Source: Bacteroidales bacterium (lineage in GTDB: Bacteria > Bacteroidota > Bacteroidia > Bacteroidales > ML635J-15). Taken from it: DNA of 64,000 nucleotides. How positions within the stretch are numbered: position 1 is the first letter of the stretch; each line of letters opens with the position of its first letter. Location: positions 18,811 through 82,810 of the forward strand of contig JAFGVU010000101.1 in NCBI GenBank assembly GCA_016937855.1. The letters run 5' to 3'. The notes under the pieces are model-generated. The model was not told the DNA's origin. It saw only the letters and a list, made by a program, of their open reading frames with translations, and did not search any database. Of this stretch, positions 1 to 64,000 are shown piece after piece. The translations under genes and the position numbers were made by a program.

Positions 1-63
1 GCAATATTCCCAATTAGAAGAGCAATAAAAATGAATCCGGCAGAGGTTTTACGAACGGAGTAA
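1..63 (+). CDS. C-terminal fragment of ABC transporter permease (FtsX/MacB-like), truncated by window edge
   Basis: Frame 1 reads AIFPIRRAIKMNPAEVLRTE*, typical of MacB/FtsX-like permease C-termini; followed by a LolD-type ATPase gene. Confidence 0.7.
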   Translation, partial: AIFPIRRAIKMNPAEVLRTE

Positions 64-170
64 GTTAAAATATACGTAAAATTAAAAAGAAATAGAATGA
101 AACACATTAACAACTACATAAAAAACACTCTCGCCACTTTAGACACTTTAGGCACTTAAAATTATACATC

Positions 171-854
171 ATGAAAATAATAGAAATCAAAAACCTACAC
201 AAAATTTACACCGAGACAGCAGTTCCGGTAAAGGCGGTAAACGGAATAGATTTAAGCTTTGACCAAGGTGAATTTACGGCAATTGTTGGTCCTTCGGGAT
301 CGGGAAAAACGACTTTTCTAAATATGCTTGGCGGCTTGGATAAACCTAGCGAAGGCGAAGTAATAATTGATGGAATTAATATCGGAAGTTTGAGTTCAAA
401 ACAAGTAATCGATTTCCGATTAAGGAATATTGGCTTTGTTTTTCAGGCATATAACTTAATTCCGGTTTTAACGGCAAAGGAGAATGTCGAATTTATTATG
501 CAGCTGCAAAATCAAGACAAAAAAGAAAGAGAAGCTCGTGCTATTGAAATGCTAAAAGCAGTTGGGCTGGGCGAAAGAATAAATAATAGACCGGCAAAAC
601 TCTCCGGAGGAGAACAGCAACGAGTAGCTGTAGCAAGAGCTTTGGCTTCAAAACCAAAATTCATTCTTGCCGACGAACCAACGGCAAATCTCGATTCTGC
701 ATCAACAAATAATTTGCTCGAAATAATGCAGGAGCTTAATAAAAAAGAAAATATCACATTCATTTTCTCAACTCACGACCAACGTGTAGTTAACAAAGCA
801 AGAAGAGTGATTACAATCGATGATGGCAAGGTAAAAACTGATGTTAAGATTTAA
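171..854 (+). CDS. ABC transporter ATP-binding protein (LolD/MacB-type)
   Basis: Walker [10 protein letters not shown], signature [15 protein letters not shown], Walker B ILADEPT. Confidence 0.93.
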
Positions 855-932
855 CAATTGTGAATAAATTAAAGTCGATTATCTTTTTACCTTTAATCAT
901 CCTTTAGTATCTTTACAACAAACACATTTGCT

Positions 933-1769
933 ATGACAAAAGAAAATTCAATAAAAGTTTTTGAACAGAAACAAGTTCGCACACATTGGGAAGCAGACCA
1001 AGAAAAATGGTATTTTTCGATTATTGATATTATCGGGATATTAACTGACAGTCCTAATCCAAGAAAGTATTGGAGCGTTTTAAAATCTAGACTTAGAAAA
1101 GAAGGAAGCGAGTTGGCAACAAATTGTAGTCAACTGAAAATGTTGTCAACTGATGGTAAATATTATAAAACCGATGTTGCTGATACTGAGCAAATTTTCA
1201 GATTAATTCAATCTGTTCCTTCGAAAAAAGCCGAGCCTTTTAAACTTTGGTTAGCACAGGTTGGGCGTGAACGAATTGATGAAATTGAAGACCCCGAAAT
1301 TGGTATTGACCGACTTATGGAGACATATTTGCGAAAAGGCTACAGCAAAGATTGGATTAATCAACGTTTAAAAAGTATAGAAGTAAGAAAAGAGCTGACA
1401 GACGAGTGGGAAACACGTGGTGTTCAAAAGGGGCAGGAGTTTGCAATACTAACCGATGATATTACAAAAGCATGGAGCGGTCTGTCCACAAAAGATTATA
1501 AGGTCTTAAAAGATTTGAAGAAAGAAAATCTTCGCGACCACATGACTAATCTAGAATTAGTTCTTAATATGCTCGCCGAGGCAACAACAACTGAAATCTC
1601 GAAAGAAAAAAAACCTAATACATTTAATGAAAATCGCAAAATCGCAAAGCAAGGTGGTACAATTGCCGGTAATACCAGACGAGAAATTGAAGAAAAGACA
1701 GGAAAAAAAATAGTAAGCGGTAAAAATGCTAAAGAAATTAATCCTAAGAAAAATATTAAATTAGATTAA
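933..1769 (+). CDS. BRO-N domain / DinD-like protein
   Basis: N-terminal HWEADQEKWYFSIIDIIGILTDSPNPRKYWSVLKSRL and DinD-like C-terminal region. Confidence 0.75.
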   Translation: MTKENSIKVFEQKQVRTHWEADQEKWYFSIIDIIGILTDSPNPRKYWSVLKSRLRKEGSELATNCSQLKMLSTDGKYYKTDVADTEQIFRLIQSVPSKKAEPFKLWLAQVGRERIDEIEDPEIGIDRLMETYLRKGYSKDWINQRLKSIEVRKELTDEWETRGVQKGQEFAILTDDITKAWSGLSTKDYKVLKDLKKENLRDHMTNLELVLNMLAEATTTEISKEKKPNTFNENRKIAKQGGTIAGNTRREIEEKTGKKIVSGKNAKEINPKKNIKLD

Positions 1770-1789
1770 GAATAAAACAGGCAAAGAGT

Positions 1790-1845
1790 TTCGACTATAC
1801 TCGAAATAATACGCAATAAATTCAAATGATTCGACTGTAGTCGAA
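1790..1845. promoter_or_regulatory. Two inverted-repeat sites (TTCGACTATACTCGAA, TTCGACTGTAGTCGAA) upstream of the DUF4143 ATPase gene
   Basis: 16-bp elements at 1790-1805 and 1830-1845, start-to-start spacing 40 bp; TAnnTTTG motif TATATTTG at 1856-1863. Confidence 0.5.
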
Positions 1846-1878
1846 ATAAAATTTGTATATTTGCATAAAACAAATATT

Positions 1879-3090
1879 ATGATTACAAGATACAAATATT
1901 TACAAAGAATAATTCCGTTTATTGATAAACCTTTGATTAAAGCAGTTACTGGAATACGTAGATGTGGAAAAAGCACCTTTCTCAAGCAGATTATCACACA
2001 TTTAATCGAAAACGGTATCCGTCAAGAACAAATAATCAGTATAAATAAAGAATTGCTTGAATTTGATTCTATTCGCAATTATTTCGATTTGCATAAATTT
2101 GTAAGTTTAAAGGCAAAGAAAACCGATCAAAAATATTATTTGTTTATTGATGAGGTACAAGAAATCGAAGAATGGGAAAAAGCAGTTAATTCATTTCTGG
2201 CAGAGGACAAGTATGACATTTATATAAGTGGTTCAAACGCAAGGATGCTTTCTTCGGATTTAGCAACATTGATAACAGGCAGATACATAGAATTTAAAAT
2301 TTACACTCTAAATTTTTCTGAATTCAAAGAACTTTATTTGACTCATCAAAAGAATCTCGATGAGGATTTTGTTTTTACAGAATACATTAAATATGGCGGT
2401 TTTCCCGGATTGCATAATCTTGTTTGGGAAGAAAGTATTTTAAGACAATATCTCGAATCTATTTATAATACGGTAGTTCTAAAAGATGTTATTTTAAAAA
2501 ATAAAATCAAGGATGTTTCAATGCTCAACAAAATCATTGTGTTTATCGCTGCAAATACAGGAAATATTACAAGTGCGAAGAGTATTAGTGATTTTGTAAA
2601 ATCTCAAGGAAACAAAGTATCTCCCGACACAGTTTTAAACTATCTACAATACGCAATGGATGCTTTATTAATTCATAAAATTAAGAGGTATGATATTATT
2701 GGTAAGACAATACTCGAAACCTTCGAGAAGTATTTTCTTGCTGATACCGGCTTAGCATTAAATACTTTGGGAAATTCTCCGGATACGATTTCGGGAAAGC
2801 TAGAGAATATAGTTTTACACGAATTGCTGTCGCGTGGATATAAAGTTAATATTGGTAAAAGTAAGGAAAAAGAGATTGATTTCATTGCTACACTCAACAG
2901 CGAAAAAATATACATTCAGGTATGCACTACACTAACAGACGAAAAAGTAATTAATCGCGAATATGGTGCATTTACCGGAATATCTGACAATTATCCCAAA
3001 TATGTTTTGTCTATGGACAAATCAGGGTTTACTACAGATTCAAACGGGATTAAATGGAAAAATCTTATTGATTTTCTCTTAGATAGATAA
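1879..3090 (+). CDS. AAA ATPase (AAA_14 / DUF4143 family)
   Basis: GIRRCGKSTFLKQ Walker A, YYLFIDEVQEIEEWE, C-terminal DUF4143-like nuclease-fold region; ATG at 1879 preferred over the TTG at 1861 in the ORF track. Confidence 0.88.
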   Translation: MITRYKYLQRIIPFIDKPLIKAVTGIRRCGKSTFLKQIITHLIENGIRQEQIISINKELLEFDSIRNYFDLHKFVSLKAKKTDQKYYLFIDEVQEIEEWEKAVNSFLAEDKYDIYISGSNARMLSSDLATLITGRYIEFKIYTLNFSEFKELYLTHQKNLDEDFVFTEYIKYGGFPGLHNLVWEESILRQYLESIYNTVVLKDVILKNKIKDVSMLNKIIVFIAANTGNITSAKSISDFVKSQGNKVSPDTVLNYLQYAMDALLIHKIKRYDIIGKTILETFEKYFLADTGLALNTLGNSPDTISGKLENIVLHELLSRGYKVNIGKSKEKEIDFIATLNSEKIYIQVCTTLTDEKVINREYGAFTGISDNYPKYVLSMDKSGFTTDSNGIKWKNLIDFLLDR

Positions 3091-3160
3091 AATATGAAAC
3101 AACTCGAACTAAACAAATGAGTAATAATAGAATTGTTTCAATAAACAAAATGAAAACGGA

Positions 3161-4336
3161 ATGAAAAAAATTCTCTTAATATTAGCATTTATAGTTTCGA
3201 TGTTCTCAGTTTTCGCTCAAGAATCCAGTCCTAAGTTCGAGGCAGGTGGATATCTAAAATACATGCAAACGACTTCGTTTAGCGATATATCTGACTATTG
3301 GATAACTGACAACTTGATACATAATCGTCTGGATTTTTCGTATTATCCTGCCCAGTGGCTAGATGTAAAACTTAGTATTCGTAATCGCTTTTTCTTTGGT
3401 CAGCAGGTGAGCATGATGTCGCTCGCAGGATCAGGAAATCTTTACTCAGATATGATTGATAAAAACAGTGGATTTATTGATTTGTCGTGGAATTATCTCG
3501 AAAACAAATCGTTTTTCTTCAACACTTCAATCGATCGTGCATTTATCGACATTCAAAAAGGCAAATGGAATATTACAGCAGGTCGTCATCGCATCAACTG
3601 GGGACAAACTTTTGTGTGGAATGCAAACGATATTTTTAATGCTTACTCATATTTCGATTTCGACTACGAAGAAAAACCAGGTAGTGATGCCATGCGCATA
3701 CAATATAATCTCGATTATGCGTCACGAATAGACCTTGCTGCATCGGTAAACAATGACACAAGCATTACTGCTGCCGGATTATTTGTCTTTAACAAATTTA
3801 ATTACGACTTTCAGTTAATGGGAGGAATTTTTCGCTCCGAAGATTATGTAGCCGGACTTGGATTTACAGGAAATCTTTTCAACGGCAGTTTTAGAGGCGA
3901 AGCAAGTTATTTTCATAACATCACAAACTTTGCCGACACAAGCGGAACAATCTCAGCATCAATAGGTTACGATTATGTTTTAAAAAATGCAATGATGCTT
4001 CAAGTCGAAGCTCTTTTCAACACCTCAGCACCAAAAAATTCCGAATTTAGTCTAACAGATTTATATGCAATGCAACTTAGTGCTAAAAATTTATGGTTTT
4101 CGCGTTTTGCGATGTTTGCAGCAATTTCTTATCCTGTTTCTCCTATAATTAGTGTTTCTCTTGGAGGTATGTATAGCCCACAAAACAATTTTATTTTCGC
4201 CGGACCTTCTGTGTCGCTATCAATGTCGGATAATTTTTTGATAGACTTTAATGTACAAACTTTCCAAAGCGACATTTCAATAAGCGATGGCGGAAAAGGA
4301 ACTTATGCGTTTTTGAGGGGAAGGTGGAGTTTTTAG
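3161..4336 (+). CDS. Putative outer-membrane beta-barrel protein
   Basis: Signal peptide MKKILLILAFIVSMFSVFAQ; alternating amphipathic strands; C-terminal aromatic residue. Confidence 0.6.
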   Translation: MKKILLILAFIVSMFSVFAQESSPKFEAGGYLKYMQTTSFSDISDYWITDNLIHNRLDFSYYPAQWLDVKLSIRNRFFFGQQVSMMSLAGSGNLYSDMIDKNSGFIDLSWNYLENKSFFFNTSIDRAFIDIQKGKWNITAGRHRINWGQTFVWNANDIFNAYSYFDFDYEEKPGSDAMRIQYNLDYASRIDLAASVNNDTSITAAGLFVFNKFNYDFQLMGGIFRSEDYVAGLGFTGNLFNGSFRGEASYFHNITNFADTSGTISASIGYDYVLKNAMMLQVEALFNTSAPKNSEFSLTDLYAMQLSAKNLWFSRFAMFAAISYPVSPIISVSLGGMYSPQNNFIFAGPSVSLSMSDNFLIDFNVQTFQSDISISDGGKGTYAFLRGRWSF

Positions 4337-4555
4337 AGAATCCAGAAACTAAAACTCAGAAAATCTGCAAATTTTTAGAATTGTAGAAGAAATCGGAATC
4401 AAACCGCAAAATTAACGTTAAAATTGCGATTACAATCCTAATATTTCAAGTTTCCATTATATAATTCTCAATATTGTCTGGTCTTACTACATGAAATTAT
4501 TTCTCAGTAGTATTATAATCTTTCAAGTACAAATGCAAATCCCATTCTCACCATA

Positions 4556-4621
4556 GGTCTTTACTTTGTAAAACTTATTGCTGGCGATAAGATTTCGGTT
4601 GGGGAATTGGTGGAGGAGTAA
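4556..4621 (+). pseudogene. Orphan remnant of a T9SS C-terminal sorting domain
   Basis: Reads GLYFVKLIAGDKISVGELVEE*, nearly identical to the ends of the 9773 and 12854 genes but with no upstream ORF. Confidence 0.65.
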
Positions 4622-4751
4622 AAAATGTTGTTTAAAGAAACAAAACATTTCATTTTGCTATTACAAAAACACTTCATATATTTGTATACTTAAACATCTC
4701 TTTGCTTTATTAAGCTTTTATTATAGTATTTTTATTATTTACGTTCGTTTT

Positions 4752-7700
4752 ATGAAAAAAATTATAATCACATTGGTCTTATATCTACTTTGTTCTAATT
4801 CATATTCTCAGGAGAAACAAAACGTTTATATTGAAGATAAGGAACAAAAGAATACAGGTCTAAACTATATTAAATCAAATTGTAGGATCGAGAGATTTAA
4901 TAGAACTATTGATACAGTTGTAATCAGTAAGACAGTTGAAAAATCAGGAGAGACTTTTTACGTTTATGCCGATGCTTATACTCCTCAGATTTTGGTTGAA
5001 GATATTTTAGCTTCTGGTTGTATAAGCATTTCTAATGTTGTTTATAATGGTTCAGAGGAAGCGATTGGATATTTCGATGGAGCACAAGACATAATAGGAA
5101 TGAATCGAGGAATTATTTTATCTACTGGGAAGGCAATTAATTCCGCAGGTGAAAACACAGTATCATATACAAGCGACAATCTCAATTCTCCAGGAAATGC
5201 CGCACTTGAAACAATAATATCTGAGGGAACAAACGATGCTGCTGTTTTAAAATTTAATTTTATTCCAGCTTCAAATATGGTTAAACTTGAGTTTGTTTTT
5301 GCAAGTGAAGAATATCCTGAATTTATTGAAATGCCTTATGCTGATCCTTTTGCAATTTTTATTTCCGGAGGACCCGAACAATATGATAATGTGAATATTG
5401 CCTTAATACCAGAAACTCAAACTAATATATCATCTATAACTATAAATTCAAATGTGAATAGTCAATATTACATCAGTAATTGGAATCCCGCAACTCTTAA
5501 TACTGTATTTGATGGTCTTACAACAACACTCACTGCTAAATCGAATGTTACTCCAGGCGCCGAATACACTTTAAAAATTGCTATTGCTGACGGTGCGGAT
5601 TGGTCATATAATTCGGCAGTTTTTTTAAAAGCAGGAAGCTTCACTAATTTTGTTGATGATATGCCTTTTAGTGTTAACACAGAGTTAGTTGATGTGCCAA
5701 ACGCATCAACAGGTTCATTTACTCTGTACAGAACAGATGTTTTGCCAACAAATCAACCTATCGACATATTATTATCTTTTTTCGGATCGGCACAGATGGG
5801 TGTTGATTATTCAATGATTCCTAATATTGTTACAATCCCACCAAATACCGATTCAATTAACGTAAATTTTGAAACATTTCACTATTGTGGTCCAGATGAA
5901 AAAAATATAATTATTAGTTTTCAAGACAATTGCAATTTCAATCTTGAAAACACGAATTTCGATAAAGAGTTCAGAATCATTCCAGTAGGACTGGAAGTTG
6001 ATTTCTCAGTTATTAGTCTTCCTGATTGTGGTATAGGGAACGGTGTTGTTCAGGCATTAGTTGTTAATGGTACTGAACCATATACTTATGTTTGGGAAAA
6101 TCCCGAATATGGCACAGAGCATATAGCCTCTAACCTAATGGCCGGAGCAATTTCTGTCACAGTTTCTGAAACAACAGGTTGCTCAGCCACGAGCAGTTTT
6201 ATGCTTGATAGTAATTATGATTTTATTTTATCTGCAGAAGAGCTATCTCCTGTAACATGCAATAGTGGTAATGATGGAATAATTAAAATCATTTTCAACG
6301 GCGAAATGCCGTATAATCTATTTTGGTCAAACGGATCGGATGTAGGAGAACTTAATGACATCAGTGTTAATGAGTTAAATCTTGAGAATTTAGTTGCTGG
6401 TAATTATGGTTTTACAGCAACAGATGCCAATAATTGTATGAAGTATTTTTCTATTGAAGTAACCCAGCCAGAAGCAATCATTTGTCCAGAAGATCTTTTA
6501 TTGGAGATAAATGCCGAAGCATTTACTTTTAATGGATACATTCAACCGGAGGGGGGAATATATTATGTTGATGGAGTTGTTCAAACAGAGTTCTTGCCTG
6601 CCATGTATGGTCTTGGTGAGTATAATGTGTTTTATGAATATATAGATGCACAGTTATGCTCAAACACCTGCAACTTTAATCTAATTGTTTATGAAGATGA
6701 GAGTTTACCAGACATAACAACTCTTGCTGCAAATGAAATAGGGTATTTTCATGCTATAGCATCAGGTGTCGTTACAAATAATAACGGATTCACAGTTATT
6801 AACAGAGGTTTTGTTTGGAGCACGACCGAATATCCAACAATATTAGAAAATACTGGTCATATTAGTCAAGCTGGTTCTTTAGGTGAATTTCAAAATCAAC
6901 TTGTTCTTTTAAACCCTTCAACCTCATATTTTGTCAGAGCATACGCTATTAACATTAACGGAATTTCATATGGACAAAGCATCTGTTTTACAACCGAACC
7001 ATCTCCAGAGGAAATAATATTAATGCAGAATGGAGTCGTGTCAACTTGCAACGCCGCATTCTATGATTCAGGGGGTGAATTGTCGAATTACTCGGATAAT
7101 TCAAATTATGTCTTAACTATCGAGCCTAGTGAACCAAATTCAAAAATATGCTTGAAATTTGGAATGCTTGAAATTGAAAATATATTTGATATATTATCTA
7201 TTTATGATGGACCTTCTATAGAAAGTCCACTAATTGGTCAGTATATAAGTACAGATAATCTCATTACAGTGCGTTCAAGTCACCCTTCAGGTTCTTTGAC
7301 AATAAAATTTGTGTCTGATGGAACATTAACAAAAGAAGGTTGGCAGGCACTTATTAGCTGTGAAACGACAATTCCTTGCCAAAACTACTCAACACAAATT
7401 GTTTCTAGTCTTCCCGAGCCTTTTTCGACAGACTCTCTATGGATTAATCTATGCCTTGGGCAGGAGCTAGCAATGTCAGCAGAAGTTGATTTTGTTGAAA
7501 ATGGACTATATTATACTCAGTCCGAAGCAGGTCTAAATACTAAATGGATAGTATCTTCTCAAAACACATATAATCTTTATCCATCGCAGGGGTTAAGCAA
7601 TTTTAGTCATGTGTTTGATAGCACTGGCTTGTTTTTTGTGTTTTTGATTAACACAGACGAAAGAGGTTGTATCTCTTCAATTCCTGAAGCATACAAAGTG

Positions 7701-9773
7701 CTTGTTCATGATACAGCAAGTATGTTGAATATTATGGTATCAGACGATATTATTTGTTCTAACGAACAATTAAGTCTTTTTGCCGAAACACCAGTAAGTA
7801 TTTACAACTATGAATTGAACTCGCGTCTTGAAGTAAATTCATGTCTTATCGATTACGAAGAAAATGAATGGGCTCTATCATTTAATGAGTTTGAAGCGGG
7901 AAGACAAATCACTTCCTCGAGCGATATTTCCGAAATTTGTTTGGGAATTGAACATTCCTATATTGGTGAGCTAGAAATTTACATTCGTTGTCAGAACGGA
8001 CAGCAGATAGAACTTTTACACTCTCCAAATGCGTGTAGTTCTTCTTTCTTTGGTGTCCCAATAGATGGCACAGGCACAGATTGTGTTCCTGGGGAACTTT
8101 GGAACTACTGTTTTAGTGAAAGTGCAACTGATACTATAACATCTGTTTGTCAAAGTCAGAATTCTGTTCCCGCTGGAAGTTATGCGCCTTTTCAATCCTT
8201 TGAGGGATTGATCGGCTGTCCATTAAATGGAGAATGGTATTTTGGAATAAAAGATAATTTATATTCTGATGATGGTACAATAAGTTATTTTGAAATAAAT
8301 TTTAGCGAAGACCTTTTATTCGATACAGTGATTTCTAATTATCCAACAAATTCTATTTCATGGTTTGGAGATGGTATAGATTTTAATGAAGACGGTATTG
8401 CAACTGCTTACCCATCGACAGCTGGTCTTAATCAATATACACTTCAGTTTGATGGAATTTGTGGAAGTTTTGATACAATAATTAATATTTTTGTTGAAAC
8501 AGCGTTAAATGATTTTAGTATTTCTCCATCTACTGATATCGAGTTTTTACAAGGGGATTTTGTTGTTTTGTCTGTCGAGGCTGTTGATTCGGCACAATAC
8601 CAATGGTTTAGAGATGGGATTCCTATTAATAACAGTTCTTCACATAATTTAACAGTATATCAAACGGGTATATATTCAGCTGTAATCTACAACTCTTGCA
8701 ATTCTGTTTTAAGCTCTAATAGTGTATTAGTTACTGTCCTTGACAGTATAATATGTCCAGAAAACAGTATTGTTTGTGCTAATTCAGCTCCCTTTATTCT
8801 CGATCAAGCACAACCTGCCGGGGGTGAGTACACATGCACGACTCAGCCAGATGCAATAATAAATGGTTACTTTGATCCTGAGATTGCTTTTGGAACACAA
8901 AATATCCATTACGAATTAGGTTCAAATAGTTGTAGTTACACAATTTCAGTTGTCGATTATCCTTCATCTGTACCCGATATTGAAATTTGTTTGGTTACCG
9001 TTGACGAAAATAATCACAATAAAATTATGTGGGAAAAACCGGTAACAGATTCAATTGAGGCCTTCAATATTTATAAGGATAATGGAACAAATTTCTTTTA
9101 TATTGGCAACACAATCTATAGCGACGATAGCTATTTTATAGATGAAATTTCTGAGCCTCAAACACAGTCATATAGGTATAAAATTGCCGGATTCAGCACT
9201 TGTGGTTTCGAGTCAGCACTTAGCGATTTTCACCAAACTGTCTTGCTTGAAATAACTGAACAAACCGACTCGTGGTATTTATCATGGACACCATACGTTG
9301 GAATTGATGACTTTTCTGTTAATGTATTAAGAGGAACTGCTCCGGACAATCTTGAGATAATAGCAAGTTTTGATAATACTGTAACAGAATATACAGATAA
9401 TGATCCTCCGTCTGGATATGTTTATTATCAAATTGAAGTTGTGTTGTCAACACCTTGCGATGTCAGTAAAACTATTTCGCAACTTTATTCAAATATTGCG
9501 ACAAATGATCCTGAATATTATTTAACTGTTGATATTGATGAATATGTCTTAACAAACAGCATCTTCCCCAACCCCACCACAAATTCTTTTATTATAAAAT
9601 CAGCAAATACCCCTGCAAATGTCCAAATCATTGACATTAACGGAAAACTTGTAAAATCAATTAACAAATATTCGGGCGAAAATATTGATATTACCGACTT
9701 ACAAGGTGGAATTTACTTTGTAAAACTAATTGCAGGCGATAAAATTTCGGTTGGGAAATTGGTGGTGGAGTAG
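4752..9773 (+). CDS. Very large secreted T9SS cargo protein (choice-of-anchor L-like N-terminal region, CUB-like and proprotein-convertase-P-like domains, Por sorting domain)
   Basis: Signal peptide MKKIIITLVLYLLCSNSYS; DNNSNYVLTIEP...LSIYDGPS CUB-like segment; C-terminus SIFPNPTTNSFIIKS...GGIYFVKLIAGDKISVGKLVVE. ATG at 4752 replaces the artefactual ORF start at 4578. Confidence 0.85.
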   Translation: MKKIIITLVLYLLCSNSYSQEKQNVYIEDKEQKNTGLNYIKSNCRIERFNRTIDTVVISKTVEKSGETFYVYADAYTPQILVEDILASGCISISNVVYNGSEEAIGYFDGAQDIIGMNRGIILSTGKAINSAGENTVSYTSDNLNSPGNAALETIISEGTNDAAVLKFNFIPASNMVKLEFVFASEEYPEFIEMPYADPFAIFISGGPEQYDNVNIALIPETQTNISSITINSNVNSQYYISNWNPATLNTVFDGLTTTLTAKSNVTPGAEYTLKIAIADGADWSYNSAVFLKAGSFTNFVDDMPFSVNTELVDVPNASTGSFTLYRTDVLPTNQPIDILLSFFGSAQMGVDYSMIPNIVTIPPNTDSINVNFETFHYCGPDEKNIIISFQDNCNFNLENTNFDKEFRIIPVGLEVDFSVISLPDCGIGNGVVQALVVNGTEPYTYVWENPEYGTEHIASNLMAGAISVTVSETTGCSATSSFMLDSNYDFILSAEELSPVTCNSGNDGIIKIIFNGEMPYNLFWSNGSDVGELNDISVNELNLENLVAGNYGFTATDANNCMKYFSIEVTQPEAIICPEDLLLEINAEAFTFNGYIQPEGGIYYVDGVVQTEFLPAMYGLGEYNVFYEYIDAQLCSNTCNFNLIVYEDESLPDITTLAANEIGYFHAIASGVVTNNNGFTVINRGFVWSTTEYPTILENTGHISQAGSLGEFQNQLVLLNPSTSYFVRAYAININGISYGQSICFTTEPSPEEIILMQNGVVSTCNAAFYDSGGELSNYSDNSNYVLTIEPSEPNSKICLKFGMLEIENIFDILSIYDGPSIESPLIGQYISTDNLITVRSSHPSGSLTIKFVSDGTLTKEGWQALISCETTIPCQNYSTQIVSSLPEPFSTDSLWINLCLGQELAMSAEVDFVENGLYYTQSEAGLNTKWIVSSQNTYNLYPSQGLSNFSHVFDSTGLFFVFLINTDERGCISSIPEAYKVLVHDTASMLNIMVSDDIICSNEQLSLFAETPVSIYNYELNSRLEVNSCLIDYEENEWALSFNEFEAGRQITSSSDISEICLGIEHSYIGELEIYIRCQNGQQIELLHSPNACSSSFFGVPIDGTGTDCVPGELWNYCFSESATDTITSVCQSQNSVPAGSYAPFQSFEGLIGCPLNGEWYFGIKDNLYSDDGTISYFEINFSEDLLFDTVISNYPTNSISWFGDGIDFNEDGIATAYPSTAGLNQYTLQFDGICGSFDTIINIFVETALNDFSISPSTDIEFLQGDFVVLSVEAVDSAQYQWFRDGIPINNSSSHNLTVYQTGIYSAVIYNSCNSVLSSNSVLVTVLDSIICPENSIVCANSAPFILDQAQPAGGEYTCTTQPDAIINGYFDPEIAFGTQNIHYELGSNSCSYTISVVDYPSSVPDIEICLVTVDENNHNKIMWEKPVTDSIEAFNIYKDNGTNFFYIGNTIYSDDSYFIDEISEPQTQSYRYKIAGFSTCGFESALSDFHQTVLLEITEQTDSWYLSWTPYVGIDDFSVNVLRGTAPDNLEIIASFDNTVTEYTDNDPPSGYVYYQIEVVLSTPCDVSKTISQLYSNIATNDPEYYLTVDIDEYVLTNSIFPNPTTNSFIIKSANTPANVQIIDINGKLVKSINKYSGENIDITDLQGGIYFVKLIAGDKISVGKLVVE

Positions 9774-9790
9774 GTAAAGCCAGTATAATC

Positions 9791-9860
9791 TGTAACAAAT
9801 GTTTGATAAATTTGTTACAAAACCACATAAATGTAACAAATATTTACTATTTTTGTTACA
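9791..9860. promoter_or_regulatory. Duplicated operator upstream of abiEi: two copies of TGTAACAAA-N11-TTTGTTACA
   Basis: Perfect 9-bp arms at 9791-9799/9811-9819 and 9832-9840/9852-9860, 11-nt spacer both times; TAnnTTTG motif TATTTTTG (9848-9855) lies inside the second site. Confidence 0.8.
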
Positions 9861-9870
9861 AATTTACATA

Positions 9871-10473
9871 ATGGTAAGCATAGAAAGAAAAATAAGAGAT
9901 CAAATTGAATCACTACCACGAGGTGAATTATTATTTCCTGTGGATTTTTTTAATCTCGGTTCGTCCGAAGCGATTAGAATATCATTGTTCCGGCTCGAGA
10001 AGGAAGGAGTGATTGTTAGAGTTGCACAAGGTATTTACGTTCGGCCAAAGGAAAGTCAATTAATTGGTCAAGTATTGCCTTCAGCAGAGGAGGTTGCAGA
10101 AGCAATTGCAAAAAGAGACAAAATAAGAACCATCCCAACTGGAATATATGCATTGAATGCGCTTGGTCTAAGCACTCAAGTGCCAACGAAAATTGTACTT
10201 CTTACAGATGGATCACCTCGTGAAATAAAAGTTGGAAAAAGAGTTATTGTATTTAAAAAAACTACTCCAAAAAATCTTCTTACAAAAGGAAAAATAAGTA
10301 GTTTGGCAATTCAGGCACTAAAAGAAATTGGTAATGGAAAGGTTTCTAGAGAAGAAGAAAATGCAATTATAAAACTACTTTTATCTGAACAACCTGACGA
10401 TTTAAAGCATGATATTATATTAGCCCCGGTATGGATTCAAAAAATAATGAAAAAAGCATTGACAAATGACTAA
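9871..10473 (+). CDS. abiEi: Type IV TA system antitoxin, AbiEi / DUF6088 family
   Basis: MVSIERKIRDQIESLPRGELLFPVDF..RISLFRLEKEGVIVRVAQGIYVRPK winged-helix antitoxin pattern; followed by AbiEii. Confidence 0.85.
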   Translation: MVSIERKIRDQIESLPRGELLFPVDFFNLGSSEAIRISLFRLEKEGVIVRVAQGIYVRPKESQLIGQVLPSAEEVAEAIAKRDKIRTIPTGIYALNALGLSTQVPTKIVLLTDGSPREIKVGKRVIVFKKTTPKNLLTKGKISSLAIQALKEIGNGKVSREEENAIIKLLLSEQPDDLKHDIILAPVWIQKIMKKALTND

Positions 10474-11509
10474 GAATAAATTTAACTATTTAGACAATAG
10501 TGAGAAAGAAAACATCTTTCAGGAAGTTGGAAATCAAATTGGCATGAGCGCCTTTGCTGTGGAGAAAGACTGGTGGGTAAGTCGCACGCTAGATATCATA
10601 TTTAGTATGAGTATTGCACAACATTTGATTTTTAAAGGAGGTACGTCACTAAGTAAAGCATGGAAATTATTACAACGTTTTTCGGAAGATGTAGATCTTG
10701 CAATTGGTAAAGAATTTTTTATTTCTTCAAAAAAGCAAATTACGAAAAAGGAGATTACAAGTTTGAGAAAGCGTGCAGGGGCTTATTCAACTGGAATCTT
10801 TTTTGACGAGTTGCAGCAAAATTTCAAGGAACAAGGGTTTGCGAATCTTGGGTTTAAAGTTGTTGAAGCGAAAGACAGTGATCAAGACCCGAGGATAATA
10901 GAAATTTACTATCCGAATATTATTTCCGCACCATCCGAATATGTTTTACCTCGAGTTCAAATCGAAATTGGTTGTCGCTCTTTAATGGAACCATACTCAA
11001 TGCAAACTTTCGGCTCTTTGATTGACGAAATATTTATTGACAGAGATTTTGTTGCTCCCTTATTTAAGGTGCCAACTGCGAATCCTGAAAAAACATTTTT
11101 GGAAAAACTATTTTTATTACATGAAGAGTTTCAACGCCCCGATGAAAAAATGCGAGTAAATAGGCTAAGCAGGCATTTGTATGATATCTATCAGCTGACA
11201 AGAGTGGGAATTGAAATTACTGCGATTAATAATAAAGAACTGTATGAAACGATTGTTGTGCATCGTCACAAATTCTCGAAAGTAGGCGGCGTGGACTATA
11301 ATTTACACAAGCCAAGTACAATAAATCCTATACCAAATCAAAAAATTATTGACTCCTGGCGGATGGATTATGCAAAAATGCGCGAAGAAATGATTTACGA
11401 AAATAATCCTCCATCTTTCGATGAATTAATACATAACCTTATTGATTTAAAATCTAAATTAGTAAGTGTGGATTGGAAATTTGATTTGTTCTTTCCTATT
11501 CAGAGCTAA
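10466..11509 (+). CDS. abiEii: Type IV TA system toxin, AbiEii/AbiGii nucleotidyltransferase family
   Basis: KDWWVSRTL, FKGGTSLSKAW, RFSEDVDLAI motifs; overlaps the antitoxin ORF by 8 bp. Confidence 0.92.
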   Translation: MTKNKFNYLDNSEKENIFQEVGNQIGMSAFAVEKDWWVSRTLDIIFSMSIAQHLIFKGGTSLSKAWKLLQRFSEDVDLAIGKEFFISSKKQITKKEITSLRKRAGAYSTGIFFDELQQNFKEQGFANLGFKVVEAKDSDQDPRIIEIYYPNIISAPSEYVLPRVQIEIGCRSLMEPYSMQTFGSLIDEIFIDRDFVAPLFKVPTANPEKTFLEKLFLLHEEFQRPDEKMRVNRLSRHLYDIYQLTRVGIEITAINNKELYETIVVHRHKFSKVGGVDYNLHKPSTINPIPNQKIIDSWRMDYAKMREEMIYENNPPSFDELIHNLIDLKSKLVSVDWKFDLFFPIQS

Positions 11510-11636
11510 AGTCTCCAGTAGGGAAATTGGTGGTGGAGTAGGAATATTTATTTTTGCAGTAATACGACAAAGCAAATTGTTTTTAATATAAGGGCAACGA
11601 AATATTTGTTATATTTGTCTATTAAAACAAAAAATC

Positions 11637-12854
11637 ATGAAAAACACACTAACCGCAATTGCCTTTATTTTAGTATTCGTAAATATTTCGTATTCGCAAC
11701 AAAATTGCGCAGATGCAATTGAAATCACATTTGAAGAGTATTCTACATGTGGACAGATAGCAATAACAAATGCCAACTTAACAGATGCCGTTCCATCAAT
11801 AGATTTGCCATCTCCAGAATGCGGTAACTTTGACGCAAGCACAAATGATCTTTGGTATTTAATAACAGTTCCCGATGGAGTAACAGAACTTGCGTTTCAT
11901 GTAATGAATGCACCAACACCTATGCCGCTTGACGAATATCATCATCAGCCAGGTTTAGCTATTTATTCCGGGGAATGTGGAAATCTTACTTTACTAAATT
12001 GCTTTTATGAGGAAGGTAATTTTATAAATAATGGTGAAATTAGATTCGAAATAATTTCAGGACTTACCCCTGGAGAAGTAATCTTTCTAAGAGTTTGGGA
12101 TATGAATAATTTTGCTGTTCCATTTTTCATAGCAGCATCTGTTCGAACAGAGATACCTGAACATAGTTGTGAAACTCCTGCTTTGCTAAGCGATGGAGGT
12201 TGTAACATACTTGCTCCCAAAGGAACTATTAATGCTCCAGAAGAGTGTGGCTGGAATGTTTCTGATAATACAATTTACTACTATTTTGTAGTCAATCAAT
12301 CTGATCTGCAACCTGTAATAATTGATGCAAATTATGTTTTTTGCTTTGAAAATGGTAGTTCAATAGAAAACCCTGATGAATCTGAACTACAAATGGCTAT
12401 ATATAAATGGAACGAAGTCGATTGTACTGGAGTTGGAGGTTCTGACGAATCAACATATTTTGGCTGTAACAATGGGACGGGAATGGTTAGTTTATCAGCA
12501 CAACTTGATCCAGGATCATATATCCTTGCGATAGACGGTTATAGCACAATAACCGGAAACTCTTTATGCACTTTTGAGTTTAGTACAAATTTCACTAACA
12601 GTATTTTTAGTTTCAATAATACTTTAGACTTAACAAACAGCATCTTCCCTAACCCCGCCACAAATTCTTTTATTATAAAATCAGCAAATACCCCTGCAAA
12701 TGTACAAGTCTTTGACCTTAACGGAAAACTTGTAAAATCAATTAACAATTATTCGGGTGAAAATATTGATATTACCGACTTACAAGGTGGAATTTACTTT
12801 GTAAAACTTATTGCTGGCGATAAGATTTCGGTTGGGAAATTGATGGTGGAGTAA
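11637..12854 (+). CDS. Secreted T9SS cargo protein
   Basis: Signal peptide; C-terminal SIFPNPATNSFIIKS...GKLMVE sorting domain; TATATTTG promoter motif at 11610-11617. Confidence 0.75.
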   Translation: MKNTLTAIAFILVFVNISYSQQNCADAIEITFEEYSTCGQIAITNANLTDAVPSIDLPSPECGNFDASTNDLWYLITVPDGVTELAFHVMNAPTPMPLDEYHHQPGLAIYSGECGNLTLLNCFYEEGNFINNGEIRFEIISGLTPGEVIFLRVWDMNNFAVPFFIAASVRTEIPEHSCETPALLSDGGCNILAPKGTINAPEECGWNVSDNTIYYYFVVNQSDLQPVIIDANYVFCFENGSSIENPDESELQMAIYKWNEVDCTGVGGSDESTYFGCNNGTGMVSLSAQLDPGSYILAIDGYSTITGNSLCTFEFSTNFTNSIFSFNNTLDLTNSIFPNPATNSFIIKSANTPANVQVFDLNGKLVKSINNYSGENIDITDLQGGIYFVKLIAGDKISVGKLMVE

Positions 12855-13221
12855 ACTTACTCATTTGTAGTATTTTAGGATAATTTGTATTTTTAGGGCT
12901 GGTTTGTGATAAGAATATGTATTATAATAAATTCTTCTATCGAGCCAACAAAATAATTACTATCTTTCTCCTCCAAAACCTTGCTTTTTATAAAAAATTC
13001 TACTTAATTTGCTATAAGTAATAAAATATACTATACACCCGATAAATGATAAAAGGTAAAGATATACAACAAGCGTTTAATGGCTTTGGTCCCGATAATT
13101 TCGAGATGTGTGAGGTGGGAGGTGTAGGTGTGAGCGGGTTACCAGCAAGCATAAAACCTCCACCGATCCTATTTACAAATATCTACACTTCATATCTTAA
13201 ACTTTTTAAAAGAACTTAATT

Positions 13222-15711
13222 ATGAAATGCATTATAACAAGTTCCATTATTTTCCTTTTTCTAGGTTTAAATGTGATGTTTTCGCAAATAGTTGCCGACA
13301 CTTTCTATGTTCCTAATTATCCAATACCTCAAATCTACTACACTGACGATGCTCCCGAACTTAAAGATGATGCATGGAACCATACTTTAAAATATTTTCC
13401 GGATAGTATAATTTGCCAACTAGGATCAACCTGTGGTCAAGTTACCAGTATTTTCAATTGCTTAACTTATATGTTTAACAGAGCTTATAACAGAGAAGCT
13501 GATTCAAGTAATACTTTCCCTCCAAATCATACATTTAATCAAATTAGCAAATACTATGGAGTAAACTCATTTGACTCTTGGAATATTGTAAAAAGCCAGG
13601 GGCATCCCAGCCAATTAGAATATGAAACAATTAATTTTAACGCTGTTCATTTTTACGGAGAATTCAATCACGATCATGTTTTTCAATTCTGGATGAATGG
13701 TTATGATAATTATTACAAGTCTTTCTTTAACAGAATTTCAGAATATTATAGTTTAAATGTAAATTCAGATGAAGACCTAAAACTTCTACAGCACTTCTTT
13801 AGCGATGGATTTGACGAAGGTTCAGATAGTGGTGGCATTGCAATAGTTTACACTAATGGTCATATATTACAAATGTATGCCGGTTATCGGATATGGGAAC
13901 CGGAACTTCACATCGGAAACACCACCAACAAAAATTATTGTTATGTGGTTGATTATCTATATCCATACACAGACCGTTATTTCAGTCATAGTTTAACAAT
14001 AAATGGATATTACAAAAATGACTCTGTTGATTTCAATGATGATGGCATTATATCAGATACTATTGACATAAACAATGATGGTATAATAGATTTTCACGAC
14101 AATGAAACAGTTTTATGGATAATTACAAACTCTGTCGGATATGGACCAATCATGTTATTAAAGTATGATGCAATAGAACATTTCTGGAATCAACAAGTGT
14201 TTTTTGCAGTTCCTGATATTTACTATCAACCAGAATTAACGTTTAAGATTAAACTTAAGCATTCTGAAAGAGGAGATATAAAAATTAGTGCCGGTATTTC
14301 CTCTGATTTGAAGTCTGAAAAACCTGAAATAGAAATTGATTTTCCTGTATTTAACTTTCAAGGCGGAGATGTGTGCATGACCGGAGTTGATTCCCTTGCA
14401 GAACCAAATGTGCTGGAATTTGGTATTGATATTACAGATTTGAAAAACTATATTTCAGAACCTGGCACATATAAAGTCTTTATGCGTATCGAAAACGAAG
14501 GTTTGGCTGAAGGAGAATTACAATTCGCTTCAATAATTGATTATTCAAGTGGACAAGCTGTTGAAAAAAAACTTGTCAATTCCTCAGAGATTCTACCTAG
14601 AATTTTTGACAATTATTATTCTGAAATACTATACTTACAACCCCGAGATTTTAATAATCACATACATATCTCAAACGAAAGTTTATACACACTTGAAACA
14701 AATACCTCTTTTTCGCTTAACCTGGAAGCTATTTACGGCCAGCCACCTTATGAATTTTATATACTTGATACTAATGAGTATCTGGTAGAGTTATCAAAAA
14801 AAGAATTTCCATCTGATGAAGGTTTTATATATGACACAATCAAATCAGTTGACATAAACCCCGACTGGTACATCCCATTTGCACGGGAAGATTGGGACCA
14901 AATTCATCTTTTTAGTACCGGGGAATTAAGGTTTAGAAATGATACTATTTCAGATATAGAGTTATATCCATATCAAAATAATATGCGAGATGAGAGGAAA
15001 CTTGATTTTATGCCATTCGAGATTGATAAACTATATATCAAAGACCGGCCAATAGCATTTAATCTAACAAATAGTAAAATTCAGGTTTTCATAAAAAACT
15101 TCTTTAAGATAGAAGGGCAGGAAGACGAAATTAAACACGAAAGCTACATCGAAATGTCCAAAGATGGCGTAATAGAGATCATATATGCAGACACAGTCCC
15201 AAGTTATTCTATTTTCGCAAATATCAAAACAAACTGCAATAAGTATTTCATCCCATTCGACATCTCAATTGCAGGAACATACAACACTGTTACCTTCACT
15301 CCTAATCCTATTGACAGTTTATTTACTATTGACAATGCCGGTGTTTTAAGAATGCAACCAGTTTCTGAACCCGGTAAATACGAAACTTATGTACTTGCTC
15401 GTGATGCAAACGGGCAAGAGTTTACAAAACGAATAGAAGTAAATGTTATTGATGAAAACATCATCGGAAATTTATATCCCAATCCAACAAAAGGCAACTT
15501 ATATTGCGATATTTATAATCCAATAAAACAAAATACTACAATAGAGATTTTTACAATTTCCGGACAATGTGTTTATAAAGAAAGTCTATTGCTTGCAGCT
15601 GGTATCAACGAACATATTTTTGACACTTCACATTTTGGGCAAGGAGTTTACCTTTTAAAAATCAGTATGGGAAAAGAATCACAAACGCAAAGATTTGTAG
15701 TTACTAAATAA
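13222..15711 (+). CDS. Secreted papain-like (C1-type) cysteine peptidase candidate with Ca-binding-like loops and T9SS sorting domain
   Basis: QLGSTCGQ (Cys), SHSLTINGY (His), WIITNSVGYG (Asn); DFNDDGIISDTIDINNDGIIDFHDNE; C-terminal NLYPNPTKGNLYCDIYN...KISMGKESQTQRFVVTK. Confidence 0.65.
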   Translation: MKCIITSSIIFLFLGLNVMFSQIVADTFYVPNYPIPQIYYTDDAPELKDDAWNHTLKYFPDSIICQLGSTCGQVTSIFNCLTYMFNRAYNREADSSNTFPPNHTFNQISKYYGVNSFDSWNIVKSQGHPSQLEYETINFNAVHFYGEFNHDHVFQFWMNGYDNYYKSFFNRISEYYSLNVNSDEDLKLLQHFFSDGFDEGSDSGGIAIVYTNGHILQMYAGYRIWEPELHIGNTTNKNYCYVVDYLYPYTDRYFSHSLTINGYYKNDSVDFNDDGIISDTIDINNDGIIDFHDNETVLWIITNSVGYGPIMLLKYDAIEHFWNQQVFFAVPDIYYQPELTFKIKLKHSERGDIKISAGISSDLKSEKPEIEIDFPVFNFQGGDVCMTGVDSLAEPNVLEFGIDITDLKNYISEPGTYKVFMRIENEGLAEGELQFASIIDYSSGQAVEKKLVNSSEILPRIFDNYYSEILYLQPRDFNNHIHISNESLYTLETNTSFSLNLEAIYGQPPYEFYILDTNEYLVELSKKEFPSDEGFIYDTIKSVDINPDWYIPFAREDWDQIHLFSTGELRFRNDTISDIELYPYQNNMRDERKLDFMPFEIDKLYIKDRPIAFNLTNSKIQVFIKNFFKIEGQEDEIKHESYIEMSKDGVIEIIYADTVPSYSIFANIKTNCNKYFIPFDISIAGTYNTVTFTPNPIDSLFTIDNAGVLRMQPVSEPGKYETYVLARDANGQEFTKRIEVNVIDENIIGNLYPNPTKGNLYCDIYNPIKQNTTIEIFTISGQCVYKESLLLAAGINEHIFDTSHFGQGVYLLKISMGKESQTQRFVVTK

Positions 15712-16014
15712 TCTAAAGGTTTACACAAACTCATATTCCGGAAGGAAAGAGTAAGAGAAGATAATACTAGTTTATAAAAATCGAAAATACAAATTATATA
15801 TTAAATAAATATAACAAAAATGCTAGCTGTTAACAACACCTATATTCCATGTAGAGTTTTATGCTGGTAATTCTGGAAGTCGAGCTTCCATTAACCGCCA
15901 AATTTTGTAATTTACTCACCATTTAATTATTTTGATACTCAAGATGAAATTCACAAAGATGATCGTCCTAAATAGTTGCCATAATTTTATATCTTTGAAT
16001 ACAAATTATTTCTA

Positions 16015-17076
16015 ATGATAAACTTAAAACGAAATAAATCGAAAGTTGGATTACCTCCAGGAAGTCTTGTATTTAGCGGAACTGAACGCAGTCACGACAT
16101 TTCAATTGAGCACATCGCCTATTCTACAACTGAATATTTTGAAGAAACTATACATTCCATCAAAGAAATAGATATTTCTCCCGATTCCGGCAAAGTGCAT
16201 TGGATAAACTTAAACGGTGTACATGATTCTGATTTGATTAAAAATATCGGCGAAAAATTTAATATTCATAAACTTGTACTCGAAGACGTTCTTAATACCC
16301 ACCAACGGCCAAAAGTTGATATTTACGACGAGCATATTTTTGCAGTAATAAAAATGTTGGTTTACAATAAAACCGATAAAAGTGTTGACTCAGAACAAGT
16401 GAGTATTGTCGCCGGAAGTAATTACCTTATTTCTTTTCAAGAAAAAACCGGAGATGTTTTTGAGCCATTACGTAAAAGAATAAAAACCGCCAGCGGTAAA
16501 ATCAGAACTCTAGGGTCAGATTACTTACTTTATGCAATTCTCGACATTATTATTGATAACTATTTTATCCTTCTCGAAAACCTTGGTGATGAAGTCGAAA
16601 AATATGAAACCGAGCTAATTGATAACGCGAATAAAGACATCCTTAACAGAATATACTACCTCAAACGCGAAAACCTTCTATTGAGAAATGCTGTTTGGCC
16701 TGTTAGGGAACTTGTTTCACAATTCGAGAAAACCGAATCGACTCTTATAAAAAAGAAAAATCTAATCTATTTCCGCGATTTGTATGATCATACAATTCAG
16801 GTAATTGATAATGTTGAGATTTATCGAGATTTATTATCTGGCTTAATCGAACTGTATTATACCGGAACCAGTAATAAAACCAACGAGGTAATGAAAGTGC
16901 TGACAATCATTTCAACCATTTTTATCCCATTAACATTTATTGCCGGTGTTTATGGAATGAACTTTAAATATATGCCCGAACTTGAATGGCATTGGGCTTA
17001 CTTTAGTGTTTTAGGTTTAATGATTGTAATATTTATACTAATGATTTGGTACTTTAAACGTAAAAAATGGCTGTAA
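16015..17076 (+). CDS. corA: CorA-family magnesium/cobalt transporter
   Basis: C-terminal TM pair with VYGMNFKYMPEL; TATCTTTG promoter motif at 15990-15997. Confidence 0.93.
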   Translation: MINLKRNKSKVGLPPGSLVFSGTERSHDISIEHIAYSTTEYFEETIHSIKEIDISPDSGKVHWINLNGVHDSDLIKNIGEKFNIHKLVLEDVLNTHQRPKVDIYDEHIFAVIKMLVYNKTDKSVDSEQVSIVAGSNYLISFQEKTGDVFEPLRKRIKTASGKIRTLGSDYLLYAILDIIIDNYFILLENLGDEVEKYETELIDNANKDILNRIYYLKRENLLLRNAVWPVRELVSQFEKTESTLIKKKNLIYFRDLYDHTIQVIDNVEIYRDLLSGLIELYYTGTSNKTNEVMKVLTIISTIFIPLTFIAGVYGMNFKYMPELEWHWAYFSVLGLMIVIFILMIWYFKRKKWL

Positions 17077-17135
17077 ATGCAATCGCAAATCCCCGCCAGC
17101 CTGTGAGCTCGCGCTAAAGGTTCAGTAGCCCCTAA

Positions 17136-17999
17136 TTACAATTTTTCCAACATTAGACGACAAGAATTTGTCCAATAGGGGATTTCAACCCCAAAGACAT
17201 CAACTATTTTACGTTTATCTAAAACGCTATATGCAGGACGCTGTGCTTTAGTAACAAATTCACTGCTTCGTACCGCAAAAACAGGAGTTGCAATTTTGTT
17301 TTCCTGCAATAAAAACACAGCAAAATCATACCACGAGCAAACGCCAAGATCTGAATAATGATAAATTCCCGATTGCCACATATTATCCGAAAAATAGTTG
17401 TTTACAATTGTTAAAATTGCATTTGCAAGACTTCCGGCATAAGTTGGTGTTCCAACCTGATCGAAAACAACATTCAGGCTTTGTTTTTGTGTTGCGAGCC
17501 GTAATATTGTTTTTGCAAAATTATGTCCGTATTCGCTGTACAGCCACGATGTGCGAATAATCACACTTTCCGGGGCATTGTTTAAAACCTGCTTTTCGCC
17601 TTCGAGCTTTGATTTGCCGTAAACAGAGACAGGATTTTCTATATCCGTTTCGGTGTAGGGCGTGTTTGCTGATCCATCAAAAACGTAATCAGTTGAAATG
17701 TGTATTAATTTGATTTTATTTTGGCTCGCAATTTCTGCTAAAAATCCTGGACCAAAAGCATTTACCTTGTATGCATTTTCTGCGTCATCTTCGGCTTTGT
17801 CAACAGCAGTGTATGCAGCGCAGTTTACTATTAAGTCGATTCGATGATTATTGAAAATTTTCTCGATTTGATTTTTATCTGTGATATCAGTTTCGGGAAG
17901 GTCGCATGCAATTATGTTTAGTGATGAAAAATCAACAGCTAGATCAGAGAGCTTTTGCCCTAATTGTCCTTTTGCTCCGGTTATCAGAATGTTCCTCAT
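17136..17999 (-). CDS. rfbD: dTDP-4-dehydrorhamnose reductase
   Basis: NILITGAKGQLGQ, STDYVFDGS, YGKSKLEGE; adjacent to rfbC/rfbA. Confidence 0.93.
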   Translation of the reverse strand: MRNILITGAKGQLGQKLSDLAVDFSSLNIIACDLPETDITDKNQIEKIFNNHRIDLIVNCAAYTAVDKAEDDAENAYKVNAFGPGFLAEIASQNKIKLIHISTDYVFDGSANTPYTETDIENPVSVYGKSKLEGEKQVLNNAPESVIIRTSWLYSEYGHNFAKTILRLATQKQSLNVVFDQVGTPTYAGSLANAILTIVNNYFSDNMWQSGIYHYSDLGVCSWYDFAVFLLQENKIATPVFAVRSSEFVTKAQRPAYSVLDKRKIVDVFGVEIPYWTNSCRLMLEKL

Positions 18000-18550
18000 A
18001 TAGTAAAATTCTTTTCAGAAACTGCAAATGCAGGATTTTTGGTGTCTTTATCTGAAATTATGCGGTCTTGTGCTGCAATTTGCCAATCGATTTTAAGATC
18101 GGGGTCATCAAATTTAATTCCTCTTTCCGAATTTGGATTGTAATACTCGTCGCACAAATATGAGAAAACTGCTCTTTCGGATAAAACTGCAAATCCATGA
18201 GCAAATCCTTTTGGGATAAAAAATTGCAATTTATTTTCGCCGCTAAGTTCAACAGCATGATGCATCCCATAAGTTGGAGAGCCTTGTCGTAAATCAACCG
18301 CAACATCAAGCACTTTGCCGTAAACCACTCTCACTAGCTTCGACTGTGCATGTGGATTTAATTGATAATGCAATCCTCTGATAACTCCGTATCCCGAGCT
18401 GGATTCATTGTGTTGAATAGGATTAAAAATAAGCTTATTTTCCAAGGCTAACTTCTGATTCCACGACTCAAAAAAGTAACCACGTTTATCCTCAAAAACT
18501 TTTGGTTCAATAACAACTAATCCTTTAATATTTGTTTCTTTAATTATCAT
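17996..18550 (-). CDS. rfbC: dTDP-4-dehydrorhamnose 3,5-epimerase
   Basis: [39 protein letters not shown]. Confidence 0.95.
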
Positions 18551-19425
18551 AATGGAATGTCATCATTTAAGATTTTTAATAAATATTGACCATATTGGCT
18601 TTTTTGCAGTGGGATTATTAGTTTTTCGAATTGTTCTTTATTTATAAAACCTCTACGGTAAGCAATTTCTTCGATACACGATGCCTTTAATCCTTGACGC
18701 ATTTCTATAGTTTCGATAAAATTTGCTGCTTGCAATAAGCTCTCGGGAGTTCCTGTATCAAGCCATGCAAATCCGCGACCCAATAATTTAATTTGGAGAC
18801 GTTTTTCTTCTAAAAACAAATTGTTGAGATCGGTAATCTCAAGTTCTCCACGCTTTGAAGGTTTAAGATTCTTAGCTTTTTGAACCACATCATTACTATA
18901 AAAATATAATCCCGTAACGGCATAGTTTGATTTTGGATTTTCGGGTTTTTCTTCAATCGAAAAAACATTTCCATCTTTGTCAAATTCTGCAACGCCATAT
19001 CGTTGTGGATCGTTTACATAATATCCGAAGATTAATGCACCATCGTCTAATTTTGCTGCGTTAATAAGTACTTCTCCAAATCCCTGACCATAAAAAATAT
19101 TGTCTCCAAGAACAAGACAAACATTATCGTCGCCGATAAATTCATCTCCCAAAATAAATGCCTGGGCCAGTCCGTCGGGTGAGGGTTGAACTTTATATTG
19201 GATATCCATTCCAAGTTGAGAACCATCACCAAAAAGTCTTTCGTACAAAGATATGTCCTGAGGAGTTGAAATGATTAAAACTTCGCGTATTCCTGCAAGC
19301 ATTAACACCGATAGGGGATAGTAAATCATCGGTTTGTCGTAAACGGGAATAATTTGCTTTGATATGCTTATAGTCATTGGGTGCAAACGCGTTCCGGCTC
19401 CTCCGGCTAAAATAATACCTTTCAT
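18547..19425 (-). CDS. rfbA: Glucose-1-phosphate thymidylyltransferase
   Basis: [53 protein letters not shown]. Confidence 0.96.
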
Positions 19426-19431
19426 AGTTTC

Positions 19432-20367
19432 TTAAATTTTATTTTTAAAATAATTGATTGTTTTTATCAGACCTTGTTCAAGATCAATTTCGGGATTCCA
19501 ATTGTCAAGCACTTTTTTTGCTAAGGAAATATCGGGTTTGCGTTGAGTAGGATCATCTTCCGGTAAAGGATAATATTCAATTGTGCTTTTTGATCCTGTT
19601 AAAGAAAGAATTTTTTCAGCAAGTTCAATCATTGTAAATTCGCCCGGATTGCCGATATTAACTGGACCTGTAACGCTATCGTCTGTGTTCATCATTCTTA
19701 TTAAACCTTCAACCAAATCGTCAACATACTGAAAGCTTCTTGTTTGAGTTCCATCACCGTATATTGTGATTGGTTTGTTTTGCAAAGCCTGTACAATGAA
19801 ATTAGAGATTACTCTGCCATCGTTTGGGTGCATATTGGGTCCGTAAGTGTTAAAAATCCTGACAATTTTTATTCGTACATTATTTTGTTTATGATAATTT
19901 ACGAATAATGATTCGGCACATCTTTTTCCTTCATCGTAACAAGAACGTGAGCCAATAGGATTAACATTTCCCCAATATGTTTCTGGTTGTGGATGAATGT
20001 CGGGATCGCCATATACTTCGCTGGTAGATGCTTGCAAAATTTTTGCTTTAATTCTTTTTGCTAAACCCAGCATATTGATCGACCCCATCACCGAAGTTTT
20101 TATTGTTTTGATAGGATTATACTGATAGTGAACCGGCGATGCAGGACATGCAAGATTGTAAATCTCATCCACCTCAATAAAGAAAGGCATAGTAATGTCG
20201 TGTCGCACCAGCTCAAAGTACGGATTGTCGATTAAATGTATAATATTTGATTTTGAACCAGTAAAGTAATTGTCGAGACAAATTACCTCGTTGCCATCTT
20301 TTAAAAGACGTTCACATAAGTGAGAACCAATAAATCCGGCACCTCCTGTAACTAAAATTTTCTTCAT
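19432..20367 (-). CDS. UDP-glucuronate decarboxylase (UXS-type SDR)
   Basis: [56 protein letters not shown]. Confidence 0.92.
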
Positions 20368-20688
20368 AGATAAATTGTTTTTATCACGAAGTAAAAATAT
20401 AAGTTATTTTCCATAAAAGCAATTTTATCATGAATTATGCAAATCTGTAATATGGTTACCTACGTTTTACACAAATAAACCCAACAAAAATAATTTAACA
20501 TATTCCTAAAATCGTTATGAGAATTTGATTTTTTTGTATAGTTTTACGGGGTGGAATGATTATTAGTTTTATGGAGGGTTGTTTTGGGGAGGAGTGAGTT
20601 TGGTTGAAATTAAAACATCCCTTAGTCTGCCAATATAAATTATTTAATAACTTTGTATCGAAAATATTGAACTTGCATTATTACAGAA

Positions 20689-20787
20689 ATGATAACGGAA
20701 AACGCTGAAAATACAATAAATACTTTTTCCGTATGTGACTCTTTCAAATGCCGACAACTTTGGTTGAAAAAGGAAGATGTTAATTAG
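20689..20787 (+). CDS. Possible small ORF (32 aa) directly upstream of the HNH gene
   Basis: ATG..TAG: MITENAENTINTFSVCDSFKCRQLWLKKEDVN; TAnnTTTG motif TAACTTTG at 20648-20655; stop lies 5 nt before the next ATG. Confidence 0.3.
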   Translation: MITENAENTINTFSVCDSFKCRQLWLKKEDVN

Positions 20788-20792
20788 AATAT

Positions 20793-21902
20793 ATGAATAG
20801 TGAAGTATTTTATAATATTAGCAAAATTGTAGAACGAGACAGTAAGGCAACAACTTATAAGTTTGCTCTAATGCGTGGAGTTATAGATATTATTCAGGAC
20901 AATTCTCCTTATATTATATTTGAAGAAAATCGTGTTCATATACCAACTGGACTTCTTATTGAAAAATGGTTGATGTATTATTATCCGATTTTAAAATCAC
21001 AAACTTCAATTCCTCAAATCAATGGTAACACGAATTTAGCTTTTAGCAATCAGTTTTACAAATTAATTTTGGATTATGAAGCTCGGGGCGGTTTTTCTGC
21101 ATTTTATAACGACCTAAAGAATAAAGGAATACCTGAAGATTTGCAAGGTGAGTTTTTTGAACTTGCGAAAAAGTTAAGAGATACTATTACTAAAATGCCG
21201 ATGAAATATATTGGGCGTTCCATAACTAATGACTTCTATTCCATTTTTAATTATAAAAACCAAACAACTAGAAGAAAATCGACAATAGACATTGAAGACT
21301 TAATCAATGAATTTGGAACATTTTCAATCCCAGACGAATATTACGAGGCGTTTAGGATTTTAGGTAGTTTCATTAGTGGACGAGATTCAATTCTTTTTAA
21401 ATGGGCTGAATTTTCTGTGAAAGCTTCGGGCAACAATCTCTCTGTGCACAAAGTTCTTAATGAGGTTTTAAAGAGCCCAATTACATTGAGAGATATCAAA
21501 GAATCGAAAAAACTATATAAAGAGATTCTTCAAAAAACTGGAGATGTTTATTGCGTTTGGACTGGTAGAAAAATTTCAAAATATGATATTGACCATTTGA
21601 TTCCGTTCTCCGTTTGGAAAAATAATGATCTATGGAATTTACTTCCATCAGATTCAAAAACTAACAACCAAAAGAGAGACAAAATACCAACACCAGAAGT
21701 TATTGAAAGACAAAAAAGTTTAATTGTCGATTATTGGGGCATTATATATGAACACCAATCAAAGCGTTTCAGAAAAGAAATTCAAGTTGCACTATTAGGA
21801 AATTATTCTTTTGATTCTTGGAAAAATAGTGGTATTTTGCAATTACAAAATAGTTGCAACTATCTAATTGAAAACAGAGGTTTTGAAGGATGGAAAATTT
21901 AA
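20793..21902 (+). CDS. HNH endonuclease domain protein
   Basis: YCVWTGRKISKYDIDHLIPFSVWKNNDLWNLLPSDSKTNNQKRDK (H-N-N motif); uncharacterised N-terminal domain. Confidence 0.85.
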   Translation: MNSEVFYNISKIVERDSKATTYKFALMRGVIDIIQDNSPYIIFEENRVHIPTGLLIEKWLMYYYPILKSQTSIPQINGNTNLAFSNQFYKLILDYEARGGFSAFYNDLKNKGIPEDLQGEFFELAKKLRDTITKMPMKYIGRSITNDFYSIFNYKNQTTRRKSTIDIEDLINEFGTFSIPDEYYEAFRILGSFISGRDSILFKWAEFSVKASGNNLSVHKVLNEVLKSPITLRDIKESKKLYKEILQKTGDVYCVWTGRKISKYDIDHLIPFSVWKNNDLWNLLPSDSKTNNQKRDKIPTPEVIERQKSLIVDYWGIIYEHQSKRFRKEIQVALLGNYSFDSWKNSGILQLQNSCNYLIENRGFEGWKI

Positions 21903-22756
21903 ATCTTAACCCAAACAGTCATTTAACAGCCAAGGAACGAGAAACACTTTCTTTCCCAGCCAAAATTGTATTTAATAGGAATGCTTTAGTTGGTGATGTT
22001 TTGGATTTTGGTTGTGGGTTTGGCAGTGATGTAAAATTACTAAAAGAAAAAGGCATTAATATTGTGGGATACGACAAACAATATTTTCCAGAATATCCAA
22101 CCAAAAAGTTTGATACAATAATTTGCTTTTATGTTTTGAATGTGCTTTTGCCTAAAGAGCAAGCTATCGTCTTAATGGAATTGTCTCAACTCATCAAACC
22201 AACAGGCAAAGTATATATTGCTGTGAGAAGAGATTTGAAGTATGAAGGATTTAGGGTTCATAAAATACATCAGAGGAAAACATACCAATGCAATGTCATT
22301 TTAAATTCAAGATCTTTTTTTAGAAATGAGAATTGTGAGATTTATGAGTATCAGCATTATAATCAATTAAATAGCATTGAGAAATCCGATTGCCCATTTT
22401 GTAATCCTAGTTCAGATAGAGAATTATTAGTTGAATCTGCTACTGCTTATGCTATTTATGATAAATTTCCCGTTAATGATGGACATGCTTTAATTATACC
22501 TAAAAGGCATTGTGCAGACTATTTTGATTTGACATTCAAAGAGCAAGCTGCTTGTATTTTTATGTTGAATAGAGTAAAAGAAATTCTTGCAGCGAGATTT
22601 AATCCTGATGGATTTAATGTCGGAATTAATGTGGGAAATAAAGCCGGACAGACAATTTCTCATGTTCACATTCACTTAATACCAAGATATAATGGGGATG
22701 TTGAGGAACCTCTAGGAGGTGTGAGAGGTGTAATTCCTAGTAAGCAAAAATATTGA
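21890..22756 (+). CDS. Bifunctional class I SAM-dependent methyltransferase fused to HIT domain
   Basis: VLDFGCGFGSD motif I and FDTIICFYVLNVL; C-terminal CPFC..NDGHALIIPKRH..GQTISHVHIHLIPRY HIT triad; overlaps the HNH ORF by 13 bp. Confidence 0.88.
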   Translation: MENLNLNPNSHLTAKERETLSFPAKIVFNRNALVGDVLDFGCGFGSDVKLLKEKGINIVGYDKQYFPEYPTKKFDTIICFYVLNVLLPKEQAIVLMELSQLIKPTGKVYIAVRRDLKYEGFRVHKIHQRKTYQCNVILNSRSFFRNENCEIYEYQHYNQLNSIEKSDCPFCNPSSDRELLVESATAYAIYDKFPVNDGHALIIPKRHCADYFDLTFKEQAACIFMLNRVKEILAARFNPDGFNVGINVGNKAGQTISHVHIHLIPRYNGDVEEPLGGVRGVIPSKQKY

Positions 22757-22858
22757 TTATGAAAAACTTTTGTATTAAATACGAAAAAGTGTTTCGAAAT
22801 TGGCAACAATAGCAAATCACCAAAACCTTACGTAAATCTGACACTTTCTTTAATTCAT

Positions 22859-23206
22859 TCACATAACTTCCGGGCATAAACTAATCCCAATGTCAGCCTC
22901 AAGATATTTGGCTTTGCGGATAATTCTGTCGTCGAGGTCAAAATAATTGCTTTTTACGCATTGCTTAAGCCAATAAATAACTTCCTGAATACTGCTTTTG
23001 GCTTTCTCGAGCTTTGCAACAACATCTTCGTGCCTGTAGGCAGTTTGTGCATCAAATAAAAATGAATTTATTTTAACGGCTGCATTCATAATTTTTAATG
23101 CAATAGGCCTATGGTGATTTTGTTCAAGTATCTGAGAATACTTTATTAAATCGGAGGTAAACTCGAAACTCGATTTCAAAAGCTGATATTTGTCTATTGT
23201 CCTCAT
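22859..23206 (-). CDS. Four helix bundle protein (23S rRNA intervening-sequence protein family)
   Basis: Size and helical pattern SSFEFTSDLIKYSQILEQNHHRPIALKIMNAAVKI..HEDVVAKLEKAKSSIQEVIYWL. Confidence 0.7.
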   Translation of the reverse strand: MRTIDKYQLLKSSFEFTSDLIKYSQILEQNHHRPIALKIMNAAVKINSFLFDAQTAYRHEDVVAKLEKAKSSIQEVIYWLKQCVKSNYFDLDDRIIRKAKYLEADIGISLCPEVM

Positions 23207-23416
23207 TTAATTTAAAGACAATAATTTTCGCAGATTGGTTGCCTTTGTTTCTAAAATGAAAAGCTTAAAATTCAAAAGACCCTATTTAATTATGTAGATT
23301 CAATAAATAGACTGTCAAGCGAAAATTGATTTTGTTTTTTGACAAGTCCTTTATAACGTCCTTTATTTGTTCGTATAAAGCGATTTTTTTTCTTCGAAGC
23401 GCCGCGGGATGGAAAT

Positions 23417-23556
23417 GAAGAACCGCCGGGCCAGCTCCGGCCTTGTGAAAGCTGAAATAATTAGAACTGTAGCAATGTTCCGAAAGCTTTCGGAATATCC
23501 CGCCTTGCTAAACAGTTCTATTATTTCAGCTGAGCGGGTTGAAGGATCGGTTCTTC
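23417..23556. repeat. Nested inverted-repeat element
   Basis: GAAGAACCG/CGGTTCTTC outer arms; AGCTGAAATAATTAGAACTGTAGCAA (23450-23475) / TTGCTAAACAGTTCTATTATTTCAGCT (23505-23531); 18-bp perfect palindrome TTCCGAAAGCTTTCGGAA (23478-23495). Confidence 0.9.
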
Positions 23557-23569
23557 TTGATTTCTTTGT

Positions 23570-23595
23570 AACTTTCTTTATCAAGAAAGAAAGTT
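23570..23595. repeat. Hairpin AACTTTCTTT-ATCAAG-AAAGAAAGTT
   Basis: Perfect 10-bp arms, 6-nt loop. Confidence 0.7.
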
Positions 23596-23769
23596 TGAAT
23601 TTTTATAAAAAATGATTTAACCTACATTAAGTGATAGTACTTCGTAATAGATTTGCTAATGCATAATACGGGTTAAATAGGGTGTCCCAGTGTCGAAGTA
23701 AGGAAACAATAATTTTCGCAGATTGGTTGCCTTTGTTTCTAAAATGAAAAGCTTAAAATTCAAAAGACC

Positions 23770-24663
23770 CTATTTGACAATCTTATTTAAAGGAAAAAGC
23801 AATTTGTTTTTATTTAGAATCGGATAATACTCGGGAATAGCTCCAAATCCTTTGTAAAACCTTGCAACTCCTTCTATTGATGATCCTTCAAAATCTAATA
23901 TTGTTGGAGTATTGCTGTTTTGCCTTATTATTTCGGCTAATATCAAATACATAGCAAAATTTTGCTTCCCTAGTTCAGATGAGGATGGCATAAGATAGTA
24001 AATCCTGTTTTTCCATCTTAAAATCAATACCGACGCAATTATTTGGTTTGTTTGTTCATCATTTACCGACCAAATTTCAGCAAAATGCTCATTTTTAATC
24101 CTTTGCAGTAAAGTATTTAATGCGGACAAAAAGCCTTTTGGCGGAGTAAAATTCAAATTGTTTTCAGTAAATGTCTTAAAATTATCAAAATCATTGTCTT
24201 TAAAAACCGTCTGCTCTATCTCTTTTGCTTTTTTGATGTTGCGGTTACAGTTTTTCGAGAAATTATTACTAATCTCCTCGAAACTTGATTGTAATTCTAA
24301 AATAAAATTCGGTTTTAGATTGTTAGTTTGGTGGTTATTGCCGGAGTTTAACTGAAGACGGTAAAATCTATAAGGAATAAAATCAAGAAATGTTTCTAAA
24401 AGATCTGAGCTGATAATATTTTGCGAAAATAATCCTAATTGTTGCGAAAGGTAAGGTTGAGTTAAATATTTTAATCCGGATTTTTTCTTTACAGGTAAGG
24501 GCATTACATGTTCATAATTGTTGGTAACAATAGCCTCCCATTTAGGCGACATGCAATCGAGATACCACGACATAGCATATATTGTCCCGTTTAAAGAATT
24601 TAGAATAGTTTTATCCCATAAATCTTTGTCAATCTGATTATGTTTTAAGTGCTTAATATCCAT
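23770..24663 (-). CDS. GNAT/FemAB-like acetyltransferase-fold protein
   Basis: FSKNCNRNIKKAKEIEQTVF...LDFEGSSIEGVARFYKGFGAIPEYYP, FemAB-like pattern. Confidence 0.6.
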   Translation of the reverse strand: MDIKHLKHNQIDKDLWDKTILNSLNGTIYAMSWYLDCMSPKWEAIVTNNYEHVMPLPVKKKSGLKYLTQPYLSQQLGLFSQNIISSDLLETFLDFIPYRFYRLQLNSGNNHQTNNLKPNFILELQSSFEEISNNFSKNCNRNIKKAKEIEQTVFKDNDFDNFKTFTENNLNFTPPKGFLSALNTLLQRIKNEHFAEIWSVNDEQTNQIIASVLILRWKNRIYYLMPSSSELGKQNFAMYLILAEIIRQNSNTPTILDFEGSSIEGVARFYKGFGAIPEYYPILNKNKLLFPLNKIVK

Positions 24664-24689
24664 TAAAGCCTGAAATTGAAACCGTTTGT

Positions 24690-26246
24690 TTACTTTTTAC
24701 CTTTTTTGCTCAGTCTTTTTCCGTCGATTTTTATTAATTCGTCGTTTCGATATGTAAATGTCATGTAAATTGATCCATCCGGCTCGTATTTTTTCCAGTC
24801 TTTAGTTTTGCTGCCAACACGATATTCGCCAAAAAGTTCAACATTTCCATTTGTGTAAAACCATTTGTGCATTCCGTCGGCATCACCTTTACGAAACTTA
24901 CCGACAAAACGCAATTGTCCTGTTTCTGCATAATAGTGTTTCCACTCGCCATCTTTTTCGCCAAGTTCGTAATTGCCCTCTTCAATAATATCGCCAACAA
25001 AATAAAACCATTCGCCAATTCTTACATCATCAAAATATTCGCCTTTTAAAATTACATTTTCAACCGAATCATATTCTACATACAATCCTTCGAGTTTGCC
25101 CATCAGGTAAGATTCTTCGCGTTTTTTTAGTCCGTTTGGATAATACCAAATCCATTCTCTGTCGGGTTTGTCGCGATTAAAGTATCCTTCCATTTCGAGT
25201 TTACCGTCTTTATAGTAAAATTTCCAGATTCCGTCGCGTTTTCCTTCAACATAATTGCCGATAGCATAAAAATATTCGTTATACTCATCGTAGAGTTTCC
25301 ATTCTCCTGTACGTCTTCCTTGTTCGTCAAATAAACCTTCGCCCAGCAATATGCTTTTGGGTGTATATTCTTTAACTTTTACAAGCTTCCCATCTGTATT
25401 ATACTCTTTGTGAATCCCAACAGGCATATCCTCAAGAAAAGCACCCTCGAACTGTATTTTGCCGTTTGGGTGATACGATTTTTTAACTTCGGCTTTTAAT
25501 ACGATTTCGTCTTCGGGTTTTGGCACAAAAATTTCTCCATTTACGTATTTTCGCTCAACAGTCATTTTCCCTGATAGATCGTATTCACGATAAATTCCGT
25601 GTAGCTTTCCGTTAAAATAATTGTACTCAGTTTTTTTATTTCCGTTTGAGTAAAAATCTATCCATTTGCCATGTTTTTGATTTTCGGAATTATATCTATT
25701 AATTTTTTCGCTCTCGATACGATAACCATTGTAATATTTATAAAGAGTGATTACCATTCCGTCTTTGTTAAACTCTTTAGCATCGCCATTTTTTATCCCG
25801 TTTTTATACTGATATTCGTATTTAGCAAAGCCCGAAGTGTCGTAATAGTATGATGTGCCTTCCAAAATTCCGTTAAGAAACAACTCTTTAGAGCTTAGGA
25901 AGTGTATTTTTATCGAATCGCTTGTAAAATAATAATCATGTGTAAAACTATATCCGTTTTTCTTATCGTTTCTATAACTAATTTGTTCGGCTATTTTTCC
26001 ATCAGGGAAATAGAAATTCCAAATGCTATCGAGCTGAAAAAATTGTCTTTTACCTTCTGATTTTAGCACTCCTGTTTCATAATAACTCTTCCAATATCCA
26101 TCGGGTTTTCCATCTTTCATCCAACCTTCGCTTGAAATTTGTCCGTTTGGATAATAAAAACGATTAAAACCATTTGGGTCTATATCTTGCCCATACAAAC
26201 CAATGGAAAATAAAATAAGTGCTAATATTATAAATCTTGTTTTCAC
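24690..26246 (-). CDS. Secreted MORN/YwqK-repeat protein
   Basis: Signal peptide; repeated xxYYPNGxxxxEGxxxxGKxDGxWxxY units across the full length. Confidence 0.85.
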   Translation of the reverse strand: MKTRFIILALILFSIGLYGQDIDPNGFNRFYYPNGQISSEGWMKDGKPDGYWKSYYETGVLKSEGKRQFFQLDSIWNFYFPDGKIAEQISYRNDKKNGYSFTHDYYFTSDSIKIHFLSSKELFLNGILEGTSYYYDTSGFAKYEYQYKNGIKNGDAKEFNKDGMVITLYKYYNGYRIESEKINRYNSENQKHGKWIDFYSNGNKKTEYNYFNGKLHGIYREYDLSGKMTVERKYVNGEIFVPKPEDEIVLKAEVKKSYHPNGKIQFEGAFLEDMPVGIHKEYNTDGKLVKVKEYTPKSILLGEGLFDEQGRRTGEWKLYDEYNEYFYAIGNYVEGKRDGIWKFYYKDGKLEMEGYFNRDKPDREWIWYYPNGLKKREESYLMGKLEGLYVEYDSVENVILKGEYFDDVRIGEWFYFVGDIIEEGNYELGEKDGEWKHYYAETGQLRFVGKFRKGDADGMHKWFYTNGNVELFGEYRVGSKTKDWKKYEPDGSIYMTFTYRNDELIKIDGKRLSKKGKK

Positions 26247-26350
26247 CGATGTAAAATTACTAAATAAAATTTATATTGCACAATTTGGAGTAAATTATTC
26301 GTTTGCCACGACTGATAATCTTCAAACTAATGTAATTAATAAAAATTCAG

Positions 26351-26358
26351 TATCTTTG
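26351..26358 (+). promoter_or_regulatory. Bacteroidota -7 promoter motif TATCTTTG upstream of tgt
   Basis: TAnnTTTG match 12 nt before the tgt ATG. Confidence 0.6.
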
Positions 26359-26370
26359 CGGCGCAAAATT

Positions 26371-27501
26371 ATGAAATTTAATATCTCACATAAAGACTTA
26401 TCATCTGCTGCGCGTTGTGGAAAAATATGCACAGATCATGGTGATATTGAAACTCCTGTATTTATGCCGGTTGGCACAGCAGGCACAGTAAAAGCTGTTC
26501 ATATAACCGAATTAAAATCTGAAATAGATGCAAAAATAATACTTGGTAATACTTACCATTTGTATTTGCGCCCGGGCGTTGAAATCATTCATAAAGCCGG
26601 AGGATTGCATAAATTTAATGGTTGGGATCGACCAATATTAACCGATAGTGGAGGATTTCAGGTATTTTCTCTTGCAGATAATCGGAAATTAACCGAAGAA
26701 GGAGCGGTGTTTAAAAGTCATATCGACGGATCTAAGCATATTTTTACTCCCGAAAATGTTGTTGATATTCAACGAAAAATCGGTTCAGACATTATGATGG
26801 CATTTGATGAGTGTACTCCTTACCCTTGCGAAAAACAATATGCATCTAAGTCGCTTGATTTAACTCATAAATGGCTTATTCGAGGATGGAATCATTTTAA
26901 TAACACAAGTTCTGTTTACGAACACTCACAAACATTTTTCCCAATTGTGCAAGGATCGGTTTACGAAGATTTGCGTCGCGATTCGGCTAAATTTATTGCT
27001 GATATTGGTGCCGAAGGCAATGCAATTGGAGGATTATCGGTTGGCGAACCTGCACAAATGATGTACGATATGATTGATGTGGTAAACGAAATATTGCCTC
27101 AAGACAAACCACGGTATCTCATGGGTGTTGGCACGCCGGCAAATCTTCTCGAAGGAATAGCAAGAGGAATTGATATGTTTGATTGTGTTATGCCAACACG
27201 TAATGCTCGAAATGGAATGCTTTTTACCGAAGATGGCACAATAAATATTAAAAATAAAAAATGGGAAGACGATTTTTCTTCAATCGATCCTGATGGACAT
27301 ACATTTGTCGATACCTTTTACTCAAAAGCATACCTCAGACACTTAATTATATCGGGAGAATTACTCGGTGCGCAAATTGCAAGTATTCATAATCTCGGAT
27401 TTTACATACGATTAATGAAAAACGCCCGTTTACACATAAAAAATGGGGATTTTAACAGCTGGAAAAATTCAATGCTTCAAAAATTAAACAACAGATTATA
27501 G
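26371..27501 (+). CDS. tgt: Queuine tRNA-ribosyltransferase
   Basis: TPVFMPVGTAGTVKAV, GNTYHLYLRPG, LTDSGGFQVFSL, GGLSVGEP, RYLMGVGTP; ATG at 26371 preferred over 26203. Confidence 0.96.
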   Translation: MKFNISHKDLSSAARCGKICTDHGDIETPVFMPVGTAGTVKAVHITELKSEIDAKIILGNTYHLYLRPGVEIIHKAGGLHKFNGWDRPILTDSGGFQVFSLADNRKLTEEGAVFKSHIDGSKHIFTPENVVDIQRKIGSDIMMAFDECTPYPCEKQYASKSLDLTHKWLIRGWNHFNNTSSVYEHSQTFFPIVQGSVYEDLRRDSAKFIADIGAEGNAIGGLSVGEPAQMMYDMIDVVNEILPQDKPRYLMGVGTPANLLEGIARGIDMFDCVMPTRNARNGMLFTEDGTINIKNKKWEDDFSSIDPDGHTFVDTFYSKAYLRHLIISGELLGAQIASIHNLGFYIRLMKNARLHIKNGDFNSWKNSMLQKLNNRL

Positions 27502-28581
27502 GTGAGAAAAATTGATATATATATCATCAAAAAATTTCTGGGAACTTATTTTCTGGCTTTATTCCTAATCATTTGTGTTGCAATTATTTTTGATGTCTCA
27601 GAAAAAATGGATGATTTTCTCGATAAAGGAGCTCCATTAAAATCGATTTTATTTGATTATTATCTGAACTTTATACCATATTTTGCAAATCTTTTTAGTG
27701 CATTATTTGTTTTTATTTCTGTAATATTTTTTACATCGCGCATGGCTGCCAAGACTGAATTTATTGCAATGTTTAGCAGTGGAATAAGCTTAAGCAGATT
27801 GCTAGTTCCCTATTTTGTCGCAGCAGCTCTAATTACAATTTTATCTTTTTCCCTTGGCAACTACGTTATTCCCGATGCAAATAAAAGAAGACTCGATTTC
27901 CAAAACACATATTTAAAAGGCGGGGATAATAAAATTGGAAGTTTTAATATACACCGACAAATAGAGCCAGGTGTGTATTTTTATGTCGAGAGTTATAACC
28001 GCGAGAGAAATGTGGGAATGCGCATGACATTAGAAAAATTTGATGGAGTAAAATTAGTATCAAAACTGAATGCCGACATGATGATTTGGGATTCTATAAA
28101 TCAAACATGGATTTTACAAACTTATTTTATTCGTGATTTTGGCGAGAATAGCGAAAACCTAATTTCGGGTTTGCGTTTAGATTCTACTTTTAGAATAAGA
28201 CCAGAGGATTTTGAAAGCAAACTAAATGTTGTTGAAGCAATGAACCGACGAGAACTGAACGAATTTATCGCAGAGCAAAGACTTTCAGGAACTTCGGCTG
28301 TTGTAAGTAGTGAAATAGAAAAGTATTCACGTATTTCTGCACCATTTGCAACTTTTATTCTTACAATTATAGGATTCTCATTATCTGTAAGAAAAGTCCG
28401 TGGTGGGTTAGGAATAAATATTGGAATAGGCTTATTGTTAAGCTTCTCATATATTTTATTTATGAGGTTTTCAACTGTGTTTGCAATTAACGGAACGTTT
28501 AATGCAGCATTTTCGGTCTGGATTCCAAATTTAATGTACGCAATAATTGCAGTATTTATTTATTTTACTGCACCCAAATAA
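27502..28581 (+). CDS. LptF/LptG family permease (YjgP/YjgQ)
   Basis: KIDIYIIKKFLGTYFLALFLIICVAIIFDVSEKMDDFL; GTG start. Confidence 0.88.
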   Translation: MRKIDIYIIKKFLGTYFLALFLIICVAIIFDVSEKMDDFLDKGAPLKSILFDYYLNFIPYFANLFSALFVFISVIFFTSRMAAKTEFIAMFSSGISLSRLLVPYFVAAALITILSFSLGNYVIPDANKRRLDFQNTYLKGGDNKIGSFNIHRQIEPGVYFYVESYNRERNVGMRMTLEKFDGVKLVSKLNADMMIWDSINQTWILQTYFIRDFGENSENLISGLRLDSTFRIRPEDFESKLNVVEAMNRRELNEFIAEQRLSGTSAVVSSEIEKYSRISAPFATFILTIIGFSLSVRKVRGGLGINIGIGLLLSFSYILFMRFSTVFAINGTFNAAFSVWIPNLMYAIIAVFIYFTAPK

Positions 28582-28607
28582 AATTTGTTTAACCAATTAT
28601 TAATCAT

Positions 28608-30152
28608 ATGAGTAAAAATGAAAAAGTTGAAGCTTTAAACCAAAAACGCCGGGAAGTAATGCTTGGCGGAGGCGAAAAAGCTATTCAAAAACAAAAAGAC
28701 TCTGGCAAATTAACGGCCAGAGAAAGAATTGATCTGTTACTTGATCCGAATTCATTTAATGAGTATGATCTCTTTGCACAACACGAAGCCAGAGATTTTG
28801 GAATGATGGAAAAAGTTCTTAATGGGGATGGTGTAATTATTGGGACAGGAACCATTGATAACAAACCGGTATGCGTATTTGCACAGGACTTTACCGTTGT
28901 GGGAGGTTCGTTGGGATATATGCACGCAAAAAAAATCACAAAAATACAAGATGTAGCAATGAAAATGCGCGTACCTTGTATTGGAATTAATGACTCGGGC
29001 GGAGCAAGAATACAAGAGGGCGTAAGCTCTTTGGCAGGATATGGTGAGATATTTTTTCGAAATACTCAAGCTAGCGGTGTAATTCCACAGATATCTGTTA
29101 TCCTAGGCCCTTGTGCCGGTGGTGCAGTGTATTCTCCTGCTCTAACAGACTACGTTTTTGTAGTTGACAAAGTGTCGAAAATGTTTATTACTGGTCCAGA
29201 AGTTATTAAAACTGTACTTGGCGAAGAAATTTCACAAGAAGACCTTGGTGGAGCAAGAGTTCATAGCGAAATTACCGGGAATGCCCACTTTTTTGCTCAC
29301 GACGAAAAAGAATGCTTTGCACAAATTCGCAAATTATTATCTGTTATCCCTCATAATAATAAGGATGGTGCCGAGAGAAACGAAACCAAAAATCCAAAAA
29401 CAAATATCGACATCAATAATGTTGTGCCAATTGACCCAACAAAACCTTACGATGTGCGCGATGTAATTAAAGCGGTGACCGACGATTCTGATTTTGTAGA
29501 AGTAATGGAAAAATTCGCTCAAAACATAGTTATCGGATTTGGACGTATCGATGGAAAAACTGTAGGATTTATTGCAAATCAGCCTTATTATCTTGCCGGG
29601 GTACTGGATGTGGACTCATCCGACAAAGCTGCTCGTTTTATTCGGTACTGCGACGCTTTTAATATTCCTGTGGTAACTCTTGTTGACCTACCCGGCTATT
29701 TACCCGGAGTCGATCAGGAGCACAGCGGTGTTATTCGTCATGGAGCAAAGGTTCTTTATGCATATAGCGAGGCCACTGTGCCAAAAATTACAGTTATTCT
29801 TCGTAAAGCCTATGGTGGTGGTTATATTGCAATGAGCTCAAGACATTTAGATGCTGATTTCGTTTATGCATGGCCAACTGCCGAAATTGCAGTAATGGGA
29901 CCGCAAGGTGCAGCAAATATCATCTTCCGTAAAGAGATAATGGAAGCCGAAAATCCTGAGGAAATGCGCAAACAAAAAGTTGAAGAGTACAAAGAAAGAT
30001 TTGCAAATCCTTATGTTGCAGCTGCTAAAGGTTATGTCGATTCTGTTATCGAACCGGCCGAAACCAGAAAAATGCTTATCCATTCGCTAAAAGTTTGTGA
30101 GAATAAAGCAGAAATTAAAATTGATAAAAAACACGGAATCCCACCATTTTAA
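28608..30152 (+). CDS. Acyl-CoA carboxylase beta subunit / methylmalonyl-CoA decarboxylase alpha-type carboxyltransferase
   Basis: KLTARERIDLLLDPNSF, GINDSGGARIQEGV, DVDSSDKAARFIRYCDAFNIPVVTLVDLPGYLPG. Confidence 0.95.
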   Translation: MSKNEKVEALNQKRREVMLGGGEKAIQKQKDSGKLTARERIDLLLDPNSFNEYDLFAQHEARDFGMMEKVLNGDGVIIGTGTIDNKPVCVFAQDFTVVGGSLGYMHAKKITKIQDVAMKMRVPCIGINDSGGARIQEGVSSLAGYGEIFFRNTQASGVIPQISVILGPCAGGAVYSPALTDYVFVVDKVSKMFITGPEVIKTVLGEEISQEDLGGARVHSEITGNAHFFAHDEKECFAQIRKLLSVIPHNNKDGAERNETKNPKTNIDINNVVPIDPTKPYDVRDVIKAVTDDSDFVEVMEKFAQNIVIGFGRIDGKTVGFIANQPYYLAGVLDVDSSDKAARFIRYCDAFNIPVVTLVDLPGYLPGVDQEHSGVIRHGAKVLYAYSEATVPKITVILRKAYGGGYIAMSSRHLDADFVYAWPTAEIAVMGPQGAANIIFRKEIMEAENPEEMRKQKVEEYKERFANPYVAAAKGYVDSVIEPAETRKMLIHSLKVCENKAEIKIDKKHGIPPF

Positions 30153-30162
30153 ATCTTGAGTT

Positions 30163-30477
30163 ATGGAAGAAAATAAAAAATTACAAATGAGAATAGATGA
30201 TGAGATCTATGAAACATCTTCTACTCCGGCTTTCGAACGAAAGACCAAATGGGAATTACCAGACGATAGAATAATTAATTCAATTATCCCCGGTACAATT
30301 GTCGAAGTTCTGGTTCAAAAAGGACAACAAGTAAAAGAGGGAGAAATGATGCTAATTATCGAAGCAATGAAAATGAATAATCGACTTGTTTTTTCAAAAG
30401 ATGGTGTTGTTGATGAAATTTGTGTAAAACCAGGCGATATTGTTTCAAAAGGGCAAAAACTTTTGGTACTTAAATAG
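30163..30477 (+). CDS. Biotin carboxyl carrier protein
   Basis: IIEAMKMNN biotinylation motif; follows the carboxyltransferase. Confidence 0.9.
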   Translation: MEENKKLQMRIDDEIYETSSTPAFERKTKWELPDDRIINSIIPGTIVEVLVQKGQQVKEGEMMLIIEAMKMNNRLVFSKDGVVDEICVKPGDIVSKGQKLLVLK

Positions 30478-30497
30478 TAGCTACAAAATCATTTAAA

Positions 30498-30530
30498 ATG
30501 AGCCAAGCATTTGTTTGGCTTATTTTTTTT
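30498..30530 (+). terminator. Rho-independent terminator after the BCCP gene
   Basis: ATGAGCCAA-N8-TTGGCTTAT followed by a T tract. Confidence 0.75.
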
Positions 30531-30548
30531 ATCAGAGCTTGCTCCAAA

Positions 30549-30685
30549 CTTAAAATGTTCAAGCGTGAAGCAATCGAGAGTTTTGATCGAATCCCTTAAA
30601 ACGTTAAAGCGCGAATCAATCGAGAGTTTTGAGCCAATCCCTTAAAATGTTCAAGCGCGACTCCATCGCGTTTGGACATTTTAAG
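30549..30685. repeat. Tandem ~46-bp repeat array (3 units) ending in a 20-bp-arm hairpin
   Basis: Units at 30549, 30595 and 30641 starting CTTAAAAyGTTmAAGCGyGA; hairpin 30641-30660/30666-30685. Confidence 0.85.
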
Positions 30686-30875
30686 AACACGAGAACCTAT
30701 TTACTACTTTAAATTATTTTTAAAAAGATTGGGATAGAGAGGTAAAATTAATTGAAACGCCCCCCCAAAACCAATTGAAACGCGACAGAACCCCGAAGGG
30801 CTCGCTGAAAGCAATCGCGCTCCAACTGTTTTTGGGGATTCGCTACTCCGGTTTTAGGATTTTTTTGAGCATATC

Positions 30876-30920
30876 CCTAAAATGTTCAAGCGTGAAGCAA
30901 TCGCGTTTGGATATTTTAAG
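30876..30920. repeat. Further copy of the CTTAAAATGTTCAAGCGCGA hairpin
   Basis: CCTAAAATGTTCAAGCGTGA-agcaa-TCGCGTTTGGATATTTTAAG. Confidence 0.85.
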
Positions 30921-30940
30921 AACAATTATTGACAAAAAAG

Positions 30941-30979
30941 AAAAGGTTCATTCAAATAAAAGAATAAACCTTTTTTTTT
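30941..30979. terminator. Probable bidirectional terminator hairpin
   Basis: AAAAGGTTCATTC...GAATAAACCTTTTTTTTT, upstream of the convergent nfu stop. Confidence 0.6.
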
Positions 30980-31007
30980 GGAAATCAAATTCCAGATAAT
31001 TTTATCC

Positions 31008-31238
31008 CTAAACAGAAACAACCTCTTTTACTTCCGGTACATCTTTTTTGAGTTTATCTTCAACTCCTAATTTTAGTGTTTGAATACTAAACGGACACGA
31101 TCCACATGCGCCTAAAAGTTTAACTTTTACAACGAAATCAGGAGTAACCTCAACAAGACTGATGTCACCACCGTCGGCTTGTAAATATGGTCTTACTTCC
31201 TGAATTGATTGTTCTATTTTCTTTACAATTTCTTCCAT
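31008..31238 (-). CDS. nfu: NifU C-terminal domain iron-sulfur scaffold protein
   Basis: RPYLQADGGDISLV, LLGACGSCPFSIQTLKLGVE (CxxC). Confidence 0.94.
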   Translation of the reverse strand: MEEIVKKIEQSIQEVRPYLQADGGDISLVEVTPDFVVKVKLLGACGSCPFSIQTLKLGVEDKLKKDVPEVKEVVSV

Positions 31239-31264
31239 CTTGTTATGTTTTTATTTGTTAAACA

Positions 31265-31446
31265 AAATTTTCGAGTTTCTCGAAAATTTACCTATTTCCT
31301 CTTTTTTTATTTAATTATTACTTGTTTTCTTTTCTTGTCCACCGCGCCCCTTCGTCCCTGAAGGGAAGCCAGCGCGCTTATCTCTTTCAAATTTTCGAGT
31401 TACTCGAAAATTTACCTATTTCCCTTATTTAATTATTACTTGTTTT
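31265..31446. repeat. Composite palindromic element between nfu and mrp
   Basis: Two AAATTTTCGAG-N3-CTCGAAAATTT hairpins (31265-31289, 31389-31413) around a GC-rich module; 22 bp of the mrp 3' end repeated at 31307-31328 and 31425-31446. Confidence 0.85.
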
Positions 31447-32525
31447 GTTGGAGGCAATTCCTTATTTCTTTTTTCCACAGCATCTAAGAACTTATCTGCA
31501 AAATCCGAAAAGGCTTTACCAATTACCGAGCTAATGTCAACAGCTGCAGGTCTTCCTCCATCGCCACTTTCGCACACCGACTGAACCAAAGGTATTTGCG
31601 CAAGAACTTGAGTATCAGCCTCTTCTGCTAATTTTTGAGTTCCACCTTTTCCAAAAATATAGTATTTATTATCGGGTAATTCGGCAGGAGTAAACCAAGC
31701 CATATTCTCGACCAGTCCTAAAACCGGGACTTCTATTCCTTTCGACTTAAACATTGCCACACCTTTTCGGGCATCAGCAATTGCAACATCCTGAGGAGTG
31801 CTTACAATCACTGCACCTGTAACAGGAACCGACTGAACAAGAGTTAAGTGAATATCGCTTGTTCCGGGAGGCATGTCAAAAAGTAAATAATCGAGTTCTC
31901 CCCATTTTGCCTGATCGATAAGTTGTTTTAAAACTCCTGTAGCCATTGGGCCACGCCAGATTGTAGCATCTGCAGGATTCACAAAAAATCCAACCGAAAG
32001 CATCTTTATTCCATATTTCTCGACAGGAATAATAAATTCCTTACCATCCTCTTTTGTGCCGGTTGGCTTAATATCTTCGACACCAAACATTTTTGGAATA
32101 CTTGGACCAAAGATATCAGCATCAACAACACCAACTCTGTATCCTTTTTGTGCTAAAGCAACAGCAAGATTTACAGTAACTGTCGATTTACCAACACCCC
32201 CCTTTCCACTTGCAATTGCTATGATGTTTTCGATACCTTCGATTCCATTTGCATTTTTAGGTGGAGCTTTTGGCTTAACCTTTACTCTTGAAGTAATATT
32301 AATAATCAAATCGTCGCCAAAATGTTTTTCTATTTCTGATTTAACAGATCGCTTTATCGAATTGATAAACGGATCGGTAGATTTCTCGAAAACTAAAACA
32401 ATTTCAACATTTTCTTCATCTATGTTTATATTGTCAAGAATATTTAAACTGACAATATCTGTCCCGCTTTCAGGATGAACAACATTTTTAAGTATTTCTT
32501 CAATTATTTGATTATTAAGCTCCAT
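31425..32525 (-). CDS. mrp: Mrp/NBP35-type P-loop iron-sulfur carrier ATPase
   Basis: IASGKGGVGKSTVTVNLAVALAQKGYRVGVVDADIFGPSIPKM. Confidence 0.95.
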   Translation of the reverse strand: MELNNQIIEEILKNVVHPESGTDIVSLNILDNINIDEENVEIVLVFEKSTDPFINSIKRSVKSEIEKHFGDDLIINITSRVKVKPKAPPKNANGIEGIENIIAIASGKGGVGKSTVTVNLAVALAQKGYRVGVVDADIFGPSIPKMFGVEDIKPTGTKEDGKEFIIPVEKYGIKMLSVGFFVNPADATIWRGPMATGVLKQLIDQAKWGELDYLLFDMPPGTSDIHLTLVQSVPVTGAVIVSTPQDVAIADARKGVAMFKSKGIEVPVLGLVENMAWFTPAELPDNKYYIFGKGGTQKLAEEADTQVLAQIPLVQSVCESGDGGRPAAVDISSVIGKAFSDFADKFLDAVEKRNKELPPTKQVIIK

Positions 32526-32710
32526 TTTAAAAGTTTTAACCTATACAGAAATAAATAACAAATTAACAGATTAACTGTTCAATCCCGTTAAAACTGAAAT
32601 TGCATCTGCATTAAAAAAAAATCCAATTACAATTTTTCGGGATAGATAAGGTGACTGAGGAGTCCGACAATAGGAGGACGTCTCGAAGGCACCGTTCAAC
32701 TAATTAAGTT

Positions 32711-34000
32711 TTACAAACTCCAGTAAGTTAAATCGTTAATCTTACCTCTAAAAATGCCTTTAATATCAACTAAAATCCCGTTATCATTCGACAATTCTTT
32801 AAAATAAGATTCGTTTAATTCTGTATAAGGTTTATGATTAACAGCAACTACAACAGCATCGTATTTTCCTGTTGGATTAGCAACTAAATCAACGTCATAT
32901 TCTTCTTTTACTTCATGCGCATCAGCAAATGCATCAACGACATCATACTTTACATTATACTTGTCAAGCTCGTCGAGAATGTCGATAACTCTAGAGTTTC
33001 TGATATCAGTAACATCTTCTTTAAAAGTCATACCCATTACTAAAACTCTTGAAGTCGTAATTTCTTTTTTCTTAGAGATAATTAATTTAACAATTTTACT
33101 TGCAACATAAGCTCCCATACCATCGTTAATCGCACGACCAGAATTAATCATTCTTGCATGATATCCCAATTCTTTTGCTTTGTGCAATAAATAATACGGA
33201 TCAACGCCAATACAGTGACCACCAACAAGACCCGGGATGAATTTAAGGAAATTCCACTTTGTTCCGGCAGCTTCGAGTACTTCAAAAGTATTGATTCCCA
33301 TGTGGTCGAAAATAATTGACAACTCATTCATTAATGCGATATTTACATCACGCTGAGTGTTTTCAATAATTTTTGCCGCTTCGGCAACTTTTATTGAGCT
33401 AGCGCGATGAACACCTGCTTTAATAATTATTTCGTAAGTTTTTGCAATTTCTTCGGCCGATTCGGCATCGCAACCTGATGATACTTTAACGATACTTGTT
33501 AGAGTGTGAACTTTATCGCCCGGGTTTATTCTTTCGGGAGAAAAACCTACTTTAAAATCTTCTACAAATTTTAATCCTGACAATTGCTCAAGAACCGGAA
33601 TACAATCTTCTTCGGTACAACCGGGATAAACTGTTGATTCATAAACTACGTAATCTCCTTTTTTAAGAATTTTACCAACAGTTTCTGATGCCTTTAATAC
33701 TGGAGTAAGGTCCGGTAAATTATGTTCGTCGATTGGAGTTGGAACAGCAACGATATGAAAATGGCAATCTTTTAAGTCTTCAGCATTTGCAGTAAAAACG
33801 ATATCACAGTTTTCAAACTCTTCAGGAGCAAGCTCATTACTTGGGTCGATACCCTTTTTCATCATCTCAACTCTTTCGGGTTTAATATCGAAACCAACAA
33901 CTTTAACATGTTTTGCAAATTCTAATGCAATTGGTAGTCCCACATATCCCAGTCCAATTACTGAAATCTTTTTTTCTTTTTTAATGATTGAATTGTACAT
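32711..34000 (-). CDS. Nucleotide sugar dehydrogenase (WbpA/TviB-like)
   Basis: ISVIGLGYVGLPIALEFAKH, KFIPGLVGGHCIGVDPYYLLHKA. Confidence 0.92.
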   Translation of the reverse strand: MYNSIIKKEKKISVIGLGYVGLPIALEFAKHVKVVGFDIKPERVEMMKKGIDPSNELAPEEFENCDIVFTANAEDLKDCHFHIVAVPTPIDEHNLPDLTPVLKASETVGKILKKGDYVVYESTVYPGCTEEDCIPVLEQLSGLKFVEDFKVGFSPERINPGDKVHTLTSIVKVSSGCDAESAEEIAKTYEIIIKAGVHRASSIKVAEAAKIIENTQRDVNIALMNELSIIFDHMGINTFEVLEAAGTKWNFLKFIPGLVGGHCIGVDPYYLLHKAKELGYHARMINSGRAINDGMGAYVASKIVKLIISKKKEITTSRVLVMGMTFKEDVTDIRNSRVIDILDELDKYNVKYDVVDAFADAHEVKEEYDVDLVANPTGKYDAVVVAVNHKPYTELNESYFKELSNDNGILVDIKGIFRGKINDLTYWSL

Positions 34001-34062
34001 AATTTTATATTGTTAAATATTTCACAAAAATAAGTTGTAAAAATAAATTATTTATTTAATCT

Positions 34063-35013
34063 TCAAAATGACTTTTTTAATAATGGATGAAATTCTCCGT
34101 TTATTCCAGTTGGAGAAGCATTACGAATGTCGAAAACCATATTAATTGAGTTACGCGCATCCTGCAAACCAAAACCATTTCCGGATAATATATGCTTATA
34201 ACTCTCGGTATGCAGGTCGGTAAAGCCGTCGCTAAACTCAATTTCCTGATTTTCTAATTTTATAGATCTAAAAGTTCTTTGCCCTTTCGCTTTAATGTCA
34301 TCGGGGAGCATATTTTCGTCTATTGACAATACCCAACGAACTCTTGCGCGTTCCAGCTCTAGAAAACCGGCAGCTTTATCAATTTCGCTAAGTTGAACTG
34401 TACTTGATTTTACCGGTCCAAAAATCCAACTAAGCATATCAAAAAAGTGTACTCCGATATTAGTTGCTATTCCGCCCGATTTTTGCATATCGCCTTTCCA
34501 TGAATAGTGATACCATTTTCCGCGTGATGTTATGTACGCCAAATCGACATCATAAATTTTATCTTTTGGTCCGTTATCGATTTTATGTTTTAGGTCGATA
34601 ATTGATTTATGCAACCGTAATTGCAAAATATTATATATTTTTTTCCCGGTTTCTCTTTCTATTTCTTCGAGAGCATCGATATTCCATGGGTTTAACACCA
34701 AAGGTTTTTCGCAAATTGCATTAGCCTTATGGCGCAAAGCAAAACGGATATGCGAATCGTGCAAATAGTTTGGTGAACAGATACTTACATAATCGATTTT
34801 TTTATCTGATCGACTAAGCTTATCGACATGACGCTCGAAACGTTCGAATTCGTGAAAAAAGTCAGCATCAGGGAAATGAGCATCTAAAAAACCCACACTA
34901 TCAAACGGGTCGAGAGTTGCTATTAAGTTATTTCCTGTTTCTTTGATTGCTTTTACATGTCTTAAGGCGATATATCCGCCAACACCAACAAGGGCAAAAT
35001 TAATGTTTGACAT
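34063..35013 (-). CDS. Gfo/Idh/MocA oxidoreductase (WbpB/WlbA-like)
   Basis: INFALVGVGGYIALRHVKAIKETG, ICEKPLVLNP, GGIATNIGVHFFDML; internal ATG at 35013 preferred. Confidence 0.88.
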   Translation of the reverse strand: MSNINFALVGVGGYIALRHVKAIKETGNNLIATLDPFDSVGFLDAHFPDADFFHEFERFERHVDKLSRSDKKIDYVSICSPNYLHDSHIRFALRHKANAICEKPLVLNPWNIDALEEIERETGKKIYNILQLRLHKSIIDLKHKIDNGPKDKIYDVDLAYITSRGKWYHYSWKGDMQKSGGIATNIGVHFFDMLSWIFGPVKSSTVQLSEIDKAAGFLELERARVRWVLSIDENMLPDDIKAKGQRTFRSIKLENQEIEFSDGFTDLHTESYKHILSGNGFGLQDARNSINMVFDIRNASPTGINGEFHPLLKKSF

Positions 35014-35015
35014 AA

Positions 35016-35591
35016 TTATAATTTTGTTACAACATTGTTTTTTAATTGATATTTCTCTTTGCTTTCGGGGCAAACGGCAAACCCATCTGCATCAAAGTTT
35101 AGCTTATGTCCGTATTCACTCATCCATCCTGTTTGACGAGCGGGATTACCAACCACAAGTGCATAATCGGGAACTTCTTTTGTAACCACAGCACCTGCAC
35201 CAATAAATGCAAAACGACCGATATTATGACCACAAACAATAGTAGCATTTGCTCCAATTGATGCACCGTGCTTTACAACTGTTTTAAGATATTCGCTTTT
35301 TCGATTAACGGCACTACGAGGATTTATAACATTTGTAAAAACCATAGATGGGCCAAGAAATACGTCGTCTTCGCAAACAACTCCGGTATAAATCGACACA
35401 TTATTTTGGACTTTAACATTATTTCCGAGAACCACATCGGGCGAAACAACAACGTTTTGACCAATATTACAATCCTTGCCAATATTGCATCCTGTCATGA
35501 TATGTGAAAAATGCCAAATCTTTGTTCCGGCACCTATTTTACAATTATCATCAACGACTGCTGTCTCGTGAGCAAAAAAGTCTAAACTCAT
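35016..35591 (-). CDS. Left-handed beta-helix N-acetyltransferase (WbpD/WlbB-like)
   Basis: Hexapeptide repeats: IGAGTKIWHFSHIMTGCNIGKDCNIGQNVVVSPDVVLG. Confidence 0.9.
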   Translation of the reverse strand: MSLDFFAHETAVVDDNCKIGAGTKIWHFSHIMTGCNIGKDCNIGQNVVVSPDVVLGNNVKVQNNVSIYTGVVCEDDVFLGPSMVFTNVINPRSAVNRKSEYLKTVVKHGASIGANATIVCGHNIGRFAFIGAGAVVTKEVPDYALVVGNPARQTGWMSEYGHKLNFDADGFAVCPESKEKYQLKNNVVTKL

Positions 35592-36390
35592 ACTTTCAAA
35601 ATTTTAGACAAAAGTAAATAAAATAAGGTAAATTTTCGAGAAACTAGAAAATTTTGTTTAAAAGAAGGAGAATAGGTTAAGTTTTTGAGAAACGTAAAAG
35701 TTTAATAAAGTTTTGCGATTTTTTACGATGTATGTCCTGCTGCCTTCATCACCTATAAAATAACCTAAAGATATTGTGTTCTGACTACTTGATTTGCAGT
35801 TGTAGATTATTAAATAATTGTAGCCATTGCAAATTATTAGAGCCAAATCATTTTCATTGTTAGAATAGCCCTTACATTATCCAGCAAATCCTTATTAAAA
35901 ACTATATTCGCATTAAAAAGGGGCTTCTGAACCTATAGCTCGGCAGATAGTTTTCCTGATTCCAGAAACACTTTTTTTTCATGCAGCAAAATATTGATTT
36001 AAGCAGATTGTTAGAAATGGACATAAACTTTCTACGTAGAGGCTCTTAATTTGCCGTATTGTTTTGGTTGATCCAGTGTTTGAAAACGGCACATGTCTCT
36101 AGTTTTAAATAGTTATTATTTTTAAAAAGATTGTTTTAACAGAAGTTTGTTTAAGAAATTGGCAAGGATGTAAATTTTATATGATTTACTATTTTCAATT
36201 ATTTGTATTATTTATCCCAAAACAGATAAAAAAAATAAATATAAAAAATGTTTTTTAAATAGTGAAAAGTTATGTATCTTTGGAGAAAACATTGTGGATT
36301 TAAAAGCATTTTGCAATTTAAGTTTTCAAGTGTGAGATGTGGAATAGTCTGAATCTGAGTTTTGGAGTAAGACGTAAATAAAAATTATAT

Positions 36391-37287
36391 ATGCATAATA
36401 TATTCCGGAAAATGAAGTTAATATTAGTTCTTTTTGTATCAATTAATATAACGAGTTTTGCTCAAATTTATCCGATAGTAGCAGGATTAAATGACGCAAC
36501 TATCTTTTATAATGATCTTAATCCCGATGGAGATTATAATGCACCACATTGTTCGGGACCCTATTATTTTGATTTAGATATTGACAATAATGGAAGCGAT
36601 GATTTTAGCTTCTCTGTTTATTCTAGTTGTGGTAGCGGGGTTGTCGTACGCTATTCAAGAATAACACCTTATGGAGAAAATAAAATAGCGATAAATCGAA
36701 ATCAAATATCAAACGTGCACCCAGAATATTGGCCGGATACAACATATCTTCCTGTAGCTCAAATATTTAATTACGGAGACACTATAAATGAGAGTTATGT
36801 ATATACAAATGATCTTACTGTGCTATGTGAGTCGTATTTTATCGCTTATCCATTTACAGTATTTGACATAGATGATTGGCTTAACGAAATTGATAATTTT
36901 ATTGGTTGCCAAATAACCAGAAATGATACTTTGATTCATTGTTGGATAAGGGTTGATGTACCTAGTACTTCGCACGTTATTATGAAAGATTATGCTTGTG
37001 TAAACCCAAATTCAACTAACAATATTTTCACAATTGATTCTTATAGTGACATAGGTATATATCCAAATCCTGCCGAGGACTTTTTTATTATTGAGAATAA
37101 AGACGAATATTTGAATGATATTAGAGTTCAGATTGTAAATCTTCAAGGACAAGTTGTTTATCAGAAGGAAATATTTACCAATCAAAACACTTATGAAATT
37201 AGTCTTGAAAATATTGAGCCTGGTTTATATTTTGTGATAATATCTGACTCGAATAAAATATATAAACAGAGGATAATTGTAAACTAG
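36391..37287 (+). CDS. Secreted protein with T9SS-type sorting domain
   Basis: Signal peptide; C-terminal IGIYPNPAEDFFIIENKDEYLNDIRVQIVNLQGQVVYQ..GLYFVIISDSNKIYKQRIIVN. Confidence 0.75.
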   Translation: MHNIFRKMKLILVLFVSINITSFAQIYPIVAGLNDATIFYNDLNPDGDYNAPHCSGPYYFDLDIDNNGSDDFSFSVYSSCGSGVVVRYSRITPYGENKIAINRNQISNVHPEYWPDTTYLPVAQIFNYGDTINESYVYTNDLTVLCESYFIAYPFTVFDIDDWLNEIDNFIGCQITRNDTLIHCWIRVDVPSTSHVIMKDYACVNPNSTNNIFTIDSYSDIGIYPNPAEDFFIIENKDEYLNDIRVQIVNLQGQVVYQKEIFTNQNTYEISLENIEPGLYFVIISDSNKIYKQRIIVN

Positions 37288-37340
37288 CAAGTGTGAAAAT
37301 ATGAAGACTTGTTACGCTTCTCCTATAAAGAAATAAAATT

Positions 37341-38681
37341 ATGAATATGAAAAAGTTCTTTATTTGTGGAATGGTTTTATTTGCAACGCTTTTAATTTTA
37401 ATAAGCACAAGTTGTAAAAAAGAAGAATTGCCAATTTTAACAACCGTTTCGGTTAGTAATATAACTAGCAATTCGGCCGATTGTGGTGGAGATATTACTT
37501 TTGATGGAAATACAGATATTCTATCACGAGGAGTGGTATGGTCCGAATCAAGTAACCCAACAATTGAAAATCACGATGGAATAAGCATTGACGGTACTGG
37601 TACAGGGATATTTAATAGTACTATTGTTGATTTAAAACATCAAACACAATACTATGTACGTGCTTTTGCTTCAAATAGTGTTGGTGTTTCTTATGGAAAT
37701 GAATTTAGTTTTACTACAGATACAATAATATCGATAATATCGATCGCTGATTTTAGTGCAAGTCATACTTTCATAGCCGCAGGAGGTACTGTAAGTTTTA
37801 CTGATGAATCCACGAATAATCCAACTAGTTGGGAGTGGAGTTTTTCTGGTGGCACTCCAAGCTCTTCAACACAACAAAATCCTTCTGTGACATATAACTC
37901 TACCGGTATTTTTACTGTTGGTCTGATAGTAACTTATGACAATATGTCAGACACTCTAATTAGATATGATTACATAAACGTTGGTACTAGCGGACTACCT
38001 TGTGCAAATATGCCGACATATACAGATAGCAGAGATGGTACAGTTTATCCTACTGTGCAAATAGGCAATCAATGTTGGATGGCAAAGAATCTTGCGTATT
38101 TGCCTAATGTAGTAGGCCCTGAAACTGGTTCTTTGAGCACTGCTTGTTATTATGTTTATGGTTATGATGGAATAAGTGTGACGGATGCTAAAGCAGTAGA
38201 TAATTACTCCACTTACGGAGTATTATATAATTGGTCTGCCGCAATGGGTGGACAAGAAAGCAGCACAACGAACCCAAGTGGAGTGCAAGGTGTATGCCCT
38301 ACAGGTTGGCATTTACCAAGTGATGAGGAGTGGAAGGAATTGGAAATGGTTATTGGACTTACACAAGAAGAAGCTGATGTTATGGGCTGGCGAGGAACAA
38401 ATGAAGGCAGTAAAATGGCAACTAATGCAAGTTTGTGGAATGATGGATTATTAGTTAATAATGAGGATTTTGGTTCATCTGGTTTTAAGGCCTTGCCGGG
38501 TGGCAGGCGTTACCTTAATGGTGTTTTCGAATATGTTAACGTAACAGGGAACTATTGGAGTGCTACTGAAACTTATAGCGATCACGCTTATCATAGGCTC
38601 TTGGGATATCAACAAAGCAATGTGTACAGAATAGACTACGATAAGCAGTTAGGTATTTCTGTTCGTTGCTTAAAGGATTAG
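37341..38681 (+). CDS. FISUMP-domain lipoprotein with FN3-like and PKD domains (paralog 1)
   Basis: Lipobox-like STSCKKEE; PKD VSFTDESTNNPTSWEWSFSGGTPSSSTQQNPSVTY; DSRDGTVYPTVQIGNQCWMAKNLAYLP...SVRCLKD. Confidence 0.85.
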   Translation: MNMKKFFICGMVLFATLLILISTSCKKEELPILTTVSVSNITSNSADCGGDITFDGNTDILSRGVVWSESSNPTIENHDGISIDGTGTGIFNSTIVDLKHQTQYYVRAFASNSVGVSYGNEFSFTTDTIISIISIADFSASHTFIAAGGTVSFTDESTNNPTSWEWSFSGGTPSSSTQQNPSVTYNSTGIFTVGLIVTYDNMSDTLIRYDYINVGTSGLPCANMPTYTDSRDGTVYPTVQIGNQCWMAKNLAYLPNVVGPETGSLSTACYYVYGYDGISVTDAKAVDNYSTYGVLYNWSAAMGGQESSTTNPSGVQGVCPTGWHLPSDEEWKELEMVIGLTQEEADVMGWRGTNEGSKMATNASLWNDGLLVNNEDFGSSGFKALPGGRRYLNGVFEYVNVTGNYWSATETYSDHAYHRLLGYQQSNVYRIDYDKQLGISVRCLKD

Positions 38682-38746
38682 CCTGAAATATTACAATTAT
38701 ATCGTTGATAAGAGTATGAAGCATTGAACAACTAAAATATGATTTT

Positions 38747-40111
38747 ATGAATATAAAAGAGATATCAATTTATGTATTGTTTTTATTTGCATTACTTTTG
38801 CTTGGATTATTTACAAGTTGTAAAAAAGAAAATCTGCCAACTTTAACGACTATTTCGGTTAGTAAAATTACTGATAATTCTGCCGATTGTGGAGGAAATA
38901 TTACTTCTGACGGAAACTCTGATATTACATCTCGAGGAGTTGTTTGGTCTGAAACTAGTAGCCCAACTGTTGAAAATCATGATGGCATAAGCTCAGATGG
39001 TAATGGTGTTGGAACATATAAAAGTGAGCTTGCAGATTTAAAACCTGAAACTAAATACTATGTACGTGCTTATGCTTCGAATAATGCTGGTGTAGCCTAT
39101 GGGAATGAAATAAGTTTTACCACAGTTTCTGATTCATTGCCTGTTGCAGATTCTACAGTCCCTGTCGCAGATTTCACAGCAAGTGAAACTTCTTTATCAG
39201 AGGGAGGCACAGTAAACTTTACTGATGTTTCAACAAATAACCCATCGAGTTGGGAGTGGAGTTTTCCCGGAGGCAATCCGAGCTCTTCATCACAGCAAAA
39301 CCCATCTGTAACTTATAACGTACCTGGTAATTATACCGTTACTCTAATAGCAACAAATTCTAAAGGGTCTGATACTCAAATAAAAACTGATTATATAAGG
39401 ATTACCACCAATGGAGTTCCCTGTACAGATATGCCGTCATTTATTGATAGCAGAGATGGCACAGTTTACCCTACAGTGCAAATCGGCAACCAATGCTGGA
39501 TGGCAAAGAACCTTGCATATTTACCAAGCGTTACTGAGCCTGAAACAGGTTCAGTGAGTACAGCACACTTTTATGTTTACGATTATTACGGGACGGATGT
39601 AGAAGCTGCAAAAACTAAAAACAATTACTCTACTTACGGTGTGTTATATAACTGGTCCGCTGCAATGGATGGGCAAGCAAGCAGCACAACTAACCCAAGT
39701 GGAGTGAGAGGTATTTGTCCAGAAGGTTGGCACTTGCCAAGTGATGATGAATGGAAGGAATTGGAGATTTCGCTCGGAATGACACAAACTGTCGCTGATG
39801 CTATGGCGTGGAGAGGGACTAGTGAAGGAAGTGAAATGGCTGGTAATGAATTGTTATGGTCTGACGGACTTTTAGAAAACAGTTTAGGCTTTAGAGAATC
39901 TGGTTTTACTTCCTTGCCTGGTGGTTGTCGCAACTATAATGGTTTTGTAAGATATGGTATCGATGGCAACTGGTGGAGTGCTACAGAGTTAAATGATGCT
40001 AGCGCATGGCATCGAAGCATATACCACAACTACAGCTCTGTATATAGAAACGTCAACTATAAGGAGTTGGGCTATAGTGTTCGTTGCCTTATGGATACAC
40101 CATCAGAATAG
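38747..40111 (+). CDS. FISUMP-domain lipoprotein with FN3-like and PKD domains (paralog 2)
   Basis: Same architecture as the upstream gene; lipobox-like FTSCKKEN. Confidence 0.85.
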   Translation: MNIKEISIYVLFLFALLLLGLFTSCKKENLPTLTTISVSKITDNSADCGGNITSDGNSDITSRGVVWSETSSPTVENHDGISSDGNGVGTYKSELADLKPETKYYVRAYASNNAGVAYGNEISFTTVSDSLPVADSTVPVADFTASETSLSEGGTVNFTDVSTNNPSSWEWSFPGGNPSSSSQQNPSVTYNVPGNYTVTLIATNSKGSDTQIKTDYIRITTNGVPCTDMPSFIDSRDGTVYPTVQIGNQCWMAKNLAYLPSVTEPETGSVSTAHFYVYDYYGTDVEAAKTKNNYSTYGVLYNWSAAMDGQASSTTNPSGVRGICPEGWHLPSDDEWKELEISLGMTQTVADAMAWRGTSEGSEMAGNELLWSDGLLENSLGFRESGFTSLPGGCRNYNGFVRYGIDGNWWSATELNDASAWHRSIYHNYSSVYRNVNYKELGYSVRCLMDTPSE

Positions 40112-40338
40112 GACTATTTGAAAATCCTGAACACCCATTTAAAGACTTGTGATGTTTGCATCCTTCTAATTTAACAAAATAGTTTCTTATTGATTTACTC
40201 CGTTGCCAATAATTGCTGTGACATTCTTCTAACACTGACGACTAATTCTGAAATTTGCTTTTCTTTTTCGGCATTTTTTTTGTAAATCCCTCTTGCGTTA
40301 ATACTTTTTTTATAACTTTACACAAATATTAAAATTAT

Positions 40339-41013
40339 ATGGATATGAAAAAAACAGTTTTATTTTTAGCTATAGTATTTATCAGTGTTTCTTTGTTTGC
40401 TCAAAAAATAGTTGTTCAGGAAACAAGTGCAAAATTTTACAAGGAAAACCGTAATGCGCTTTCGACAATTGTGTATTACACTGATGCCGGAAGTGTTGAG
40501 AAAGAATTTAAAGATTTGCTTAAATCATATAAAGGAAAAGTAAATACAAAAAAAGGGGTAATGTTTGGCGACGATTTGGTTATCAGTTCAATTAGTGATA
40601 ATACTGTTGATGTTTATGCAACATTTAAAGACACAAAAAATGGCGAAGTAGAAGTTCTTGTTGGGTTTGATCTTGGTGGTGCTTTTATCTCTTCGGCAAC
40701 TCACCCCGAACAATTTTCAAGAGCGAGCGAAATCATCAGAGATTTTTCTTTTAACATTACCGAACAAGCATTTGCTGTCATTGTGAAAGAAGAGGAAAAA
40801 AATCTTGAAAAATTTACTAAAGATTACGAAAAAGTGGTTTCTACAAAAGAAGGTCTTGAAAAAGATAACGAAGACTATAAAAAACAAATCGAATCAAACG
40901 AAAAAGAAATCGAAAAATTAAGTAAAGACATCGAAACACTTTCGGGCGAACTTAAAGAGAAACAAGACTCTTTTGAGAAGCTAAAGAAAGAAGGAACAAA
41001 GATTAGTAAATAA
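40339..41013 (+). CDS. Secreted/periplasmic protein with C-terminal coiled coil
   Basis: Signal peptide; long Glu/Lys heptad-like C-terminal region. Confidence 0.5.
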   Translation: MDMKKTVLFLAIVFISVSLFAQKIVVQETSAKFYKENRNALSTIVYYTDAGSVEKEFKDLLKSYKGKVNTKKGVMFGDDLVISSISDNTVDVYATFKDTKNGEVEVLVGFDLGGAFISSATHPEQFSRASEIIRDFSFNITEQAFAVIVKEEEKNLEKFTKDYEKVVSTKEGLEKDNEDYKKQIESNEKEIEKLSKDIETLSGELKEKQDSFEKLKKEGTKISK

Positions 41014-41028
41014 AAAAAGGAATAGGTA

Positions 41029-41141
41029 AATTTTCGAGAAACTCGAAAATTGAAAAGGTAAGCGCGCAGGACTCCCTTCAGGGATTTAGGGGCGCGTTGG
41101 AATAAAAAGAAGAGGTAAATTTTCGAGAAACTCGAAAATTT
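41029..41141. repeat. Composite palindromic element, second copy
   Basis: Hairpins AATTTTCGAGAAACTCGAAAATT at 41029-41051 and 41117-41141 around AAGCGCGCAGGACTCCCTTCAGGGATTTAGGGGCGCGTTGG. Confidence 0.88.
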
Positions 41142-41258
41142 TGGTTTAACGAATTGTTCAAGAAAAGGAAGTAGTTATAAATTTTTGTGAAAATCGAAAA
41201 GCTTGGTTTAACGAAAATTTTGTTTCTTAAAAATAAGGTTCTTACTTATAAACAAGAT

Positions 41259-41286
41259 TGCCGATAATTGTGTCGGCATTTTTTTT
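41259..41286 (+). terminator. Rho-independent terminator
   Basis: TGCCGA-TAATTGTG-TCGGCATTTTTTTT. Confidence 0.7.
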
Positions 41287-41349
41287 AAATAATCTTTTAT
41301 TTTTCTTGCCAATAATTCTATCTTTGGACAAAATTTAAAACATTACAAA

Positions 41350-42051
41350 ATGAAATTTGGAGTCATTATTTTTCCGGGATCAAATTGCGATCATGATATG
41401 GTTTATGCTTTACGAGATATTCTTCGTCAGGATGTGGTAGAATTGTGGCATAAGGACACTGATTTGCAAAATTGCGATGCGATTGCTGTACCAGGAGGTT
41501 TTTCTTATGGTGATTATTTACGCTCGGGTGCGATTGCTCGTTTTTCGCCAATTATGGAAAAAGTTATAGAATTTGCAAATAACGGAGGTTTTGTATTTGG
41601 CGTTTGTAATGGTTTTCAAATTTTATGCGAAGCCGGACTACTCCCAGGAGCTTTACTACACAACAACAATCAAAAATTTATTTGCAAAAATCAATATATA
41701 AAAGCCGAAAATGTTGATTCTGCAATGACAAAATTTGCATCAAAAGACAAATCACTAAAAATACCTATCGCTCATGGCGAAGGCAGATACTACGCTCCTG
41801 AAGAAACCCTCACCGAAATGGTTCAGAACGAACAAATTATCTGGAGATACTGTGACGAAAAAGGCGATTTATCGGAAAAAAACAACCCTAATGGTTCGGT
41901 TATGAATATTGCAGGTGTTTGCAATAAAGAAAAAAATGTTTTCGGAATGATGCCCCACCCCGAAAGAGCCGCCGACCCCGAATTACGTAATACCGACGGA
42001 ATAAGCATCCTAAAATCTATTATAGTTCATCTAAAGGAAAAAAATATATAA
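41350..42051 (+). CDS. purQ: Phosphoribosylformylglycinamidine synthase subunit PurQ
   Basis: GVIIFPGSNCDHDM, AVPGGFSYGDYLRSGAIARFSPIM, FGVCNGFQILCEAGLLPGAL. Confidence 0.95.
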   Translation: MKFGVIIFPGSNCDHDMVYALRDILRQDVVELWHKDTDLQNCDAIAVPGGFSYGDYLRSGAIARFSPIMEKVIEFANNGGFVFGVCNGFQILCEAGLLPGALLHNNNQKFICKNQYIKAENVDSAMTKFASKDKSLKIPIAHGEGRYYAPEETLTEMVQNEQIIWRYCDEKGDLSEKNNPNGSVMNIAGVCNKEKNVFGMMPHPERAADPELRNTDGISILKSIIVHLKEKNI

Positions 42052-42120
42052 GGTAAATTTTCGAGAAATTCGAAAAAATGAAAGAGGTAAGCGCACAGGT
42101 TTAGAGAAACTCGAAAATTT
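42051..42120. repeat. Decayed composite palindromic element after purQ
   Basis: AGGTAAATTTTCGAGAAATTCGAAAA..AGGTAAGCGCACAGG..AGAGAAACTCGAAAATTT. Confidence 0.75.
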
Positions 42121-42137
42121 GGATTTAACAAAATAAA

Positions 42138-42458
42138 ATGAGCAAAATCAAAACAGGAGCTAAAGCAGGCATTGCATTGTTGGTTGTTGGAATATTAACC
42201 GGAGTTCTCAATCATTTTGCACTCGAAATCTGGAATTATACGCTTAAATTACTTATCGCATTTCCAATATTTTTCTTCTGGGGTTTGAGCCTAATAATAT
42301 TTCCCGGACCGAAAATGTATCATCCTCTTAAAACAGAAGATATTAACGGGTTCTGGAGAAATTCACCACTGTTACATCGAATTGGATGGATTGTTGGCAT
42401 TGCAATTGGCGCTGCAGGAACAGTGTTAGCAATGTTTTATTACAATATTGAGCCCTGA
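42138..42458 (+). CDS. Small membrane protein
   Basis: Three predicted hydrophobic segments in 106 aa. Confidence 0.55.
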   Translation: MSKIKTGAKAGIALLVVGILTGVLNHFALEIWNYTLKLLIAFPIFFFWGLSLIIFPGPKMYHPLKTEDINGFWRNSPLLHRIGWIVGIAIGAAGTVLAMFYYNIEP

Positions 42459-42589
42459 TTATCAGACACTTACAAACACACAATGCGGGAAACCTGTTTT
42501 GAAAACACATGAGTTTAACTAAATCTAAATGAGTTTGCTCTGGCCAATAGAAATGAAAGGATTATCTACAAAAATTTTATCTTTGCAAA

Positions 42590-45500
42590 ATGAAAGATTT
42601 AGCAAGAGAAATTTTTGAAAAAAATCCAAATGCAAATTTGCTATTCGACAAACTTAAAAATTCAGGTGAGTCGGAAAACATATTAGTGCATGGTCTTGCA
42701 GGCTCTTCAAAAGCATTTTTGTTTTCATCATTATTTCTCCGCGAAAAACAACTCTCATGTGTTATTTTTCCAGATAAAGAGACCGCATCGTATTTTTTTG
42801 ACGATCTTGTAAATATTTTGGGCGATGAGTATGTTTTGTTTTTCCCAAGTGCCTATAAACGCTCAGTAGAGTATCTTAAAACCGATCGAACAAACATCAT
42901 TTTAAAAACCGAAGTTTTAAATAAACTGAGGACGGGTAAAAAACCATACATTATAGTAAGCTATCCCGGAGCAATCATCGAAAAAGTTGTTGATAATAAA
43001 GACTTAAAAAATAATACTCTTGAAATAAACATAGGCGAAAAACTATCTATGGAGTTTATTACTGACGTATTAAACGAGTATGGTTTTCGTCACGAAGAAT
43101 TTGTGTATGAGCCGGGAACATTTTCAATGCGTGGAAGCATAATTGATGTGTTTTCATTTAGTAACGAAGAGCCCTACCGAATCGACTTTTTTGGAGACGA
43201 GGTAGAAAGCATCCGAAGTTTTGACCCAAATACACAATTATCAAGAGACAGACATAAAAAAATATCAATTGTACCAAATATTCACGAGCATCTGGTTAAT
43301 GAACATAAAGTGTCATTTTTCGACTTTATCAATAAAAATTGTAAAATTTGGCTCGAACAACCGGAAATGATTATTGATAAGTTTCAAAAAACATGGGATG
43401 CCGCAAATATCAGATTTTCCGAAACCATTTCGCAGGATGAAGACGATGAGATTTGCATTGTAAATCCTGAATCCGGACTATTGTCTCCGGATGAGTTTAC
43501 CGATGAAATAAAAAAATTTCAAATAATTGAGTTGGCGCATCGCTCGCTATATAATTCTCAGCAGGAAATTGTGTTTGATATTGCTCCACAACCAGCCTTT
43601 AGTAAACAATTCGATTTACTCATTCAAAACTTAAAAGATAATCGTGAAAATTACTATAAGACCTACATTTTAAGTAATAATCAAAAACAAATACAAAGGC
43701 TGCGCGATATCTTTAGTGATAAGGACGAAGATGTAGAGTTTTTTCCTATTCTTCAAACTGTTCAAAATGGATTTATCGATAACACGAGCAGAATTTGTGT
43801 ATATACCGACCATCAGATATTTGAAAGATATCATCGTTTTAAGACAAAAAAGACTCCTACCAAGGAAGCTATAACTTTGCAAGAGTTAACCTCATTGCGT
43901 CCGGGCGATTATGTTGTGCACATAGACAATGGAGTGGGTAAGTTTGGCGGTTTGCAAAAAATCAATAACGATGGTCATGTGCAGGAAGTTGTTAGTATTA
44001 TTTATGATAACAACGACATATTATTTGTAAATATCCATTCATTACATCGAATTTCAAAATATCGCGACAAAGATGGCGAACCACCAAAAATTCATCGGCT
44101 AGGTTCGGGACACTGGAAAAGATTAAAAGAGCGAACAAAAAAGAATATTCAGGATATTGCACGCGATTTAATTGTTTTATACGCTCAAAGGCGCGATCAA
44201 AAAGGATATGCTTTTTCGCCGGATTCATATTTGCAGAATGAGTTAGAATCTTCATTTATGTATGAAGATACTCCCGATCAGGGAAAAACAAGCGATGCAA
44301 TAAAATCGGATATGGAGTCGGATATTCCAATGGACAGGCTGGTTTGTGGCGATGTTGGTTTTGGGAAAACTGAGCTGGCAATTCGTGCAGCATTTAAATC
44401 CGTTTGTGATAGTAAACAAGTTGCGGTTTTAGTCCCTACAACAATACTAGCTTTACAGCATTACCAGACATTTAGAGAACGATTAAACGGAATGCCTGTA
44501 AACGTTTCATATATCAGTAGATTAAAAACCAATAAAGAAATAAAGCAAACTCTCGATAAACTTAAGCAGGGAAAAGTCGATATTATAATTGGCACACATC
44601 GATTGATGAATAAAGATGTTGAGTTTAAAGATTTGGGTTTACTAATTATTGACGAAGAGCAGAAATTTGGTGTGGCGATGAAAGAAAGATTGCGCCAATT
44701 AAAAGTAAATGTGGATACTTTAACTTTAACAGCAACACCAATACCGCGAACTTTGCAATTTTCGTTGATGGGAGCACGCGACTTGTCAGTAATTAACACA
44801 CCTCCACCAAACCGTCAGCCAATTATTACCGAATTGCATTCCTTTAACAGCGATATCATCAGAGAAGCTATTTATTACGAGGTTGGACGTAACGGACAAG
44901 TATTTTTTGTCAACAATCGAATTCAAAACATTAATGAAATTGAAGCACTAATTAACAAAGTCTGTCCGGAAGTAAAAACTGTTGTTGCTCATGGTCAGAT
45001 GGAAGGAAATAAGCTCGAAAAAATAATTCTCGATTTTATGCGTGGTGATTACGATGTATTAATCAGTACATCGATAATTGAAAATGGTGTTGACATTCCA
45101 AATGCAAATACGATAATTATCAATAATGCCAATAATTTTGGATTAAGTGACCTGCACCAATTGCGTGGACGAGTTGGTCGTAGCAACAAAAAAGCCTTTT
45201 GCTTTCTGTTGGCGCCACCGCTAAATGTTTTAACTCCCGAAGCAAGACGCAGACTTAAAGCAATTGAGGAATTCAGCGATCTTGGAAGTGGTCTTAATAT
45301 CGCATTGCAAGACCTCGATATTAGGGGCGCAGGAAACATACTCGGAAGCGAACAATCGGGTTTTATTGCCGATATCGGATTCGAAACCTACAACAAAATC
45401 TTAAACGAAGCAATCGACGAACTAAAAGATGGAGAATTTAAATCGTTATTTGCTCAGGAATCAGAGCAAAAAGAAACAACTTCAGGCTACTCTCCTGCAA

Positions 45501-45967
45501 AAGATTGTCAGATTGATACCGACTTAACTATAATGTTTCCTGATTACTATATTTCCAGCACATCGGAAAGGATAAGATTATACAAAGAACTGGATGAGAT
45601 TAAATCGTACGAAGAGCTTGAGAAATTCCGCGAAATGATTATCGATAGATTTGGTGAAATCCCTTCCGAAGCCGAAAAGCTGTTTGACATAATAAAACTA
45701 AAGTGGGAAGCAATAAAACTTGGTTTCCAGAAAATCATAATAAAAAACAATGTCTTTATCGGATTCTTTCCGCTAAATCAGCAATCATCTTTCTATTCCT
45801 CTTCAATTTTTGCGAAAATTATTATGTATATCCAACAAAATCCCAAAAACATGATAATTAAAGAGCAGAAAGAAAAACTGACTCTCCGAATATCAAGTAT
45901 AAATTCGATTAACTCCCTTATGATTGTCTTGAAAGAAATTTCTGAGTTTGTTGGCGATCACACCTAA
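42590..45967 (+). CDS. mfd: Transcription-repair coupling factor
   Basis: LRPGDYVVHIDNGVGKFGGL, MDRLVCGDVGFGKTELAIRAAFKSV, DEEQKFGV, TATPIPRTLQFSLMGARDLSVI, QLRGRVGRS. Confidence 0.96.
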   Translation: MKDLAREIFEKNPNANLLFDKLKNSGESENILVHGLAGSSKAFLFSSLFLREKQLSCVIFPDKETASYFFDDLVNILGDEYVLFFPSAYKRSVEYLKTDRTNIILKTEVLNKLRTGKKPYIIVSYPGAIIEKVVDNKDLKNNTLEINIGEKLSMEFITDVLNEYGFRHEEFVYEPGTFSMRGSIIDVFSFSNEEPYRIDFFGDEVESIRSFDPNTQLSRDRHKKISIVPNIHEHLVNEHKVSFFDFINKNCKIWLEQPEMIIDKFQKTWDAANIRFSETISQDEDDEICIVNPESGLLSPDEFTDEIKKFQIIELAHRSLYNSQQEIVFDIAPQPAFSKQFDLLIQNLKDNRENYYKTYILSNNQKQIQRLRDIFSDKDEDVEFFPILQTVQNGFIDNTSRICVYTDHQIFERYHRFKTKKTPTKEAITLQELTSLRPGDYVVHIDNGVGKFGGLQKINNDGHVQEVVSIIYDNNDILFVNIHSLHRISKYRDKDGEPPKIHRLGSGHWKRLKERTKKNIQDIARDLIVLYAQRRDQKGYAFSPDSYLQNELESSFMYEDTPDQGKTSDAIKSDMESDIPMDRLVCGDVGFGKTELAIRAAFKSVCDSKQVAVLVPTTILALQHYQTFRERLNGMPVNVSYISRLKTNKEIKQTLDKLKQGKVDIIIGTHRLMNKDVEFKDLGLLIIDEEQKFGVAMKERLRQLKVNVDTLTLTATPIPRTLQFSLMGARDLSVINTPPPNRQPIITELHSFNSDIIREAIYYEVGRNGQVFFVNNRIQNINEIEALINKVCPEVKTVVAHGQMEGNKLEKIILDFMRGDYDVLISTSIIENGVDIPNANTIIINNANNFGLSDLHQLRGRVGRSNKKAFCFLLAPPLNVLTPEARRRLKAIEEFSDLGSGLNIALQDLDIRGAGNILGSEQSGFIADIGFETYNKILNEAIDELKDGEFKSLFAQESEQKETTSGYSPAKDCQIDTDLTIMFPDYYISSTSERIRLYKELDEIKSYEELEKFREMIIDRFGEIPSEAEKLFDIIKLKWEAIKLGFQKIIIKNNVFIGFFPLNQQSSFYSSSIFAKIIMYIQQNPKNMIIKEQKEKLTLRISSINSINSLMIVLKEISEFVGDHT

Positions 45968-46033
45968 ACTGCTCACAAGAATACATAGTGGAATGTTTTT
46001 GCTGATTTTGTCGAGTACAAGGTTCTGCAGCCC

Positions 46034-48487
46034 CTAGATAGGATCAACATCTATTTCGAATAATGTTGAGCTTAATTCTTTGTTGGATCTTATAGCAGCA
46101 ATTTGACTGAGAATTAGATTTTTGATCTTTACAGCCGAAATGTCTTTTTCGAATCGCAAATGAATATTTAAGATATAATAGTTTTTAATTCTATTAATTA
46201 ATGGTTCTTCGGGCCCTTTTACTCTTTGATGGAGCTTTTTTTTGAGTTCATTTGCCAAAAATCCGGCAGCAGAATATACTTTTTGTTTGTCTTTGTTTTT
46301 TAACTTGATAATGATAAAGCTCCAGCTTGGCGGATATCTAAATATAGTCCTTTCAGAGATTTGATTGTTGTACATCTCCAAATAATCATTGTCGAGAACC
46401 TGTTTTAGAATAGGGTGAGTTGGATTAAATGTTTGAATTATAACTTTACCTTGTTTGTTTCTTCTTCCGGCGCGTCCACTAACTTGAGCAAATAGTTGAT
46501 ACGCTCTTTCGAAGGCTCTAAAATCCGGAAAATTTAGCATGTTATCTGCGTTAAGTATTCCAACCAGACTAAGACGCTCAAAATCTAAACCTTTTGTAAT
46601 CATTTGAGTGCCAACAAGAATATCGGTATTGTAGTTAGCAAAATCTTTTAGTATTTTTTCGTAAGATTTATTAGATTTGGCTGCATCGAGATCCAGACGT
46701 GCTACCCGTGCATCAGGAAAGAACTCAATGATTTCGTCTTCGATACGTTCGGTTCCCAAACCTTTTGTTTTAAGATTTGTGCTGCCGCATGATTTGCAAA
46801 TATATAACATAGGGAAAGATTCGCCACAGTAATGACAGTTTAGAGAATTACCATATTTATGGTAGGTTAAACTTACATTGCAAGAATTGCAGTATGGAAC
46901 CCAACCACAATCTTTACATTCGAGGTATGGTGAATAGCCTCTACGATTTTGAAATAAAATTACTTGTTCCTTGTTTTGTAATGCTGTTCCAATTGAATTT
47001 ATAAGATCGGGATGGAAATGGTTTTTCATTATTTTTCGTCGATATCCATCTTTTATATCCACAATGTGGATTATTGGTAAAGCAACATCCCCATATCGAG
47101 TATTAAGCTCAACAAGTTTGTATTTGTCTTTTTTTGCATTATTGTACGATTCAATAGATGGAGTTGCAGATCCTAAAACTACAGCACAATTGTGAATTTT
47201 ACTCATAACAATTGCCACATCACGAGCATTATATCGCGGGTCTGGATTTTGCTGTTTATAGGAGCTTTCGTGCTCTTCGTCAACGATAATTATTCCGAGA
47301 TTTTTGAAAGGTAAGAACACCGATGATCGCACACCTAGAATAACATCAAACTCGTTGTTCAAAAGTTTTTGATAGATTTCGCTTCGACTATTTAGGGAGT
47401 ATTTACTATGAAAGACACCAATTTTATTTCCGAAATATCGTCTTAATCGCAAAATCATTTGTGTTGTTAGAGCTATCTCAGGTAACATATACAATGCTTG
47501 TTTGCCTTCTGCGACAATATCCTCGATTAACTTAATGTAAATCTCGGTTTTGCCACTGGATGTGACTCCATGCAACAAAATAGGTTTTTTATCGTCAATT
47601 CCTTTTTTAACCAAATTATAGGCATCTTGCTGAGCCTTACTAAGAACCGGGCTTGGAGTATATTCTACATCAAATTGCTCTATTCTGCTTATTTCTTGCT
47701 TTGTTGTGTTGATGAGTCCTTTTTTTGCCAGACTTACAATACTTGTTTTACTAACTGATAGGTTTTTTATAATGTCAGATTCTTCTATATTTATTTCATT
47801 CTCATCTTTATTTGAAAGGGACTCAATCAGGAAATCAAGTATGTCTTTTTGACGCGAGTTTTTACTGGTGATTTTTTCAAATTCTAGCAGGTTTTTCTCT
47901 ATAAATTCATATTTGAATCTGATAAAATTTTTGTACACAGGTTTGTATGATTTGTACACTTGCTGATTAATACTAATTAACCCTTTTTGGTGGAGATTTT
48001 GAAGTTGATGCATAGGATATTTTATTCCTGTACCCTCAGTTATTTTATTAATTTCGGCGACCTTTGCATTTTGAAGAAATTCTATAATTTTAATTTCAGA
48101 ATCGTTTAAAATATCTTCAGAATCAGAATTTTCGTTAAAATAGAAATTAGACTGACTTGATGGAATAAGAGCAGAAGGAATGGCTGCGTTTAGCACATCA
48201 CCCTTAGAGCAGCAATAATAATTTGATATCCATTCCCATAGTTCAAGTTGTTTTGATGTAACAAATGATGACTCATCTTGTAGGTCCTCGATAGGTTTTG
48301 CGTCAAAATTAGGTTTTTTGTTATGCAGTGATACAACAATACCCGTATATAGCTTTCTTTTACCGAAGTTAACAACAACTCTGGCGCCGACAGAAATATT
48401 TCCCTGCATGTTTTCCGGTATATAGTAAGTAAAAGTTTGATTCGGAGGAACAGGGAGTAATATTTCGGCGTACAAATATGTTGACAT
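46034..48487 (-). CDS. priA: Primosomal protein N' (replication restart helicase PriA)
   Basis: LLHGVTSSGKTEIYIKLI, VDEEHESSYKQ, zinc-binding CKDCGWVPYCNSCNVSLTYH..CHYCG, GTERIEDEI. Confidence 0.96.
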   Translation of the reverse strand: MSTYLYAEILLPVPPNQTFTYYIPENMQGNISVGARVVVNFGKRKLYTGIVVSLHNKKPNFDAKPIEDLQDESSFVTSKQLELWEWISNYYCCSKGDVLNAAIPSALIPSSQSNFYFNENSDSEDILNDSEIKIIEFLQNAKVAEINKITEGTGIKYPMHQLQNLHQKGLISINQQVYKSYKPVYKNFIRFKYEFIEKNLLEFEKITSKNSRQKDILDFLIESLSNKDENEINIEESDIIKNLSVSKTSIVSLAKKGLINTTKQEISRIEQFDVEYTPSPVLSKAQQDAYNLVKKGIDDKKPILLHGVTSSGKTEIYIKLIEDIVAEGKQALYMLPEIALTTQMILRLRRYFGNKIGVFHSKYSLNSRSEIYQKLLNNEFDVILGVRSSVFLPFKNLGIIIVDEEHESSYKQQNPDPRYNARDVAIVMSKIHNCAVVLGSATPSIESYNNAKKDKYKLVELNTRYGDVALPIIHIVDIKDGYRRKIMKNHFHPDLINSIGTALQNKEQVILFQNRRGYSPYLECKDCGWVPYCNSCNVSLTYHKYGNSLNCHYCGESFPMLYICKSCGSTNLKTKGLGTERIEDEIIEFFPDARVARLDLDAAKSNKSYEKILKDFANYNTDILVGTQMITKGLDFERLSLVGILNADNMLNFPDFRAFERAYQLFAQVSGRAGRRNKQGKVIIQTFNPTHPILKQVLDNDYLEMYNNQISERTIFRYPPSWSFIIIKLKNKDKQKVYSAAGFLANELKKKLHQRVKGPEEPLINRIKNYYILNIHLRFEKDISAVKIKNLILSQIAAIRSNKELSSTLFEIDVDPI

Positions 48488-48495
48488 TAATAAAA

Positions 48496-49476
48496 TTAAG
48501 AGTTTAAAATATCAACTATATTAAGCATTTTACGATCAATATCTTTATGATGTTTGATTGTTTGATTGAAAGGAACATGAGCTATTGTTCGGTTTATCAT
48601 ACCTACCATTATGCTACGCTGATCATCCAGAAGAGCCTCGACAGCAGCCACACCAAGTCTGCTTGCCAAATATCTATCATAAGCAGTTGGGCTTCCACCG
48701 CGTTGTATATGGCCTAATACGGTAACTTTCATGTCGAACTCTCCGCCGAATTTTTCCATTTCTTTTTTAATTCCAAATGCTCCCCCGGCATCATCACCTT
48801 CGGCAACAAGAATTATCGAGGAAGTTTTCTTTTTAGCCATATAATTAGTAAGGCGATTATGTAAATCTTTTAAATCGGTTTCGACTTCGGGAACTAAAAC
48901 AGCTTCGGCTCCACAGGCAATTCCGCTTCGTAATGCAATAAAACCAGCATCTCTGCCCATTACCTCGACAAAGAATATCCTTTCGTGCGATGCGGCGGTA
49001 TCTCTTATTTTGTCAACGGCTTCTATTACTGTATTAAGTGCAGTGTCAAAACCGATGGTCATATCTGTTCCGTATAAATCATTGTCAATTGTTCCAGGTA
49101 AACCAACAATCGGGAAATTATGCTCCTCAATAAAAATCCGGGCTCCTTTAAAAGTTCCATCTCCTCCAATAACTATCAGGGCATCACATTTATTCTTAAG
49201 AAGATTTTCGTAGGCTATTCGACGACCTTCTTCTGTTCTAAATTTTTCGCTTCGAGCAGTTTTTAATATTGTGCCGCCCCTCTGAATTATATTTCCAACA
49301 GTTTTGGAGCTCATCGGGATAAAATCGTTATTTATTAATCCTTCATAGCCTCGCAAAATTCCCATTACTTTTAAATTTTCTTGTAATGCTTTACGCACAA
49401 CTGCGCGAATGGCTGCATTCATGCCGGGAGAGTCGCCTCCGGAAGTTAAAACTGCTATTTTTTTTATTTTTGTCAT
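48496..49476 (-). CDS. pfkA: 6-phosphofructokinase
   Basis: KIAVLTSGGDSPGMNAAIRAVVR, VIGGDGTFKGA, GLPGTIDNDLYGTDMTIGFDTALNT. Confidence 0.96.
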   Translation of the reverse strand: MTKIKKIAVLTSGGDSPGMNAAIRAVVRKALQENLKVMGILRGYEGLINNDFIPMSSKTVGNIIQRGGTILKTARSEKFRTEEGRRIAYENLLKNKCDALIVIGGDGTFKGARIFIEEHNFPIVGLPGTIDNDLYGTDMTIGFDTALNTVIEAVDKIRDTAASHERIFFVEVMGRDAGFIALRSGIACGAEAVLVPEVETDLKDLHNRLTNYMAKKKTSSIILVAEGDDAGGAFGIKKEMEKFGGEFDMKVTVLGHIQRGGSPTAYDRYLASRLGVAAVEALLDDQRSIMVGMINRTIAHVPFNQTIKHHKDIDRKMLNIVDILNS

Positions 49477-49589
49477 AAAAATGTTTTTTTAATTTATTTT
49501 TTTATGTTTCTAGAAAATTCACCTTATTTTTCTCTTTACCCTGCTGTGTACGCTTATAAAAATAAAATGTTTTGTTTTGTAAATTAAAT

Positions 49590-50459
49590 TTATGTAAAAT
49601 TGTTTTGTATAGAGTCTCGAATTTCTTCCATAAGCCACAATGGGGTTGAGGTGGCACCGCTAATACCAACAGAATGTTTCCCAAAAAACCAATCCTTTTT
49701 TAGATCATCTGATGCTGTTACAAAAAAGCTTTGGTTATTTGAATCGCTACAAACTTTGAAAAGCATGCTTCCATTACTAGATTTTGGGTCACTCACAAAA
49801 ATAATCAAGTCGTGTTTTTTACAGAACTCTGTTAATCGGGGTATTCGGTTTTTAACACTTGGGCAAATCGTTTGAAATACAGTTATATTGTCAATATTTC
49901 CATAAATCGAAATTGATTTTTCTTTTAAATATGTTTCAATTTTACAATAATCTGCAAAATTTGATGTTGTTTGTGAAAATAAAAATACCGGTTGAGAAAT
50001 ATCTATTTTGTCGGCTTCATTTATACTGCTTATTACTATTGCTTTACCATTTGTTTGTCCTACAAGTCCGTTTACTTCAGCATGTCCTTTTTTCCCGAAT
50101 ATTACGATTTGGTTTTTTGAGTTTTCGAGATGTTTTTCTTTGATTTTTTTTTGTAGGTTTAATACAACTGGGCAAGTAGCATCAATTAATTCGACATTTT
50201 GATTCTTTGCAATTTTGTATGTTTCGGGGGGTTCACCATGTGCCCGAATAAGCATTTTTTTTGATCCTAATTCTTTTATCTGGGAATGATCGATCGTTTT
50301 CATTCCAAGTTTTTTTAATCTGTCCTCTTCTTTTGCATTATGCACAATCTGCCCTAGACAAAATATGGGTTGATTGTCTTTGCTAAGCGATTCGGCGGTT
50401 TTTATTGCTTTGGTTACACCAAAACAAAAACCTGCATATTTGTCAATTTCGATCTTCAT
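49590..50459 (-). CDS. ispH: 4-hydroxy-3-methylbut-2-enyl diphosphate reductase
   Basis: DKYAGFCFGVTKAIKTAE, IRAHGEPPETY, DATCPVVLNLQ, GISGATSTPLWLMEE. Confidence 0.95.
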   Translation of the reverse strand: MKIEIDKYAGFCFGVTKAIKTAESLSKDNQPIFCLGQIVHNAKEEDRLKKLGMKTIDHSQIKELGSKKMLIRAHGEPPETYKIAKNQNVELIDATCPVVLNLQKKIKEKHLENSKNQIVIFGKKGHAEVNGLVGQTNGKAIVISSINEADKIDISQPVFLFSQTTSNFADYCKIETYLKEKSISIYGNIDNITVFQTICPSVKNRIPRLTEFCKKHDLIIFVSDPKSSNGSMLFKVCSDSNNQSFFVTASDDLKKDWFFGKHSVGISGATSTPLWLMEEIRDSIQNNFT

Positions 50460-51153
50460 AAATAATTTTGTTTGCCAAATCTAGTGCAATTTTTAACTGT
50501 TGTTCGCGCGTTAGCGATGTATTATCAATTAAAATAGCATCACTAGCTTGTTTTAGAGGACTTGTTTTACGAGACTTGTCATAGTTGTCGCGTTGGATAA
50601 GATTCTGTTTAACAGTGTCAAAATCAACATCAACATTTTGTGATCTTAGCTCTTCGTATCTTCTTTGTGCCCTAATATTAACATCTGCTGTAATAAACAG
50701 TTTTAACTCAGCCTTTGGAAAAACTACGGTTCCAATATCACGACCATCCATTACAACTCCATTATCTACGCTAAGTTTTCGCTGCAATATCACCATCTGC
50801 TTTCTTACTTCCGGAACAGCACTAACCTGACTTACATAAGAAGAAACATCTATTTGACGAATTTGTTTTTCGACATTTTTATTGTTTAAGAATGTTATAG
50901 GATTAAATTCATGGTCTGGTTCAAAATGTATTATAATTTTTTGGAGTGAGTTAATCAAATTTTGCTGATAAAAATAATTGTTTCCAATGAATTTTTTTTC
51001 GATGGCAAAAAGAGTAACAGCTCTATACATGGCACCACTGTCGATATAAATGTATCCAAGTTCTCCTGCAAGCTGACGAGCTAATGTGCTTTTGCCACAA
51101 GAGGAGTAACCGTCAACTGCAATTTTTATTTTTTTTATTGCTTCTAATATCAT
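50443..51153 (-). CDS. cmk: Cytidylate kinase
   Basis: IAVDGYSSCGKSTLARQLAGELGYIYIDSGAMYRAVT, VMDGRDIGTVVFPKAELKLFITAD; internal ATG at 51153 preferred. Confidence 0.95.
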   Translation of the reverse strand: MILEAIKKIKIAVDGYSSCGKSTLARQLAGELGYIYIDSGAMYRAVTLFAIEKKFIGNNYFYQQNLINSLQKIIIHFEPDHEFNPITFLNNKNVEKQIRQIDVSSYVSQVSAVPEVRKQMVILQRKLSVDNGVVMDGRDIGTVVFPKAELKLFITADVNIRAQRRYEELRSQNVDVDFDTVKQNLIQRDNYDKSRKTSPLKQASDAILIDNTSLTREQQLKIALDLANKIIYEDRN

Positions 51154-51756
51154 TAATTTAAAAAATAAATTTTCAGTGTGTGTGAATGCAAATTTACGAA
51201 AAGAAATAGATAAAACAGGTAATTTTTTGTTCAACTATTATTTTTTGTTTTCATCTTGCTGTTTTGTTGCTCGAAATATTAAATGAATTTGGGCATCCAT
51301 ATTTAATCCGCATTATGCTGGTTAAAACTAAGATGAAATATCTTTTTAACGGGATTCGCATGTTCAAATATTTCAACTAAACAATATTCAATGATTAATA
51401 AACTATTTGCCACGAAAACAATAAAAATACGAAAAGCTTGTCGCTGCGTCACTTACTTCGATTCCGAAAGATATCGGAGCTCAGCACAAGTCGTTTCTTG
51501 CTCCAAGAGATTTTAGACAACTAAATTCGTTCGTACTTCGATTATTCGCTTGTGCCGAGCCATAGGCTCCCCGACAAATCGGGACAGGCAGAGCATCCTC
51601 GTTAAAAAAAGAAATTGCCTTACATTCTTTTTTTTACGCAAATGCTAAAATAATAAATTGTATTTTTTGTCTGAGTAAATGCAATTTCTATCCCGCTAAA
51701 ATACGAGGATCCACGACTAGCCAAAGGCTGAGTCGGGAATTTAAGGGGATTCGTTT

Positions 51757-51814
51757 GTTCTTTTGTTCGTTTGTTCTTCCGTTCGATTGTTCGATTGTTC
51801 CCTAGTTTCCTAGT
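51757..51814. repeat. Degenerate 8-bp tandem repeat (GTTCnnTT-type)
   Basis: GTTCTTTT GTTCGTTT GTTCTTCC GTTCGATT GTTCGATT GTTCCCTA GTTTCCTA. Confidence 0.75.
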
Positions 51815-51831
51815 ATAAATGTTCTGCTCTT

Positions 51832-52884
51832 TTAAAGATTAGTGCTTTTGTAGAATGCGTCAAGGTTTATTCCAAGTGTAAAGTGGTTTGAGCTTCCGGC
51901 AAGATGGTAGGATGCGAGGCCATAACTGATGTTAAATTTTGATAAATGAAGTCCAAATCCAACAGACATTCCTACTAATTTTGGCATAGTTGTAATAGCG
52001 AGTTCGGTTCGTCTCCGATAATTGTATCCTAAAGCAATGTAGAAATTAGGGTGAGGAACAATCTCAACGCCTAGAATAAAATGTCTTATAAATTCATCAC
52101 CAATATCCCCCATTTTATTAAAAAAGTTACCATCATTTCCTTCATCAAGTTGGTAGGTGTTCGAAAAGGCACTTGTGTATGATAAATTCCAGTTTAATAA
52201 ATCCATTGCCGTTACCGAAAACCGGAAAGGAGCATGTCGTAGCTTTTTTGTAATTCCAATTTGTACATCAAGAGGTAGTGGTTCTTGATTCCCGGGTGTG
52301 TAAGGTTTTAATTGTATTCCAAGATTTTTAACGACCAATCCAGTTGAAAAAAGATTTGCGGTGTCGATGTAGGCTAATCCTGCATCAATAGCTAATCCTG
52401 ATGAAAAATAAGAGAAAAATGATGAGTAAATGGTTTTTAGATTTACTCCATAGTGTAATTTTGGTAAGATGATTTTCGCATACGAGATGTTAAAAGAATA
52501 CTCTGAAGGAGTAAATTCACCTAAAATTTCGCCTGTTTCATCAGAATGTAAAAATGTGCCGTAGTTGATGTATTGAATTCCTCCGGCAAATGTTCCGATA
52601 TTTTTGAGGTCGTAAGCGTAAGAAACATATCCAAAGTTGATGTCGGAAAGATAATTTATGTAATTTATCGCCATACGATTGTGCATTTCGCCACGTAATA
52701 AAGCTGGATTGTTAAGAACAAAATTTACATCATTGTCATAATGCGAAACATTATTACCTCCAAGAGCAGCTAATCGTGACCCCGCCGGTAAATTAAGGAA
52801 CTCATACGTATTGTCTCCTCCGGTTTGAGCAAACAAACCTAAAGAAAAGAGAGAAATCATTATTACAATTATACTGAGTTTCAT
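51832..52884 (-). CDS. porQ: Type IX secretion system protein PorQ
   Basis: GGDNTYEFLNLPAGSRLAALGGNNVSHYDNDVNFVLNNPALL; immediately upstream of cmk, a recurrent arrangement in Bacteroidota. Confidence 0.85.
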   Translation of the reverse strand: MKLSIIVIMISLFSLGLFAQTGGDNTYEFLNLPAGSRLAALGGNNVSHYDNDVNFVLNNPALLRGEMHNRMAINYINYLSDINFGYVSYAYDLKNIGTFAGGIQYINYGTFLHSDETGEILGEFTPSEYSFNISYAKIILPKLHYGVNLKTIYSSFFSYFSSGLAIDAGLAYIDTANLFSTGLVVKNLGIQLKPYTPGNQEPLPLDVQIGITKKLRHAPFRFSVTAMDLLNWNLSYTSAFSNTYQLDEGNDGNFFNKMGDIGDEFIRHFILGVEIVPHPNFYIALGYNYRRRTELAITTMPKLVGMSVGFGLHLSKFNISYGLASYHLAGSSNHFTLGINLDAFYKSTNL

Positions 52885-53067
52885 TTAAAATATTTTTGCA
52901 AAAATAAAATAATATTACATAAACGATAAAACATTGATGATATTGTTTTGTTCAAAAATGTTTTAATATGTGTTGTTTGAGCCTGATTTGTTTATAAACT
53001 TTTCGGATTAAAAGGATTGTCAGATCAACCTTTCCTTCATATAGCTATCCAACAGATATCTGTTCTC

Positions 53068-54222
53068 TTAAAGCGCTTCCATATACAGCAATTCTGCTTG
53101 TTGAAGTGAGATTTGTCGTGGGTTGTTGTTTAGTAGTCGGGTGATTTTCATAACCTTTTGTGCAAGTCTGGAGATATCGGCTTGGGTAACTCCATAAAAT
53201 CGCAGGAATCTTTTTATATTTAGTTTGTCAATGATGTTGTCAAGTTCGATAAGCAATAGATGTGCAGCTTGATCATCGGTTTTTCCTCTAGTATCAATAC
53301 CAATAGCTTTGGCAGCTTGTGCGTATTTTTTTGGATTTGCCGATAGGTTAAATCTTAGTACAGAGCTCATCATAATAGAGTTTGCTAATCCGTGAGGGAT
53401 GTGATATTCTGCACCAATTGGATATGCAAAAGCATGAATAGCTCCTACACTGCTGTTTGCAAAGGCTTTTCCTGCAAGCATACTTCCATAAAGCATATTG
53501 CTTCGAGCTTCGAGGTTATGTCCATTGTTAAAAGCTTCAATAATATTTGAGTGCAATATCGATAAAGCTTCTAGTGCTAACATATCGCTTAGTGGATTTG
53601 ACATTACCGAGGTAAGAGCCTCAATTGCATGAATAATTGCATCCACTCCGCTATATGCTGTAACATCAGGAGGTAAATTTAGAGTCAATACCGGATCTAA
53701 AATTGCAACATCTGCATATAAACTTGGGTTTACTATTCCATTTTTCGTTTGTTCCAGATTGTCGCTTAGGATACTTATGTGTGTTACTTCGGAGCCTGTT
53801 CCGGCAGTTGTGGGAATTAAAATCAGCGGTAAACGATTGTTAATTTTCTCTTGGGCTGATATTAAATCTTTACAATTCCCGCCCGAAAGAACATTAACAG
53901 CCACAATTTTCGCTATATCCATTGCCGAACCACCTCCAATGCCAATAATTATATCGCATTTAGACAGTATTGCATTTCTACTTGCCAAATCTGCAACTTC
54001 ATAACCCGGATCAGGGCAAATTTCATCAAAAATCATTAAGCTAATAGATTCTTCTCTTGAGTTGTTTACAATATCTTGCCAAATATCGAAATTTTTAATA
54101 ACAGGATCACACACAAAAAAAGGCCTTTTTGCTTGCAGTTTTTTAACTTCATCAAATAGATTTTTAATGGCGTTTTCACCTAAAATAAGCTTTGGCGTTG
54201 ATTGAAATACGAATTGTTTCAT
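53068..54222 (-). CDS. Iron-containing alcohol dehydrogenase
   Basis: IGIGGGSAMDIAKIVAV, PTTAGTGSEVTHISI, HAFAYPIGAEYHIPHGLANSIMM. Confidence 0.93.
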   Translation of the reverse strand: MKQFVFQSTPKLILGENAIKNLFDEVKKLQAKRPFFVCDPVIKNFDIWQDIVNNSREESISLMIFDEICPDPGYEVADLASRNAILSKCDIIIGIGGGSAMDIAKIVAVNVLSGGNCKDLISAQEKINNRLPLILIPTTAGTGSEVTHISILSDNLEQTKNGIVNPSLYADVAILDPVLTLNLPPDVTAYSGVDAIIHAIEALTSVMSNPLSDMLALEALSILHSNIIEAFNNGHNLEARSNMLYGSMLAGKAFANSSVGAIHAFAYPIGAEYHIPHGLANSIMMSSVLRFNLSANPKKYAQAAKAIGIDTRGKTDDQAAHLLLIELDNIIDKLNIKRFLRFYGVTQADISRLAQKVMKITRLLNNNPRQISLQQAELLYMEAL

Positions 54223-54492
54223 AATAATCTTATTTTTCGTAGCAAAAAAAAGCAATTATAAATAAAAAGCAAAACTAATGTAAAAGATAATTAATAAATA
54301 ATTATTATTTAATGAAAAAAGCTAACTTTGTAAGCTAAATTAATTTGAGAATAGATTGTTATAAGAAAAAGGAAAATAGTAGGAGGTTAAATCTTTCATA
54401 TGGTTTTTTAATCTTTTCTTAATGATAAAAAGATATTGAGTTATAAAATTTGTTAAAACTTTGCAAACTTTGCAAATAAATTAGAAAAGTAA

Positions 54493-56997
54493 ATGAAAAA
54501 AGGGATTTTAATTTTAACTGCACTACTGATAACGATTATTGGTTTTGCACAGGAGGCAGATACTTTGCCACAAAAAAGTCCTGAGATTCCGGTGATTACA
54601 CTTACTGATTCCGAACTGGATGAGGATAATCAATCACAGGATATATCAGGATTACTTAGTTCGTCCACTGACGTTTATGTAAATATTGCCGGATATACAT
54701 TTGGGCAAGCACGTTTTAGAATCAGAGGATATGACAATCAGAATACTTATGTTTTGATTGACGGAATTTATGTTAACGATGCCGAAACCGGAAGACCATA
54801 TTATGGTAATTGGGGTGGATTAAATGAGGTGATGAGGAATAAAGTTGTTTCTCCCGGTTTAGCATTTTCGGATTATTCGTTTGGTGGAATTGGAGGGGTA
54901 ACAAATATTATTACTCGCCCCTCTCAGCAAAGAGCCGGAACAAGCATTTCTTATGCATCCGCAAACAAATCTTATCGAAACAGAGCAATGTTTAGTCATT
55001 CTACAGGATTGATGGATAACGGTTGGGCTTTTACTCTATCGGGTTCGTCTCGTTGGGCAGAGGAAGGATATGTTCAGGGGTCATTTTATGAAGCTTATTC
55101 GTATTTTATTGGAGCAGAAAAGAAGATTAACGATAAGCATAGTATTGCTCTAACATTTTACGGATCGCCATCACGCAGAGGTAAAACCGGTGTTGGCACC
55201 GCCGAAGTTTATGAACTTACAGGAGACAATTTCTATAATCCAAATTGGGGTTACCAAAATGGAGTAATGAGAAATGCAAAAGTTGGAACATTTCATCAGC
55301 CACGCACAATGCTAAGTCATTATTGGCAAATTGATCCAACAATGAAACTTACAACTTCGGTTTCATATGCGGCAGGTAGAGCCGGTTCAACTGCACTTAA
55401 CTGGTATGATGCTGCCGACCCAAGACCAGACTATTACAGAAATTTGCCAAGTTATTACGAAGAGGGCGAATTTATGTATGACTACCTTACCGAAATGTGG
55501 CAAAACAGCGAAACTTTCCGTCAACTCGATTGGGATTCATTCTATCATGCAAATCGTAAAAATCTCTACACAGTAGAAGATGTTGGTGGAGAAGAAGGAG
55601 TTGATATTACCGGAAATCGTGCAAAATTTATTATTGAAGACAGACGATATGATCTTAACAGAATCGATTTTGCAACATTATTTAGCAAGGAGTTAAACGA
55701 AAAAACAAAACTGATTACAGGGATAAACTACTTGTCCAGTAAAACGCATAACTATAAACTTGTCGAGGACTTATTGGGTGCAGATTGGTGGTTAGATATC
55801 GACCAATTTGCCGAGAGAGATAATGCCGACGACGTGTATATTATTCAAAGTGATGTTAGTAATCCTAACAACGTGGTTTACGAGGGTGAGCTTTTTGGTT
55901 ACGATTATGTTACTAATATTACTAAATCAAGTGCGTTTGCTCAAGCCGAAACAAAACTGGAGCATATAGATTTATTTGCCGGAGTTGATGTTTCATATAC
56001 CGAGTTTTGGAGAACAGGTAATATGAGAAATGGCAAATTCCCTGCAAATTCTTATGGGAATTCACCAACTTATAAATTTTTGAACTATGGCGTAAAAGGT
56101 GGAGCAAATGTAAAAATTACAGGTCGTAATTTTGTACTGTTAAATGCTGCCTATTTAACAAGAGCTCCGTTTGTAAGAGATGCTTTTGTGTCGCCACGTA
56201 CAAGACACGATGTGGTTGATAATTTGACAAGCGAAAAAATTTATACAGGTGATATCAGCTATTTTTATCGTTCTCCATATGTTCAGGCCAAAATTACAGG
56301 GTTTTACACACAGTTTACTGATGGGTTACAATCATCTAGTTTCTATCACGATGAATTGAGAACTTTTGTTAACTATGCAATGACAGGAGTAAACAAAACT
56401 CATTATGGAGCAGAGTTAGGAATTGAGGCAAAACTCACATCAACTTTTACTGCAACATTTGCGACAGGATACGGAAAGTATTTATATAGCAGTCGTCCGA
56501 GCGTTACAATTGCTCAGGATAATAGCTCTGAAGTTTTAGCTGAAAACAGAACAGTATATATTAAAAATTATCACGTTGGATCGATGCCGGAATATGCTGC
56601 CTCAATTGGTGGAAAGTATTATGCACCTAAATATTGGTTTGTTGGGCTTAATGCAAATTACTTTGCCGAAAGCTATATTAATATAAACCCTGAAAAACAT
56701 ACTGCTGAAGCATTAAATATTTTCGTTACTGACGACCCACAAGTTGAACCAATACTAGAGCAAGAAAAACTCGACCCTGGTTATACTTTTGACATTTGGG
56801 GTGGTAAATCATGGAGAATCGAAGATTATACAATTGGGTTTACACTTAGTATTAATAATATTTTGGATAATACCGACCTAATAACTAACGGATACGAACA
56901 ATATCGTTTCGATCAAAACGATATAGATAAATTCCCAAATAAATATTTCCATTTATACGGAAGATCGTATTTCCTTAATGTGTATTTTAGATTTTAA
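54493..56997 (+). CDS. TonB-dependent receptor
   Basis: Plug-like FRIRGYDNQNTYVLIDGIYVNDAETGRPYYGNWGGLNEVMRNKVVSPGLAFSDYSFGGIGGVTNIITR; terminal FLNVYFRF. Confidence 0.93.
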   Translation: MKKGILILTALLITIIGFAQEADTLPQKSPEIPVITLTDSELDEDNQSQDISGLLSSSTDVYVNIAGYTFGQARFRIRGYDNQNTYVLIDGIYVNDAETGRPYYGNWGGLNEVMRNKVVSPGLAFSDYSFGGIGGVTNIITRPSQQRAGTSISYASANKSYRNRAMFSHSTGLMDNGWAFTLSGSSRWAEEGYVQGSFYEAYSYFIGAEKKINDKHSIALTFYGSPSRRGKTGVGTAEVYELTGDNFYNPNWGYQNGVMRNAKVGTFHQPRTMLSHYWQIDPTMKLTTSVSYAAGRAGSTALNWYDAADPRPDYYRNLPSYYEEGEFMYDYLTEMWQNSETFRQLDWDSFYHANRKNLYTVEDVGGEEGVDITGNRAKFIIEDRRYDLNRIDFATLFSKELNEKTKLITGINYLSSKTHNYKLVEDLLGADWWLDIDQFAERDNADDVYIIQSDVSNPNNVVYEGELFGYDYVTNITKSSAFAQAETKLEHIDLFAGVDVSYTEFWRTGNMRNGKFPANSYGNSPTYKFLNYGVKGGANVKITGRNFVLLNAAYLTRAPFVRDAFVSPRTRHDVVDNLTSEKIYTGDISYFYRSPYVQAKITGFYTQFTDGLQSSSFYHDELRTFVNYAMTGVNKTHYGAELGIEAKLTSTFTATFATGYGKYLYSSRPSVTIAQDNSSEVLAENRTVYIKNYHVGSMPEYAASIGGKYYAPKYWFVGLNANYFAESYININPEKHTAEALNIFVTDDPQVEPILEQEKLDPGYTFDIWGGKSWRIEDYTIGFTLSINNILDNTDLITNGYEQYRFDQNDIDKFPNKYFHLYGRSYFLNVYFRF

Positions 56998-57014
56998 CGA
57001 ATTAAAATTAAGAA

Positions 57015-57818
57015 ATGATGAAAAATAAAATAATAATATTAGTTTCTATCATGGCTGCATTTGCTTTTGCCTTTGTTAGCTGTGACGAAGAACTCGACAC
57101 GCCACCCATTGCAGAAGTTGATCAGAATAAAGTATTAACGATTGCAGATATTTATCAAATGTATGCCGATAGTGGAGAATACACTTTTGTGGATGATTAT
57201 ATGCTGTATGCAACAGTTATAATGGATGACTATTCAGGGAATATTTATAAAGAAGCTTATGTTCAGGACTCTACAGGGGGCATTAATCTTTATAAATTAA
57301 CTTATGCCGAATCTGTTAAGATTGGTGAATATATAAGAATTAATCTTAATGGAGTTAAAATAGTAAAGTATAGTGGAAAAATGGAATTGTCTTTTGTAGA
57401 GGTTTTGGATTCTGATAAAAAGATTGTTGTTCAAAACACAAATGTGCCAATAACCCCACAGGAGGTCACCATTGAGGATATTTTAACAGGTGCTTATGAA
57501 AACAAACTAGTTGAAATCAGAGATGTCCAATTTGCTAGCAACGAGTTAGGCTTGGTTTATTGTGTTGAGACGGCTAATGATCCTGATGAAGAGTCTTTTT
57601 ATGATAAAAATAGAACATTAGAGGATTGTGATAATAGGAGTATTATTGTTAGAACGAGCGAATATGCTTCTTTTGCTAAAGATACAGTAGCTCAGGGTAA
57701 GGGAAATATAATAGGTGTTGTAACTTTATTTTATCAATATAGTGGTGCTCCAGCTACATGGCAATTGTTGCTTCGCTCTATTGATGAAGTAAATATGGAT
57801 GACGAAAGATGTATCTAG
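57015..57818 (+). CDS. DUF5689-type lipoprotein
   Basis: Lipobox-like FVSCDEE; TIADIYQMYADSG...VQDSTGGINLYKL OB-like repeats. Confidence 0.8.
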   Translation: MMKNKIIILVSIMAAFAFAFVSCDEELDTPPIAEVDQNKVLTIADIYQMYADSGEYTFVDDYMLYATVIMDDYSGNIYKEAYVQDSTGGINLYKLTYAESVKIGEYIRINLNGVKIVKYSGKMELSFVEVLDSDKKIVVQNTNVPITPQEVTIEDILTGAYENKLVEIRDVQFASNELGLVYCVETANDPDEESFYDKNRTLEDCDNRSIIVRTSEYASFAKDTVAQGKGNIIGVVTLFYQYSGAPATWQLLLRSIDEVNMDDERCI

Positions 57819-57854
57819 AAATGATAGTTATTGAAAAAATTAAAAATTTAAAAA

Positions 57855-59147
57855 ATGAAAGTAAATCAGTTATTAAGAAACTCAAAAATTGCACTATTGT
57901 CATTTTTGGTGATATCTGTTAGTAGTTGTATTCACAATGAGTTTGAAGAACCTCCTACAAATGTTATACCTGTTGGAAAAGTTTATACTATTCAAGATTT
58001 ATATGCAATTTATGATTCAGTTTATTTTGCTGAAGAGACAGAGAGTGCAACATATAAATTTACAGAAGATTGCTCTGTTTATGCCGTAATATCAATGGAT
58101 GATAAATCCGGGAATTTGTATAAATCTGCATACATGCAGGATGGCATACGAGGAATAAATTTACATCTTTTGTCTTCTGGAGGATTGTATGAAGGTGATT
58201 CTGTTCAAATCTTCCTTAAAGATTTGGTTTTGGGTAAATATTCAGGAATGCTGCAACTTGATTCTGTAGATACTGATAAAAATGTTGTAAAAGTAGCAAC
58301 ATTAAGAGATATTGAACCAGAAGTTGTTACAATATCTGATTTAATTACATATGATGGAATTCTTGGTAGGCCATATATTGGAAGAATTGTCAAAATTGAC
58401 AACGTTCAATTTCAAGATAAAGAATTAGGTAAGACATATGCTGATGCCACTAATCTTATTACAGAAAACAGAGCTTTAGAAAATGAATATGGTGATACAA
58501 TTGTTGTAAGAACAAGTGGATATGCCAGTTTTGCAGATCAAAAGATTCCTGAAGGAAGAGGAAGTATAATCGCTTTGGCAGGTTTCTATAATGGAGATTG
58601 GCAGTTATTAATACGTCATGTTGGGGAAGTCAACTTCAATCAACGTCGTTTTGGTGATTATGATACTGTTTTATTTGCCGGATTTGATGGAATTGATAAT
58701 GGTATTGCAGTAAGTTTAACCGATTGGGAAAACTATCAACAAATTGGAAGTATTTCTTGGCTAGGGTCTAATAATGGCGAATCTGCAACTGTTAGAATTG
58801 CAGGTAATGATGAGGCAAATACAACATGGTTAATTACTCCACAGGTTGCTATAAATGGAGCAAAATTAAAGTTTAGCACAAGAGGTGGTTTTTTGACCGG
58901 AGCTACTCTAAAAGCCTATATATCAAATGATTATGATGGACAGGGAAATGCCGAGAACGCAACCTGGACAGAATTGTCAGCAAATATTGGTACAGGTCCT
59001 GTTAGCTCGTTTGGTGCTTGGACAGAATCTGGAACAATAGATTTGGCAAGTTATAACGGACAAGCATATATTGCATTCAAATATGTTACCGAAGCCGGAC
59101 AGAACGGTCAATTCTATGTCGACGACATACTAGTTTTTAATGAATAA
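57855..59147 (+). CDS. DUF5689 plus choice-of-anchor J-like lipoprotein
   Basis: Lipobox-like SVSSCIHNE; TIQDLYAIYDS; C-terminal WLITPQVAINGAKLKFSTRGG..YIAFKYVTEAGQNGQFYVDDILVFNE. Confidence 0.8.
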   Translation: MKVNQLLRNSKIALLSFLVISVSSCIHNEFEEPPTNVIPVGKVYTIQDLYAIYDSVYFAEETESATYKFTEDCSVYAVISMDDKSGNLYKSAYMQDGIRGINLHLLSSGGLYEGDSVQIFLKDLVLGKYSGMLQLDSVDTDKNVVKVATLRDIEPEVVTISDLITYDGILGRPYIGRIVKIDNVQFQDKELGKTYADATNLITENRALENEYGDTIVVRTSGYASFADQKIPEGRGSIIALAGFYNGDWQLLIRHVGEVNFNQRRFGDYDTVLFAGFDGIDNGIAVSLTDWENYQQIGSISWLGSNNGESATVRIAGNDEANTTWLITPQVAINGAKLKFSTRGGFLTGATLKAYISNDYDGQGNAENATWTELSANIGTGPVSSFGAWTESGTIDLASYNGQAYIAFKYVTEAGQNGQFYVDDILVFNE

Positions 59148-59155
59148 AATATTTT

Positions 59156-59184
59156 AAGGGTGGCTCTCCGGGTCACCCTTTTTT
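59156..59184 (+). terminator. Rho-independent terminator-like hairpin
   Basis: AAGGGTGGC-TCTCCGG-GTCACCCTTTTTT. Confidence 0.85.
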
Positions 59185-59188
59185 GATT

Positions 59189-60442
59189 ATGAAGTACTGT
59201 TTTCTAATAATTGTTTTTATAGTGTTTGCATCTGTCAATTTTTATGCGCAGAGCGATACCATATCTATAAATAAAGTTTTAGACGAACTTAAGGTTGTCG
59301 AAAACAAACGTGATAGTTTGCTAAACTGCATCGAAGACATAAAATTAAACAATCTGAAATCCCAACTTCTCGCAAAAGGAATTCCGGAATTATTAGAAGG
59401 AGAAACCCTAATTTGTCATTCGGCATTTTGCCTTGTTTACAGTGAGGAACACGAAGTTGCAAAATGGGTGGCTCATGTTTTAAGTAATGAAATTGTAAAT
59501 GGAAATGTGTCACGGTCAAATGATTTTAGAATCGACACACTAATTATTACAGGATCATCGCAGGAAGAAGATTATTTTGTGAAAGAGCTAAAAGAGGATG
59601 GAAGTTACAAGTATGACGGATTTGGTTATGACAGAGGACACCTAGCCCCTTCGGCAGATTTTAGGTGGTCGGAAAAAGCCCTTAGCGAATCGTACTTTTA
59701 CTCTAATATGACCCCTCAATTACCGGATTTTAATCGTGAAATATGGGCAGATTTGGAAAGCTTTCTGAGAGCACATGTTTATAATAATCCTACTAAAGAT
59801 TTATTTGTTATTACAGCACCCGTTTTAACCGACAATCTGCCCAAACAAACTCGCGGTGTAAATAATATGTCTATTCCGGAACTACACTATAAAATTGCTG
59901 TCGATTTTGAAGATGAAAAAGGAATAGCTTTTTTAATTCCTCAAAAATATAACGACTACCCAATAGAGTCTTTTGTTGTAAGTATCGATTCGCTTGAAAC
60001 ATTAACAGGGATAAATTTTTATCCGAATCTATCCGAGAATCAAGAGAAAAAAATTGAGGCTAATTCTGATATTACTGTATGGCGAAGCGGAAAAGCAAAA
60101 AACGATGTGGCGCCCTTAAGCCCCGAAGATCTTCCACGAAATTGTTACAATACTATTCAAGCAAAACAGTTTTACGATTATCCAAAAGAAGTTAGTATTT
60201 GTGGCACAGTAGTAAGCACTCACAAATCCAGAAATGGACATATCTTTATCAATTTAGATAAAGCTTTTCCTAATCAAGTGTTTAGTGCTACAATTTGGAA
60301 ATCTAATGTGGTAAATTATAGCTATGAGCCGGAAGTTTTTCTCTTAAACAAAAAGGTTTGCATTAAAGGAAAAATTCAGGATTATCAGGGAACCCCATCA
60401 ATTTATCCCGAAAACGAAAAAGCAATTAAAATTCTCGAATAA
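59189..60442 (+). CDS. Secreted DNA/RNA non-specific endonuclease with C-terminal OB-like domain
   Basis: Signal peptide; YDRGHLAPSADFRW (DRGH) and YFYSNMTPQLPDFNREIWADLE; C-terminal SICGTVVSTHKSRNGHIFINLDKAFPNQVFSATIW. Confidence 0.9.
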   Translation: MKYCFLIIVFIVFASVNFYAQSDTISINKVLDELKVVENKRDSLLNCIEDIKLNNLKSQLLAKGIPELLEGETLICHSAFCLVYSEEHEVAKWVAHVLSNEIVNGNVSRSNDFRIDTLIITGSSQEEDYFVKELKEDGSYKYDGFGYDRGHLAPSADFRWSEKALSESYFYSNMTPQLPDFNREIWADLESFLRAHVYNNPTKDLFVITAPVLTDNLPKQTRGVNNMSIPELHYKIAVDFEDEKGIAFLIPQKYNDYPIESFVVSIDSLETLTGINFYPNLSENQEKKIEANSDITVWRSGKAKNDVAPLSPEDLPRNCYNTIQAKQFYDYPKEVSICGTVVSTHKSRNGHIFINLDKAFPNQVFSATIWKSNVVNYSYEPEVFLLNKKVCIKGKIQDYQGTPSIYPENEKAIKILE

Positions 60443-60462
60443 CAAAATTTTGTTTAAAAACT

Positions 60463-61881
60463 TTATTTTGGAATTTCATTCATATCGTGTCCTTCGATAA
60501 TATTAAATAGATAGGATTCAAAATTATCAGTTGGGGAAAGAGCCGGAGACATTATTAATGTACCTTTTGGGCTAATAAAGTAATACGAAGGATATGTAGA
60601 AACTTTATAATGGCTTATAGTCTCGGAGTTTATTTCTGTAAATAAAAAAGTCCAGTTATAATTGTTCTTTCGCATAAAATTACTTGCAGCAGCGCGGTCT
60701 TCATCGGTTAGTACTGTTATAAAAGTGCAATAGCCATTATAACGATCGTATATTCTTTTCATGAGATCAAATTCCGTTTGAGAAGAATATGTTTGAGTAT
60801 TAGCAAAATGCAGATAAACGTATTTTCCTCTGTAGTCGAACAGTTCTTTTATATTGCCAGCGCTATCGGGCAATGCAAATGGAGGCGCAATTGTACCTTT
60901 TGCTAAACTCAGGGTATTGTCGGCAATGTTTTGTGCAATAATTTTGTGTTGAGGATATTGCGTTGTGATGTGTAACGAATCTAAAGTTAGGAGTAGTGGA
61001 AGCCACGAAAGATTTTTATTTGCAAAGCTATCATTTATTCCTTTGAGAATAACCAATTCTCGAAATTGCTTATTGCGTAACTCAAAATGTTCAGACAGGA
61101 GCATATTTAATCTTCTGATGCTATGACCATAATTTATAACTGCATACAAATATGCCCCATTTTTGGAAACCAAATATTTGTCAAAATAGTCGCTGTAAAT
61201 GTTGTTAAAAAGATCCATGTATGCTGGATTGTCATACAGAACAGAATCTTTTGTAAAATAGGCGTAAACTAAAGCTTTTTCGTATTGCTTTTGAGTAGCC
61301 AGGTTTTTTAGGGCAGCGATTCTGTATTTTTTATACGATTGGAAATAATCATTGTCGGCGTACTCATATTGTTTGTTTATTTCATTTATAAATGTGTCGA
61401 TATCTGTTTTAAGTCCTTGGGAATAAATATCGAGAAATTTTAAATCGTGATACCTAAAATAATAATAATCGAAATCGATAATCAAATAATTGAGGTCTGT
61501 TTTTTGTAAATTTTTGATTCCAATATGTACTTTTTCGGGAGTAAAAAATGGGTTAAAAATGTCCTTATTCTCTTTTTCGACAAGTGGAGGTAGTATTATT
61601 TCGTAGCTATTATTTGGCTCGGCAAAAAGATATGCGTGATAAATTCCAAATTCGCCAAAAACATAAGTTATTTCATCTAAGTCAAATGATGTTTTGAAAT
61701 TTCCCGATGTGTCAATTTGTAATCTAAAAACTTCTTCTTTGAGAAAAGTAATGCGGTCTTGATATCGATAAAAAATTAATTCGCTGCCGGCATAATCCTT
61801 TGCGTTACCATAAATTTCGGTAGCATGCAGATTTACAACCGAAAACAGAAACAATAATATGTAGATTATTATTTTATTCAC
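60463..61881 (-). CDS. TlpA/thioredoxin-fold secreted protein lacking the CxxC active site
   Basis: APPFALPDSAGNIKELFDYRGKYVYLHFANTQTYSSQTEFDLMKRIYDRY..VSTYPSYYFISPKG. Confidence 0.8.
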   Translation of the reverse strand: MNKIIIYILLFLFSVVNLHATEIYGNAKDYAGSELIFYRYQDRITFLKEEVFRLQIDTSGNFKTSFDLDEITYVFGEFGIYHAYLFAEPNNSYEIILPPLVEKENKDIFNPFFTPEKVHIGIKNLQKTDLNYLIIDFDYYYFRYHDLKFLDIYSQGLKTDIDTFINEINKQYEYADNDYFQSYKKYRIAALKNLATQKQYEKALVYAYFTKDSVLYDNPAYMDLFNNIYSDYFDKYLVSKNGAYLYAVINYGHSIRRLNMLLSEHFELRNKQFRELVILKGINDSFANKNLSWLPLLLTLDSLHITTQYPQHKIIAQNIADNTLSLAKGTIAPPFALPDSAGNIKELFDYRGKYVYLHFANTQTYSSQTEFDLMKRIYDRYNGYCTFITVLTDEDRAAASNFMRKNNYNWTFLFTEINSETISHYKVSTYPSYYFISPKGTLIMSPALSPTDNFESYLFNIIEGHDMNEIPK

Positions 61882-61982
61882 TTTAAATATTAATATTTTG
61901 CAAATTTATTTCTTTTAAGCAAATTCTATACTATAACTTGCAAAACCTCAATATTATTATGTTTAAATGGTATAATTATCGG

Positions 61983-62861
61983 CTATTTGTTGTTTGCCAA
62001 GTTATCGAGAACAATTTTTACCAGTTTTTTTACGAACGGTTTGTAGTCTTTGCTGTATTGTTTTGCGTATCTGTTTGCAATAATTACACAAACTGTTGCT
62101 GCGCTATGTCCTAACAGAGCCGAAAGTCCGAAAAGAGCCGAGCTTTCCATTTCGTAGTTAGTAATACATTTGCCATCGAATCTAAAAGAGCGAATTTTGT
62201 CATTTATATCTCTGTCTTGAATTTGCAGACGCAATTCTCGTCCTTGTGGTCCATAAAATCCGGGCGATGAAATTGTCAACCCTCTTCTAAAGCCATTATC
62301 AATACGATTCATTAGTTTTTCGGAAGCATTAACAAAATATGGGGTTGCTATTTTAGGATTCCAGTTCATGTGTTTTAGGAATTCCGATTCAATTGTCAGG
62401 TTGCAAACAGTATCACGATCTTTATAAAAGTTTAATAGACCGTCGAAACCTATTGCCATTTCCGACATCAGAAATGAATCAACCGGCATATCTTCTTGTA
62501 ATCCTCCGGATGTACCAATTCTTACGAAATTTAAGCTTTTGTGTTCTTTTTTTATTGTGCGATTTTCGAGATCGATATTAACCAAAGCATCTAATTCGTT
62601 TAGCACAATGTCAATATTGTCGGTGCCTATACCGGTTGCTACAACCGAAATTCTTTTGCCTTTGTATGTGCCTGTATGTGTAATAAACTCGCGGTTATGT
62701 ACTATGTGTTCGATATTGTCGAAATGTGACGAAACTACTGCAACACGTCCCGGATCTCCAACTAAAATAATATCGTCAGCAATTTGATCAGGAGTTAGGT
62801 GCAAATGAAAAATACTACCATCTTGATTTATTATTAATTCTGAATTCCCAATTTTTTTCAT
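61983..62861 (-). CDS. Nucleoside (uridine-type) phosphorylase
   Basis: ILVGDPGRVAVVSSHFD, GIGTDNIDIVLNEL, VRIGTSGGLQ, NYEMESSALFGLSALLGH. Confidence 0.92.
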   Translation of the reverse strand: MKKIGNSELIINQDGSIFHLHLTPDQIADDIILVGDPGRVAVVSSHFDNIEHIVHNREFITHTGTYKGKRISVVATGIGTDNIDIVLNELDALVNIDLENRTIKKEHKSLNFVRIGTSGGLQEDMPVDSFLMSEMAIGFDGLLNFYKDRDTVCNLTIESEFLKHMNWNPKIATPYFVNASEKLMNRIDNGFRRGLTISSPGFYGPQGRELRLQIQDRDINDKIRSFRFDGKCITNYEMESSALFGLSALLGHSAATVCVIIANRYAKQYSKDYKPFVKKLVKIVLDNLANNK

Positions 62862-62933
62862 ATCTTGTAAAATTATAATATATTTGTAAATGTATCAAAA
62901 TTTTTGGTCATTTCAAAATTGCAGAGAGAGTTT

Positions 62934-63749
62934 ATGATAAAAAATAGGATTCTAGTACCGACCAATTTTTCGCCTCAGGCAGAAATTGCATTAAAGCAAA
63001 GCGTGTTTTTCTCAGCCAAAACAAACGCTGATGTGTTTTTTATGCACATTATTCCTAGTCTAAAAAGAATAGACAATAACAGTAATGTCATAGAGAATAT
63101 CCAAAATCAAATGGATAAAATTATTAACTCGCTAAGCACTATGGGTGGAGGAAAAATTATTACAAGGATCGAAACCGGAAAAGTAATAACCCAAATTCTA
63201 AATGCAGAGAGAGAGCTAAAACCTTCCTATATTTTTATTGGAACAGATGTTAACTCTAAACCGAACTCTTCTACAACATTGAGGATTTTAAATCATGTTG
63301 ACTGTCCTTTGGTTGTTTTTACCGGGCGTTCTGATAAGACGGGATGCGAGAAAATTATTTTACCACTTGATTTGACAAAAGAAACAAAACAAAAGATTGA
63401 TCAAACAATTAAAGTTGCAAAAATTTACAAATCTGAAGTACACATTGTTTCTGCAACCAATTTTGAGGATGAGTTAATGTGTAATAAGATAAAAGACCAA
63501 ATGATGCAGGTTAAGGGCATTTTTGATAAACTTGAAATAAAGTCGGAAATTAAATTGCTTAAAACAAAAAACGATATAGAAATAATGGCAAATGCCATTA
63601 ACGACTATGCAGACGATATTGATGCAGACTTAATTGTAATAATGACACGCCAAGAGAATAAATTGCAAAAATTTTTCGTGGGAAGTATGGCAATTAAACT
63701 TATTCGCAAATCAACTGTTCCTATTTTGTGTATTAGTCCTAAAAATTAA
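62934..63749 (+). CDS. Universal stress protein, tandem-domain
   Basis: RILVPTNFSPQAEIALKQSVFFSAKTNADVFFMHI; FFVGSMAIKLIRKSTVPILCISP. Confidence 0.88.
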   Translation: MIKNRILVPTNFSPQAEIALKQSVFFSAKTNADVFFMHIIPSLKRIDNNSNVIENIQNQMDKIINSLSTMGGGKIITRIETGKVITQILNAERELKPSYIFIGTDVNSKPNSSTTLRILNHVDCPLVVFTGRSDKTGCEKIILPLDLTKETKQKIDQTIKVAKIYKSEVHIVSATNFEDELMCNKIKDQMMQVKGIFDKLEIKSEIKLLKTKNDIEIMANAINDYADDIDADLIVIMTRQENKLQKFFVGSMAIKLIRKSTVPILCISPKN

Positions 63750-63750
63750 A

Positions 63751-64000
63751 AAAAGAATATGGTGAATTTTCGAGAAACTCAAAAATTCATGTTAAGAAAA
63801 AGAAAAAAAGAAATATGGTGAATTTTCGAGAAACTCAAAAATTCATGTTAAGAAAAAGAAAAAAAGAATAAGGTGAATTTTCGAGAAATTCAAAAATTCA
63901 TGTTAAGAAAAAGAAAAAAAGAATATGGTGAATTTTCGAGAAACTCAAAAATTCATGTTAAGAAAAAGAAAAAAAGAATAAGGTGAATTTTCGAGAAACT
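63751..64000. repeat. 55-bp tandem repeat array, truncated by window end
   Basis: GGTGAATTTTCGAGAAACTCAAAAATTCATGTTAAGAAAAAGAAAAAAAGAATA; unit starts at 63761, 63817, 63872, 63927, 63982. Confidence 0.97.

Follow-up and report, generated by a model that had tools for sequence, protein, structure and literature searches.

Two overlapping genes of the window (the whole stretch of 64,000 nucleotides that was analysed), one encoding an HNH nuclease and the other a fusion of a methyltransferase with a HIT domain, form a cassette that, by its sequence, is genuine and conserved, is related to known phosphorothioation defence and, within the reach of our searches, has not been described. The cassette is spread over several Bacteroidota families. 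The explanation that we favor, and to which we would assign roughly an even chance, is that this is a restriction-type defence cassette, an offshoot of the Ssp/Dnd phosphorothioation loci, in which an HNH effector is associated with the methyltransferase-HIT protein as its marking or licensing partner. A defence role, directed against phages or plasmids, is suggested by the genomic context of the cassette.

The gene pair and its two proteins

The two open reading frames and their 13-bp overlap lie exactly where the original prediction had placed them (Table 1), and its calls of an HNH, a methyltransferase and a HIT domain were recovered in Pfam as HNH_4, Methyltransf_23 and HIT. The same 13-nt overlap is kept in several other loci (L001-L008, L011, L083 and L087), and the genes overlap or are closely spaced in the others. 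Comparisons with closely related cassettes gave dN/dS ratios of approximately 0.05-0.09 for the HNH gene and 0.05-0.10 for the fusion gene, values indicative of strong purifying selection on both, which implies that both proteins are maintained. Together with the 35 homologous pairs described below, this selection excludes that the pair is due to chance.

Table 1. Features of the cassette and of its upstream remnant, in window positions
Feature	Position	Strand	Characteristics
sspB (DUF4007) 5' remnant, 32 codons	20689..20787	+	MITENAENTINTFSVCDSFKCRQLWLKKEDVN*; 20 of the 28 first residues identical to the intact L001 SspB
HNH nuclease gene, 369 aa, type A of the family	20793..21902	+	ATG start, ORF; Pfam HNH_4
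N-terminal domain of the HNH protein	20793..21480	+	No Pfam match; bears the TYKFALMRGVIDIIQ motif
HNH core, residues 254-299	21552..21689	+	C254, D267, H268, W281-N282-L283, N291, K294; invariant columns (D267 = D or E)
Overlap of the two genes, 13 nt	21890..21902	+	ATG of the fusion within the end of the HNH gene
Methyltransferase-HIT fusion gene, 288 aa	21890..22756	+	ATG start, ORF; Pfam
Class I SAM methyltransferase domain, residues 11-159	21920..22366	+	Distant TIGR04096 relative
HIT domain, residues 168-270	22391..22699	+	C168/C171/H207; histidine triad H258/H260/H262

The first protein can be assigned to the HNH endonucleases by its fold match to HNH_4 (E = 6e-9, residues 260-299, 36 bits against a cut-off of 22) and by its conserved D-H ... 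N residues, H268 and N291 being invariant among 15 aligned HNH proteins and position 267 being D or E. The closest HNH core by sequence is that of Cas9, and Cas9 HNH domains are also the closest solved relatives of this core. Nevertheless, a Cas9 relative was discarded as an identification, because the window protein has no RuvC domain, no guide RNA and a different N-terminal domain. This N-terminal region had been described as uncharacterized, and indeed its approximately 200 amino acids matched no Pfam domain. When profiles were compared with hhalign, its TYKFALMRGVIDIIQ motif lined up with PHKPxLLLxVID, a motif of sulfur-binding domains, and the same pairing was obtained with type B, in both cases below significance: type A gave E = 0.09 and a probability of 0.6%, type B E = 0.03 and 1.6%. 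Such values lend no significant support to a sulfur-binding domain in this part of the protein. The AlphaFold2 model of the HNH protein is poor (mean pLDDT = 55.7), and a Foldseek search with this model returned nothing below E = 0.3. Some HNH_4 proteins of 457-466 aa (L176, L177, L178, L181 and L182) bear an N-terminal helix-turn-helix-like extension (MGKAGQALRQILDSYNISQSQLA...). One short match to the HNH was found in phage records, and in viral contigs the matches numbered only 2 and 3, all of them distant and partial. Matches so few and so distant, partial or short do not point to a gene family of phages.

In the second protein, the Pfam matches of the methyltransferase domain are of the Methyltransf_11/12/23/25 type (for Methyltransf_23, E = 8e-11 over residues 30-113 of the fusion), motif I reads DFGCGFG, and approximately 20 residues are invariant across 56 sequences. 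Neither of the DNA-methyltransferase motifs that were sought, [DNS]PP[YFW] of the amino-methyltransferases and PCQ of the C5 enzymes, is present in this domain, the motif IV region of which reads CFYVLNVL. The domain is distantly related to TIGR04096, a putative DNA phosphorothioation-associated methyltransferase, but this match (E = 4e-14) covers residues 11-86 only instead of the full length, its 52 bits are about one third of the curated cut-off of 150, and the 478-position TIGR04096 model lacks a HIT domain. A true TIGR04096 member is located near SspA and an HNH gene in L182. On a Chroococcidiopsis plasmid (L034, positions 5935-7429), a 172-aa TIGR04096-like methyltransferase gene directly precedes a gene of the PAPS-reductase family.

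The HIT domain is clearly recognized (E = 2e-22, residues 175-268 of the fusion, 80 bits against a cut-off of 21.5), and its complete triad, with the catalytic middle histidine, is that of the HIT hydrolases and transferases. Among solved structures, it is closest to HIT proteins and Ap4A phosphorylases/FHIT. The AlphaFold model of the fusion (pLDDT = 70.7) did no more than confirm a small-molecule-type methyltransferase fold and a HIT/FHIT fold. The HIT domain also resembles the HIT proteins of Thoeris-like loci (ThsC), as it does the Ap4A phosphorylases, but an assignment to Thoeris was discarded since the window domain is fused to a methyltransferase and has no TIR partner.

Pairing across genomes and exchange of the nuclease

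The two genes had been proposed to form a coupled unit, a claim on which their co-occurrence in other genomes bears directly. A search for the fusion in GTDB genomes retrieved 22 loci. In 21 of these, tblastn placed a gene of the HNH family immediately upstream, the sole exception being a cyanobacterial contig. The HNH gene followed by the fusion on one strand was found in 35 locus records, mostly from Bacteroidota and in many genomic contexts, among which Algoriphagus boritolerans is probably counted twice (L015 and L082). The genes of these pairs overlap, abut or are separated by at most 5 nt, with a single wider gap of 51 nt (L097). In a sample of 396 Bacteroidota genomes, the methyltransferase domain was present in 17 genomes, the HNH in 27 and both in 16 (1.2 expected), a count that is biased towards paired HNHs because the HNH search model was made from the HNH genes beside the fusion. 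The coupled unit thus withstood this examination, with 35 pairs and 16 of the 17 genomes. In addition, there are loci (L024, L026, L097, L104 and L106) in which a nuclease of the HNH_4 family and another kind of class I methyltransferase make up a single protein. Since the pairing recurs by two routes, a functional link between the HNH and the methyltransferase is supported.

Of 194 cyanobacterial genomes, 22 carry the fusion on the chromosome as a gene standing alone, and its methyltransferase domain is almost invariant there. As it is solitary in Cyanobacteria, without an adjacent HNH gene in the loci examined, the fusion must have some role of its own. The middle HIT histidine is retained in nearly all of the HNH-paired fusions (exceptions L022 and L089) but another residue takes its place in 13 of 18 fetched cyanobacterial loci, where the fusion has no adjacent HNH (hand tally). 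That this histidine is kept mainly in the paired copies suggests that the HNH-paired fusion has its own function. The solitary cyanobacterial fusions that lost the catalytic histidine and conserve an invariant methyltransferase are those of L155, L157, L159, L161, L162, L164-L168 and L170-L172.

The nuclease is less constant than its partner. HNH types A, to which the window belongs, and B are approximately 20% identical over their whole length, and the fusion partners of both types share 53-83% identity with the window fusion. On the fusion-protein tree, the label of HNH type changes 7 times, at least 5 of these changes being forced by well-supported branches. At what is apparently the same site, after atpA-atpG-like genes, three loci (from two Algoriphagus species and G111) respectively carry types B, A and B. 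In L092, the fusion is preceded by a different nuclease, of the HNH_2 family, whose N-terminus matches the solved DNA sulfur-binding domain SBDHga1 (E = 2e-7). Because the HNH types swap while the fusion stays, the nuclease is the exchangeable part of the cassette and the fusion its constant part. For the same reason, the target of the fusion is probably something general (a widespread mark, a group on the backbone or at a DNA end, or a nucleotide adduct) and not a private recognition sequence that it would share with a single nuclease.

Kinship with phosphorothioation loci

SspABCD carries out single-strand DNA phosphorothioation and has SspE or SspFGH as its restriction part; SspD is the sulfur-inserting enzyme, which is PAPS-reductase-like. 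The homologies indicate that the HNH family and, distantly, the methyltransferase domain belong to the gene families of the Ssp/Dnd phosphorothioation loci, and the cassette is therefore not without kin. The original prediction that it matches no recognized type holds in the sense that the HNH/methyltransferase-HIT pair is named by none of the Pfam, NCBIfam and PADLOC models, but it had missed this kinship.

In Cyanobacteria, the same HNH family resides within Ssp operons, where it adjoins genes for SspA, SspB, SspC, SspD, SspF and SspG (PADLOC names), the order in L183 being SspB-SspC-HNH-SspD-SspF-SspG. SspA/B/C/D genes are present in 11 of the 16 fetched cyanobacterial HNH loci. Of 194 cyanobacterial genomes, 26 have DUF4007 (SspB), among them 10 of the 20 that bear the HNH (2.7 expected, p = 3e-5). 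The HNH is at most 10 kb from DUF4007 in 7 of 20 cyanobacterial loci (hand-read distances), for which the expectation is approximately 6e-4 per locus and the chance approximately 3e-18. In the cyanobacterial Ssp operons of L183, L184, L185 and L187, SspC and SspD have an HNH_4 gene between them; L184 additionally contains SspA, a DGQHR-domain gene and BrxL. Among Bacteroidota, the HNH adjoins SspA and SspB in L099, and in L100 it has DndC/DndD-like genes on one side and DUF262 genes on the other.

A further connection is provided by the phosphorothioate-dependent SBD-HNH (McrA-like) enzymes, a family partly annotated as phosphorothioated-DNA-binding endonucleases. One of them fills the nuclease slot of L092 and another is a neighbour in L190, a Nostoc plasmid in which the SBD-HNH gene is divergent from a small gene and an HNH_4 gene. 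In contrast, the HNH of the window belongs to the HNH_4 (Cas9-like) kind and has no demonstrable sulfur-binding domain. According to the match coordinates, the SBD-HNH and HNH_4 families are also close together in other Nostocales plasmids.

Traces of SspB and SspC can be followed upstream of the cassette itself. In L021 and L096, the genes for SspB, SspC, the HNH and the fusion succeed each other in that order. SspC is full-length only in L021, shortened in L096 (673 aa) and broken in L001 (224 aa). The latter locus has an intact SspB (PADLOC SspB match at 3e-123), the SspC fragment, several other genes and then the HNH and the fusion, with PbeA downstream. In L002, L003, L004, L006 and L007, the HNH is preceded by 5' remnants of sspB of varied length, and the remnant of the window is among the shortest of its kind. 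It scored 95 in a six-frame ungapped scan with the first 28 residues of the L001 SspB, the next best score being 28. Since the L002 remnant runs, by eye, into the end of the gene that precedes the HNH in L001, a deletion between sspB and the HNH would explain these remnants. An insertion of the HNH by homing was rejected, as the intermediate represented by L001 and L002 points to such a deletion. SspB and SspC are absent from most Bacteroidota cassettes, and thus do not seem to be needed now; the window retains of them only the 32-codon SspB remnant, and no DUF4007 match was found in its genome.

With regard to SspD, neither an SspD match nor a match to DndC (TIGR03183) was found in the window genome. 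Among the cassette genomes tested, which included L021, L096 and L001, SspD was found in none except G111; G250 matches the SspD query and has an HNH without the fusion. A search for the whole PAPS-reductase family, positive in 13 of 14 controls, came back empty for the L096 and L001 genomes, and the L021 genome has a member of this family, of DndC length, on another contig. In the SspB-SspC-HNH-fusion loci, whose genomes gave no SspD match, the HNH is thus followed by the fusion, in the position that SspD has in Cyanobacteria. The cassette therefore differs from SspABCD by the methyltransferase-HIT fusion that follows the HNH and by the loss, in most cases, of SspB and SspC.

The wider neighbourhood gives a mixed picture of the association with defence that had been proposed. 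In the window, sugar-nucleotide genes lie upstream of the cassette and ordinary genes downstream, and no defence island was found in these surroundings. Nevertheless, defence genes do lie beside the cassette in relatives: Wadjet JetA/JetB in L005, L009 and L010, PbeA and a PDC-M11A candidate in L001, type IV restriction enzymes in L013 and L083, a Druantia-like gene in L012 and cytosine methyltransferases in L091 and L093. Downstream of the window cassette, a perfect 70-nt direct repeat (23218-23287 and 23706-23775) flanks approximately 420 nt without a clear gene. This repeat-flanked stretch is separate from the cassette and probably corresponds to a small mobile or repeat element.

Possible functions of the cassette

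Several scenarios may explain these observations. In the case of a restriction-type offshoot of the Ssp/Dnd loci, the HNH protein would be the DNA-cutting effector, whereas the fusion would protect self or separate self from foreign, and would take the place of SspD, which follows the HNH in the cyanobacterial loci. An exchange between methylation and phosphorothioation parts has precedents in related systems: in type 4 BREX, the methyltransferase is replaced by a PAPS reductase (PMC12839542), and some DndDE-like systems have cytosine methylases in place of phosphorothioation (PMC10853773). Passages of these two articles, on phosphorothioation and BREX nucleases, mention other HNH forms and not the HNH/methyltransferase-HIT pair, of which our literature searches retrieved no description. 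Since SspB is known for nicking (PMC9646914), one may speculate that a HIT chemistry on nucleotide adducts, combined with SspB nicking, would fit a step on the backbone or at a DNA end. A more specific proposal, namely that the fusion makes a new DNA modification (possibly of the backbone or of the DNA end) that replaces phosphorothioation in systems of the SspB/SspC type and whose presence or absence is read by the HNH partners, is put forward as rather improbable.

Alternatively, the cassette could resemble a toxin-antitoxin module, in which a self-harming HNH would be neutralized by the methyltransferase-HIT protein, either through modification of the protein or through removal or alteration of an activating nucleotide ligand. 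The overlap of the two genes would agree with such a module, as would the persistence of the cassette after the loss of the neighbouring SspB and SspC, which is typical of addictive modules, and the HNH proteins that stand beside a HIT protein alone (L030, L031, L032 and L102). Yet, nucleases that are approximately 20% identical, and in one case an HNH_2 protein, share the same fusion, which is hard to reconcile with a protein-protein antitoxin, and the HNH exists without the fusion in phosphorothioation loci. We thus consider the toxin-antitoxin scenario doubtful.

The adjacency of a nuclease and a methyltransferase also recalls the classical type II restriction-modification systems, with a sequence-specific HNH and its cognate DNA methyltransferase. 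Methyltransferase-HNH fusions do exist elsewhere, and the solitary cyanobacterial fusions resemble orphan methyltransferases. Nevertheless, the catalytic motif of the DNA methyltransferases is absent, the 160-aa methyltransferase core leaves no room for a target-recognition domain, the retention of the methyltransferase when the nuclease is exchanged speaks against a shared recognition sequence, and the HIT domain has no place in such systems. This type was consequently rejected as a classification of the cassette, and we regard it as quite unlikely. In a last scenario, the fusion would serve metabolism or RNA processing, and the HNH would lie beside it by accident or as a selfish element (for instance, a homing nuclease). 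This would suit the stand-alone presence of the fusion in Cyanobacteria with an almost invariant methyltransferase domain, but is very unlikely in view of the adjacency of both genes in 35 loci from many contexts, of the middle HIT histidine, kept in paired copies and lost in most of the cyanobacterial ones, and, for the homing variant, of the absence of an interrupted host gene.

If the cassette is indeed a restriction-type offshoot of the Ssp/Dnd loci, the enzyme that inserts sulfur would have given way, in phosphorothioation-type defence operons, to a methyltransferase fused with a nucleotide-hydrolase-type domain, and the result would be a compact, mobile, two-gene restriction unit. With two genes in 2 kb, it would offer a simple laboratory system for mixing nuclease and partner across natural exchanges, and would allow tests of the chemistries open to restriction systems beyond base methylation and sulfur.
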